In this document: piece after piece, positions 1 through 45,470 of the stretch | How the letters are laid out: each line of letters opens with the position of its first letter | How positions within the stretch are numbered: the first letter of the stretch is position 1 | NCBI GenBank assembly: GCA_029850555.1 | Contig: JARCRS010000152.1 | Location: forward strand, 1-45,470 | Origin: an archaeon | GTDB taxonomy: Archaea > Thermoproteota > Nitrososphaeria > Nitrososphaerales > CADDZS01 | Direction of reading: 5' to 3' | Length of the DNA: 45,470 bases | Translations under genes and position numbers: made by a program | Notes under the pieces: generated by a model | What the model was told of the DNA's origin: nothing | The model's database searches: none | The model's input: the letters and a program-made list of their open reading frames with translations, nothing else

Positions 1-276
1 TGTAGTTTTTGAGATCTCTACAATCATCTTTGCTGCCGGATGCTGGACATCTATTTCTTTGAGAATTGTGGCTCCGTCATTTGTGATTGTAACGTCACCC
101 AGTGTATCAACAAGCATTTTGTCCATCCCACGTGGTCCAAGGCTTGTCTTTACAATCTCAGCTATCAATTTCGCAGCGAAGATATTGTTACGCTGAGCGT
201 CTCTTCCTTTGTTCTCGGAAGCTCCTTCCTTCAAAACTAGAACTGGTGTTCCACCTTGTGTTGTCATTTGGCTCAT
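1..276 (-). CDS. Thermosome (group II chaperonin) subunit, N-terminal 92 codons only
   Basis: Partial gene that runs off the left edge. It encodes an ATP-driven group II chaperonin subunit of the cytosolic double-ring folding machine. The translated start reads [18 protein letters not shown] and continues through [20 protein letters not shown] and [12 protein letters not shown] to [10 protein letters not shown], the classic thermosome nucleotide-binding segment. The start is the ATG at 276; a second ATG four codons in (267) is possible. It is divergent from the ArsR-type regulator and shares a 120-base promoter region with it, so co-regulation with the heat-shock genes is likely. The rest of the gene cannot be judged. 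Confidence 0.96.
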
Positions 277-299
277 AATTTTTTTCACTACCCCTTAGG

Positions 300-351
300 A
301 TACTAACCTCAAGACACTAACCATAGCCGAAAACGATATAAAATTATCGGC
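300..351. promoter_or_regulatory. Divergent promoter between thermosome and Phr-like regulator, with repeats
   Basis: An AT-rich core GATATAAAATTATC at 335-348 can act as a TATA box in both directions. It sits inside a dyad with outer arms GCCGA (326-330) and TCGGC (347-351) and inner arms CGATA/TATCG. Two direct copies of ACTAACC (302-308 and 315-321) lie about 25-40 bases from the core on the thermosome side, near that gene's expected transcription start. A repressor footprint there is plausible. The motif assignment is mine and has not been tested. Confidence 0.5.
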
Positions 352-397
352 GTATAGTGAGATAGGATCCAATTCTGGGTAAATGTGATGGAATGTA

Positions 398-1108
398 ATG
401 AGTCTTAATAACGTTGACGTTCTCCTTGACGTCTTGGGAAACGACACTCGAAGGCGAATTCTGCAGCTTCTAGCAGATGAGCCCCGTTATTTTATTCAGT
501 TGTCCAGGGAACTTGGTGTGAGCCAACAGGCCGTGCTGAAACACCTGGAGATTCTGGAAAAGAATGGCTTTATTACCTCGTATGAGGAAGAAAGCGATTT
601 TCCAGCTCCAAAGCGAAAGTACTTCCAACTAAGCCTCTCCTGCGTCTTAGAAGTCGGAATCACCCGTGATGCAGTACAATTTGTATTCCAAGACATTCCG
701 AGATTGGATCGTGAAGATCAGATCGAAGAGAAGGAGCTTAAGGTTCTTTCAAGAAAGGTGAATACGGTCTTGGAAGAAGAGGATCCAATCGAACTGCTCC
801 AACAAAGTGACGATCTCTTGAAAGAAATTAATGGAACATTAAAAGAAACACTCGAGACTGAGATTCTTCTCTTAAGATTCAAGCAGCGATTGACTAGAGC
901 AGCGCATAAGGCAATAAGAGAATCATTCGATGAAGAACTTCACCGGCATATTCTTTATTCGACTATCGGAGAGCAAAAACAACCAAACATAGACCAACTC
1001 TCAACCATGCTGGACATTAGGGAAAAGGAGATCGGTGAAGCTCTTAAGCTCCTCAAGAAGCGTATGCCTCACTCTAAGAATTTTGCGTCGCCCCCGGCGG
1101 AATCGTAG
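398..1108 (+). CDS. Phr-like ArsR-family heat-shock transcription regulator
   Basis: A 236-residue winged-helix DNA-binding protein. Residues about 8-90 hold the domain: LLDVLGNDTRRRILQLL, then the recognition helix region QLSRELGVSQQAVLKHLEIL and the wing KRKYFQL. This closely follows Phr of Pyrococcus furiosus, which represses hsp20, an AAA+ ATPase gene and itself under non-stress conditions. The C-terminal half (about 105-200) is charged and helical, suiting dimerisation. The genes around it (thermosome upstream, Hsp20 and CDC48 downstream) are the same classes Phr controls, which supports the role. The start is the ATG at 398. Another ArsR function cannot be excluded without binding data. 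Confidence 0.85.
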   Translation: MSLNNVDVLLDVLGNDTRRRILQLLADEPRYFIQLSRELGVSQQAVLKHLEILEKNGFITSYEEESDFPAPKRKYFQLSLSCVLEVGITRDAVQFVFQDIPRLDREDQIEEKELKVLSRKVNTVLEEEDPIELLQQSDDLLKEINGTLKETLETEILLLRFKQRLTRAAHKAIRESFDEELHRHILYSTIGEQKQPNIDQLSTMLDIREKEIGEALKLLKKRMPHSKNFASPPAES

Positions 1109-1135
1109 AGCAAAAGAGATTTATCATAACGTAGC

Positions 1136-1140
1136 AGGAG
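1136..1140 (+). promoter_or_regulatory. Ribosome binding site of the small zinc-ribbon gene
   Basis: AGGAG lies nine bases before the ATG at 1150. It supports translation of a 45-codon gene that would otherwise be easy to overlook. Confidence 0.6.
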
Positions 1141-1149
1141 TACTTTGTA

Positions 1150-1287
1150 ATGCCTCTAACTAGCTCCGGCGACTGGGAATGTCCAAAGTGCCATAGTCAC
1201 AATATTGGTCTCGCCAAAGCCTCAAAGAAATCGGCAAAGATGATATGCAACGAGTGTGGCTTCAAGGGTTCTGCAATGAACTTTTGA
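1150..1287 (+). CDS. Small zinc-ribbon protein, 45 residues
   Basis: A short reading frame with two CxxC knuckles: CPKC at residues 11-14 and CNEC at 33-36. It begins MPLTSSGDWECPKC and ends FKGSAMNF. The pattern fits a single zinc ribbon of about 25 residues between the knuckles. A good AGGAG site precedes the ATG. It lies between the Phr-like regulator and hsp20 on the same strand, 41 bases after the regulator, so it may be cotranscribed with the regulator. Function is unknown; small stand-alone ribbons of this kind bind nucleic acid or protein partners. It is real on the basis of cysteine spacing and ribosome site. Confidence 0.72.
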   Translation: MPLTSSGDWECPKCHSHNIGLAKASKKSAKMICNECGFKGSAMNF

Positions 1288-1443
1288 AATTGCGAGAAAC
1301 CGATCTTACATACCCGATTATAGCATGGTTTGACTGTCGTCGGAATCACGAACGCAGCAAGATAGTATATCTCCACCTTGTTTTTCTAACACTCTCTTTA
1401 ATCCATCACGATTCATCAAGCGTTCGTGTCCGACGGCACAACA

Positions 1444-1468
1444 TTTTTATAAAGCCGTTAGTAACTAA
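1444..1468 (+). promoter_or_regulatory. hsp20 promoter with palindromic element
   Basis: TTTTTATAAA at 1444-1453 is a good archaeal TATA box. Five bases later comes the perfect hyphenated palindrome TTAGT-A-ACTAA (1458-1468), placed between the TATA box and the expected start of transcription. That is where an archaeal repressor would block initiation. Its half-site ACTAA matches the ACTAACC repeats in the thermosome/regulator promoter. It is a candidate Phr-like operator by position and sharing only. Confidence 0.5.
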
Positions 1469-1498
1469 TGGTGAGTAACCCAATGGGTGACGCGTAAA

Positions 1499-2068
1499 AT
1501 GTCATGGAGAAGAAGAACAAGAAGACAAGACAGAGAAGATTCCGACAATGAAGATGATGATTTCTGGAGTCCACTGGACTTTGATTTCAAATTGGGCTTT
1601 GGCGATATTGACGATCTAATTAAGAACATGTTCAAAGCTGCTAATTCGATCGAGCCTCAGGGCCCCGGCAGCGGAGCCGTTTACTATGGTTACTCGGTTA
1701 CTGTTGGGCCTGATGGAAAGCCACATGTTCGTGAATTTGGAAATGTCAAGCCGACCAACAGAGGGACTTTCCAAGTCGGATCTCGAGAGCCATTTGTGGA
1801 TACGGTCATTGACGAGAAATCCAACGAGCTCAAAGTCGTCGCAGAAATGCCAGGTGTCCAAAGGGAAGACATACACTTAGAGGCCCTTGAGAATTCATTG
1901 ACCATACGGGCGGAACATGGTGATCGGAAGTACGACACAACCGTGCCTCTTAACCATCCAGTAGACACTTCAACAGCGAGTGCCATTTACAATAACGGCG
2001 TCCTTGAAGTCAAGCTGAAATTGAAGGGCGCGGTAAAGCCGAAGGGAGTCAGCATAAAGATCGACTAA
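1499..2068 (+). CDS. hsp20: Small heat-shock protein Hsp20 (alpha-crystallin family)
   Basis: A holdase chaperone of 189 residues in the cytosol. The basic, acidic N-terminal arm (RRRTRRQDRE, DSDNEDDD) is followed by a glycine-rich linker and the alpha-crystallin domain from about residue 100, with VVAEMPGVQREDIHL and the diagnostic NNGVLEVKL near the end. The C-terminal VSIKID resembles the IxI anchor used in oligomer assembly. I choose the ATG at 1499 because GGTGA at 1486-1490 is a proper ribosome site for it; an in-frame GTG at 1487 would add four residues. It lies upstream of CDC48 and probably belongs to the heat-shock regulon. Confidence 0.94.
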   Translation: MSWRRRTRRQDREDSDNEDDDFWSPLDFDFKLGFGDIDDLIKNMFKAANSIEPQGPGSGAVYYGYSVTVGPDGKPHVREFGNVKPTNRGTFQVGSREPFVDTVIDEKSNELKVVAEMPGVQREDIHLEALENSLTIRAEHGDRKYDTTVPLNHPVDTSTASAIYNNGVLEVKLKLKGAVKPKGVSIKID

Positions 2069-2086
2069 ATGTCGGTCCTTATCTGA

Positions 2087-2094
2087 TTTTTTTT
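2087..2094 (+). terminator. Oligo-T terminator after hsp20
   Basis: A run of eight T lies 19 bases after the hsp20 stop codon and before cdc48. Archaeal RNA polymerase stops at such runs without needing a hairpin. Read-through into cdc48 remains possible. Confidence 0.5.
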
Positions 2095-2132
2095 GTAAAA
2101 TAGATTGAAAATTAAGAGTGAGATATTACAAA

Positions 2133-4358
2133 ATGTCAAAAGAGAATAACAAAAATTCCGACAAGCAAGATGTAGAAGTTCGAGTTGCTGAGTCCCAAGC
2201 TAGAGATGTAGGAAGAGGAATCGCTCGAATCGACCCACAAGTTATCGAAGAAATGGGTTGGGTTTCGGGTGATGCTATAGAGATAGAAGGCAAACGAAAA
2301 ACGTTTGCGCTTTTGTGGCCGGGACTATCGAGTGATGCAGGTCGAGGTATCATTCGAATTGACGGCCATGTCAGAAATAATGCAGGTGTTGGCATCGATG
2401 ACAAAGTGATAGTGCGAAAGTCAGATGCAAAACCTGCCGAAACCATAACGCTTGCACCTACGGAGCCGCTTCGAATTACCGGTGGGGAGGAATATCTCTC
2501 GCAGTTCCTCGACGGAAGAGTAGTATCTCGGGGAGATATTGTGACTATCAACGTGATGAAGAGACGTATTGACCTCGTTGTTACTAAGGTAGTACCAAGT
2601 GTGAAGGCTGCAATTGTTGATCTGAATACGAGGATCGAGATTAGCGAACAAGTTGCAAAACCAACTGAAAGAAATCTTCCGACAATAAGCTACGAGGATA
2701 TTGGCGGGCTTAGGAACGAGATAGTCAAAGTTAGAGAAATGATCGAGCTTCCGATGAAGCATCCGGAACTTTTCGAGCGACTAGGCATCGAGGCGCCGAA
2801 GGGAGTGCTTCTTCATGGACCTCCAGGTACAGGAAAAACTTTGCTCGCAAAGGCTGTAGCGAATGAGACTAATGCTCACTTCATCAGCCTGTCAGGTCCG
2901 GAAATTATGGGTAAGTACTACGGAGAAAGCGAAGAGAGACTGCGAGAAATTTTCGCTGATGCTGAGAAAAACGCTCCTAGTATAATATTCATAGATGAAA
3001 TTGATTCTATTGCTCCAAAAAGGGAGGAAGTAACTGGCGAAGTCGAAAAGAGAGTTGTCGCGCAGCTTCTTGCCCTAATGGATGGCATGCAATCTCGCGG
3101 TAAGGTGGTAGTGATCGCTGCTACTAACAGACCGAACGCCCTAGATCCTGCTCTTCGCAGACCGGGCCGTTTTGACCGAGAAATCGAAATCTGTGTTCCA
3201 GACCAAGAAGGAAGACTGGAGATTCTTCAAGTTCACACAAGAGGCATGCCTCTTGCTGAAGGTCTTGATCTTAAGAGGCTCGCATCTTCAACACATGGCT
3301 TCGTCGGAGCAGATCTTGAAGCTCTTGCCAAAGAAGCTGCTATGAGGTCATTGAGGCGCGTTTTGCCCCAAATAGACCTAGAGAAGGAGTCGATTCCGGC
3401 AGAGGTTCTGAACAAGATCATTGTTACTATGGATGATTTCCAAGACGCTCTGACAGAGGTAGAACCCTCTGCGATGAGAGAAGTCCTAGTCGAGGTTCCA
3501 AATGTCCACTGGTCAGATATTGGAGGACTAAAAGAGGTCAAACAGGAGCTCGAAGAATCTGTCGAGTGGCCGCTCAAATATCGGGATATTTTCGATTATG
3601 CTCATTCAAGAGCTCCAAAAGGAATTCTTCTGTATGGTCCGCCAGGAACTGGCAAGACTCTATTAGCAAAGGCGGTAGCAAACGAAAGTGAGGCTAACTT
3701 CATCAGCATAAAGGGTCCCGAGCTACTTTCAAAGTGGGTCGGAGAGTCTGAGCGAGGAGTAAGAGAAATCTTTCATAAAGCTAGGCAAGCAGCTCCATGC
3801 ATCATATTCATGGACGAGCTTGATTCACTAGTACCAACTAGAGGCGGCTTTGGCGACTCTCAAGTAACAGAGCGAGTCATCAGCCAGATCCTTACGGAAT
3901 TAGATGGATTAGAAGAACTACGAGACGTAACCGTCATAGGCGCAACGAATAGACCTGACATGATAGATCAGGCGCTGTTAAGACCTGGGAGATTTGATAG
4001 GCTTCTATACGTGCCTGTTCCTGATCTCGAATCGAGGAAGGAAATATTTCAGATTCATCTGAAACAGAAACCTCTAGCTAAAGACATCAGCGTTGATGAG
4101 CTCGCCTCAAAGACAGAGGGCTACAGCGGAGCAGACATACAAGCAGTCGCAGAGACCGCCGTTATGAACGCAATCAGACAACACATCGGAAAATTCAAAA
4201 ATCAAAAAGAGGCGAAGGCAAATCTTGATCAGCTTGTCGTTACTAGACAGGACTTTGAGCAGGCTATGAGGAAGGTCAAACCGTTAATGAAAAGTGACCT
4301 TGTCTTCGATACCAAGAAAGGTTCCAGCTCTTCCAGGGATATCAGTGCAATAAGTTAA
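2133..4358 (+). CDS. cdc48: CDC48/VAT-type AAA+ ATPase
   Basis: A double-ring AAA+ unfoldase of 741 residues that extracts and unfolds proteins, often feeding the proteasome. The N-terminal substrate domain (double-psi barrel, residues about 10-180) precedes two ATPase modules. Module D1 has Walker A GPPGTGKT at 229-236 and Walker [10 protein letters not shown]; module D2 has GPPGTGKT at 502-509 and IIFMDELDS. Both carry arginine-finger segments ([20 protein letters not shown]). The ATG at 2133 follows a GAGTGAG ribosome site; a GTG at 2118 would add five residues. It follows hsp20 and fits the Phr-type regulon. The last four bases overlap the convergent dinB gene. Confidence 0.97.
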
Positions 4359-5491
4359 AAGAGTAAGAAACGAGTCAGAGTACTTTGGTTCTCTGACTCA
4401 TTTTTTCCTTCCGCTTTTTCTAAATCTATTCCGCTGACACGGATTCCAACCCGCCTTATTCTGAACACTTCAATGCCAGAACTATCGAAAAAACCTTGGA
4501 AAAGCTCCAAACAGTTATGAAGGATTTCATCGGAAGAATTAGTAAGATGGTCTAGTGTTCTTGCTTTGTTCTTTGTCTTTAATTCCGAGGTAATTGCGAT
4601 TATGCCCACAACTCTGCATTTTGCATTCAGTGATTTGAGTTTGTCCGATAGGTAGATCGAAAGAGGCTTCAGCTCGTCTCCGAACCACAAGGATTCCGCG
4701 TCTTTCTTAAGTGTGATAATTCGGCTGAGTTGCTCAATTGGCCTCGGTCTAACTGGATCTGTATCCAATCCTTGAGCTAATCTTTTGAAACTAGGACCTA
4801 GATTCTTACCAAATTGGTCTGATAGAGAATTGACGTCGAAATCCGAAAGGTCGCCAATTGTCTTTATTCCCATTTTTTCGAATTTGCTCTCGCTTTTGGG
4901 GCCGACGCCGATCAGTTTACCGATCGGCATTGGACTTAGGAATGCGGAGACCTCTTCTGGCTTTATTACGACAAGTCCGTCCGGTTTTTTATGATCAGCT
5001 GCCATCTTGGCTATCAACTTGTTTGGGCCGATACCAACAGAGCAAGTTAACTTCTCCGCGTCAAGAATCTCTTCCTTGATTTTCAGACCTATGGATTTGC
5101 CAACTTCAAAGTCAGTCTTTGTACTGTCTGTCACATCAATGAATGCCTCATCTATTGAAACTTGCTCGAAGATTGGTGAATGAGATTTTATCAACTGCAT
5201 TACTCTCTCCGACACGCGCTCATAGTAATCATGATCAATCGGAAGAAATTCTGCTTCTTTATGCTGCGCTAGTACCCTCTTTGCACTCAAAATGGGCATG
5301 CCGGATTTTACTCCAAGTTTCCGAGCAACATAATTCGCTGTACTTACGGCACCGCTTGTTTGGGTACGACCAGAAAAAACGCAAACCACAAGCGGTTTGC
5401 TCTTGAGCTCTGGCCTCCTGATCTCCTCACATTGAGCGAAGAAATAGTCCAGGTCTATAGAAATAACTACTCTCGGTGATTCCAAAATCAT
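4355..5491 (-). CDS. dinB: Y-family DNA polymerase IV (Dpo4/DinB)
   Basis: A translesion DNA polymerase of 378 residues. Catalytic carboxylates are visible in [16 protein letters not shown] near the start and in [10 protein letters not shown] around residue 115. The fingers/palm signature [17 protein letters not shown] and the helix-hairpin-helix [20 protein letters not shown] follow, then the little-finger domain. The C-terminal tail [10 protein letters not shown] matches a PCNA-interacting peptide (QxxLxxFL). Its length is typical. It starts 24 bases after pyrE ends, so the two are probably cotranscribed. The 3' end overlaps cdc48 by four bases in convergent orientation. Confidence 0.96.
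4372..4406 (+). terminator. Hairpin terminator of cdc48 inside the 3' end of dinB
   Basis: A perfect nine-base stem GAGTCAGAG (4372-4380) and CTCTGACTC (4391-4399) with a ten-base loop is followed by ATTTTTT (4400-4406). Read on the plus strand it lies 14 bases after the cdc48 stop. On the minus strand the same bases encode the last residues of DNA polymerase IV before its PCNA-binding tail. Confidence 0.6.
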
Positions 5492-5515
5492 CTTCGCCGG
5501 AGAAAAGCAATACTG

Positions 5516-6106
5516 TCATATTCTTTCCAGATCATGTTCAGCGTAAAACGCAAAGTAAGGTATTCCTGATTTTTGAAAATTTTCCGCTGCGCCTCGATCA
5601 ACTATTCCAATAGCACACAACACGTTTGCGCCATAGTCTCTGACTGCATCTGCTGCTATCAAAGAGCTTCCTCCCGTCGTGATTGTATCGTCCACGATCA
5701 CTGCGTTTTTTCCTTTCTCAAGATTTCCTTCGATGAGGTTTTGTAGTCCATGATCTTTTTGATGCTTTCTTACCCAGAAGGCCAACAATTCTTTCTTCTG
5801 ATTAAGACTCAAGAGTGCAACCGAGGTTGCAATTGGTATAGATCCTGTCTCCAGACCTCCGACACAGTCAGCATTCGGCGCAAGTTCGTAAATCTTGTTG
5901 AGGACTAGTTTTCCGATTAAATTTATTCCTAGTGGATCTTGTGTAAGCCGTCTAAGATCGATGTAGAGCTTGCTTACCTTTCCGGAAGCTAGAACGAACC
6001 CGACCTCCCTAATCTCGACGCAGCGCGAAATGATCAGTGTTCTGAGCTTTTCTTTGTCGACACTTAGACTTCTACTTCCTTGGTCCTGCATTCTCTTGTA
6101 TTCCAT
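5516..6106 (-). CDS. pyrE: Orotate phosphoribosyltransferase
   Basis: Transfers phosphoribose from PRPP to orotate to make orotidine monophosphate in pyrimidine synthesis. The 196-residue protein has the PRPP-binding motif VDDTITTGG at residues 138-146, preceded by KKELLAFWVRKHQKDHG, which matches the flexible catalytic loop region, and GGLETGSIPIA for the pyrophosphate loop. It lies between the MazG-like fusion gene (62 bases upstream) and dinB (24 bases downstream) on the same strand. No other pyrimidine gene is in the window. The first six residues before MQDQG are uncertain. Confidence 0.95.
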   Translation of the reverse strand: MEYKRMQDQGSRSLSVDKEKLRTLIISRCVEIREVGFVLASGKVSKLYIDLRRLTQDPLGINLIGKLVLNKIYELAPNADCVGGLETGSIPIATSVALLSLNQKKELLAFWVRKHQKDHGLQNLIEGNLEKGKNAVIVDDTITTGGSSLIAADAVRDYGANVLCAIGIVDRGAAENFQKSGIPYFAFYAEHDLERI

Positions 6107-6168
6107 TTTTCATCCTAGGCATGTTTCTTTATTCTTTGCTTAACCAAAGAACAAGCACAAGTAATTCT

Positions 6169-7311
6169 CTACTTTTTGGATTGGGAAGTCCTAGCTCTTT
6201 TGTCTTGGAGTATTTGGAGATAGTTCTCGAATAAACCCTTCAGGTTATTTACATCTCGATATGGAGTGACTTCGATCTGCTCGTTCGCGAAAACCCGTTC
6301 CAAGAATTCTCCCAATCCCTTTGTCTTGTCTCGCCCAAATAACCAGACATTACCTTTCGACAACATCGAATAACAGGCCAGAGCCTCGAAAACTTGCCCG
6401 TACGCAGGTTGTTTTGATGGATCTGATGGAAGAAGAACACACGCCGCATCGCTTTTGCTTATGAGATCCAATGAGGCGGAAAGATCGCGCGTGCTCTCGA
6501 GAAGAGCTGTTGAATTCACGAGAGTCTTGAAACCAAAAGTTGAAGCGGAGTCCAATATGACATATTTTTCTTCATCAGGAGTTTCGGTCGAAAAGGAAAC
6601 GTACATCGTTTTGAAGGGGTGACATACATCAGTATCACAGATTGTTTGTGTGCAAACAGGACAATGATCATCATATTTCTGATCTACGATTGTTGCGAGA
6701 TCCAACTGCAAGAGCTGAGCTATGGTAAGAGTCCAAGCTAAGATCGCAGCTAGCTTCGAGGTAATTTGTTCAAGAGGCGCTCTTTTTCTATTAAGCATCG
6801 CGAGATCTCCTACATCCTTCATCATGGCGACGAGAGAGTTAGTCGGCGTGAGCCTGAGATTTTCTTCTTGGTAAACTTTCGAAATAAACTTCTGCCAGTC
6901 TCGCAATGTCTGAGGCATAGAGAATTCTTGAAGAGATGGCTGGGCCGCTTGCGACCAAGAAGGTCTGGGAGCGTGCTGTCCATATTTCTGCCAGGCGAGC
7001 GAAGATAGATCAATGTCGAGTTTGAATGCTAGAGAACATGTCCACGAGAAAACATCGGCAAGGTTTGGCGCAATTTGTGCCTTGTCTTGAGACTCCATTG
7101 GATTCACAAGTTCTGCGACTTCCTCCACGAGTCTCGAGATCATATATTCGGTAGTATGTTTGTCATGCCGTTTGCCGTAGATTCTGCCGAACCGTGACAG
7201 CCAATCGTCTAGTGAAAGATCATCGAAAGATCTCTCCGTCGCGTGATCTTGAGATTGAGAATCCACTAACTGATTGGGGAAACGCGGACTATTTTCCAAA
7301 CTAAAGAACAT
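6169..7311 (-). CDS. MazG-like duplicated protein with zinc knuckle and deoxyribosyltransferase-like C-terminal domain
   Basis: A 380-residue multidomain protein. Residues about 33-113 resemble a MazG-type all-alpha NTP pyrophosphohydrolase repeat, with the metal motif RLVEEVAELVN (E63, E64, E67) and NLADVFSW (D86). Residues about 134-213 repeat the fold but have lost most acidic residues (VAMMKDVGDLAM). A knuckle with Cys 217, 220, 225 and 230 follows, then an alpha/beta domain (236-365) with KSDAACVLLPSD and GQVFEALACYSM, reminiscent of nucleoside deoxyribosyltransferase or related nucleotide-sensing folds. It lies upstream of pyrE in the same direction. A nucleotide-pool role is inferred; the exact reaction is unknown. 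Confidence 0.7.
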   Translation of the reverse strand: MFFSLENSPRFPNQLVDSQSQDHATERSFDDLSLDDWLSRFGRIYGKRHDKHTTEYMISRLVEEVAELVNPMESQDKAQIAPNLADVFSWTCSLAFKLDIDLSSLAWQKYGQHAPRPSWSQAAQPSLQEFSMPQTLRDWQKFISKVYQEENLRLTPTNSLVAMMKDVGDLAMLNRKRAPLEQITSKLAAILAWTLTIAQLLQLDLATIVDQKYDDHCPVCTQTICDTDVCHPFKTMYVSFSTETPDEEKYVILDSASTFGFKTLVNSTALLESTRDLSASLDLISKSDAACVLLPSDPSKQPAYGQVFEALACYSMLSKGNVWLFGRDKTKGLGEFLERVFANEQIEVTPYRDVNNLKGLFENYLQILQDKRARTSQSKK

Positions 7312-7528
7312 TATTCTAGTGGTACGAGAAAAACGTTTGGAATCTTCTAGACTGTTTTACACGCTAGAACGTCTGCAATTGCTGTTCTTATCTATTTAAA
7401 GCCACGGTGTATTGTTTGGATGTTGCGCACAAATAGAGATAAGCAATGGGAGGATGGCAGCGAGTCGCCATCTAGAGTAAAGAGAGTGATCTATTAGCTA
7501 TGGCGAATGATAAAAGGAAAGAAATGTA
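7312..7528. promoter_or_regulatory. Divergent promoter region before the KaiC-like gene
   Basis: The 217-base gap separates the MazG-like gene (minus) from the KaiC-like gene (plus). TATTTAAAG at 7394-7402 is a candidate TATA box for the plus-strand gene, with a leader of roughly 100 bases. A ten-codon frame from ATG 7500 ends at 7532, overlapping the TTG start; I see nothing that shows it is translated. Confidence 0.35.
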
Positions 7529-9382
7529 TTGAGTTCCAGGGATTTAGATCGAATCGGCCATCAGGCGAGCTCTACATCTCGCACAATGGGCTCTGAGCAT
7601 TATCATAGCGCAATGAAGAAAGAGCATCCTGATTGGAACTTTTGTCCAACTTGCAATGCTTCACTAGCTATCGAAGCTCGGTCCGATGTTCTCGGTTTGT
7701 TACTGACTAATCCTGAGAATAGGTTTGTGATTTCAGCTTCCTTGTCAACTGAAACAGGGACAGGCATCTTGAGCCCTTTTTCACTAAACGGGGACACAAA
7801 GATTCCTGTTTGGGCTGAAGCATCACAATTGGGTTCGCCAGGTCTTTCGAAAGAACGATTGTTTGAAGAGTTGGTCGTCCAACATGTCCTGCCGGCTTTT
7901 CGCAATGGATTCAAGCTTGCGAAGTACTCAGGGCCCGAAGAGGATATTCATCTTTTCTTGCAAGTTTTGATAAAGTACGCGCAAAAGGATCTTTCCGATC
8001 GAGCCCTAAACCTGGACAGAACTTTGTCCGATGAATCCCAAAAAGTCTTTGTCCAGGATGTGGCGGCTTCGATGCCTCTACCTCCTACTGAAACAATGGC
8101 GTCTACTCAAATGTCACAAAGGAAATCCCTGACCACGCATTACTCTCCCGAAGACGATCCGAACCGCGAAGTCTTGCAATCTGATAACCAGGTATCGAGC
8201 GGAGTACTCGGTCTTGATAGCATTCTGGGAGGAGGGTTGCCGAAGAACAAGATCACTTTGATTTCAGGACACTCTGGCAGTGGCAAGACCGTGTTAGCGT
8301 CACAATTCTTGATTGATGGAGCGAAGAAGGGCGAAATCGGGATTTTAGCACTTGTCGGACAGATGCCGAACGATGTTCTCGAAGAGCTCGAACACATTGG
8401 ACTTTCCATCATAAGCCAAATACGTCAACGCAAGATATTGTTGATCGTTTGTGATCAAAGAAAAGTCGTTCAGATTCGAGGCGTAGATATTATCAATGTC
8501 AAAGGCAAATCCGAATTACTTTCCACCATCGAGAAGATTGTGCGGAGAAAAAAAGCTAGCAGAGTTGTCATAGATAGCCTCACCGCTCTAGTAAACACTC
8601 ATAACAAGAACGGTGTGAGATCATTAATAGCAGAGATATTCGAGAGACTGTCTGAACTAAGATGCACAACAGTACTAACGAGCGAATTGCAATCCGGTTC
8701 GAAGTTAGCTTCATACTTCGGGATAGAGGATATGTTTGCATCAGGAGTCATAATGCTTAGTTCGAAAAGTATTGCGGAAAAACACACGCGTTATTTGTAT
8801 GTTCCGAAGATGAAAGGATCTAATCACAGCCTTTCCAAATACGCCTTCGCAATCGAGGACACTGTCGGAATTAAAGTGCTTGATCCACTCAAAGTCTATT
8901 CAGAACGTCTTGAACCAAGACCTGTCTTATCTCAGCCAGGAAATCCAGGTTGGGCCGAGGTCTCGAATTTGCTCAAGATCTTAACCTCCATGAATCCTGG
9001 GCTCCTGCAGTCGCAAGGAGCTTACGACCTGGGTATGGCTAGGATCAATGCAGTGAATGGAGAAGGAGCGAGATCTTATCCCTGGCAAAGTGCTGCATCG
9101 TATCTTTCGAATGCGAAAGGCCAGAGCAAAAAAATCACGCAGATGAAGCCTAGTGCTTCGCCGAATGAACCGAGGCCACTTTCGATAGAAGAGGCAAAAT
9201 TGACGGCAGCAGCAAACGAGAATCCATGGGCGTCGATCATTTCTTCGCGCGAAGTAGACGTGGATAGTTCTGACCAGCCGGTTGCATCAAATTCAGAGCA
9301 AGTCATACCTACCGAGCAAGCTTCCTTGCCCGAAAAGCACGAGCTTGAATCTCCCGATAATGGGAATCCCAGTTCTCAATAA
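7529..9382 (+). CDS. KaiC/GvpD-like RecA-family ATPase with N- and C-terminal extensions
   Basis: A 617-residue protein. The N-terminal part has one CPTC knuckle (about residue 38) and an unrecognised domain up to about 180. The RecA-type core starts at GVLGLDSILGGGLPKNK, with Walker A GHSGSGKT at 247-254 and Walker B RVVIDSLTAL. The loop that in KaiC carries the catalytic Glu pair reads LALVGQMPNDVLEELE, so hydrolysis may be weak or lost. The last 150 residues are Ser/Pro/Glu-rich and probably disordered. It precedes the actin-like and VWA genes on the same strand. The TTG start at 7529 is uncertain; ATG 7589 would remove 20 residues. Confidence 0.8.
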   Translation: MSSRDLDRIGHQASSTSRTMGSEHYHSAMKKEHPDWNFCPTCNASLAIEARSDVLGLLLTNPENRFVISASLSTETGTGILSPFSLNGDTKIPVWAEASQLGSPGLSKERLFEELVVQHVLPAFRNGFKLAKYSGPEEDIHLFLQVLIKYAQKDLSDRALNLDRTLSDESQKVFVQDVAASMPLPPTETMASTQMSQRKSLTTHYSPEDDPNREVLQSDNQVSSGVLGLDSILGGGLPKNKITLISGHSGSGKTVLASQFLIDGAKKGEIGILALVGQMPNDVLEELEHIGLSIISQIRQRKILLIVCDQRKVVQIRGVDIINVKGKSELLSTIEKIVRRKKASRVVIDSLTALVNTHNKNGVRSLIAEIFERLSELRCTTVLTSELQSGSKLASYFGIEDMFASGVIMLSSKSIAEKHTRYLYVPKMKGSNHSLSKYAFAIEDTVGIKVLDPLKVYSERLEPRPVLSQPGNPGWAEVSNLLKILTSMNPGLLQSQGAYDLGMARINAVNGEGARSYPWQSAASYLSNAKGQSKKITQMKPSASPNEPRPLSIEEAKLTAAANENPWASIISSREVDVDSSDQPVASNSEQVIPTEQASLPEKHELESPDNGNPSSQ

Positions 9383-9665
9383 TTTATGAAATGTGTCACA
9401 AATCAAAGGACATCTTTGGTCAAATATTTTATGAGATGCCAGTATTTCTTTTCTACAAAACTTCGAGAGCTAAAAGATGCTGTCCTCTTATATTTTGAAT
9501 AAAACTAGTTAGTAGCTAAGGTTTGGCAAAGAGCAACAGATTGTATACTGCAAGTACGCGTGAATGTCAATTCATTTGTCACTTTATGCGTTTGCAAACC
9601 AGTACCCTGTCCGGAGATGCAACTGTTCTTTCCGCCAAGTTGTAAGATAAGAAAAACAGAGAGAA
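9383..9665 (+). promoter_or_regulatory. Intergenic promoter region before the actin-like gene
   Basis: A 283-base gap. TTATATTTTG at 9488-9497 is a TATA candidate. It is followed by TTAGT-A-GCTAA (9509-9519), one base different from the palindrome in the hsp20 promoter and in a similar position relative to its TATA box. CTTTATGC near 9581 is a second, weaker TATA candidate closer to the gene. A 38-codon frame from ATG 9386 has no ribosome site. I see no RNA gene here. Confidence 0.4.
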
Positions 9666-10958
9666 GTGGAAAAATTGGAAACATCGAAGAGCTATAGAGA
9701 GCTTTTCACTTTTGGAGAAGATTACGGAACTTCAGAATTCAAGTTCGGACCATCTTCCTTGGGAGATGTGCCAGATGCGATCGAATCCAGGGGTTATTTC
9801 CCCGACATTACTGAAGCAACCTATGGAGTGTATGGATTCCAGACACCCCGGCCAATCATAGTTGGACCTGAGGTTTCTGAACATCTCGAATCTAGATCTG
9901 ATCTTACCGAGAGACTAGTACATCCTATGACTTCAGGGCTGATCGAAAGTTCAGATGACAGGGCATGGACAGTTGTGAAAGAGATAACACGGTACGGGCT
10001 AAAGAGATATGCGCCGTCTACAGCTGGCTTTGATGGATTCAACTGTGTGTCTGCCTTGTTTTCTGGCTCTCCAAGGTACATGTACGAAAAAATCTTTGCG
10101 ATCCATGAGGAAATTAACAAAGAAGAAGGGAGAAAACTAGTCAAGAATGTAACAGTAATCCCTCAACCTTTGGCAGTCGCGATTGCCCAAAAGGCAATTA
10201 CCTGCACAGTAATTGAAGCGGGTCACGGAAACACTCAGATCACGCCGATTAGTAAGGCCGTTATCAACTCGTCGTTGCTCACGCTTAATCGGGGCGGAGC
10301 TGATGTTGATGCCCTAGCTGGAGAAATTCTAAGGGATGCTGGTTTTGGCGATCTCGCTAAGGAAAGAAAATTCGTAAAAATATTCAAGGAAACCGTGGGA
10401 CTCATTCCGATGGACCTGAAGAAAGTAATGGAGAATGATCATGAAGAAAAATTCCGATTCGTATTCAAGATTCCGGGAACAAGGATCTCGGTTGATCTTG
10501 GGGGCGCAGCTTGGCAGCGCTTCCTATTGGGCGAGTTTTTCTTCAACCCAGAAAACGAGATATTCCAATCCTATTACAAGAGAGGCTTCCGAAGACCGAC
10601 GGATTCCTATCTTAAGGGAGATGTCGTTGCAGGTACGACTAATCTCATTGAGGCAGTTACCAAATCCATTGAAAGATGTTCGTTCGAAATTCAGGCAAAC
10701 CTATATCACAACATTCTTCTGTCTGGAGGAAATTTTGCTTGGAGGGTACCGCCCGGGCTCGAGGAGTACGCTACCGACGCAGCTACAAAGATCATGACGA
10801 TGCTTGAAGCTTCTGGAGTAAATAATGCCAAGGTGATCACTACGACTAACCCTCAATACAATGTTTGGCAAGGCTTGATAGTGTATGGGCTCTATCTCCC
10901 TGAGAATTACGAATGGAAATGGGAGAGACAGGAAGGCTGGATTCTTGTTACTCAATAG
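9666..10958 (+). CDS. Actin-family protein (crenactin-like)
   Basis: A 430-residue member of the actin/Hsp70/sugar kinase ATPase superfamily, expected to form filaments. The phosphate-1 loop is FTFGEDYGTSEFKFG near residue 17, the phosphate-2 loop EAGHGNTQI at about 183-191 and the adenosine motif LLSGGNFAW at about 350-358; VIPQPLAVAIAQ is the connecting segment. Length and motif spacing match archaeal crenactins better than bacterial MreB or ParM. The GTG at 9666 is the only sensible start, since an in-frame TAA lies 15 bases upstream. The VWA gene begins 35 bases after its stop, so the two are likely one transcript. Whether it serves shape, segregation or trafficking is unknown. Confidence 0.86.
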   Translation: MEKLETSKSYRELFTFGEDYGTSEFKFGPSSLGDVPDAIESRGYFPDITEATYGVYGFQTPRPIIVGPEVSEHLESRSDLTERLVHPMTSGLIESSDDRAWTVVKEITRYGLKRYAPSTAGFDGFNCVSALFSGSPRYMYEKIFAIHEEINKEEGRKLVKNVTVIPQPLAVAIAQKAITCTVIEAGHGNTQITPISKAVINSSLLTLNRGGADVDALAGEILRDAGFGDLAKERKFVKIFKETVGLIPMDLKKVMENDHEEKFRFVFKIPGTRISVDLGGAAWQRFLLGEFFFNPENEIFQSYYKRGFRRPTDSYLKGDVVAGTTNLIEAVTKSIERCSFEIQANLYHNILLSGGNFAWRVPPGLEEYATDAATKIMTMLEASGVNNAKVITTTNPQYNVWQGLIVYGLYLPENYEWKWERQEGWILVTQ

Positions 10959-10993
10959 GAGATTTCACTTTTTGAAGGAGTGGAGATTTGTAA

Positions 10994-12106
10994 TTGCGAA
11001 GCGAAATTGAACCTATAACGAGAAGCGAAGCGTCAGCTGGTTCTTCTTCATCCCTTATTGAAGGCAGGTATCCGGCCCGTGTGCAGACCAAAGGAATCGA
11101 TTCCATCTTTGTTCTGGATTGTTCGAGAAGCATGGGTGACAAAATGGATTCGACCTCGAAGAGTACAAAACTTGACCTTTGCAAAACTGCGCTGGTGTCG
11201 GCATTCTCTAGAGCTACGGAGAACAATAGTCCAGACCGTGTTGGGCTTCTTGCGGTCAATACAAACATTCTCGCAAAGCCACTGATAAGTGAAATCATGA
11301 AATTTGGTGAGATATCAAGAAGAGATAGCGGCTCAAAGTCTATCCCAATCGAAGAAATCCTTGCAATCAAGTGCCAGGGAGGAACGGCCCTCTATGCCGC
11401 AATCTCGAAAGCAACAAAGATTCTAGTTTCAAATAAGAGCTCGCGAAGTAGCTCCCAACAGATAATCATCATAACAGATTCGAAAAACAACACAGCAGAA
11501 CAACCAATGAAGGTACTTGCTGAAGCTGCAAAAAATCGAATCAAGATTCATGTTATCGATCTAGGCAATAAGAAGGTTCAGGACAGCCTAAAGATGGTAT
11601 GCGATGCGACGGGTGGACAATTCGCTTTCATCACAAATGCTAACGATCTGCAATCGAATCTGTTTGCGGCATTTTCTGTCCCAGTAGAAAACCAGGGAAA
11701 AGATGGAGCAAGTCTTACGAAAGTATTGTTTCCAGCAATTTTCGGAGAGCAGGCCAGACCGCCTGTAACCCCCAAGAGAAGAAGGGCGGAGAACGTCGAT
11801 GAAATTCGGTTGAGCGTAGATCAAATAAAAACTGAGATCGAAACGATGACAGAATCGTTGAGGGCCGGTCGGATGAATCAAATGCAATTTACCGAGAAAT
11901 ACTCCGTACTCCAGTTCGATCTGCAAGAACTTCGCCAGTCAATTCGTGAACACCGATCAAAGCTGAACCGAGAGATGTCAGAGTACGCTCTTGCTCAGGA
12001 TAAAATACCTGGCGACGCATCGTTGAACAGGGAAACCAATGAGCGCTTGTTAGAGCTTGACAAACAGATTGAGATATTAAAAAAATCAGCGGCCTTTGTA
12101 TCCTAA
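10994..12106 (+). CDS. von Willebrand factor A domain protein with coiled-coil C-terminus
   Basis: A 370-residue protein with no signal peptide, so it is probably cytosolic. The VWA fold (about 35-230) keeps a full metal-ion-dependent adhesion site: DxSxS as D42-C-S44-R-S46 (LDCSRSMGD), Thr131 in GGTALYAA and Asp162 in IIIITDSKNN. The region after 250 is rich in Glu, Arg and Gln and reads as coiled coil to the end. It starts at TTG 10994 after AAGGAG/GGAG (10975-10985), 35 bases behind the actin-like gene. A metal-dependent adaptor for the actin or the KaiC-like ATPase is inferred; no partner is proven. Confidence 0.82.
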   Translation: MRSEIEPITRSEASAGSSSSLIEGRYPARVQTKGIDSIFVLDCSRSMGDKMDSTSKSTKLDLCKTALVSAFSRATENNSPDRVGLLAVNTNILAKPLISEIMKFGEISRRDSGSKSIPIEEILAIKCQGGTALYAAISKATKILVSNKSSRSSSQQIIIITDSKNNTAEQPMKVLAEAAKNRIKIHVIDLGNKKVQDSLKMVCDATGGQFAFITNANDLQSNLFAAFSVPVENQGKDGASLTKVLFPAIFGEQARPPVTPKRRRAENVDEIRLSVDQIKTEIETMTESLRAGRMNQMQFTEKYSVLQFDLQELRQSIREHRSKLNREMSEYALAQDKIPGDASLNRETNERLLELDKQIEILKKSAAFVS

Positions 12107-12123
12107 ATTATGAGAAAAATCGG

Positions 12124-12150
12124 TTGCTAGAACATTAGCAATCCTTTTTT
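12124..12150 (+). terminator. Hairpin and T-run after the actin/VWA genes
   Basis: TTGCTA (12124-12129) pairs with TAGCAA (12136-12141) across a six-base loop, followed by TCC and six T (12145-12150). It lies 17 bases after the VWA stop and likely ends the actin-VWA transcript. Confidence 0.6.
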
Positions 12151-12175
12151 CCAGATCCACGAAACTTTTAGATTC

Positions 12176-13177
12176 GTGGAGAAAGAAAGAAAGCTCGTTC
12201 TGTTTACTGTCGATATCGCTGATCAACTAATTCGCGATTTGAGTAAGGAATTTCCGCAATACGAGTTTAGAAGGACTAATTCAAAAGATGAGGCGCTCTC
12301 GATTGTTAGTAAAGCCGAGATCCTTGTTACACTAAGCCCAAGCTCCGAAATAATCACTTCAGCGAAAAATTGCAAATGGCTCCAGGTTCTCACGGCTGGA
12401 GTGGAAGACTATCTTGCGATAGACGCTGTGAAGAGTAACCAAAATCTGATTCTCACTAATGCCTCGGGTATCCATCGGATTCAAATCTCTGAGCATGTCT
12501 TTGCCATTATTCTTGCTCTGACTCGCGGCATCAAAGCGGCGGTACTGAATCAGCAAAAGAAGATTTGGGCTGGATTGGAGCGCATGACCAAGCCACCACC
12601 AATGATGGAGCTTTACGGAAAGACCTTGTTGCTTGTCGGCCTCGGAAGTATTGGTCTCGCGATCGCGAAGAAAGGAAAGGCTTTCGGAATGAAACCCATT
12701 GGACTAAAACATGATCTCTCGAAAAGGCCCAAAGATCCGGAATATTCGAGTTACGTAGATGCGATTCATGGAGCAGAGGATCTTTCAAATGTCGTTTCTA
12801 CAGCTGATTTCATCGTTAACAGTTTGCCTTTGACAAAGGAAACCGAAGCCGTCTTTGATTCCAAGATTTTTTCAAGTACGAAAAATGGCGCGATTTTCAT
12901 AAACGTGGGTAGAGGAAAAACCGTCGTCGAACTCGATCTCGTTCAGGCTTTAAAATCAGGAAGGCTCGCTGGAGCTGGGCTTGACGTATTCGAAATAGAG
13001 CCTCTTTCTAATGATTCTGCTTTATGGGAAATGGAAAATGTGATTGTCTCACCACATATTTCAGGTTGGAGCGCAGAGTATTTCGAACGCGGACTTGACA
13101 TATTCAGACAGAATCTGAGACGGTACTCTGCTGGTGAACATCTAATTAATCTAGTCGACAAAAAAGCGGGGTACTAA
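12176..13177 (+). CDS. D-2-hydroxyacid dehydrogenase (NAD(P)-dependent)
   Basis: Interconverts a 2-keto acid and a D-2-hydroxy acid, or a relative such as glyoxylate. The 333-residue protein has the NAD-binding motif LLVGLGSIGLAIAK in the middle. The catalytic triad of the family is present: Arg in FINVGRGKTVVE, Glu in DVFEIEPLS and His in VSPHISGWS. It starts at GTG 12176, which follows the terminator of the VWA gene closely, so it has its own transcription unit. The 3' end overlaps the convergent DUF35 gene by four bases. Substrate cannot be told from the sequence. Confidence 0.92.
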   Translation: MEKERKLVLFTVDIADQLIRDLSKEFPQYEFRRTNSKDEALSIVSKAEILVTLSPSSEIITSAKNCKWLQVLTAGVEDYLAIDAVKSNQNLILTNASGIHRIQISEHVFAIILALTRGIKAAVLNQQKKIWAGLERMTKPPPMMELYGKTLLLVGLGSIGLAIAKKGKAFGMKPIGLKHDLSKRPKDPEYSSYVDAIHGAEDLSNVVSTADFIVNSLPLTKETEAVFDSKIFSSTKNGAIFINVGRGKTVVELDLVQALKSGRLAGAGLDVFEIEPLSNDSALWEMENVIVSPHISGWSAEYFERGLDIFRQNLRRYSAGEHLINLVDKKAGY

Positions 13178-13605
13178 TCTTTCTTGAATTTGGGTAATGA
13201 GAATTCCGTTGTTACATCCTCGAAATAAACGCTGACCCTATCGCCTATCTTCACTTGCTCGGGACTCGTAACACTTACGTTCGAGTAAATTCTGGGACCC
13301 TCATCCAATTCGATCAAGCCAATCACAAATGGAATGTCGCTTTGAAAAGCCTGGGAATTGTCAATAACTTGCCTAATCACTGTGAAAGAGTAAACGGATC
13401 CGTTACCCGAAAGTCTACGCCATTCTAGATGCTCTCTCATGCCGCAGTTAGGACACCATGCTTTTGGATACCAGATCCATTCCAAGCATTGAGTGCAAAA
13501 CTGCATTCTCAGCTCATGTCCCTTGCAAAAATCCCAGAACGGCTTTGTTAAAGGCGTAGGTTCCGGAAGTGTTTTTGCATACGAAGTTTGCTGATCCCGT
13601 GACAA
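13174..13605 (-). CDS. DUF35 zinc-ribbon/OB-fold acyl-CoA-binding protein
   Basis: A 143-residue partner protein for a thiolase-like enzyme. It has the DUF35 layout: an N-terminal helix (PLTKPFWDFCKGHELRM), a rubredoxin-like ribbon with CTQC and CPNC, then an OB fold starting GNGSVYSFTVIRQ. Such proteins form complexes with thiolase, HMG-CoA synthase or SCP2-thiolase-like aldolases and hold the CoA ester. It begins 17 bases after the thiolase-like gene on the same strand, the usual arrangement for a complex. The 3' end overlaps the 2-hydroxyacid dehydrogenase gene tail to tail. Confidence 0.92.
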   Translation of the reverse strand: MSRDQQTSYAKTLPEPTPLTKPFWDFCKGHELRMQFCTQCLEWIWYPKAWCPNCGMREHLEWRRLSGNGSVYSFTVIRQVIDNSQAFQSDIPFVIGLIELDEGPRIYSNVSVTSPEQVKIGDRVSVYFEDVTTEFSLPKFKKD

Positions 13606-13622
13606 TTTTGGTCTTTCTTCTC

Positions 13623-14828
13623 CTATCTTCCGAGTATCACTGTCATACTGTTCGCAAGAGTGTTTCCGTAGCTTATAGCGCCAACGCCAGTTACAAGCCC
13701 AAGTGAGGCATCTTGAACCTGCGTTTGTCCTCCCTCCCCTCTGAGTTGTCTGACACTCTCGACTAAGTGAACCAGCCCGCCAGCCATAGCTGGTTGCCCC
13801 GAAGATAATTGTCCGCCTCCAGTGTTAACGGGAATGTTGCCCTTGAATGAAATGTCGTTCTCTTCCACAAATTTTCCTCCGGCGCCCTTCTCACAGAACC
13901 CTGCGTCTTCGATTTGCATGATAACTGCGATCGTATAGTCATCATAAATCTGCGCAAAATCGATATCATTATGCTGCACTTCGCTCATTTGAAATGCCTT
14001 CTTTGCAGATTCATAGATTCCGGTGAAGGTCATGTCAGGATTTTGCCTCGTTCCGCTTTGGAAGTTGTCTGACTCTGCGATCCCTAGCACCTTGACGGTT
14101 CTTTCTTTTTGTGCAATTGATCTCGCTTTTTCCTTCGAAGCAACAATAAAGGAGAGACCTCCATTTACTGGAATACAGGCATCAAACATTCTTATTGGAT
14201 CAGCGATCATCCTAGAAGAAAGGTATTGTTCGATTGTCAGTGGCTGCTTTAGGTAACCGTTCGGATTTTTGATTGAATGATCTCTTTGCACTATTGCAAT
14301 TTTTCCTAACTGCTCTGGCTTTGTGCCGTATTGGTGCATGTGCCTTCTCAGGATAAAAGCAAACTGACTGTTGGGCCCCATCATACCGAAGGGCTTCTGA
14401 AACTCTGATTCATACCTCCAGGTTCTTACTGCTCCGGGAGTCGTTATATTCATTGGAGTGTCGGCACCCATGCATAGAACCATATCAACGACGCCGCTCG
14501 TTACAGCCTGACCTGCTTGGTAAAGCAAAGAGCAACCGCTCATTCCGCCATGATCTGAGCGTATCAGAAGCTTTGGCGAAAAACCTAGATCTTGGATTAC
14601 TTCAGCAGACCATATTTCCGCATGCGGAAAAGCCGTGCCCGTGACTGCGATGCCTTGGCCGTCAAAATCCTTCTTCTCCAAGCCCGCATCGGCCAAAGCT
14701 AGTTCGGCTGCCCAAGCGAAATATTCCTGGGAAGAAAACTTGACCTCTCCCTTGTCAACTCTTGCACGGCTGACCGGAGTCTCGCCGTAGCCGATGATTG
14801 CAAATTTATCCTTGAATGTCAGTTTCAG
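13623..14828 (-). CDS. SCP2-thiolase-like protein lacking thiolase catalytic Cys and His (probable retro-aldolase subunit)
   Basis: About 401 residues with the thiolase fold. The segment aligning with the nucleophile motif CASG reads GMSG in HGGMSGCSLLYQA, and the GHP histidine motif reads GQP in NTGGGQLSSGQPAM. Loss of both points away from thiolysis and toward the SCP2-thiolase-like aldolases (Ltp2/DitF group) that work with DUF35 proteins, as encoded next door. The first normal start (TTG 14696) would cut off FAIIGYGETPVSR, a conserved N-terminus. The open frame reaches back to a TAG at 14835-14837 with only CTG (14828, 14822) or ATT (14831) as starts. I chose CTG 14828; the exact start is uncertain. 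Confidence 0.85.
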   Translation of the reverse strand: MKLTFKDKFAIIGYGETPVSRARVDKGEVKFSSQEYFAWAAELALADAGLEKKDFDGQGIAVTGTAFPHAEIWSAEVIQDLGFSPKLLIRSDHGGMSGCSLLYQAGQAVTSGVVDMVLCMGADTPMNITTPGAVRTWRYESEFQKPFGMMGPNSQFAFILRRHMHQYGTKPEQLGKIAIVQRDHSIKNPNGYLKQPLTIEQYLSSRMIADPIRMFDACIPVNGGLSFIVASKEKARSIAQKERTVKVLGIAESDNFQSGTRQNPDMTFTGIYESAKKAFQMSEVQHNDIDFAQIYDDYTIAVIMQIEDAGFCEKGAGGKFVEENDISFKGNIPVNTGGGQLSSGQPAMAGGLVHLVESVRQLRGEGGQTQVQDASLGLVTGVGAISYGNTLANSMTVILGR

Positions 14829-14875
14829 AATCGCCTACAAGAACTATCGTTGTTAGTCAGTTCGTTCCTCTTACA

Positions 14876-14885
14876 AAATTTAAGT
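14876..14885 (-). promoter_or_regulatory. TATA box of the thiolase-like/DUF35 genes
   Basis: On the minus strand the sequence reads CACTTAAATTTTG. Transcription would start near 14850, about 20 bases before the CTG/ATT codons. That agrees with translation beginning near 14830 and not at TTG 14696. Confidence 0.5.
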
Positions 14886-14990
14886 GTTCGCTGTGATGTA
14901 GGACACTGGCGAAATTGATGTGTTACTTTAGCAGGTTTTCTATTGCAAACGCTTCTGAAAGTCGAAAATATGCGTTCTCGGATTGCTCTA

Positions 14991-15000
14991 AAATTATAAA
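14991..15000 (+). promoter_or_regulatory. TATA box of the first molybdenum hydroxylase gene
   Basis: AAATTATAAA lies 68 bases before the TTG at 15068 and 107 bases before the ATG at 15107. It is the best TATA-like element in the 230-base gap shared with the divergent thiolase-like gene. Confidence 0.45.
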
Positions 15001-15057
15001 ATGGATGTCATCTTCGACCTGACCATAGAAAGTGCCAGATCGCACCGCATGATTCAT

Positions 15058-15074
15058 TAAGCAACCATTGCTTA
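15058..15074. repeat. Perfect inverted repeat over the first start codon of the molybdenum hydroxylase gene
   Basis: TAAGCAA (15058-15064) and TTGCTTA (15068-15074) are exact inverted copies with a three-base spacer. The TTG start codon at 15068 is the first triplet of the right arm. It could be an operator or an RNA hairpin that hides this start and leaves ATG 15107 as the working one. Confidence 0.5.
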
Positions 15075-17533
15075 GCATTCTTCAACCAGGACAACTCTCA
15101 TCTCCTATGTCTTCGACTTCAAGTCTTATTCAGATCCAAAAGCCCGCACGAAAACATGCGATAGGCGAGCCTCTTAGAACGAAAGAGGCCGCACGGCACA
15201 TAAGAGGAAACGGCCGCTTTGTTGATGACATCCGTATCCCAAATCTTGCTTATGCGGCAATTCTTCGAAGCCCATATGCACATGCTCTGATAAAGAGCAT
15301 AGATTATTCTAAAGCATTGATGATCTCTGGTGTCCTAGGTATAGTGACCCCAGAAGACGTAGTGAAAATGTCCGATCCACTTCCTCAAATGACTGTTGCC
15401 CCAGCCTCAAATGTCAAAGACTACCCTATCGCATACGGTAAGGTCAGGTATGTTGGGGAACCGATAGCGCTTGTAGTTGCCGAATCAAGATACGTCGCCG
15501 AAGATGCGATCGAGGCCATTACGGTAGAATATGAAAGACTCGAACCGGTAATTGACGCCGAGAAAGCTTTCTATTCCAAAGAAGTGCTTGTACATGAGGA
15601 AATTGGAACAAACATCATGGCTCATATCTTCTACGACTACGGAGATATCAATAGAGCAATCAGTCAAGCCGATCGAGTTCTTAACGAAAAGATTCATTTT
15701 CACAGATTCAGCTCCACTCCTCTTGAACCGAACGCAGTCGTAGCAGATTACAATTCTCGCGAGGAATACCTGACTGTTTGGTGCAACAACCAAGAGCCTT
15801 CCTTCATGCTTCCGCAATTTAACAGTGCTCTTCGTCTTCCATATGATAAGATGCGTTTCATCACGATGGACATTGGAGGAGGATTTGGGTGCAAAATCAC
15901 AAACTATGTGTATGTGATTCTGATCTCGCTCGCTTCTATGAAGATCGGAAGGCCTGTAAGTTGGGTCGAGTCGCGGACCGAGCATCTTCTGGCTTCCAGT
16001 CATGGCGCTGAAAGAATCTTCGACGTTCAAGTCCCGATCAAAAATGATGGTACGGTTCTAGGATTAAAAATCAAGAGCATTGATGATGATGGAGCTTTTG
16101 CTCGCCACGAGCCAGCGGGATTAACAGTATGGGCACAGGTGGTGCCCGGAGCGTACAAAATCAAGAATATTCAGAATGATATGTACGCAGTATTCACGAA
16201 CAAATGCCCCGCAGGGCCAAACAGAGGATTTGCTCGCGCTCCACATCTTTTCATGATTGAACGGATTATGGATATCGTTGCAAAGGAGCTTAACATGGAT
16301 CCTTCAGAAGTAAGGATGCGGAATTTTATTGCAAAGAAAAGTCAGCCTTATACAACGCCCAATGGTTGTGTCTACGACGATGGCGATTACCCAAAAAGTC
16401 TCGAGATGGTCCTAGACGCTTTGGGCTATGACGAATGGAGACATAGACAAAAAGAGTTACTGAAGGATGGTCGCGTGATCGGGATCGGTCTTGCTACTAC
16501 TCTAGACTCTGGCGCTCCGAATTTTGGCCAGGTGAAAATGCTAAACCCAAGACTTCCTCTGATCGGAAATACCGAAGCATGTCTTTTGCAGCTCACACCA
16601 GATGGCCGCTTTGTTGTGAAGCTTGGAACAGTCCCCCAAGGTCAATCACACGAGACTGTAACTAGTCAGATTGTGTCAGATGTTTTCGATATTCCAGCAG
16701 AAATAGTTCATGTGGCGACTGGTTTTGATTCAGCATCTCACCCCTACACAATGCACTCAGGAACGTATGGTAGCCGCTTTGCTGCCATGGGTGGCGGATC
16801 CGTCTATGGAGCTTCTTTGAAACTCAGAGAGAAGGTTCTATTGATCGGGGCGCATTTGCTAGGCGAAAATGTAAACAATGTCGAGTTGATCGGCGGAAAC
16901 GTCCAATCAAAAAGTGACCCTTCAAAGACCATCACTCTAAAGCGTCTCGCGCGAACTGTATACGGTATGCCCGCGTTGATGCCCCCTGGGATGGATCAGG
17001 GCCTTTGGACAATCCATGTGTATTATAATGGCCTTATTGCTCCTGATGAAAGAAAAATTGCAAATCTAGCACTTACGTACTCTTATCAGAGCCACGGGGT
17101 GGTTGGAGAGTTGGATAGGGAAACAGGCAAGTTCAAGATTTTGAAATATGTCATTGTTGATGATGCAGGGAGAATAATCAATCCTCTCGTTGTAGAGGGT
17201 CAGATACATGGAGCTGCAAATCATGGGATAGCTGCCGCTCTCTTTGAGGAATTCAAGTACAGCGTAGATGGGCAACTGGAAGCCTCGACTTTTGTTGATT
17301 ATCTCGCACCAGCGTCTGTAGACGTTCCCTCTCTAGAGGTCAGTCACATCGGGATCCCTTCTCCTTTCGCGCCGCTCGGAGCCAAGGGGGTGGGCGAAGG
17401 CGGAGGAACAGCTCATGTTGCTGTAATCAACGCGGTTAATGATGCCCTAAATACCTACAATACAGTCCTCAAGAAATCGATTGCTCCGCCTGAGGCTGTA
17501 TTCAAGCTGATTGTTGGCTCTAGTAAGCAGTAA
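15068..17533 (+). CDS. Xanthine dehydrogenase/aldehyde oxidase family molybdenum-binding large subunit
   Basis: Catalytic subunit of a molybdenum hydroxylase, 821 residues. It has the N-terminal hammerhead (RGNGRFVDDIRIPNLAYAA, ILRSPYAHALIKSID), the pterin-binding loop IGGGFGCK at about 269-276, PAGPNRGFARAPH in the core and the catalytic Glu777 in AKGVGEGGG. The AYxCSFR loop of true aerobic CO dehydrogenase is not seen, so the substrate is probably an aldehyde, purine or N-heterocycle. The usual FAD and 2Fe-2S subunits are not adjacent. Start is TTG 15068 or ATG 15107; the TTG lies in an inverted repeat, which favours the ATG. Confidence 0.92.
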   Translation: MLSILQPGQLSSPMSSTSSLIQIQKPARKHAIGEPLRTKEAARHIRGNGRFVDDIRIPNLAYAAILRSPYAHALIKSIDYSKALMISGVLGIVTPEDVVKMSDPLPQMTVAPASNVKDYPIAYGKVRYVGEPIALVVAESRYVAEDAIEAITVEYERLEPVIDAEKAFYSKEVLVHEEIGTNIMAHIFYDYGDINRAISQADRVLNEKIHFHRFSSTPLEPNAVVADYNSREEYLTVWCNNQEPSFMLPQFNSALRLPYDKMRFITMDIGGGFGCKITNYVYVILISLASMKIGRPVSWVESRTEHLLASSHGAERIFDVQVPIKNDGTVLGLKIKSIDDDGAFARHEPAGLTVWAQVVPGAYKIKNIQNDMYAVFTNKCPAGPNRGFARAPHLFMIERIMDIVAKELNMDPSEVRMRNFIAKKSQPYTTPNGCVYDDGDYPKSLEMVLDALGYDEWRHRQKELLKDGRVIGIGLATTLDSGAPNFGQVKMLNPRLPLIGNTEACLLQLTPDGRFVVKLGTVPQGQSHETVTSQIVSDVFDIPAEIVHVATGFDSASHPYTMHSGTYGSRFAAMGGGSVYGASLKLREKVLLIGAHLLGENVNNVELIGGNVQSKSDPSKTITLKRLARTVYGMPALMPPGMDQGLWTIHVYYNGLIAPDERKIANLALTYSYQSHGVVGELDRETGKFKILKYVIVDDAGRIINPLVVEGQIHGAANHGIAAALFEEFKYSVDGQLEASTFVDYLAPASVDVPSLEVSHIGIPSPFAPLGAKGVGEGGGTAHVAVINAVNDALNTYNTVLKKSIAPPEAVFKLIVGSSKQ

Positions 17534-17539
17534 GTAATC

Positions 17540-18337
17540 CTACTCGCCGACGAATTTTGGCTCTCTCTTTTCCTTAAAGAAGGCCGTTATTCCTTCTTTG
17601 AGATCTTTTGTGTGAAACATTGCAATCGACTCTCGTAATTGATATTCCATCCCTTCATCAAGTGGCATTTCAGATCCGAAATTAACGCAAGCCTTAGCAG
17701 CTCCGATAGCTAAGGGAGCTTTCTTTGCTATCTTTGTTGCAATTGTGAGTGATTCTTCAAGTAGCCTTTCAGGCGGCACGACGCGATTCACGATTCCGAT
17801 TCGATAACCTTCGGCCGAGCTAATCCACTCACCAAGGAATAGTAGTTCCTTTGCAACGTACTTTCCCACGACTCTTGGTAGTCTGATCGTGATTCCAGCA
17901 CCAGGAGAGACACCTATGCCGGTCTCAGGAAGTCCGAATTTAGCATCCTCAGACGCCACCACTAGATCGACAGATTGAATAGTTTCAATGTTTGCGTAAC
18001 CGTTCACTGCGGCAATCACGGGCTTTCTCATTTTCTCCATCTTTCTCCAGAGCTCAAGATTATCCCTCTGAAACTTCTCGGTTTGCTCGATTGTGTTTGA
18101 GAGAAACTCACTTGTATCTCCGCCGACACAATAGGTCTTTCCCTTCGCCGCAATTATTACTGCTCTAACGCTTCTGTCATTAGCTATCGCATCGAAAGCT
18201 CTCGTGAATTCCTGAACCATGTTGTACGTCATGGCGTTACGCTTTTCAGGCCTATTGTAGTAGAGAATGACAGTTGAGTCTTTTTGCTCGTACACAATTT
18301 CTTTGAACTCTGATGGTCCAGTTTCGATTGATTGCAT
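17540..18337 (-). CDS. Enoyl-CoA hydratase/isomerase family protein with altered oxyanion loop
   Basis: A 265-residue crotonase-fold protein. The first half is typical (RPEKRNAMTYNMVQEF, YCVGGDTSEF). Where the family has GYALGGGCELALACD, this protein reads GYANIETIQSVD (113-124): about three residues are gone, including the Gly-Gly-Gly of the oxyanion hole, while Glu118 aligns with the first catalytic Glu. The second, Glu138 in LPETGIGVSPGAG, is kept. The altered loop may change or abolish hydratase activity. It lies in the acyl-CoA catabolic block, downstream of a uracil-DNA glycosylase gene on the same strand. Confidence 0.9.
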   Translation of the reverse strand: MQSIETGPSEFKEIVYEQKDSTVILYYNRPEKRNAMTYNMVQEFTRAFDAIANDRSVRAVIIAAKGKTYCVGGDTSEFLSNTIEQTEKFQRDNLELWRKMEKMRKPVIAAVNGYANIETIQSVDLVVASEDAKFGLPETGIGVSPGAGITIRLPRVVGKYVAKELLFLGEWISSAEGYRIGIVNRVVPPERLLEESLTIATKIAKKAPLAIGAAKACVNFGSEMPLDEGMEYQLRESIAMFHTKDLKEGITAFFKEKREPKFVGE

Positions 18338-18362
18338 GTATAGTCTCTTTCCCTTCGAGAAA

Positions 18363-18377
18363 CCAAGCGAAATATAA
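18363..18377 (-). promoter_or_regulatory. Candidate TATA box of the crotonase gene
   Basis: On the minus strand CTTTATATTTCG lies about 30-40 bases before the ATG at 18337, so the crotonase can be transcribed separately from the glycosylase gene upstream. Confidence 0.4.
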
Positions 18378-18411
18378 AGAATAGAGAAATGCGTATTGTC
18401 TTGCTTTAACT

Positions 18412-19104
18412 CTAGAGCAATTTTCTGACGTCCCTAAGGACTTTCAAAAACATCTTACTCGTGAGTTTTCCCGTTTGCGTATTCCTTGGACTGGGATGGT
18501 ACGATGCAAAGATAGTTGGGAAGTTCTTTGCGATTTTGTACTTCTTGCCATGATGAAACTCGAACCGACCGTTGATTTCGTATCGGCATCTTGCAAAATG
18601 GATTACGGAATCGAATGCGACTTTACCCAGTGCAAGTATCGCCTTGGGATTTTCTAGCATGTCAAATTCTCTTGCAAGAAATTGAGAACAATTTTCGACC
18701 TCGCGGGGTTTTAGCTTGTTATCTGGCGGAACGCAATGGGCCGCTGCCGTAATGTAACAGTCAATCAGTTTTTGACCGTCATCTATATTATCCGAGATTG
18801 GCTGGTTCACGAATCCAGCGGTGTAAAGATGCAAGAATAGAAATTTTGCGCTCCCGTCACCGGTAAACATTCTACCAGTTCGATTTCCTCCGTGTGCAGC
18901 CGGAGCGAGACCGATAATCACGAGTCTTGCATCGAGAGGTCCGTTGCTCGGTACTGGTCTTCCCCAGTAATTGAAATCCCTGAATTGTTTCCTTTTTTCT
19001 CGAGCAACTTCCTTTCTGAAACTCACAAGTCTCGGGCACTTTTCACAGTTTATGATTTCGTTCTGAAGAACTTTCCAGACAGTCAGCGAATTTGTGGAGA
19101 CCAC
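18412..19104 (-). CDS. udgB: Uracil-DNA glycosylase, family 5 (UDGb type)
   Basis: Removes uracil and other deaminated bases from DNA. The motif GLAPAAHGGNRTGRMFTGD (residues about 65-83) is the hallmark of family 5, and SYHPSPRNTQTG near the C-terminus is the second active-site motif. An N-terminal CEKC (20-23) with later cysteines would bind an iron-sulphur cluster. I start at GTG 19104 because GGAGAGG sits six bases upstream, giving 230 residues; the longer open frame to 19233 would run back into the upstream acyl-CoA dehydrogenase gene. It begins 37 bases after that gene's stop, so it is probably cotranscribed with the two dehydrogenases. Confidence 0.93.
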   Translation of the reverse strand: MVSTNSLTVWKVLQNEIINCEKCPRLVSFRKEVAREKRKQFRDFNYWGRPVPSNGPLDARLVIIGLAPAAHGGNRTGRMFTGDGSAKFLFLHLYTAGFVNQPISDNIDDGQKLIDCYITAAAHCVPPDNKLKPREVENCSQFLAREFDMLENPKAILALGKVAFDSVIHFARCRYEINGRFEFHHGKKYKIAKNFPTIFASYHPSPRNTQTGKLTSKMFLKVLRDVRKLL

Positions 19105-19141
19105 GATGCCCCTCTCCAGAGCTTTCAACGTTAAAAAAAAT

Positions 19142-20308
19142 TCAATACGACTTTGGCAATCCAAGTGATCTCTCGGCGATTGAAGCCAAGAGGAGTTCCT
19201 CTGAAACGGGATGCACTTTGTGTGCACGAACATCCCGCCAGAACCTCTCTACGTCATAATCCTTGTAATAACCATGACCTCCAAGAGTTTGTAGAGCTCG
19301 ATCTGTTGCGGCAGAGGCTGCGCTAGTCGAACAAAGGAGAGCGTAGGCGGCCTCGCTTGCAAAATTCTTGCCTTGATCGGCAAGTGAAGCAGCCTTAAGC
19401 GAAAGCACTTCAGCAACTTCAAGTTGGGCTGCTGCGTCAGCGAGAGGAAACTGGATTCCTTGGTTTGAGCCAATTACTTTTCCGAAGACAGTTCGCTTCT
19501 TAGCCCAATCGGAAGCTTGTTTCAATGCTAATTTTCCTGTACCGACTAGCGAAGCGGCCGTAAGGACTCGATCTAGATTGAAAATTTCGATGATATCGTA
19601 CCAAGCCTTTCCAAGATCTCCGATGAGGTTCGATTCTTCCACCATTAGATCCTGAAAATCAATAGTAAAGCTATTCACAAAGTTCATTCCCAAACGCTCG
19701 AGTTTCTTCTTCTTTAGTGCAGAATTGTCTGCATCAACGAGAAACATGGAAACACCGAGTGATCTTTTGAGAAAAGAATCAGGTTTGGAAGTTCTTGCAA
19801 AGATGACAAGATAATCAGCCAAATCCGCATTGGTTACAAATGTCTTCGAACCGCTGAGAGCGTATTTCCCAGATTGCACGAGCGTTGCCCTTGTCTCGAT
19901 CGAAGAAGCGTCGAAACCTGTGAGCTCCTCGGCAAGCGCAATTGAAATCTTGAGTTCTCCCTTTGCCAACTTCGGAAGAAGGCTCTTCTTTTGCCCTTCG
20001 GTTCCGTGTCGCGAGAAAATCTCTGCGACAAGAGAGCCACTAAGATAAAGATATGATCCGAGACCTGAAAAGTGCTCAGATGTCTCCTCTACAGCTAGAA
20101 GAAGATCTAGAATTCCCCTTTCCATTCCGTCCCATTTTTTTTCAATTATTATTCCAAAAAGTCCTGCTCTGGCTAGAGAATTCCAATACTCGTAAGGAAA
20201 TTGTCCTTCTTGGTCAATTTGTCTCCAGTAAGAAACATCATATTTCGATGAGGCACTACGTACTTGCTCTCTGATACTATCGTTAATGGAGAAATCCAAC
20301 CCGATCAA
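19142..20308 (-). CDS. Acyl-CoA dehydrogenase, second of an overlapping pair
   Basis: A flavoprotein of 388 residues that introduces a double bond into an acyl-CoA ester. Family signs are ISIALAEELTGFDASSIETRA (flavin/substrate region), KRTVFGKVIGSNQGIQFPLAD and LQTLGGHGYYKDYDVERFWRD. At the C-terminal position of the usual catalytic Glu (YEGT), the sequence reads VHPVSEEL, so the base must come from elsewhere or activity sits in the partner. Its start overlaps the upstream dehydrogenase stop by four bases, which indicates translational coupling and probably a heteromeric enzyme. Confidence 0.93.
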   Translation of the reverse strand: MIGLDFSINDSIREQVRSASSKYDVSYWRQIDQEGQFPYEYWNSLARAGLFGIIIEKKWDGMERGILDLLLAVEETSEHFSGLGSYLYLSGSLVAEIFSRHGTEGQKKSLLPKLAKGELKISIALAEELTGFDASSIETRATLVQSGKYALSGSKTFVTNADLADYLVIFARTSKPDSFLKRSLGVSMFLVDADNSALKKKKLERLGMNFVNSFTIDFQDLMVEESNLIGDLGKAWYDIIEIFNLDRVLTAASLVGTGKLALKQASDWAKKRTVFGKVIGSNQGIQFPLADAAAQLEVAEVLSLKAASLADQGKNFASEAAYALLCSTSAASAATDRALQTLGGHGYYKDYDVERFWRDVRAHKVHPVSEELLLASIAERSLGLPKSY

Positions 20309-21513
20309 TAGCTCCTTGGCAGGCCCAACATACGTTGACCTAAGAAATTCAAAACCATCTCTTCGGGGACAGGCCCAGTTCTGAACAGACGGCTGTCTCG
20401 CCAGTGTCTTTCGATATCAGAGCTCTTCGCAAAGCCCAATCCACCATACGTTTGGATGGCTCTGTCTGATGCGAAAAACGCTGCTCTTGCCCCCATATAC
20501 GCGGCTATATTCGCAGAAATCGCGCAATCCCTAGAATTGTCAAACTCCCATGCTGCCCTTTGTGTTATAGCCCATGCGCCCTCAAGATCAGCTTTCGATT
20601 TGGCCAAGGGAAATTGAATTCCTTGATTCGAACCGATAGGACGTGAAAACACATGCCTTGATTTAGCATAATCACAGGCCTTCTCCAATACAAGTTGGCC
20701 CAGTCCCACGCTCATTGAGGCTGTTGATATCCTCTCTGCATTCAATAAAGCAGGTAAAAGCTCCCAACCTTTGTCTAATTTTCCCAAGATATTTTCAGAA
20801 GGCACGTAGACATTATCGAAGAAAACCTCGTTCGACCCCAAGGACCGCATCGAGAGGTCTTCGATTCGCTTCTTTCTGATTTCTCCATGTCTTAGGTTAT
20901 TTGTTTCCACAAGGAATAACGTGAGTCCATCCGTTCGCCTGGTTGCCCGATCCTTCGGAGTCGTTCTTGTTACGACGTTCATTAATGTCGCTTCGTGAGC
21001 AAGCGTTATCCAGATTTTTCCACCATTTATAACAAAGCCATCACCTTCTCTCGTTGCCGTGGTAGTGATATCAAGTGTATTAACTCCAGCGCTCGGCTCC
21101 GTAAGACAAAACGACATTACGTGCTTACCCATAGCTAGATCTTTTAGCAAACGGCTCCTGAGAGGTTCTGATGCGAAGCTCTTGATTGTCTGAATCGCAA
21201 AGACGCAGATGGCCATGATTATGTCCGAGGCCGCCATTCCAGATTTTTTCGCGACCTCGTTCATCACAATGGAAGTATCGACCATTCCGAGGGCTGTGCC
21301 TCCAAGCTCGGCTGGGACATTCAAATTGAACCAACCGTCCCTAGCCAAGGCCTCGAAATACTCTCGAGGAAACTCGCCATCCGAATCTCTTTTTCGCCAA
21401 TATTCGTCGTCGAACTTGCTCGCGAGTGAGCCTACGGTTTGGCGAAGCAGTTTCTGTTCTTCTGTCTCTTCAAAGCTTAGCAAAAGATGAACTAGATGAA
21501 ACTCGCTTACCAT
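20305..21513 (-). CDS. Acyl-CoA dehydrogenase, first of an overlapping pair
   Basis: A 402-residue acyl-CoA dehydrogenase, first gene of the minus-strand run dehydrogenase-dehydrogenase-glycosylase. Motifs include FCLTEPSAGVNTLDITTTA (flavin region), RHVFSRPIGSNQGIQFPLAK and IQTYGGLGFAKSSDIERHWR. The canonical YEGT catalytic Glu is again replaced (RTGPVPEEMV). The N-terminal MVSEFHLVHLL may be an extension; the real start could be a few codons later. Tandem paired dehydrogenases with four-base overlap are known to form alpha2beta2 enzymes in steroid side-chain degradation; that parallel is inference. Confidence 0.93.
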   Translation of the reverse strand: MVSEFHLVHLLLSFEETEEQKLLRQTVGSLASKFDDEYWRKRDSDGEFPREYFEALARDGWFNLNVPAELGGTALGMVDTSIVMNEVAKKSGMAASDIIMAICVFAIQTIKSFASEPLRSRLLKDLAMGKHVMSFCLTEPSAGVNTLDITTTATREGDGFVINGGKIWITLAHEATLMNVVTRTTPKDRATRRTDGLTLFLVETNNLRHGEIRKKRIEDLSMRSLGSNEVFFDNVYVPSENILGKLDKGWELLPALLNAERISTASMSVGLGQLVLEKACDYAKSRHVFSRPIGSNQGIQFPLAKSKADLEGAWAITQRAAWEFDNSRDCAISANIAAYMGARAAFFASDRAIQTYGGLGFAKSSDIERHWRDSRLFRTGPVPEEMVLNFLGQRMLGLPRSY

Positions 21514-21582
21514 GGATAAGAGGTTTATCCGAAGTCTGGTTTCATTAAGATGTTGAAAGAAGAGATTTTGCCTTTGCGCAAT

Positions 21583-21962
21583 CTACTCGTTTAGAAAATA
21601 GAGCCATGTGTCAAACAATGCAAGGGAGCTGAATCTCAACGTTTTCGAGTCCACGACGGACAATCCTTTGGAATTGATTGCAAGAGTGGAGATTCCACTT
21701 CCTTCAAACCTTGCATCTCCGGCAGAAATCACAACATGAGTGACTTTTCTGTTCTTTACCCCTCGAAATAGATACAGCTACAATAGAGTGCAACGATCAA
21801 GAAGATCATTAGCAGCGAGGTGACGAATGTGAATGAAATTATGACAAGAGGGGCAACAATTAATGGTATGAAAATAACCAGGGTGACAAAAATCAGAAGA
21901 TTTGATACTGTGCTCAAGTATTCTATCTTGAATATAGCTTGCCCCCGGCTGGATTCTTTCAA
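21583..21962 (-). pseudogene. Small membrane protein gene split by a one-base frameshift
   Basis: From TTG 21962 the frame encodes 68 residues with two strong membrane helices (LLIFVTLVIFIPLIVAPLV and FVTSLLMIFLIVALY) and stops at 21756. Just before the stop is a run of four G (21759-21762 as CCCC on the plus strand). One extra G would continue the frame through VKNRKVTHVVISAGDARFEG to a stop at 21583, giving about 125 residues: two helices and a soluble tail of protein-like composition. I cannot tell a natural frameshift from a sequence error. No homologue is recognised. The remaining gap sequence between 21514 and 22102 shows no other gene. Confidence 0.4.
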
Positions 21963-22039
21963 CAGACAATGATGAGCCTTCTCTCGATTAAGAACGCCAT
22001 ACTGTCTTATTTAACAGCCGTCAAAGCGAGGTATTCAGA

Positions 22040-22056
22040 GAGGATTTTTAACTTAG
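22040..22056 (+). promoter_or_regulatory. Candidate TATA box of the NTF2-like gene
   Basis: GGATTTTTAACTTAG lies about 50-60 bases before the ATG at 22103 and is the best TATA-like sequence before the plus-strand gene. Confidence 0.35.
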
Positions 22057-22102
22057 ATGATAGGCGGAGGATATCAGCTGATCTAGAGTCTTAAATCAGC
22101 CA

Positions 22103-22639
22103 ATGTCTTCGATCCTGAATTTCAAAAAGGCAATGGGAGAAAATGATGCGCGGATGAGCACTCACCAGTGGACAAAAGAGCAGCTCCGGAGACAAGTCAA
22201 GAACGCTATCTATCGGGTCTTTGATGCTGCGAAGAATAGGGATTTTGGAGTGCTTGCCGCAATGCACTATCCCGATGAGGATCTCTTTTCCAAGTTTGAT
22301 GACAGCTCTCCCTACAAAAGACAGTCTTTGAGTCAGGCTTTGATGCATGAAGAAGTAGCATATTCTAATATCACCGACTTTAATTACAAAATCGAGGAAC
22401 TCAAAATCGACCTTCTCAGCGAATCGGTTGCGATAGCGACGTTTCAATTGGAAACAGGCGGCTTGTTTGTTAATGACTACCGATTCGAGGGCAGCCCCGC
22501 CCGATCAAAAACTCGAGTGTCGATGGTTTTTCTCTGGAAGGATGATCATTGGGTCATAGTACACGAGCATTTCTCTAGGTTCCCCGAGGACCAGCCGCAC
22601 GAAGAGCGAAAAAAGAAAAGTTCGCAGAGCTCTCAATAA
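22103..22639 (+). CDS. SnoaL/NTF2-like domain protein
   Basis: A 178-residue protein with the cone-shaped NTF2-like fold pattern: an N-terminal helix pair (RRQVKNAIYRVFDAAKNRDF, ALMHEEVAYSN) followed by strands ending in TRVSMVFLWKDDHWVIVHEHFSRFP, the typical last strand of SnoaL/DUF4440 proteins. Members are small isomerases, hydrolases or ligand binders, and the substrate cannot be inferred. The charged tail EERKKKSSQSSQ is probably disordered. The O-methyltransferase gene follows after 56 bases and may share the transcript. The first 15 residues could be an over-extension, with ATG at 22133 as an alternative. Confidence 0.72.
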   Translation: MSSILNFKKAMGENDARMSTHQWTKEQLRRQVKNAIYRVFDAAKNRDFGVLAAMHYPDEDLFSKFDDSSPYKRQSLSQALMHEEVAYSNITDFNYKIEELKIDLLSESVAIATFQLETGGLFVNDYRFEGSPARSKTRVSMVFLWKDDHWVIVHEHFSRFPEDQPHEERKKKSSQSSQ

Positions 22640-22695
22640 TCTACATATCAGGCTCTAAATTAAAAGGCCACAATTACTTAGGGTGATTTGAAACC

Positions 22696-23370
22696 TTGCG
22701 AGTTCCAGAATATCAAATAGGAATTATGGATGAAAGGGTAGAAAAATATCTATCTTCTCTTGCTCGAAAAAGAGACGCCGTGCTTCACGAACTCGAAATC
22801 GATGCGGAGAAGAGATCAGTTCCGATCGTTGGACCTTTGGTTGGTAACGTGATCTCGATAATCCTGAAATCTGCAAACGCTGAGAAAGCCCTCGAAGTTG
22901 GAACAGCGACCGGATACTCTGGCATTTGGATAGCAAGATCCCTTAGCGGAGAGAGGAAGAAGCTGACTACAATTGAGGTTGATCCCAAAATGCGAAGAGA
23001 TGCCGAAGCTAATTTCCAAAAGGCGAAACTTTCAAAATATGTAGAGATTATCGCGGGAAATGCTAGAGCAATTGTCCCAGAACTTGTAAAGAAAAATCTA
23101 GGAGCTTTCGACGCAGTTTTCTTGGATGTCGGAGATAAGACGCTTTACGTGGATCTTTTAGACCCTTGCATCTCGGCGCTGAGGACGGGAGGATTTCTGA
23201 TAGCCGACAACACTCTGTGGGGAGGATCAGTTGCACTTTCGAAAGATAAGAGTCCTGAAACAGTCACAATCAGAAAATTCAATGAACTCGTTTATTCAGA
23301 CAAAAGACTAGAGGCTGCTATTATTCCGCTAAGGGATGGATTCACAGTCGCGTATAAGAAAAATCAATAA
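22696..23370 (+). CDS. SAM-dependent O-methyltransferase (catechol/caffeoyl-CoA type)
   Basis: A 224-residue methyltransferase using S-adenosylmethionine. The binding motif is ALEVGTATGYSGIWIARSL at about residues 56-74, followed by TTIEVDPKM for the acidic ribose contact and FDAVFLDVGDKTLYVDLLD with the metal-contact region of this family, then LIADNTLWGGSV. GGGTGAT at 22681-22687 sits eight bases before TTG 22696 and supports that start over ATG 22726. The methyl acceptor is unknown; members methylate catechol-like hydroxyls with a divalent metal. Confidence 0.92.
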   Translation: MRVPEYQIGIMDERVEKYLSSLARKRDAVLHELEIDAEKRSVPIVGPLVGNVISIILKSANAEKALEVGTATGYSGIWIARSLSGERKKLTTIEVDPKMRRDAEANFQKAKLSKYVEIIAGNARAIVPELVKKNLGAFDAVFLDVGDKTLYVDLLDPCISALRTGGFLIADNTLWGGSVALSKDKSPETVTIRKFNELVYSDKRLEAAIIPLRDGFTVAYKKNQ

Positions 23371-23431
23371 AGCGCAAGTGAAAGCGAACTCTTTCATTCT
23401 CGAGTTTTGGAATAGATTCCGGTCCTAACAC

Positions 23432-23531
23432 GGGGTCGTGGTGTAGCTTGGTCAACATGCGAGCCTCGGGATTGTTTTGTCATGGAAAACGAGAACGCTC
23501 GTGATCGCCGGTCCGAATCCGGCCGACCCCA
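23432..23531 (+). tRNA. tRNA-Pro (CGG) with 25-base intron
   Basis: All arms fold: acceptor GGGGTCG/CGACCCC, D stem GTGT/ACAT, anticodon stem CGAGC/GCTCG, T stem GCCGG/CCGGC with TCCGAAT loop, and discriminator A at 23531. The anticodon loop starts C-T-CGG-G, then an intron at 23471-23495 interrupts after position 37. CTCG (23465-23468) pairs with CGAG (23490-23493) as the four-base central helix, leaving three-base bulges GG|A and AA|C, exactly the bulge-helix-bulge cut by the archaeal splicing endonuclease. The spliced tRNA has 75 bases before CCA, which is not encoded. Confidence 0.95.
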
Positions 23532-23666
23532 TTTAGTGGTTACTTTGTTCGTGGCTTTTTCTACCGTCTGAAACAATACTCTAAGTGAGCGCCACTCTCA
23601 GCGACAACGGAAGTTTAGATAGTTGCTTTTGGTGACATGTTACCAAAGTAGCAGAGAAGAAAGGTA

Positions 23667-24623
23667 ATGAGATCTAAATTGTTTGAATCGACAATAAAAG
23701 AGATCGAAGCGCAAAGAACCGACCTCCCTGATTATGTTTCTTATTTTGGATCTCAAAAGCGAAAGGAAATTTCCGCGAATCCGATTTTCTGCGGCTCCGG
23801 AGATTCACTGGCATGCGCCCAATTTGTTGAAAGACTAACCGAGTTCAAAACTCGGGCGATAGATCCCTATGACCTTAACCTCTATCCTAAAATTAGCGCG
23901 GGCAAGACCGTATATTTCATTTCAGTATCTGGTAGGACATTAACAAACATCCGGGCGGCAAAGATAATCAAAAAATTCAATCCGAGAAAAACGATAGCCG
24001 TTACTGCAAACCCGGACAGTGCGCTCGCAAGAAACTGCTCAGAGGTCATAGAATTGAAGTTTACAAAGACCCCTTCTCTCACCCCAGGAACAAACAGTTT
24101 TACAACATCTCTTCTAGCGTGCTCTCTTCTGTTCCATAAAGCGCCGAAGATGAGAGTCGGAGAAATGATAGAAAATGCAAAAGAATGGGCCAAAGAGTCT
24201 GTGGAGAGCCTAGAGGGAGCCTTTCATTTTGTCGGAAGCGGAGCTTTCTTCGCTCTTGCACTCTATGGAGCAGCTAAAATTTTTGAATTCGCAGGGGGAA
24301 GAGCGACATATCAGCTGACTGAGCAATTCTCCCATCTTAACTTATTTTCTTTAGATAAAGAGAAGGATAGCGTGTTTATCTTGCGATGCAAAAATGGGGA
24401 AGATAAAACGAAATTTCTTGATGCAAACCTGACGCAAGCCGGCATTCGCTCTACTCTCCTACCGATTGTTGGAAAGAATCATTCGCCTATTGAGCTGGCT
24501 ATCTGGTATGCAGTACACCTACAATTTCTTGCACTTGAGGTTGCACTACGGAAAGGACTAGATAGGCCTGCGTTCTTAATAGATAAGAGAATTTTGACCG
24601 TCTCCGATAAAATGATTTACTAA
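23667..24623 (+). CDS. SIS-domain sugar-phosphate isomerase-like protein
   Basis: A 318-residue protein with two sugar isomerase (SIS) halves. The first reads IFCGSGDSLACAQFVE and VYFISVSGRTLTNIRAA, the phosphosugar-binding Ser-rich loop; the second has FHFVGSGAFFALALYGAAKIFEFAGG. It resembles the isomerase half of GlmS and the archaeal phosphoglucose/phosphomannose isomerase family, without a glutaminase domain. A role in sugar-phosphate isomerisation or amino-sugar synthesis is likely but the substrate is not evident. The methyltransferase gene starts ten bases after its stop, so the two are cotranscribed. Confidence 0.85.
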   Translation: MRSKLFESTIKEIEAQRTDLPDYVSYFGSQKRKEISANPIFCGSGDSLACAQFVERLTEFKTRAIDPYDLNLYPKISAGKTVYFISVSGRTLTNIRAAKIIKKFNPRKTIAVTANPDSALARNCSEVIELKFTKTPSLTPGTNSFTTSLLACSLLFHKAPKMRVGEMIENAKEWAKESVESLEGAFHFVGSGAFFALALYGAAKIFEFAGGRATYQLTEQFSHLNLFSLDKEKDSVFILRCKNGEDKTKFLDANLTQAGIRSTLLPIVGKNHSPIELAIWYAVHLQFLALEVALRKGLDRPAFLIDKRILTVSDKMIY

Positions 24624-24633
24624 AGGCTGGGCA

Positions 24634-25419
24634 TTGCTTTCATCTTTGTCCACTTTGCCAAAACTCTATGCTGATTTCGCAAAGTACTATGATCGGCTCG
24701 AAAGTCAGTACCGGGATTACAAGAAGGAAGCGGAATGGATTCAAGAATTACTTGAGTCAAACAACTCGAAACGACTCATCGATGTCTCCTGCGGAACTGG
24801 TAGACATCTAGAGGGAATAGTAGAACATGAAACACAAAGACAATACGTTGCCATTGATGCGAGCCTCGAGATGATTAAGATAACCAAGAAGAGGCTAGCG
24901 AACTTAGAACAAACACAGATACTTGCATCTGATTTTCTTAGGATGCCTTTTCGATCAGGTTCCTTTGATACCGCTATTTGCATGTACTGGAGTTTAGCTG
25001 GCTTGGATCATCCACAAGCAGAACAACTATTTTTCGAGGTTGCAAGGGTCCTGCAACCCTCGGGTCTGTTCATCTTTGACGTGGAGAACGCAGAGGGGAT
25101 AAAGGAGAACCTGCTGGATTCTCCCTTTATTGATGCCTTCTTTTCAGACCCAGATACTCGCTCGAATATAATTCGCGCAAATTTCAGCAAGAAAACACTG
25201 CCCGATGTGGTAGATTGGCATGCATACTATCTCATCGAGACAGACGGTGTCTCTGAATTGATTAACGACAAGATGAGTCTACGTTTTTATTCTAAGAGAA
25301 CTTTGGAATCTTTTCTTGATGCGGCTCGTTTCAAGGTCTTGCGAGTTTCATCTTCACCGGGAGGTATGTATGAGTCCGGATCTCCAAGTCTCTACTTTGT
25401 GGCACAGAAAATGGAATAG
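24634..25419 (+). CDS. SAM-dependent methyltransferase, class I
   Basis: About 261 residues from TTG 24634; TTG 24655 just before PKLYADFAKYYDRL is an equally good start and matches family N-termini better. Motif I is RLIDVSCGTGRHLEGIVE (about 47-64), with YVAIDASLEMIKI for the ribose contact and AICMYWSLAGLDH for motif IV. The layout is that of methyltransferase-11/25 family proteins beginning YADFAxYYDxL, often linked to glycan or lipid modification. It follows the SIS gene by ten bases, which suggests a joint sugar-related pathway; the acceptor is unknown. Confidence 0.85.
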   Translation: MLSSLSTLPKLYADFAKYYDRLESQYRDYKKEAEWIQELLESNNSKRLIDVSCGTGRHLEGIVEHETQRQYVAIDASLEMIKITKKRLANLEQTQILASDFLRMPFRSGSFDTAICMYWSLAGLDHPQAEQLFFEVARVLQPSGLFIFDVENAEGIKENLLDSPFIDAFFSDPDTRSNIIRANFSKKTLPDVVDWHAYYLIETDGVSELINDKMSLRFYSKRTLESFLDAARFKVLRVSSSPGGMYESGSPSLYFVAQKME

Positions 25420-25453
25420 AAAGAGACCCATTACCGCGCGGAACTCTAGATCC

Positions 25454-26845
25454 TTACGAATGTTCTGCGTGCCCGTTTTTCATAGTATTTTCCTTGTTAA
25501 CTTGAGCTACTGCACTCTGAATTACCTCAAGAGCCTCATCAACGATTTCTCTTGTGATCGTGAGCGGAGGTACTATTCTTAGAGTAGACCTTCCGCACGT
25601 GATAAGTAAGACTCCTTTCTTCCAGGCTAATTCGGTAATTCTGGTAGCTTCTGCGACGCCATATTCCTTCGATTTTTTGTCTTTAACAATCTCAATACCT
25701 ATCATTAGTCCTTTCCCCCGAACGTCGCCAATGATTTCATATTTTTCCATCCAATCCTTGAAAATCTGCATCATGTACTCGCCCTGCTTACGCGCGTTAT
25801 CCATTAGCTTTCTTTCCTCAATCTCCGTAATCACAGCAAGAGCGGCCGCTGCCGCAACAGGATTCCCGCCGAAGGTACTAGCATGTGATCCCGGTTGCCA
25901 ACTCATTAGATCTGACCTTGCGATCAAAGCACCTATTGGCAATCCTCCTCCAAGAGCTTTCGCAACTGTAATCATGTCCGGAGTTACTCCAAAATGTTCG
26001 ATAGCGAACCATTTTCCTGTTCTGCCTATGCCACTTTGGACCTCGTCATCGGAAAACAGTATGCCATATTTCCCAAATCGTTTGAAGAGTTCTTTGAAAT
26101 AGTCATCCGGAGGAACAACGTACCCACCCTCCCCCTGGATTGGTTCAATGAAGAACACTGCGACCTCATCAGGAGGTACGTACTTGTCAAAATAATTCTC
26201 CTGAATATAGTCTATGCAAGCGAATCCGCAGCTTGGATACTCCAGTTTGAGAGGGCATCGATAGCAGTATGGATAGGGGGCGTGTTCCACACCACCGAGA
26301 AGAGGCGAGAAACCTTTCACTTGTGCGAGCTTACTGGCTGTAAGTGCCATCGTCCCCATTGTTCTCCCGTGAAAGGCGCCCATGTACGCCATCATCCTAG
26401 GTCGTCTCGTCGCGTAACGAGCGAGCTTGATTGCAGCCTCATTGGCTTCAGTGCCAGAATTTCCATAGTAAACCTGCTTTCTTTCTTTAGTCTGCCCATC
26501 GTTTGGAAAAACGGCGATCAGCTTTTCCGCGAGTTGGTTTATGTTTTCGTAGTAAAAATCAGTGTAAGAATAATGCGTGAATTTCTTTAATTGATCCGTT
26601 GCGGCTTTCACTATTCTTTCGTTAGTGGATCCTACCCCCAGGACAGCTATGCCTGAGTTAAAATCGATGTACTCATTCCCATCAACATCAGTTACGATAC
26701 AATCGTGAGCGTGGTCTATCACAAGCGGATAGAACCTTGATATTGAAGGCGAAAGAACCTTGTTAGTTTCCTCGACAATTTTCTTCGCCTTCGGACCAGG
26801 AGGAGTTGATAGAATCTTTATTGCCGTCAAGTAACTTACTACCAT
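25454..26845 (-). CDS. Class III aminotransferase (4-aminobutyrate aminotransferase or amino-acid racemase type)
   Basis: A pyridoxal-phosphate enzyme of 463 residues. The cofactor lysine is Lys296 in MITVAKALGGGLPIGA; SDDEVQSGIGRTG (around 266) and YYGNSGTEANEAAIK (around 127) are the other cofactor contacts, and PIQGEGGY is typical of GABA aminotransferases. The cysteine-bearing insert YCYRCPLKLEYPSCGFAC (193-210) occurs in archaeal GABA-transaminase-like proteins, some of which act as broad-range amino-acid racemases in Pyrococcus. Either activity is possible. It is a single gene facing away from lipA. Confidence 0.92.
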   Translation of the reverse strand: MVVSYLTAIKILSTPPGPKAKKIVEETNKVLSPSISRFYPLVIDHAHDCIVTDVDGNEYIDFNSGIAVLGVGSTNERIVKAATDQLKKFTHYSYTDFYYENINQLAEKLIAVFPNDGQTKERKQVYYGNSGTEANEAAIKLARYATRRPRMMAYMGAFHGRTMGTMALTASKLAQVKGFSPLLGGVEHAPYPYCYRCPLKLEYPSCGFACIDYIQENYFDKYVPPDEVAVFFIEPIQGEGGYVVPPDDYFKELFKRFGKYGILFSDDEVQSGIGRTGKWFAIEHFGVTPDMITVAKALGGGLPIGALIARSDLMSWQPGSHASTFGGNPVAAAAALAVITEIEERKLMDNARKQGEYMMQIFKDWMEKYEIIGDVRGKGLMIGIEIVKDKKSKEYGVAEATRITELAWKKGVLLITCGRSTLRIVPPLTITREIVDEALEVIQSAVAQVNKENTMKNGHAEHS

Positions 26846-27056
26846 ACTATGTTCGAAAAGCGTTATTAGCTTTTATTTTTTGTAAGAATTACAAGGAATT
26901 TATCTGAAATTTTCAAAATGACACATTTTCGAATGGCCATCGATTTTTGTGCTTTCGAGCGGTTGAGACGCGTACTCGCGAAACCATTGATTGAAACAAA
27001 TATTGAGAGAGATAGGATTAATTGATTGACCGGGGAAATTAGAGGACTGATTTTGT
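26846..27056. other. Intergenic region with divergent promoters
   Basis: On the minus strand an A/T-rich stretch (AAAAAATAAAAGC, 26869-26881) lies about 25-35 bases before the aminotransferase ATG, fitting a leaderless mRNA. For lipA, ACAAATATTGAG (near 26997-27008) is a weak TATA candidate. I see no RNA gene or repeat in these 211 bases. Confidence 0.35.
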
Positions 27057-27956
27057 TTGGCTCAGATTTCTGCGCATCTTCCTAAACCAGAATGGTTGAA
27101 GGTCAGGCCTCCATCTGGAGAGAATTACAAGCGCATACGAGAGCTATCCTACGATCTTGGTCTACATACTGTTTGCGAAGAAGCACACTGTCCTAACATC
27201 GGAGAATGTTGGGGCGGGGGAACTGCCACATTCATGCTTTTAGGGGATGTGTGCACAAGAGGCTGCAGATTTTGTGCTGTGACTAGCGGCAATCCAAAAC
27301 AGCCAATCGATGACTTTGAGCCTACAAAGATCGCTTACGCTCTAAAACAAATGAACTTGAACTATGTGGTACTTACATCGGTAGATCGAGACGATCTTAA
27401 AGATGGCGGAGCGAAACACTTCGCAAAAACAATCCTAGAAACGCGAAAGAGCTGTCCAGAGATATTGATAGAGGTGCTAACACCAGATTTTCAAGGCAAT
27501 CTAGATGACATCAAAGTAGTGGTCGAAGCGCACCCCGACGTTTTTGCACACAATATTGAAACTGTTGAGAGACTCCAGTCCGTCGCCAGGGATAGAAGGG
27601 CCAATTACAGACAATCGTTGAAAGTCCTCAAATCTGTCACACATATGGATGATTCTATTTATACAAAGTCGTCAATCATGCTGGGCCTGGGCGAAAGAGA
27701 TGATGAGGTCATTCAGTCGATGAAAGATTTACGAGAAATAGACGTGGATATCCTCTCGATTGGACAATATCTTCGTCCCTCAAGCTGGCACCTTGCAGTT
27801 CAGGAATATGTCTCACCTTCAAAGTTTGAGGAGTTTAAAGAGATAGGAGAGTCGCTAGGCTTCAAATTTGTGGCGGCGGGTCCTCTTGTCAGAACCTCGT
27901 ATCGAGCCGGGGAATTCTTTATTGAGAATTTAGTAAGACAAGAACGAAAATCATAG
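27057..27956 (+). CDS. lipA: Lipoyl synthase
   Basis: A radical SAM enzyme that inserts two sulphurs into protein-bound octanoate to form lipoate. The 299-residue sequence has both clusters: the auxiliary cluster cysteines in CEEAHCPNIGEC (40, 45, 51) and the radical SAM cysteines in CTRGCRFC (66, 70, 73). The C-terminal RTSYRAGE supplies the conserved Arg-Ser/Thr-Ser-Tyr motif whose serine ligates the auxiliary cluster. Its length is standard. Start is TTG 27057. Lipoate would serve glycine cleavage or a 2-oxoacid dehydrogenase encoded elsewhere. No octanoyl transferase gene is adjacent. Confidence 0.97.
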   Translation: MAQISAHLPKPEWLKVRPPSGENYKRIRELSYDLGLHTVCEEAHCPNIGECWGGGTATFMLLGDVCTRGCRFCAVTSGNPKQPIDDFEPTKIAYALKQMNLNYVVLTSVDRDDLKDGGAKHFAKTILETRKSCPEILIEVLTPDFQGNLDDIKVVVEAHPDVFAHNIETVERLQSVARDRRANYRQSLKVLKSVTHMDDSIYTKSSIMLGLGERDDEVIQSMKDLREIDVDILSIGQYLRPSSWHLAVQEYVSPSKFEEFKEIGESLGFKFVAAGPLVRTSYRAGEFFIENLVRQERKS

Positions 27957-28006
27957 TCTTTAATCGATCTTTAGCGCAGTCCTTTTCTAAAGAATTTGTT
28001 TCAAGT

Positions 28007-29038
28007 TTGAATCCGAACCACTTAGTCGAGGTCATCCCGGGCCTTTATCAGATTCGTCTTCAAGTACCGATTAGATCCCTTGGTTATGTCTACGCGTACT
28101 TCGTTCGTAGCAATGAGGATAATCTCTTAATCGACACCGGTTGGCCAAGCAAGGATACTTTTTTCGAATTAGAGACTTCTCTCGCAGAGATAGGTGTCTC
28201 GCTCAGGCAAATTAGAACCGTTGTGATTTCTCATCTTCATCCGGATCACTTTGGAGTAGCTGAGCAAATCAAAGATCTAGCTCCCAATTCAAAACTTGTC
28301 ATTCATCGGGCTGACGCAGCTTTGATTTTGGATGATTATGATGAGTACAAAGGGTTCGTTAGCGAGTTGCATGTTTGGCTATCTGAACACGGGACACCTC
28401 CCGAAGAATTGCAAGCGATGCTTGATGCTTCGACTGAAATGCTGAACTACTTCAGACCGCCGAAACCCACAACGATTGTTAGCGGCGGGGAAATTCTTAG
28501 GGTTGGAGACAAGTGGAATTTCGAAATTATTCCAACTCCGGGCCATACTATTGGAACCATTTGTCTTTATGAGCGCATGTCCAAAGTTCTTTTCTCTGGG
28601 GATCACGTCCTCCCGACAATTACCCCCAATGTTTCATTAGGCCCTTACTACAAAGGCGACCCTCTCGGAGATTATCTCGAGTCTTTGGATCGAGTAAACG
28701 AGCTTGATGTTGACTTAGTTTTGCCTAGCCACGAATTTGTGTTCTCAAATCTCAAGAAGAGAGTCATTGAGATTAAGAGGCACCACGACGAACGACTCAA
28801 CGACGCAATGTCTGTATTGGAGAAAGGGTCAGATTATGGACCGATGTCTGGTTATCAGGTTGCGTCCAAACTAAAATGGCATAGCGGAGAATGGGGAGCT
28901 CTTGGAGCTTGGGAGAGAAGGGCCGCTGTTATGGAAACCCTCGCTCACTTAGAGTACCTAAAAAGAAACAGAAAGATCGCAGAAGTTAGAGAGATTAAAA
29001 ATGGGAAGCCGCAAATAAAATATGCCTTAATTCTGTGA
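28007..29038 (+). CDS. Metallo-beta-lactamase fold hydrolase
   Basis: A 343-residue MBL-fold enzyme. The metal motif HLHPDHFG (His76, His78, Asp80, His81) is intact; a further His is in TPGHTIGTICL and an Asp in FSGDHVLP. A C-terminal winged-helix-like extension (WGALGAWERRAAVMETLAHL) matches the glyoxalase II-like/LACTB2 subgroup that has a helical tail. Likely activity is hydrolysis of a thioester, lactone or phosphodiester; the sequence does not decide. It begins at TTG 28007, 50 bases after lipA, so it may be cotranscribed with it. Confidence 0.88.
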   Translation: MNPNHLVEVIPGLYQIRLQVPIRSLGYVYAYFVRSNEDNLLIDTGWPSKDTFFELETSLAEIGVSLRQIRTVVISHLHPDHFGVAEQIKDLAPNSKLVIHRADAALILDDYDEYKGFVSELHVWLSEHGTPPEELQAMLDASTEMLNYFRPPKPTTIVSGGEILRVGDKWNFEIIPTPGHTIGTICLYERMSKVLFSGDHVLPTITPNVSLGPYYKGDPLGDYLESLDRVNELDVDLVLPSHEFVFSNLKKRVIEIKRHHDERLNDAMSVLEKGSDYGPMSGYQVASKLKWHSGEWGALGAWERRAAVMETLAHLEYLKRNRKIAEVREIKNGKPQIKYALIL

Positions 29039-29204
29039 GCCCGCTCAAACTTCCTTGTATGAGATATGTCTAACAGGCAGTTACTGGTTCGACTACAGTT
29101 TATGAAGATAATCGCCTGGTAATTTAGATTATTATGACTAGAGGGCCCAGCTTATTGCGCCTTGAATAGCAACGAACTCTGAGCGAGTGATCAAGCGAGT
29201 TTTT

Positions 29205-30266
29205 CTATCTTGATGATTTAGGGCCAAGGTGATCTTGCTCGCCGATACTAGTAGAGGTAAGGATTCTCCCAGCATTTAGAACAGAGTTAACATCATCCTG
29301 TCTCATGCTGATGGGTTGAAGGATGGGCAGTTGAAGGCCGGATCTTTTGTATTCTTTGATCCTATCCCCAAGCTCATCAACTGTGCCACACAATGTAAAT
29401 GCCCTCAGCATTTCATCAGTTATATGCCTAGACGATTCATCGAGCCGTCCTTTGAAGTAATTTTCCGCAATTGGTTTTTTGAGCTCTGGAGAAATGCCGG
29501 TTTCCTCGTACAGGTAGTCATCCTGTACTGAAAGCATGTAGTTTACAAACGGATCTTTCCTAGCTACGTCCAGTGCTTTCCTATTGCTTTCTCCAACATA
29601 TGTTAGAAGATAAGCGCATATTTGCAAGTCAGTCAACATCCTCTTGTGCTTTTCAGCTGATGCTTTAATACCCGAGACAATCCTCGCAAGAGACTCTGGC
29701 GATTCGCCCCCCTTTGCCACGTATCCGTCGGCGAGCGCTCCCGTAAGAGCAAGCATTTGCTTCTTCCATCCCGCAATGAAAATTGGAATGTCCGCATTTG
29801 ACTTCCCGACAATTGATTTCACGTTTTTCAGCGAAAACGAGTTGCCGTCGAAAGTCACATTTTCGCCTTTCCATATTCTTCTACAGATTTGCATCGTCTC
29901 CTTTAAGGCACCAATAGGCTTCTCATGTTTTATTCCCAAAGCATCCAACCTCAATGGGAAGCCTGTTCCAAGACCAAGCGTAACTCTTCCTGCACTCGCC
30001 TCCTGAAGAGTAAGCATAGACATGGCGAGAACAACGGGATGGCGGGTGAAAGGGCTGAGGCATGCCACGCCAAGTTTGATTCTTTTTGTATTCTGCGCTG
30101 CTGCGCTTAGATATGATATGGCATCGCGCCCAAAAGAATGCTCGTGAAGCCAGACACTATTAAAGCCGAAATTCTCAGCGGTAATCATATGTTGCATTAT
30201 TTGGGGAACCGGCAGATCGGCATTAAATCCTACTCCAATTCTGTCCGAGATTTCAATTGTTACCAA
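29205..30266 (-). CDS. LLM-class flavin/F420-dependent oxidoreductase
   Basis: A 353-residue TIM-barrel protein of the luciferase-like monooxygenase family. It starts with RIGVGFNADLPVPQIMQHM, followed by FGFNSVWLHEHSFGRDA and RIKLGVACLSPFTRHPVVLAM, matching the F420-dependent subgroup near methylene-tetrahydromethanopterin reductase, including GRVTLGLGTGFPLRL. The cofactor is more likely F420 than FMN, by similarity only. The start is TTG 30266. A long inverted repeat lies just upstream of it (30282-30307). Confidence 0.88.
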   Translation of the reverse strand: MVTIEISDRIGVGFNADLPVPQIMQHMITAENFGFNSVWLHEHSFGRDAISYLSAAAQNTKRIKLGVACLSPFTRHPVVLAMSMLTLQEASAGRVTLGLGTGFPLRLDALGIKHEKPIGALKETMQICRRIWKGENVTFDGNSFSLKNVKSIVGKSNADIPIFIAGWKKQMLALTGALADGYVAKGGESPESLARIVSGIKASAEKHKRMLTDLQICAYLLTYVGESNRKALDVARKDPFVNYMLSVQDDYLYEETGISPELKKPIAENYFKGRLDESSRHITDEMLRAFTLCGTVDELGDRIKEYKRSGLQLPILQPISMRQDDVNSVLNAGRILTSTSIGEQDHLGPKSSR

Positions 30267-30281
30267 TCTAGAATCGTATTC

Positions 30282-30307
30282 AAATTACCACTATCGAGTG
30301 GTAATTT
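30282..30307. repeat. Perfect 11-base inverted repeat between the LLM and methyltransferase genes
   Basis: AAATTACCACT (30282-30292) and AGTGGTAATTT (30297-30307) are exact inverted copies separated by ATCG. It lies 16 bases upstream of the LLM-gene start codon and about 100 bases before the divergent methyltransferase. The outer AAATT/AATTT parts could also act as TATA element. An operator for the LLM gene is the simplest reading. Confidence 0.6.
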
Positions 30308-30405
30308 AAAATCATTTGTGATTTCATGAGAAAATGACGCGGCTCCATTTCTACCTTATCCATAAATTGAACCTCGAAGCTTAAAGGGACTGGAAACGGC
30401 GAATC

Positions 30406-31161
30406 ATGAAGGAATCATTCGCGATAGCTAAAAGCCAGCTCGTCCGAGAAAGCTCTGAAATTACAACTGAGCCAGATAGGAAGGTGAGCTACGTGATTCG
30501 GCTATTTTCGGATGGGCCTCGCGAATATGACTTTCTCTTGAAGATATTGAGTCTCGGGAGGGATGGGTATTGGAGAAACAGTATCCTCGAAAAAGCAGAG
30601 CCCAAACCCGGTAGTGCAATTTTGGATATTGCGTGTGGCACAGGATTAGTAACATATTCTTTTGCGCGATTAGGGTCATATGCCGTCGGAATTGATGTGA
30701 CGCGTGAGATGCTGAGTCGCGCCACGCAACTTCGAGAATATAGAACTAGTGATGTTGACTTCATCCTTGCAAGGGCGGAAAATTTGCCGTTGCGTTCGGA
30801 GATTTTTGATGCCTCAACAATCAGTCTTGCACTTCGTAATGTCAGTAGCCAAGTTGAGACCCTAAGCGAGATGAGAAGATGCACAAAACAAGGCAGGCCA
30901 GTAATGAGCTTGGACTTTGCTCGACCAAAAGGGCGATTCTTCAGTCCATTTTACAGATTCTATATCTTTAAAGTTCTTCCGACTTTAGGGCTGTTCATTT
31001 CAAGACATTGGAACATCATCTTTCTTTATTTGGCAAACTCGATTGACAAATCAAGGGATCCCGAAAAGATAAAGGAAACGATGGATTCTATCGGGCTAAG
31101 TAATTCCTCGATTAAGAGAATGACCAAAGGAACAACCGCGCTTGTGTCTGGAATCAAATAA
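30406..31161 (+). CDS. UbiE/MenG-like SAM-dependent methyltransferase
   Basis: A 251-residue methyltransferase. YVIRLFSDGPREYDFLLKIL followed by motif I ILDIACGTG (72-80), then RAENLPLRSEIFDASTISLA and VMSLDFARPKG are diagnostic of the UbiE/MenG group, which methylates the ring of quinone precursors. Archaeal members likely act in menaquinone or a related quinone pathway. The UbiA-like membrane protein gene starts ten bases after the stop codon, which strengthens the quinone link. The C-terminal half has a hydrophobic stretch (PFYRFYIFKVLPTLGLFI) that may touch the membrane. Confidence 0.85.
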   Translation: MKESFAIAKSQLVRESSEITTEPDRKVSYVIRLFSDGPREYDFLLKILSLGRDGYWRNSILEKAEPKPGSAILDIACGTGLVTYSFARLGSYAVGIDVTREMLSRATQLREYRTSDVDFILARAENLPLRSEIFDASTISLALRNVSSQVETLSEMRRCTKQGRPVMSLDFARPKGRFFSPFYRFYIFKVLPTLGLFISRHWNIIFLYLANSIDKSRDPEKIKETMDSIGLSNSSIKRMTKGTTALVSGIK

Positions 31162-31171
31162 AGCGAATGTC

Positions 31172-31903
31172 ATGACATCAGTCAAACCCTCTTGGTACTC
31201 AAGTAAGAATACAGGAGCAGTTTCTGATTTCATCAACTTACTCCATCCGCCCTATACATTGTGGCATCTATCTTACGTTGTCATAGGCATAGCAATGTCG
31301 CCAGTAATTTATTCGGGCCGGTCAATAGCTGTTCTCATTGCGTTTTTTGTAGGACTCGGTCTAGGTGCGCACGCACTAGATGAGACGATGGGCAACCCTT
31401 TGCGCACAAAAATATCGAAGACAAGGCTCTATCTTGTCGGTTTCATTTCCCTGTCAGTAGCGATTTTGATCGGTCTCTATTACGTTGTCGTACTTTCTGT
31501 GCTGATTCTTCCTTTTGTTGGCATAGAATCTTTCTTCGCTGTTGCATATAATCTAGAAGTCTTTGAAAAGCGCTTTCATACCGACTTGATATTCGCGCTT
31601 TCCTGGGGGTCGATTCCCTTTCTTACGGGATACTTTGTTAACTCTCTCTCGCTAAGTGTGGCTTCGCTTGTAATGGCCGTGGGAATTGGTTTCCTCACAT
31701 ATGTTCAAAGAACCCTTAGCACTCAGGCGCGCCTCTTTCGAAGAAAGATCGACTCGGTCCAGTCAATCAATTTAGTAACAGGTGAAAGTATTCCGATGAG
31801 CTCTCATGATCTTATATCGCCTGCTGAAAAATCTCTAAAGGCTCTAACAATAATGATCTTTGCCATATCAATCGCACTAATCTTAGCAAGATTGACTTTG
31901 TAG
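31172..31903 (+). CDS. UbiA-like polytopic membrane protein
   Basis: About 243 residues with roughly seven membrane helices, starting at ATG 31172 ten bases after the methyltransferase stop (an upstream TTG at 31142 overlaps that gene and is less likely). LLHPPYTLWHLSYVVIGIA and GLGLGAHALDETMGNPL follow the layout of a UbiA prenyltransferase relative, with the first Asp-rich motif reduced to HALDETMGNPL instead of NDxxDxxxD. Catalytic ability is therefore uncertain. Pairing with a UbiE-type methyltransferase suggests quinone or prenyl-lipid synthesis at the cell membrane. Confidence 0.65.
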   Translation: MTSVKPSWYSSKNTGAVSDFINLLHPPYTLWHLSYVVIGIAMSPVIYSGRSIAVLIAFFVGLGLGAHALDETMGNPLRTKISKTRLYLVGFISLSVAILIGLYYVVVLSVLILPFVGIESFFAVAYNLEVFEKRFHTDLIFALSWGSIPFLTGYFVNSLSLSVASLVMAVGIGFLTYVQRTLSTQARLFRRKIDSVQSINLVTGESIPMSSHDLISPAEKSLKALTIMIFAISIALILARLTL

Positions 31904-31920
31904 TCAATTGGCACTTTTTT
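31891..31920 (+). terminator. Hairpin terminator after the UbiE/UbiA-like pair
   Basis: ATTGACT (31891-31897) pairs perfectly with AGTCAAT (31902-31908) around the loop TTGT, followed by six T at 31915-31920. The stop codon TAG (31901-31903) lies within the hairpin. Confidence 0.65.
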
Positions 31921-32249
31921 GGGCTGAGTTGAAAGGTTATCTCGCGATTGCAAGAGCGAAGCAAAAGGGAATTACAAAAATCCCGATCGAGACAGGGACT
32001 AGTTTCTTGTAGTTCTTTGAAAACCCTTGGATTTTTCCTTGGCGTTTGTCATTTGCCAACGACCTGATTCCTTATTCAGATTGTAACTTCTGATTGAGAT
32101 GTTGTATTCTTATCGTCTCATTTCTGCAAGGATCAAGATCCTCTCAATAGAAGCTTTTGTTTAGACAAACATCAAAATCAGGCTGAATTGTCAAGGGATT
32201 TTGACTCTCAACTAGATGTCAATGTAATTGTTGAGACTGGTCGATAATA
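31921..32249 (+). other. AT-rich intergenic region
   Basis: About 330 bases between the terminator above and the membrane-anchored AT-hook gene. I see no convincing open frame, tRNA or repeat. Promoter elements for the next gene must lie in its 3' half but no TATA box stands out. Confidence 0.4.
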
Positions 32250-32801
32250 ATGGAATTCATGGGAGTGGATGTATTGCTCCTTATGATGGCGGCGTCGCTT
32301 GCAGCTATCATCGCAACTGTTATCGCGGTATATTATCGCGCATTCAAATCTGGAAGCTTCGGATTTCATACGACATCTCAAATCAGTCATAGATCCACCG
32401 CGTCTATCGATAATGAAAGCCAAAATTCCAAACATTTCGACCTTAAGGAAGAAATCACTATATCTACAACATCAATTCAGGAAGCCCCTGCTCCTTTTCC
32501 AGAAGAAAGTACATCCTCTACAAAGACCTCGGTACCTGCAGACATCAGCGCGATCGCTGGAATGAGCGCGGTAGCCGCGTCCGCAGCTCCTGTGCTCGTA
32601 ATTGCAACCCCAAAGCGAAGAGGCAGGCCACGTACTAGGTTGCCATCCACAACAACGCCGGGAGCTACTAGAAAAAGAAGAAGCGCAAAACAACCAACAA
32701 TTTCCGAGACAGCGATTCCCATAGCACCCATTTCAACTGACTCCACAATGAAAAATGAAACTGCAATCCCGAGTTCATCGACCCAACAGAATGGCGCATA
32801 A
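32250..32801 (+). CDS. Membrane-anchored protein with disordered tail and AT-hook motif
   Basis: A 183-residue protein of unknown function. One N-terminal membrane helix (about residues 6-28, LLLMMAASLAAIIATVIAVYY) is followed by a Ser/Thr/Pro-rich, probably disordered cytoplasmic tail. Within it PKRRGRPRTR (121-130) is a textbook AT-hook, a minor-groove DNA-binding core GRP flanked by basic residues, with a second basic cluster RKRRSAKQ (141-148). This arrangement would tie DNA to the membrane. Composition is biased, so homology would be hard to trace. Start is ATG 32250 (ATG 32259 also possible). It is convergent with tiaS. Confidence 0.65.
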   Translation: MEFMGVDVLLLMMAASLAAIIATVIAVYYRAFKSGSFGFHTTSQISHRSTASIDNESQNSKHFDLKEEITISTTSIQEAPAPFPEESTSSTKTSVPADISAIAGMSAVAASAAPVLVIATPKRRGRPRTRLPSTTTPGATRKRRSAKQPTISETAIPIAPISTDSTMKNETAIPSSSTQQNGA

Positions 32802-32810
32802 CCAAGAAAT

Positions 32811-32876
32811 TAGAGAAAGCAAGCAGAGAGTTCCTTTACTAAGCTCTTACCTACTTTCTCTAGCTTCTAATTTTTT
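32811..32876 (+). terminator. Convergent terminator between the AT-hook gene and tiaS
   Basis: TAGAGAAAG (32811-32819) can pair with CTTTCTCTA (32854-32862) across a 34-base loop, followed by AATTTTTT ending at 32876. It directly follows the AT-hook gene stop and reaches into the last codons of tiaS. Confidence 0.4.
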
Positions 32877-34252
32877 GGTGTCAATATCCAATCCCTAACA
32901 AGCCTTTCCTGCTCCGTTCGTCCAATCTCCACTTGCAGCTTGCCATGAACGTACCTCTGAAGCGGCTTAGTAAGATGTCTATGCGCTTTCATGTCTGGAA
33001 GATATAGTCTATTTTGGGTTAGCTCTCTCCCGACTTCAGTCCTCGACTTTGAAATAAACTTCGACGTAAACGCGCATTTCTTACATTTGAAACCCTGATT
33101 TCGACCTTCGGAATTCATTTTTCCAAAGCATTTCGGACATATTGGATTCTTTTCAATCCACAAGGACACAAGTTTTCGAGGGATTAAATATTCCAAGTTC
33201 AGAACACTTTGATGTCTAGAAGTTTTCTTTCGAATTCCTCCTCCTACCTCAACCAGATCGCCCTCAGAAAGTGACATGACTTTCATCCTGAAGTTTCCGG
33301 TGGGCTCATATGCCGCACAAGGAATTCGTCCTTGTTCATTTTTTAGTTCGAAGAATACGTGTCCTCCTCTTTCAATGTGAGGTCTAGTTGAAACTGTCCC
33401 CTTTAGTTTGCCCGAAGTATATGCCTTCAATTTTGAGAGATCAATCACATTTTGAAGATGCTCGCCCGTTCCTTGATTTGACCTAAAGATCATGTAACCG
33501 AGAAGATTCTTCAGAGGAAGTATCAGATCGAAAGCCTGCTTGACTGCCCTCGGAGTTTCTCCTCTAATGCCCAGAAGAACGGGATCGGGCCCATGAGGTG
33601 TTATAAGAACGCGATTATTTTCCTCATCGTAGGAATTGTATGTCGACGGCCGCGTCTTGTAATCCATCTTAATTATCTTTGATTTGTCAATACTTCTCTT
33701 CACCTTGCAGCTCTTTCGGTAAGCAATAAGCTCGAAAGTGTGATCATGTTTGAGTTCGTTTCCTATACCTGCTAGGGCTCCAACAAGGCCTTGCCTTTTG
33801 CGTAATCCATAGTATCTAATGCCTATTTTGTCCATAATGGATATTGCTTCCGAAAGGCTTTGCACTTTGAACAAAGCCCTTCTTGAGAACTCGCGCACAG
33901 TATCAGGAATTTTCTCACCTTCGAAGATTGCTAGCCCAGCGTTTGCATGCTTACTCGTTGCAAACCTATCAACCATGTTCTTGCACATTCTGAAAACCTC
34001 GGCCATGGTCAGTTCTGATTCAATACGAAGTACAAGCGATGCATTCCCTCTCGTCTTCCAAGGAATATTCGGATTTAGCCTGATGAGATTTGGATAATCG
34101 ATGAGTCGTGTCTTGTTTTTGTCTTTCAGAAAGCGACTGACTAAATTGAAAGTTAGAAAAGTGGTACACATTCCCTCGCTAGAATCAGTGTCATCTAGTC
34201 CGATATGGAATATTTGGGTCTGTGCTTTTGGACAGATAAATTTACGAATCAA
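32867..34252 (-). CDS. tiaS: tRNA(Ile2) 2-agmatinylcytidine synthetase TiaS
   Basis: Modifies C34 of the CAU-anticodon tRNA-Ile with agmatine so that it reads AUA codons; an archaea-specific essential step. The 461-residue protein begins FHIGLDDTDSSEGMCTTFL (about 14-32), the family's kinase-like signature, followed by IPWKTRGNASLVLRI, an OB-fold (RGGHVFFELKNEQGRIPCAA) and a C-terminal zinc ribbon CPKCFGKM...KCKKC (about 372-393). Length and domain order are standard. Start TTG 34252. It lies 82 bases after the RAM-domain gene on the same strand. Confidence 0.95.
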   Translation of the reverse strand: MIRKFICPKAQTQIFHIGLDDTDSSEGMCTTFLTFNLVSRFLKDKNKTRLIDYPNLIRLNPNIPWKTRGNASLVLRIESELTMAEVFRMCKNMVDRFATSKHANAGLAIFEGEKIPDTVREFSRRALFKVQSLSEAISIMDKIGIRYYGLRKRQGLVGALAGIGNELKHDHTFELIAYRKSCKVKRSIDKSKIIKMDYKTRPSTYNSYDEENNRVLITPHGPDPVLLGIRGETPRAVKQAFDLILPLKNLLGYMIFRSNQGTGEHLQNVIDLSKLKAYTSGKLKGTVSTRPHIERGGHVFFELKNEQGRIPCAAYEPTGNFRMKVMSLSEGDLVEVGGGIRKKTSRHQSVLNLEYLIPRKLVSLWIEKNPICPKCFGKMNSEGRNQGFKCKKCAFTSKFISKSRTEVGRELTQNRLYLPDMKAHRHLTKPLQRYVHGKLQVEIGRTEQERLVRDWILTPKN

Positions 34253-34334
34253 CAGACAAGGGAGACTCAGTGTCCAAGAAGCAAATAAGGAATTTCTTGA
34301 TGGGACTAGTTATACGCTTACAAAGAGCGGTAGC

Positions 34335-34574
34335 CTAGGTTTCCGATTCTACGACAATCATCGTTAGAGTCGATCTTACTTTTTCTAGACGCCTAATCTT
34401 CCAAGTGATCGTTTCCTTGACCTTCTCCATCGTATCTGCTTCGATCTTCGCTACAATATCATATACACCATAGACAATGTAAACTTCCTTTACATTCTCA
34501 GTGTTCTTTATTTCCTTCACCAGTTCTTCCTCTGCTCCAAGATCGGCGTTGATCAGTACGAAGGCAGTCGACAA
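34335..34574 (-). CDS. Stand-alone Lrp/AsnC-type RAM ligand-binding domain protein
   Basis: About 79 residues from TTG 34574 (STAFVLINADLGAEEELV), or 84 from GTG 34589. The sequence is a single alpha-beta sandwich (RAM domain) as found at the C-terminus of Lrp/AsnC regulators, here without a DNA-binding part: VYIVYGVYDIVAKIEADTM is the effector-site region. Such proteins usually bind amino acids and may modulate a full-length Lrp partner by mixed assembly. It precedes tiaS on the same strand and is divergent from tsr3. Confidence 0.85.
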   Translation of the reverse strand: MSTAFVLINADLGAEEELVKEIKNTENVKEVYIVYGVYDIVAKIEADTMEKVKETITWKIRRLEKVRSTLTMIVVESET

Positions 34575-34711
34575 ATGTAGTCCCGTCACTTACCCATTTT
34601 CTCGGTTCTTCATGATAAATACTTTTGCATAAACTGGATTGGGTTTCGGAACTATATTCATACGTAACCTCGAAATTTATTGAATGGAAGGACTAGGGGT
34701 AGAGGTCAAAA

Positions 34712-35263
34712 TTGGTTCTTGAAACTCCCGTGAACCGCCAGGTAAGTGTTCCCGGGATTTTCACTTATGAAATGCGCCAAGACGATCCAGCGAAATGCAC
34801 CTCTGCAAAAATGCGCAAATTTGGGATCGCAAGAAAAATCTCCAAAGAACACATCGCTCAAGACGCCATAGTGCTCAATCCATTGGCAGAATCAATTATT
34901 CTGAATAAAGATAGAGAAATGGCCAGTCGTTTCGGTATTGTTGTGATAGATTGCTCTTGGAATCTTGCCGAAAATGCGTTCAAAATTCGCTTCAGAGGTT
35001 TGCAACGAAAACTTCCCGCACTTCTTGCAGGGAATCCGACAAACTATGCCAAGCTGGCTCGTTTAAGCTCGGTAGAGGCAGTTGCGGCGGCGCTATACAT
35101 CATGGATTACAAAGATCTATCAGAGAAAATTCTCTCCATATACAAATGGGGGCCCACTTTTCTCTCTTTGAACCATGATCCACTCGAGGAATACTCGAAG
35201 GCTCGTGATAACGAGGAATTATTGGAAATTGAAAAAATGTACTTTGCGAATATCAAAGATTGA
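34712..35263 (+). CDS. tsr3: rRNA aminocarboxypropyltransferase Tsr3
   Basis: Transfers the aminocarboxypropyl group of SAM to a hypermodified base in small-subunit rRNA. The 183-residue protein shows the DUF367/Tsr3 signatures DDPAKCTSAKMRKFGIA, AIVLNPLAESIILNKD, VVIDCSWNLAE and RKLPALLAGNPTNYAKLARL, then SSVEAVAAALYIMDY. Start is TTG 34712. RNase P RNA follows on the same strand after 67 bases but has its own promoter. Confidence 0.94.
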   Translation: MVLETPVNRQVSVPGIFTYEMRQDDPAKCTSAKMRKFGIARKISKEHIAQDAIVLNPLAESIILNKDREMASRFGIVVIDCSWNLAENAFKIRFRGLQRKLPALLAGNPTNYAKLARLSSVEAVAAALYIMDYKDLSEKILSIYKWGPTFLSLNHDPLEEYSKARDNEELLEIEKMYFANIKD

Positions 35264-35297
35264 GGATGATGGAACTACCTTTTTCGTCCACCGTAAA

Positions 35298-35307
35298 GGT
35301 TTATCAC
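35298..35307 (+). promoter_or_regulatory. TATA-like element of the RNase P RNA gene
   Basis: GGTTTATCAC lies about 26-33 bases before the 5' end of RNase P RNA deduced from helix P1, the normal archaeal TATA distance. Confidence 0.45.
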
Positions 35308-35330
35308 TTTGTCGGCGCTGAGGAATTATC

Positions 35331-35627
35331 GGTACGAGCAAGCGAGTGGGTCTCGGAGTACTTCTGAGGAAACTCCTCTGTCCGTGCGGTGAATCGCGGC
35401 GTCGAGAGGCGCAATTAGAGATGGTTGGCTCCAGAACAGAAACGATATCCAAACCAGCGTGTACAATGAGGTAGCAATACTGAGGTTTCTGGGGCGGAAT
35501 GAAACGGCTGTCCCGCGAGGACCAAGGCCAAACAGGGAAACGATGACAATCACCGCGAGAGTCCCAGGTAGGCCGCAAAGCTGAATCCCGCTTAAAACAG
35601 AAAGAGGGTTATTACTTGCACGTGCCA
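35331..35627 (+). ncRNA. rnpB: RNase P RNA (archaeal type)
   Basis: The catalytic RNA that trims tRNA 5' ends, about 297 bases. All landmark blocks are present in order: CTGAGGAAACTCC (CR-I, 35364-35376), CAGAACAGAAACGATATC, ATGAAACGGC, GACCAAGGCCAAACAGG, GCTGAATCCCGC and finally AACAGAAAGAGGGTTAT (CR-V, 35596-35612), which pairs with CR-I in helix P4. The ends were set by helix P1: GGTACGAGCAAG (35331-35342) pairs with CTTGCACGTGCC (35615-35626) with one mismatch and one wobble. Two minus-strand open frames over this gene are fortuitous. Confidence 0.94.
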
Positions 35628-35718
35628 ACATCTTTACTCTGCGAGCTCATGCATTAAATGTTCCCTTATTCTTGGATTATAGAGCTTCGGTTCTCTAACA
35701 CTCTTCTAACTGATTTAA

Positions 35719-35991
35719 TTGTGGGACAAGGAAAAAGACGAGCAAATGTCCTTAGAAGAAAAATCAATGGTCAGTAAGCAGCAAACTGTTACTTATTCAA
35801 AAAGTGAATGCATTCCACCTACTCGAGAGAATATGAAGACCTCGGCTGATGTGGAAAGGATGTTCAATTCTCATCTGTGGAAGTTGGACAAAGCTGAAAC
35901 TCAACCAGGTGGAAGCGGTGTTCTTATTCGAATGAGTTGCCCGAGATGTGGAGCAGACAAGGTTGCAATCCTGCAGCAAGATGAAGCCTAA
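35719..35991 (+). CDS. Small protein with one CxxC knuckle, function unknown
   Basis: 90 residues from TTG 35719, or 81 from ATG 35746 (MSLEEKSMV). The acidic, probably disordered N-terminus leads to VERMFNSHLWKLDKAETQ and a C-terminal half-ribbon MSCPRCGADKVAIL. A single CxxC needs a partner or dimer to hold zinc. Codon use is like its neighbours, but I find no family match. It stands alone between RNase P RNA and argF (convergent). It might be an RNA- or ribosome-associated zinc protein; this is only a guess from the ribbon. Confidence 0.5.
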   Translation: MWDKEKDEQMSLEEKSMVSKQQTVTYSKSECIPPTRENMKTSADVERMFNSHLWKLDKAETQPGGSGVLIRMSCPRCGADKVAILQQDEA

Positions 35992-36083
35992 TCCCAGAAG
36001 GGGCCAATCCAACAACTCCGGTCCCGTTCTAGGTGCGGGCAAAAACCTATGAAATATTTATTCGTAATTTGCTCTTTCTCGCA

Positions 36084-37064
36084 TCATGGCTCTATCGAAA
36101 ATTCTTTGAGTAATGTGTAGAGTATGGCTTTCTGGGCATGTAATCTGTTTTCTGTTTCTTTCCAGATTATTGATCTCGGTCCGTCAATTACTTGAGAAAT
36201 CACTTCTTCCCCTCTGTGCGCGGGCAAACAGTGCATGAAAACCGCGTCAGGCTTTGCTTTCGAAAACAGCTCCTGAGTTACTTGATATTTAGGAACAAAC
36301 ACCTCCATTCTTTCTTTCTTTCGTTCTTCGTCTCCCATTGACACGAATGTATCCGTCACAACGACGTCCGCACCTTTGATTGCATCATTTGGGTTTTCAA
36401 GTACCTCAATAAAAGAGCCCGTCACTTTTGAAATTTCACGTGCCTTGGATATAGCTTCCTGCAGAGGAAAATACTTGTCTGGGCATGCTGCAGCGACATT
36501 TATTCCAGCTAGGGCCGAACCTATTAGTAGGGAATTGCAGACATTATTGCCGTCGCCGATCCAGGCAACTTTCAGTCCTTTTAGATTCTTCTTGGATTCT
36601 CTAATCGCCTGGATATCTGCAACTGTTTGGCAAGGATGGTAAAGATCCGAGAGGGCATTTATGACTGGAACATCTGCTGATTTAGAAAAAGATTCTAACG
36701 TTTTATGTGAAAAAACCCTTGCGCAGATTGCATGGCAAAACTGCGAAAGCGTTCTTGCAGTATCCTCCAGAGTCTCTCCCCGAGAAAGTTGCATATCGCG
36801 AGGGCTCAAAACCACCGCGTGCCCACCGAGCTCAAACATTGCGACTTCAAATGAGACGCGTGTTCTTGTACTCGGCTTTTCAAAGAGCAATGCTAGCGAA
36901 GTACCAGGAATCTGATGTTGAAATGTCCGCTCCTTTCTCTCCGCCTTGAACTGATCAGCCAAATCCAAAAGTGTCTTGAATTCAGCCGGAGTAAATTCGT
37001 CTAGAGTTAGCAACACTCTCTTTGTTTGCATTCTCGAATCTTCCTTAGCTATCGACCGGCTCAT
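36084..37064 (-). CDS. argF: Ornithine carbamoyltransferase
   Basis: Makes citrulline from ornithine and carbamoyl phosphate. The carbamoyl phosphate motif STRTR (65-69, in FEKPSTRTRVSFE) and the ornithine-specific HCLPAHRGEEV near the C-terminus are both intact, which separates it from aspartate carbamoyltransferase. The 326 residues include a short extension; ATG at M12 (MQTKRVLLTLDEF) may be the true start, since the first four bases overlap the ACT-protein gene upstream. Together with argG, argH, lysW and lysX it completes the arginine branch in this 6-kb region. Confidence 0.97.
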   Translation of the reverse strand: MSRSIAKEDSRMQTKRVLLTLDEFTPAEFKTLLDLADQFKAERKERTFQHQIPGTSLALLFEKPSTRTRVSFEVAMFELGGHAVVLSPRDMQLSRGETLEDTARTLSQFCHAICARVFSHKTLESFSKSADVPVINALSDLYHPCQTVADIQAIRESKKNLKGLKVAWIGDGNNVCNSLLIGSALAGINVAAACPDKYFPLQEAISKAREISKVTGSFIEVLENPNDAIKGADVVVTDTFVSMGDEERKKERMEVFVPKYQVTQELFSKAKPDAVFMHCLPAHRGEEVISQVIDGPRSIIWKETENRLHAQKAILYTLLKEFSIEP

Positions 37065-37768
37065 TTTGGTATTTCTCCTTTCAACGGTCGCTTTTTTATT
37101 TTCATCCTGCTTTCCGAGATAAGATCAGTCAGAGTTGAGAAAGTTCTCGCAACCTCGTCCATCCTAATCACTATGATTGTATCAGTAAAACAGCTTACAG
37201 TATCTTCGATATTTACGTGGTTTTCCGCAATTTTTGCGTAAATCGAAAGTACAACGCCAGTTGTTCTGACTATTTCAACTGGACTGTGAACGATTACGGC
37301 TGCAAGATCCGACTGTTCATCGAGAATATCGTCATCATGGAAACGTTTGTGAACGCTCGACAGCAGCTTTTGGTCGAACACCATTGTTATTGCGCTGTTG
37401 CTTTCAGAAACCTGGAGGAACTCTTCTTGATAAGAGGCCATAAGGTTCCTTGCAGATTCCATAGATCGTTTTGTTTTCTCGACGCTAAGCTTTGCGACAT
37501 CTGTTCGAACATTAACCACGCTTTGGGCCAGCACACTTTCGATTCCACGGGTCTGGGCCAACTCGAAGCGAGGTTTCACGCGCTTGACAGATGTAACAAC
37601 GGATTCGAAATTCACTTTTCTTCCGAGGCCCTTCTCAACTTTTGGTTTGATTATTCTTGCAATCGCAGTGTAGTTTCCGTACTTTCTGGTCAACGCATCC
37701 TGTAACGAAAGATCGTCATCAATGATCTGTTTCACAGTCTTTGAAATTGAAATTTGCTCGCTGACCAA
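37061..37768 (-). CDS. ACT-domain regulatory-type protein coupled to argF
   Basis: 235 residues. The N-terminal half (DALTRKYGNYTAIARIIKPK, FESVVTSVKRVKPR) looks like a helical/winged-helix module. The C-terminal part AAVIVHSPVEIVRTTGVVLS with NHVNIEDTVSCFTDTIIVI is a clear ACT domain, which binds amino acids. It overlaps argF by four bases on the same strand, so it is translated in step with it and may sense arginine or a precursor. It is divergent from argG across 87 bases and could control both sides. The DNA-binding claim is inference from the N-terminal pattern. Confidence 0.7.
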   Translation of the reverse strand: MVSEQISISKTVKQIIDDDLSLQDALTRKYGNYTAIARIIKPKVEKGLGRKVNFESVVTSVKRVKPRFELAQTRGIESVLAQSVVNVRTDVAKLSVEKTKRSMESARNLMASYQEEFLQVSESNSAITMVFDQKLLSSVHKRFHDDDILDEQSDLAAVIVHSPVEIVRTTGVVLSIYAKIAENHVNIEDTVSCFTDTIIVIRMDEVARTFSTLTDLISESRMKIKKRPLKGEIPK

Positions 37769-37810
37769 TATCGGTCATCACTGACTTATAGCAACAAAAA
37801 TTGACCGAAA

Positions 37811-37820
37811 CTTATATATG
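37811..37820 (+). promoter_or_regulatory. TATA box of the argG operon
   Basis: CTTATATATG lies 36-45 bases before the argG start codon, in the 87-base gap to the divergent ACT-protein/argF genes. This is one of the strongest TATA boxes in the window. Confidence 0.6.
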
Positions 37821-37855
37821 CCTTTTGCAACGGAAACTGAACGAATTCACCAAAA

Positions 37856-39121
37856 TTGTCGGAAAAAGTAGTTCTAGCTTACTCCGGTGGCCTCGACACA
37901 TCTGTTTCAATAAAATGGATCAAAGAAAAATATGGCCTTGATGTTATAACCTGTACAGTAGATGTGGGCCAGAAAGAAGATCTCTTTGAGATAGAGCAAA
38001 GATCAAGGAAAATTGGCGCGCTCGCCCACTACACAATTGACGCAAAGGATGAATTTGTAAATGACTACATCTGGAAGAGTGTGAAGGCAAACAGCCTCTA
38101 TCAAGGATCTTACCCTTTGAGTACAGCTCTCGCTAGGCCCTTGCTTGCAACAAAGCTTGTCGAAGTTGCGGAAAAAGAAGATGCAGTTGCAGTAGCACAC
38201 GGATCTACTGGAAAGGGAAACGATCAAGTGCGCTTTGATGTTACGATAAGAGCCCTTAACCCAAAGCTAAGAGTCATTGCCCCAGTTAGAGAATGGAACC
38301 TCAATCGGGAGGACGAAATAAAATACGCAAGGAAAAATGGCATACCAATCTCTGAATCGAAGTCCGTATTTTCGACAGATCAAAACCTTTGGGGAAGATC
38401 TATAGAAAGCGGCCCGCTTGAAGATCCATTTGAAGAACCTCCGGACGAAGCTTTTGAATGGTGTGTTCCGCTAGCAAACACCCCGAATCAAGCTGAGTAT
38501 ATGGAAATCGAATTCGAAAAAGGTATACCGGTAAGCGTTGATGGAAAAAGCGTAGATCCTGTGAATCTAATCAACTACGTTAACGCTAAAGCCGGACTGA
38601 ATGGCTTCGGAGTTATCGATCACATGGAGGATAGGCTAGTCGGAATCAAGTCAAGAGAGGTCTACGAGTGTCCTGCGGCACTTACGCTAATTGGAGCTCA
38701 CAAAGATCTTGAAAAACTCGTCTTAACTAGGCACGAATTAGCCTTCAAGTCGAAGATCGAAGAAGAGTGGTCCTGGCTTGTCTATTCGGGTCTTTGGCAA
38801 GAGCCTCTTAGGAGTGAGCTAGACACGTTTGTGGACGCGACTCAGGAACGAGTGAGCGGTACTGTCCGAGTGAAATTCTTCAAAGGAGCTATGAGAGTCG
38901 TGGGACGCAAATCGGAGAATTCGCTTTACGAGCATAGACTTTCAACATATGATCGAACCTCAACTTTCGATCAGAATGCGGCGGTCGGTTTCATTCAGTT
39001 ATGGGGACTGCCATCAATTGTCGCAAACGGGAAGAGATTAGCTAAGAGAGCCAACGGAAGAATGAAAACTGTTCCTTTGGCAAGACGATATTCAAGCTCT
39101 TCTCGAAAGAACGGTCACTAG
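37856..39121 (+). CDS. argG: Argininosuccinate synthase
   Basis: Condenses citrulline with aspartate using ATP. The P-loop-like LAYSGGLDTSVSIKW at residues 6-20 is the PP-loop signature, followed by AVAHGSTGKGNDQVRFD (citrulline/aspartate site). The 421 residues are a normal length; the last 20 are a basic tail (RRYSSSSRKNGH). Start TTG 37856. First gene of the plus-strand run argG-argH-lysW-lysX. Confidence 0.97.
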   Translation: MSEKVVLAYSGGLDTSVSIKWIKEKYGLDVITCTVDVGQKEDLFEIEQRSRKIGALAHYTIDAKDEFVNDYIWKSVKANSLYQGSYPLSTALARPLLATKLVEVAEKEDAVAVAHGSTGKGNDQVRFDVTIRALNPKLRVIAPVREWNLNREDEIKYARKNGIPISESKSVFSTDQNLWGRSIESGPLEDPFEEPPDEAFEWCVPLANTPNQAEYMEIEFEKGIPVSVDGKSVDPVNLINYVNAKAGLNGFGVIDHMEDRLVGIKSREVYECPAALTLIGAHKDLEKLVLTRHELAFKSKIEEEWSWLVYSGLWQEPLRSELDTFVDATQERVSGTVRVKFFKGAMRVVGRKSENSLYEHRLSTYDRTSTFDQNAAVGFIQLWGLPSIVANGKRLAKRANGRMKTVPLARRYSSSSRKNGH

Positions 39122-39150
39122 AACTTCTTTTTCCGTAGAGAGAAGAACAA

Positions 39151-40791
39151 ATGAACCGATCTAGTGCTGCTCTTTTGCTGAAAAAAGCTCGCGCAAGCAA
39201 CAGCAAGATTAAGGATAAAAAAGAAGGTCAACGAGACATAATTCATTCTGCGAGACTGGGCGCCTTTTCTGCGAGCGCAGCGAAGTATACATCTTCAATT
39301 GACATTGATCGAAGAATTCTTGAAGCGGTAATCGATGTCAACATTGCGCATGTCCTCATGCTATCGGAGCAAAAGATTATTTCCAAGTCATCTTCGAAGC
39401 AAGTCATAATCGCCCTAAAGAAGATCCCAAGAGATTTTCAGCTGAATGATTTTCTCGAAGACGTTCACATGAACGTTGAGGATTATGTGATTTCTAAAGC
39501 AGGCAAAGAAGCTGGAGGAATGCTGAATATCGCGAAGAGTAGAAACGACCAAGTCGCCACTGCTCTTAGAATTACGTTAAGAGACCATCTTCTGGGCCTT
39601 GCACGTGAGCTGATCACTCTTGAGCAGGTACTACTCGCGAAAGCTTTCCAAAATGCAGCCGCAGTCATGCCAGGGTATACACACCTGCAAAGAGCGCAAC
39701 CGATCACATTAGGCCACCATCTTTTGGCTCATGAAGAAACCTTCGAACGAGATCTGGAGAGGATTATTCAGTGCTATTTGAGAATGAACAAGTGCCCAAT
39801 GGGGGCGGGAGCACTAGCTTCTAGCGGTTTCCTTCTGAATAGAAAGCTAGTTGCGACATTGCTCGGTTTCGACGGCCTGATTGAAAACTCGTTGGATGCC
39901 GTGTCGGCAAGAGACTTTGTTATCGAAAGCATCTATGATTGCGCTCAGATCATGAGCGATGTGAGCAAACTCGCTGAAGAAATCATACTGTGGACGAGCA
40001 AAGAGTTCTCATTTGCGGTAATATCTGATAAATTTGCTGCAACATCGAGCATGATGCCTCAAAAGAAAAATGCGATAGTTCCCGAGGTTGCGCGGGCTAG
40101 AACTTCGCAAGTTGCAGCTGATCTCGTGGCTGCTCTTGGCATAGTCAAATCTTTGCCTTTGAGCTATAATCTTGATCTCCAAGAGCTAACTCGCAACCTC
40201 TGGACTGCGATTGACAAGACTCTCGATACTTTACGACTTTTTTCAGAGATGATTACAGAGTTGAAATTCAACGAGGAAATAATGGATCAGGCTGTCCAAG
40301 GTGATGAAACTCTTTTTGCGACAGAGGTCGCAGATTATCTAGTCACTAATTATGGAATGCCCTTTAGGGAGGCTCATTCCCGCGTCAGCGCTTTGGTTAG
40401 GAATGCAGAGTCTTCCGGAAACTTGAGAAAGGCGTTTACCGGTAGCGCCGAAGAAGACATCTCTTCAATTCTTGGAGTTGCAATTTCGAAAAAAGAATTG
40501 TCTGGGTTGATGGACCCTCACCTAGTTCTCTCTAGACGCAGGACAATAGGATCTCCTAATCCTAGACTAGTAAAACAAAGCTGCAAATCTCATACCGTCG
40601 TGATTTCAAAATACAAAAGAAAATTCGATAGATTGGAACAGAAAGTGATTCTTGGAAAGAATAGACTCATGTCCCGTGTAGACCAAGAGATCGGAGCCTA
40701 TCTTACGATGAACAAGAATGAACAGGTAGAAACCGGCACGACGACGAAAAAGTGGATCTCGGAAACTCAAAACAGGGCGGAGGTGAAATGA
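39151..40791 (+). CDS. argH: Argininosuccinate lyase
   Basis: Splits argininosuccinate to arginine and fumarate. Family motifs are HMNVEDYVISKAGKEAGGML with KSRNDQVATALR, GYTHLQRAQPITLGHHLLA and the signature SSMMPQKKNAIVPEVARA near residue 300 (usually PQKKNPD). At 546 residues it is about 70-80 longer than most, with a basic N-terminal extension and a C-terminal addition after residue 470. It starts 29 bases after argG; the stop lies next to lysW. Confidence 0.95.
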   Translation: MNRSSAALLLKKARASNSKIKDKKEGQRDIIHSARLGAFSASAAKYTSSIDIDRRILEAVIDVNIAHVLMLSEQKIISKSSSKQVIIALKKIPRDFQLNDFLEDVHMNVEDYVISKAGKEAGGMLNIAKSRNDQVATALRITLRDHLLGLARELITLEQVLLAKAFQNAAAVMPGYTHLQRAQPITLGHHLLAHEETFERDLERIIQCYLRMNKCPMGAGALASSGFLLNRKLVATLLGFDGLIENSLDAVSARDFVIESIYDCAQIMSDVSKLAEEIILWTSKEFSFAVISDKFAATSSMMPQKKNAIVPEVARARTSQVAADLVAALGIVKSLPLSYNLDLQELTRNLWTAIDKTLDTLRLFSEMITELKFNEEIMDQAVQGDETLFATEVADYLVTNYGMPFREAHSRVSALVRNAESSGNLRKAFTGSAEEDISSILGVAISKKELSGLMDPHLVLSRRRTIGSPNPRLVKQSCKSHTVVISKYKRKFDRLEQKVILGKNRLMSRVDQEIGAYLTMNKNEQVETGTTTKKWISETQNRAEVK

Positions 40792-40800
40792 GAAAAGATG

Positions 40801-40974
40801 ATGGAAACAAAATGCCTAGAATGTGAAGCAAACATGAAGATTAACGACGACTCAGTAGTGGGCGAAATCATATCCTGCCCAGATTGCGGAGCAGATTACG
40901 AAGTAGCCTCACTAAACAATGGAACTGTCACTATCAAAGTCGCAGAAAGCGTCAAGGAAGATTGGGGTGAGTAA
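40801..40974 (+). CDS. lysW: Amino-group carrier protein LysW
   Basis: A 57-residue (58 if the preceding ATG 40798 is used) acidic carrier that holds glutamate or 2-aminoadipate on its C-terminal Glu during arginine or lysine synthesis. It has zinc knuckles CLEC (5-8) and CPDC (28-31) and the invariant C-terminal EDWGE to which the substrate is attached. AGGTGA at 40781-40786 is its ribosome site. It sits between argH and lysX; the TAA stop overlaps the lysX frame. Confidence 0.96.
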   Translation: METKCLECEANMKINDDSVVGEIISCPDCGADYEVASLNNGTVTIKVAESVKEDWGE

Positions 40975-41891
40975 TCGAAACGCCGGAAAAACCGACCATC
41001 GGAATCCTCTTTGATAGGATCCGATGGGAGGAGAAGGAAATCTCCCGCCGTCTCGAAGAGCGAGGCGCAAACGTGCAGATGCTCGATGGAAAGCTTCAGG
41101 TTTTGACTCTCAACTCGCCTGCACAATCGCTGCCTTCCGTAATCTTGGAAAGGTGCGTCAGCTTCTACCGCGGGCTGAACATAGCATCGGTACTGGAAGC
41201 ACAGGGCGTGAAGACTATCAATTCTGCGCGCATATTGGACATCTGTGGAAACAAACTAGCGACAAGCCTTCTCCTGTCTAGACACGGTGTTCCGACTCCA
41301 AAAACCACAGTTGCGTTTTCTGCAGAATCAGCTATGCAGGCTGTTGAATCCATGGGATATCCATGTGTGATGAAACCTATCGTGGGCAGCTGGGGTCGCC
41401 AGGTAGTTCCGGTAAGAGACAGGGAGACAGCTGAAGCACTTATCGAGCTGCGCGAGCAACAGGGGGATTCGATACAGTCGATATTCTATGTTCAAGAGAT
41501 GATAAATCGGCCTCCGAGAGATATAAGATGCATTACTGTCGGGGAAGAAATAGTAGCATCTGTATACAGATATGCACCTCAAGACTCTTGGAAAACAAAT
41601 GTGGCTCTTGGCGGTCACACGGAGGCTTGCCCGCTCACAAGTGAGCTAGAGGATCTCGTTCTGAAGGCTTCAAAGACTGTGGGATACGGGATTTTGGGCG
41701 TAGACGTCATGGAAAAACAGGGGACTAAGGAGCTCCTAGTTCACGAAGTAAATGGCACTGTAGAGTTCAAAGGAGCTCAAGCCTCGACTCAGAATAGCAT
41801 CGCAGACGAAATCGCATCGTACGCCCTTTCTTTTGAAAAAGAAGACGCGTTTGGCGTGGATACACTTCAGGAAATCAAAACTTCGGCTTAA
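40974..41891 (+). CDS. lysX: LysW ligase LysX/ArgX (ATP-grasp)
   Basis: Joins glutamate (ArgX) or 2-aminoadipate (LysX) to the C-terminus of LysW. ATP-grasp features: YPCVMKPIVGSWGRQVVPV, FYVQEMINRPPRDIRC and the metal site HEVNGTVEFKG. About 305 residues. The conserved N-terminus PTIGILFDRIRWEEKEI lies upstream of the first normal start (GTG 41073). In that frame only ATC 40974 (in TAATC, overlapping the lysW stop), GTA 40971 or ACG 40980 are available. Alternatively, one A fewer in the A5 run at 40987-40991 would let GTG 40967 start it. Context with argG and argH favours the arginine role. Confidence 0.92.
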   Translation: METPEKPTIGILFDRIRWEEKEISRRLEERGANVQMLDGKLQVLTLNSPAQSLPSVILERCVSFYRGLNIASVLEAQGVKTINSARILDICGNKLATSLLLSRHGVPTPKTTVAFSAESAMQAVESMGYPCVMKPIVGSWGRQVVPVRDRETAEALIELREQQGDSIQSIFYVQEMINRPPRDIRCITVGEEIVASVYRYAPQDSWKTNVALGGHTEACPLTSELEDLVLKASKTVGYGILGVDVMEKQGTKELLVHEVNGTVEFKGAQASTQNSIADEIASYALSFEKEDAFGVDTLQEIKTSA

Positions 41892-41940
41892 AATCCTCCT
41901 AGTTTTTACTGTCATTGTGCTTTATTGGACAGTCTCCCAG

Positions 41941-41952
41941 AAATTTTTAATG
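41941..41952 (+). promoter_or_regulatory. TATA box of the second molybdenum hydroxylase gene
   Basis: AAATTTTTAATG lies about 50-60 bases before the TTG at 42002, in the 110-base gap after lysX. Confidence 0.45.
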
Positions 41953-42001
41953 CGCGTAAGAAGATTCCCATTTCCGTCGTCGTCTCTCGGGGCGTTTCCT
42001 T

Positions 42002-44383
42002 TTGCCAGAAACAATCACTCAAACAGTTCCTCAGCTCCTTTCAGAGCAAAAGGCGGTAGGAAAAAGTTTCAAGCCAAGAAAAGACTTTGAGCTTTTGAAA
42101 GGTGCAGCGCAGTATACAGATGACCTCAAATTACCTAACATGGTCTATGCAGCATTTCTTCGCAGCCCCTACGCACATGCACGCATTAAGAGCATAGACA
42201 TCTCGAGAGCTCGTGAGCTTGAAGGGGTTGTTTACGTCCTCACCGGAAGAGAAACAGCAAAGCAGCTAGTCTATTGGATGCAAAAGCCCGGAATGCGCAA
42301 CCCCGAAAGACTTTCTCTCGCGACAGACAAGGTAAGATTCGTTGGAGAACCGATAGCCGCCGTTGCAGCGACAACCAGGGCAATTGCCGAAGATGCAATT
42401 GAATTAATCGATATTGAATATGAGATTCTACCTGTGATCGTTGACGGAGAAAAGTCCTTAGAAGATCCTAGAAATGCACTTCTTTACGAAGAATGGGGCG
42501 ACAATGTGCTATTTCACGATCAGCACAATTCGAACGGAACTGAAGAGATGTTCAAGAAGGCCGATTGTGTAGTTAAGGAGAAGCTTGTCAGCAATCGATA
42601 TTCCCCGACTCCGATTGAGACAAGAGCTATTCTCGCGAGTTACGACAAAAATGAAAACACTCTTCTTGTTTATGCATCGACCCAGTTTCCACATGTTTTG
42701 AGGACTTTTCTATCGCAGACTATAGATTTCCCCGAGAACAAAATCCGGGTAATCGCTCCAAAGGTTGGAGGCGGTTTTGGAATAAAATCCGCAGTCTTCC
42801 AGGATGAGGTAAGTACGGTGATATTGTCGATGAAGCTCGGCAGACCGGTGAAGTGGATTGAGGATAGGAAGGAACATTTACTCGTCGCAGGGCATGAAAG
42901 ACAACAAGTCCACTATGTGGAATGCGCATTCAAGAAGAATGGAACTCTACTCGCCGTGCGCGATAAGGTGATCGCAGACTTTGGATGCTCGGGAACCTTT
43001 TGGACAGAAGTGCAGCCTGCTATGCTTACATGCGCATCTTTACCCGGACCGTACAGGCTTGAGTATTATGATTTTGATCTGTGGTGCGTAGTCACAAACA
43101 AGGCACCTTGCGGTCCTCACAGGGGATTCGGACGTCCAGTCGCAGCCTACGTGATTGAGCGCATGATGGACATTGGCGCCAGAAAGCTAGGTTTAGATCC
43201 GGTCGAGATTCGTTTGAAAAACATGTTGGATCCAAACGAACTCCCATGGACGACTCCAATCGGCGTGGTTTATGATTCAGGAAACTACAAGGAAGTTTTG
43301 AAACGCACTCTAACGCTCGCGAAATATGAAGAACTAAGAAGAGAACAACAGAGACTGCTCCGCAAAGGAAAATTTGTCGGCATAGGCATTGCTACATATG
43401 TGGAGTATACCGCTCCATCTTCATCCAGGCTTCAGGGACCACTCGGATGGGCTGTCGGGGGATGGGAATCGTGCAGGCTAACCGCAGATCCATCAGGTAA
43501 GGTAACTGCCTATCTTGGAATGGCGGGACAGGGGCAGGCTCACGAGACAATCTTTGCTCAAATCATTTCTGACGCCTTAGGCGTGAAATACGACGACATC
43601 GTTGTCAACGAGGGAGACACAATGTATTCGCCCTATGGTTTCGGTGCCTGGGCAAGTAGAGGAACAGTGACAACCGGAGGGGCTTGCATCAAGGCATCAA
43701 GAAAGATGAAAGACAAGGTGCTTTCGATAGCCGCCCATGTGTTGAAGGAACCTCCTGAAGATCTTGGAATCAGAGACAGCATTGTTTTCTCAAAGAAAAA
43801 CCCGAGGCAACAATCTATTACTTTCAAGGAAGTGGCGGATCTTTCTCTTCGCTTCTCAAGTAGACTACCCGAGGGCATGGAACCCGGATTAGATTTCATT
43901 TCTTTTTACGAACCCGAAGCTCCGACGACTTGCAGCTACGCAACCCATCTAGTCGTTACTGAAGTAGATCCGGAAACAGGTGCAATCAAACTCCTAAGTT
44001 ACTATATCGTTGACGACAGCGGGGTGCTTGTAAATCCAATGACAGCGCATGGCCAAGTTCATGGAGCGTTGGCGCACGGGATAGGAGGCGCGATGCTTGA
44101 AGAGCTATCCTACAACCCTGATGGGCAGCTCGCATCTTCAACCTTCATAGACTATCTTCTTCCAACGGCTGATCTAATGCCTGAAGTGTTAGTGGACTCG
44201 ATAGAGACTCCTTCTCTTACTCTCGGAGGATTCAAAGGGTTAGGCGAAGGAGCGGCGATTCCAACAGCAGCTGCGATTACAAATGCGATCGATGACGCCC
44301 TGTCAAGTTTTAATGTGAAATTCGTCGAACTACCTGCAAAGCCAGAAATGGTCTTGTCACTTCTCACAAAACAGGATCACTGA
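42002..44383 (+). CDS. Xanthine dehydrogenase/aldehyde oxidase family molybdenum-binding large subunit, second copy
   Basis: A 793-residue paralogue of the protein at 15-17.5 kb. It shows DLKLPNMVYAAFLRSPYAHA, the pterin loop VGGGFGIK at about 255-262, PCGPHRGFGRPVAAY and the catalytic Glu749 in FKGLGEGAA. The active-site loop of aerobic CO dehydrogenase (AYxCSFR) is not seen. FAD and iron-sulphur subunits are again missing nearby, so they must be encoded elsewhere. It starts at TTG 42002. MoaA follows 59 bases later and would serve its cofactor. Confidence 0.92.
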   Translation: MPETITQTVPQLLSEQKAVGKSFKPRKDFELLKGAAQYTDDLKLPNMVYAAFLRSPYAHARIKSIDISRARELEGVVYVLTGRETAKQLVYWMQKPGMRNPERLSLATDKVRFVGEPIAAVAATTRAIAEDAIELIDIEYEILPVIVDGEKSLEDPRNALLYEEWGDNVLFHDQHNSNGTEEMFKKADCVVKEKLVSNRYSPTPIETRAILASYDKNENTLLVYASTQFPHVLRTFLSQTIDFPENKIRVIAPKVGGGFGIKSAVFQDEVSTVILSMKLGRPVKWIEDRKEHLLVAGHERQQVHYVECAFKKNGTLLAVRDKVIADFGCSGTFWTEVQPAMLTCASLPGPYRLEYYDFDLWCVVTNKAPCGPHRGFGRPVAAYVIERMMDIGARKLGLDPVEIRLKNMLDPNELPWTTPIGVVYDSGNYKEVLKRTLTLAKYEELRREQQRLLRKGKFVGIGIATYVEYTAPSSSRLQGPLGWAVGGWESCRLTADPSGKVTAYLGMAGQGQAHETIFAQIISDALGVKYDDIVVNEGDTMYSPYGFGAWASRGTVTTGGACIKASRKMKDKVLSIAAHVLKEPPEDLGIRDSIVFSKKNPRQQSITFKEVADLSLRFSSRLPEGMEPGLDFISFYEPEAPTTCSYATHLVVTEVDPETGAIKLLSYYIVDDSGVLVNPMTAHGQVHGALAHGIGGAMLEELSYNPDGQLASSTFIDYLLPTADLMPEVLVDSIETPSLTLGGFKGLGEGAAIPTAAAITNAIDDALSSFNVKFVELPAKPEMVLSLLTKQDH

Positions 44384-44404
44384 GATGAGGAATTCGAGTC
44401 AAAC

Positions 44405-44418
44405 TTTATTATTAATAT
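44405..44418 (+). promoter_or_regulatory. TATA box of moaA
   Basis: TTTATTATTAATAT ends 24 bases before the TTG at 44443. With the usual TATA-to-start distance, transcription would begin at or next to the start codon, so the mRNA is probably leaderless. Confidence 0.5.
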
Positions 44419-44442
44419 CTCGTTAATTGATAGTTTGTTAAC

Positions 44443-45453
44443 TTGCCTCAAAGTCAAGAAATGGAAAGTCGTCTTGTGGATTTCTATGGAAGAGTAGCAA
44501 GGAAGCTGCGTCTTTCCGTTATTGACAAGTGCAATTTTAGATGTAACTTTTGCATGCCTGAAAACCCCGAATGGATTCCCAATGAAAAAATCCTTGCTTT
44601 TGATGAAATAACCCGCTTGGTCAGAATATTTTCAACCTTCGGGGTAGATCGAGTTAGAATATCTGGCGGGGAGCCCCTCGTAAGAAGAAATATCGAGAAA
44701 CTCATTAGCGAGCTCGCACATATTCGCCCCATAAGAAGGCTCGGAATTACAACCAATGGCTTCTTTCTAGCAGAAAAGGCAGCGCAACTAAAAGATGCTG
44801 GATTGCAATCAGTGACTGTCAGCCTCCACAGCTTGAGACCCGAAAGATTTTCGTTTGTCACTCGAGTTAACTCCCATAGCAAAGTCCTTGATGGAATTAG
44901 GGCAGCCAAGGACGCTGGATTTGAAAATGTGAAAATCAATGCCGTTATAATCCGAGGATACAATGATGACGAAATTCTAGATTTCGCCGCTTTTGCATAC
45001 GAAGAAGGGTTCAATATGCGTTTTATCGAGTATATGCCATTTGACGGCAAAAGAAAGTGGGGAATGGACAAAGTGGTCTCGGGCGAAGAAATACTGTCCA
45101 AGATCAGCAAAAGATACCAAATTGTTCCTCTCGAACGCGAAGCCGGAAGTACTGCGATTAATTACAAGTTCGTAGACGGTGGCGGAGAATTTGGAATAAT
45201 CACCTCAATCACCAGACCCTTTTGCTCAGATTGCGATCGAATTCGTCTTACAGCGGACGGCAAGATTGTGCCTTGTCTGTTTGACATTCATGAGTACGAC
45301 GTAGCAAGCTTGCTAAGGAGCGGGGAGAGCGATCTTGAGATCTCGGAATATTTGAAAAAGATAGTGAAACTAAAGGCTCCCGGCGTCGAATCCTTGATGA
45401 AGACATCGGTTGAACTAAAGCACGTCCGCCCGATGTACCGGACTGGCGGATAG
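44443..45453 (+). CDS. moaA: GTP 3',8-cyclase MoaA
   Basis: A radical SAM enzyme for the first step of molybdopterin synthesis. The SAM cluster is CNFRCNFCMP (Cys30, 34, 37), the second cluster cysteines are in CSDCDRIRLTADGKIVPCLF, and the protein ends MYRTGG with the double-glycine tail needed for activity. At 336 residues it is full length. Start is TTG 44443; ATG 44461 would drop six residues. Its place behind a molybdenum hydroxylase subunit links cofactor supply to the enzyme. Confidence 0.97.
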   Translation: MPQSQEMESRLVDFYGRVARKLRLSVIDKCNFRCNFCMPENPEWIPNEKILAFDEITRLVRIFSTFGVDRVRISGGEPLVRRNIEKLISELAHIRPIRRLGITTNGFFLAEKAAQLKDAGLQSVTVSLHSLRPERFSFVTRVNSHSKVLDGIRAAKDAGFENVKINAVIIRGYNDDEILDFAAFAYEEGFNMRFIEYMPFDGKRKWGMDKVVSGEEILSKISKRYQIVPLEREAGSTAINYKFVDGGGEFGIITSITRPFCSDCDRIRLTADGKIVPCLFDIHEYDVASLLRSGESDLEISEYLKKIVKLKAPGVESLMKTSVELKHVRPMYRTGG

Positions 45454-45470
45454 GACAGACAATCTTTCGG

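Follow-up and report, generated by a model that had tools for sequence, protein, structure and literature searches.

A probable variant of the archaeal crenactin cluster in which a KaiC-like ATPase bears an arcadin-2-type tail

In a window of 45,470 nucleotides, which makes up the entire contig C152 of a draft archaeal genome (G000; 2.78 Mb, 88% complete), we found three genes with intact open frames, all on the plus strand between positions 7529 and 12106, that encode a KaiC-like ATPase, a crenactin, and a VWA-domain protein. Because the ATPase bears the peptide that dissolves crenactin filaments in other archaea, control of the filament seems to have moved to a nucleotide-binding switch protein. 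The locus is probably a variant of the arcade cluster, with the KaiC ATPase in place of arcadin-2 as the filament regulator and the VWA protein as a partner. An initial annotation had proposed a candidate new cytoskeletal system here. The idea of a regulated filament system survives, with the neighbors kept in a relative, its loss as a block, and VWA proteins of this kind in three families; its entire novelty does not, the cluster being a crenactin/arcade variant.

Gene layout

The genome belongs to a family (f1) of nine genomes in three genera. The three cooriented frames were found where the initial annotation had placed them (Table 1), and the distance of 35 bp that it gave between the actin and VWA genes is correct. 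The KaiC-like and actin genes are 283 bp apart and, given this spacing, may be transcribed separately. A stem with a T-rich tail does stand right behind the VWA gene, at 12122 to 12143, and a joint actin-VWA terminator, as had been proposed, is plausible; however, stem-and-T-tail sites occur in this region at chance frequency (4 found versus 4.5 expected).

Table 1. Features of the cluster and its borders (positions in the window)
Feature	Position	Strand	Evidence
MazG-like gene, left border of the present/absent block	6169..7311	-	Comparison with relatives
KaiC-like ATPase with arcadin-2-type tail, 617 aa	7529..9382	+	PF06745, residues 222-453, E = 4e-51; G247 orthologue, 43% identity
N-terminal domain of the KaiC-like protein, residues 23-160	7595..8008	+	62% identity to orthologue
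Single KaiC/RecA domain, residues 218-455	8180..8893	+	Walker A GHSGSGKT, Walker B VVIDS, G-Q replacing catalytic E-E
Arcadin-2-type tail, putatively crenactin binding, residues 562-576 (ANENPWASIISSREV)	9212..9256	+	Motif scan, profile, profile-profile comparison, shuffles
Crenactin, 430 aa	9666..10958	+	NCBIfam crenactin, 497 bits; PDB 4cj7, E = 1e-91; tree
VWA-domain protein, intact MIDAS, C-terminal helical tail, 370 aa	10994..12106	+	PF00092, E = 2e-12; family adjoins crenactin in three archaeal families
Possible terminator behind the actin-VWA pair, 9-pair stem and T tail	12122..12153	+	Stem search
2-Hydroxyacid dehydrogenase, right border of the present/absent block	12176..13177	+	Comparison with relatives

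The actin is a crenactin

The actin, previously called crenactin-like, matches the NCBIfam crenactin model from end to end (model positions 1 to 422) and the Pfam actin family (PF00022; E = 6e-11), and its nearest solved structure is the crenactin of Pyrobaculum calidifontis (4cj7). The curated cut-off of the model, 630 bits, is reached neither by this actin nor by most crenactins that we found across the phylum. The motif PQPLAVAIA is conserved in the alignment, and the catalytic glutamine (Q164 of P. calidifontis crenactin; PMC5173319) is thus kept. In a tree of 58 crenactins, the window copy pairs with that of G247, a genome of another genus (support, 1.0), and the two are nested in a clade that also holds families f5 and f27 (support, 0.985 to 1.0).

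The crenactin genes of f5 carry inteins (L098, 7208 to 10108; L099, 7391 to 10258; L100, 3410 to 4795), with intein-splicing and LAGLIDADG domains in the first, an intein-splicing match in the last, and in L099 an insert similar in size to the other f5 inteins and at about the same position. In many lineages outside the clade of the window, a charged gene of about 75 to 150 codons, ending like EREFIEVMDRIAQ, stands just upstream of crenactin (L066, L069, L073, L075, L078, L080, L081, and L086) and may encode another undescribed crenactin partner.

Domains of the KaiC-like protein

The KaiC-like protein has one KaiC domain, not two (CI-CII) as in the KaiC clock protein. Its Walker A and Walker B motifs are kept, which makes ATP binding likely. 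The replacement of FEE by LALVGQMPND had been read correctly for the window protein, in which the FEE of KaiC has become VGQ. With both catalytic glutamates lost, the ATPase switch may be dead in this protein; in the G247 orthologue the site reads TDE, so the loss of the glutamate pair is not a trait of the family. The further argument that the lost pair points to nucleotide sensing and not to work output is therefore weak, since the orthologue retains D-E.

The N-terminal domain is predicted to have an alpha/beta fold and includes a short CxxC segment. It matched nothing in Pfam, and its AlphaFold model (mean pLDDT, 75) recovered no match at E < 0.001 in PDB or BFVD with Foldseek. A class-wide search recovered the domain in G000 and G247 only, besides a 27-residue zinc-ribbon-like match. 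As a separate observation, a 66-codon frame at L142 (1390 to 1590) contains HPSWNFCPFCGAKL, which is similar to the beginning of the KaiC-like protein (HPDWNFCPTCNASL), and the two possibly have a zinc-ribbon piece in common. The N-terminal domain was considered as an arcadin-2 core but is unrecognizable as such (hhalign probability, 5.5%), and a reading of the protein as part of a defense system was dropped, the only match being a weak one of the ATPase domain to mad8. AlphaFold gave a poor model of the full-length protein from two sequences (mean pLDDT, 43).

An arcadin-2-type tail on the KaiC-like protein

At nearly all of the Thermoproteota crenactin loci examined, a gene neighboring crenactin encodes a protein end resembling LPSFxKDNPWLEILxRRG. 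At the P. calidifontis locus (L045, recognized by its crenactin sequence), this is the end of a 203-aa arcadin-2, whose last 17 residues are RGGIGENEWVKILRSKR. These residues (187 to 203) have been crystallized in the hydrophobic groove of Pyrobaculum crenactin; the peptide by itself depolymerizes crenactin filaments, the full-length protein binds crenactin with a Kd of 31 nM, a tryptophan is thought to be important, and the tail is laid out on a variable linker (PMC5173319). The G247 orthologue of the KaiC-like protein has VKDNPWTKIISERNE near its end, corresponding to the segment given for the window protein in Table 1. The tail is usually the end of the protein, whereas 43 more residues lie behind it in the window protein.

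When 227,612 aa from crenactin loci were scanned for the motif, matches came exclusively from crenactin-adjacent genes (38/38), those of the window and of L002 falling in the KaiC-like gene. Shuffled sequences reached the loose motif in 1.5 per 1,000 cases and the strict motif in 2 per 100,000. As the pattern was composed after the tail had been noticed, profile searches and profile-profile comparisons are the fairer tests. A profile of 54 other tails, with the two KaiC proteins left out, ranked both of them first in six-frame translations (E = 9e-4 for the window protein and 4e-3 for the other; next match, 0.66). In hhalign comparisons of the full-length KaiC-like protein, only the tail aligned with arcadin-2 profiles (E = 3e-5), and again the tail alone aligned with the membrane proteins described below (E = 2e-4). 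The two orthologues are 62% identical in the N-terminal domain, 45% in the KaiC domain, and 27% in the linker; the linker by which each carries its tail is poorly conserved. Judged by these alignments, the tail near the C terminus of the KaiC-like protein is that of arcadin-2; it is known in this setting from two intact genomes and one relic, and it would be expected to bind crenactin.

At the DNA level, the motif has two sites in the window's own genome; the second (C85) was rejected because no ORF found there has it in frame. A phmmer search of the PDB with the tail from L003 gave no match; the 17-residue crystal peptide falls under the 20-residue limit of that library.

The initial annotation had stated that no arcadins are present. 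This holds in that no arcadin-4 (NF053563) scored over the cut-off in the genome, which gave only weak SMC/Rad50-type matches, and that the arcadin-2 core model (NF053561) found no match there, a model that covers near relatives only and is equally silent on controls; neither arcadin-1 nor arcadin-3 genes were recognized at the locus. It fails for the arcadin-2 tail, which is there on the KaiC-like protein.

Carriers of the tail in other lineages

The proteins that bear the tail in families f27 and f5 and in genus g3 of f1 are predicted to have two to four membrane segments. Most other lineages have the tail on soluble arcadin-2-type proteins, and a KaiC ATPase carries it in the lineage of the window only. 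Since the other members of the clade that holds the window crenactin mostly use membrane-borne tails, it is likelier that the KaiC-borne tail replaced one of these than the reverse. This distribution suggests that archaeal actin is controlled by a short portable tail mounted on three bodies, namely, a soluble core, membrane proteins, and a KaiC ATPase, which recalls the small actin-binding motifs common to eukaryotic regulators. Separately, we found no neighboring tail gene at the crenactin loci L058 (G443), L061 (G467), L082 (G484), and L004; at L061, the gene upstream of crenactin instead encodes a coiled-coil protein that begins with a zinc ribbon.

The membrane-borne tails of the sister lineages bear on an alternative in which the KaiC-like tail brings crenactin filaments elsewhere, as an anchor or scaffold, instead of dissolving them, and an oligomer with many tails would indeed cluster or anchor actin. 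We consider this unlikely: the KaiC-like protein has no predicted membrane segment, and the sole tail that has been tested, that of Pyrobaculum arcadin-2, acts on filaments by depolymerizing them unaided (PMC5173319).

Conservation and loss of the block

In G247, the KaiC-like, crenactin, and VWA genes stand in the same order and at the same site, between MazG and a thiolase gene. Within the genus of the window, G727 retains a broken relic of the cluster at this site (L088, contig C46, 9802 to 11142), in which the KaiC start region has an in-frame stop, the KaiC domain is deleted, the tail is frameshifted, the crenactin is truncated at both ends, and the VWA gene is gone; it is a snapshot of an actin system under loss. 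In three further congeners (G352, G726, and G388), the block is absent with the flanking genes still in place: MazG and the dehydrogenase are separated by 209 bp in G352 and by 166 bp in G726, with nothing between them, and in G388 MazG is followed directly by the next conserved genes. These empty sites lie inside single contigs and so are not assembly gaps. The neighbor relationship on which the earlier proposal depended is thus borne out, as the homologues are adjacent in a second genus and three congeners lack the whole block. Between G000 and G247, crenactin is 80% identical, the KaiC-like protein 43%, and the VWA protein 42%, and pN is well below pS in all three genes, the synonymous sites being saturated (for the KaiC-like gene, 0.41 versus 0.81).

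These comparisons weigh on two other readings. In the first, the KaiC-like protein is an unrelated signaling ATPase that lies beside crenactin by chance, its tail match is likewise fortuitous, and the unit consists of crenactin and VWA only. The spacing between the KaiC-like and actin genes, the many KaiC paralogues of archaeal genomes, and the faster divergence of KaiC than of actin are all in its favor. We regard it as improbable, given that the tail is kept in both orthologues despite so divergent a linker, that shuffles so rarely reach the motif, that the scan had no matches outside crenactin-adjacent genes, and that the KaiC-like gene is broken or lost along with actin and VWA. There is also little likelihood that the cluster is a decaying remnant, an intact copy of a system under loss in the genus and no longer functional as an ATPase-regulated one, as the relic, the empty sites in three congeners, and the glutamate pair lost in the window protein and not in G247 might suggest, since the three frames are free of stops and nonsynonymous change lies well under synonymous change in each.

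A probable VWA partner

The metal site of the VWA protein is intact, as had been reported from the sequence: the MIDAS elements DxSxS, T, and D appear as DCSRS, GGT, and TDS. VWA genes with the helical tail occur near crenactin at 13 loci in f1, f5, and f27, always on the same strand and within about 0.5 to 5.5 kb of it. Within f1, where some genomes are incomplete, the family profile recovered only the proteins of G000 and G247; the four crenactin-less genomes, the relic genome, and the two g3 genomes whose crenactin goes with a membrane-borne tail yielded none. The best reading is that the VWA protein is an older, long-standing partner in this crenactin clade. At L064/L119 (G483, contig C70), two related VWA genes flank the crenactin locus, one upstream and the other downstream of a membrane protein that bears the crenactin tail.

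A proposed mechanism

For the variant arcade cluster that we favor, we envisage the following. Crenactin would polymerize into actin-like filaments, as is established for the Pyrobaculum homologue. The conserved C-terminal helix of the KaiC-like protein, on its variable and probably flexible linker, would dock in the hydrophobic groove of crenactin, where it would occupy the place of the D-loop of the next subunit and compete with it; a tail in that place would result in monomer sequestration or filament capping. Known KaiC-type proteins form hexamers, and a hexamer of this protein could present several tails, perhaps according to its nucleotide state. As the tail is mounted on a KaiC/RecA body with nucleotide motifs and hexamer-forming relatives, its display, and with it filament turnover, is expected to be nucleotide or oligomer dependent. 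The VWA protein is probably a metal-dependent adaptor that would link the system to a partner via its metal site. The fuller proposition, in which an actin cytoskeleton is under the direct control of a KaiC-family switch, the portable tail having moved onto a KaiC ATPase, turnover following the nucleotide or oligomer state, and VWA serving as the third part, is a possibility that we place somewhat short of probable. The tryptophan of the tail offers a one-residue test. New candidate parts of an actin system (the KaiC-like protein, membrane-borne tails, and a VWA partner) are hereby placed in relatives of the ammonia oxidizers.

Comparison with known systems

Crenactin, the arcadins, and the arcadin-2 tails with their conservation are already known. 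Within the open-access literature searched, crenactin and KaiC are never mentioned together, and crenactin and von Willebrand co-occur only in an unrelated vesicle review; this literature seems to contain no description of the KaiC-borne tail, of membrane-borne tails, or of the VWA partner.

The arcade cluster of Thermoproteales, which in P. calidifontis comprises crenactin and arcadins 1 to 4, has in common with the window a crenactin, an adjacent gene with a groove-type tail, and a variable linker. The window differs in having no recognizable arcadin-2 core, no arcadin-4 over the cut-off, and, at the locus itself, no arcadin-1 gene; its tail is on a KaiC ATPase, and a VWA gene is added. Relative to arcadin-2 (NF053561) itself, the likeness lies in the tail (ENPWASIISSR in the window, ENEWVKILRSK in arcadin-2) and in adjacency to crenactin, whereas the remainder of the KaiC-like protein is unrelated, only the tail aligning in profile comparison, and its gene lies upstream of crenactin, where arcadin-2 is usually downstream. 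With the KaiC family ATPases, both circadian and archaeal single-domain, the window protein shares the KaiC/RecA domain with Walker A and B; it differs from them in combining one such domain with an unrelated N-terminal domain and a crenactin-type tail and in the replaced glutamate pair. Finally, the VWA protein resembles others with a MIDAS in its fold and intact metal site and is set apart from them by the C-terminal helical tail, which also occurs in the VWA proteins linked to crenactin in f5 and f27.
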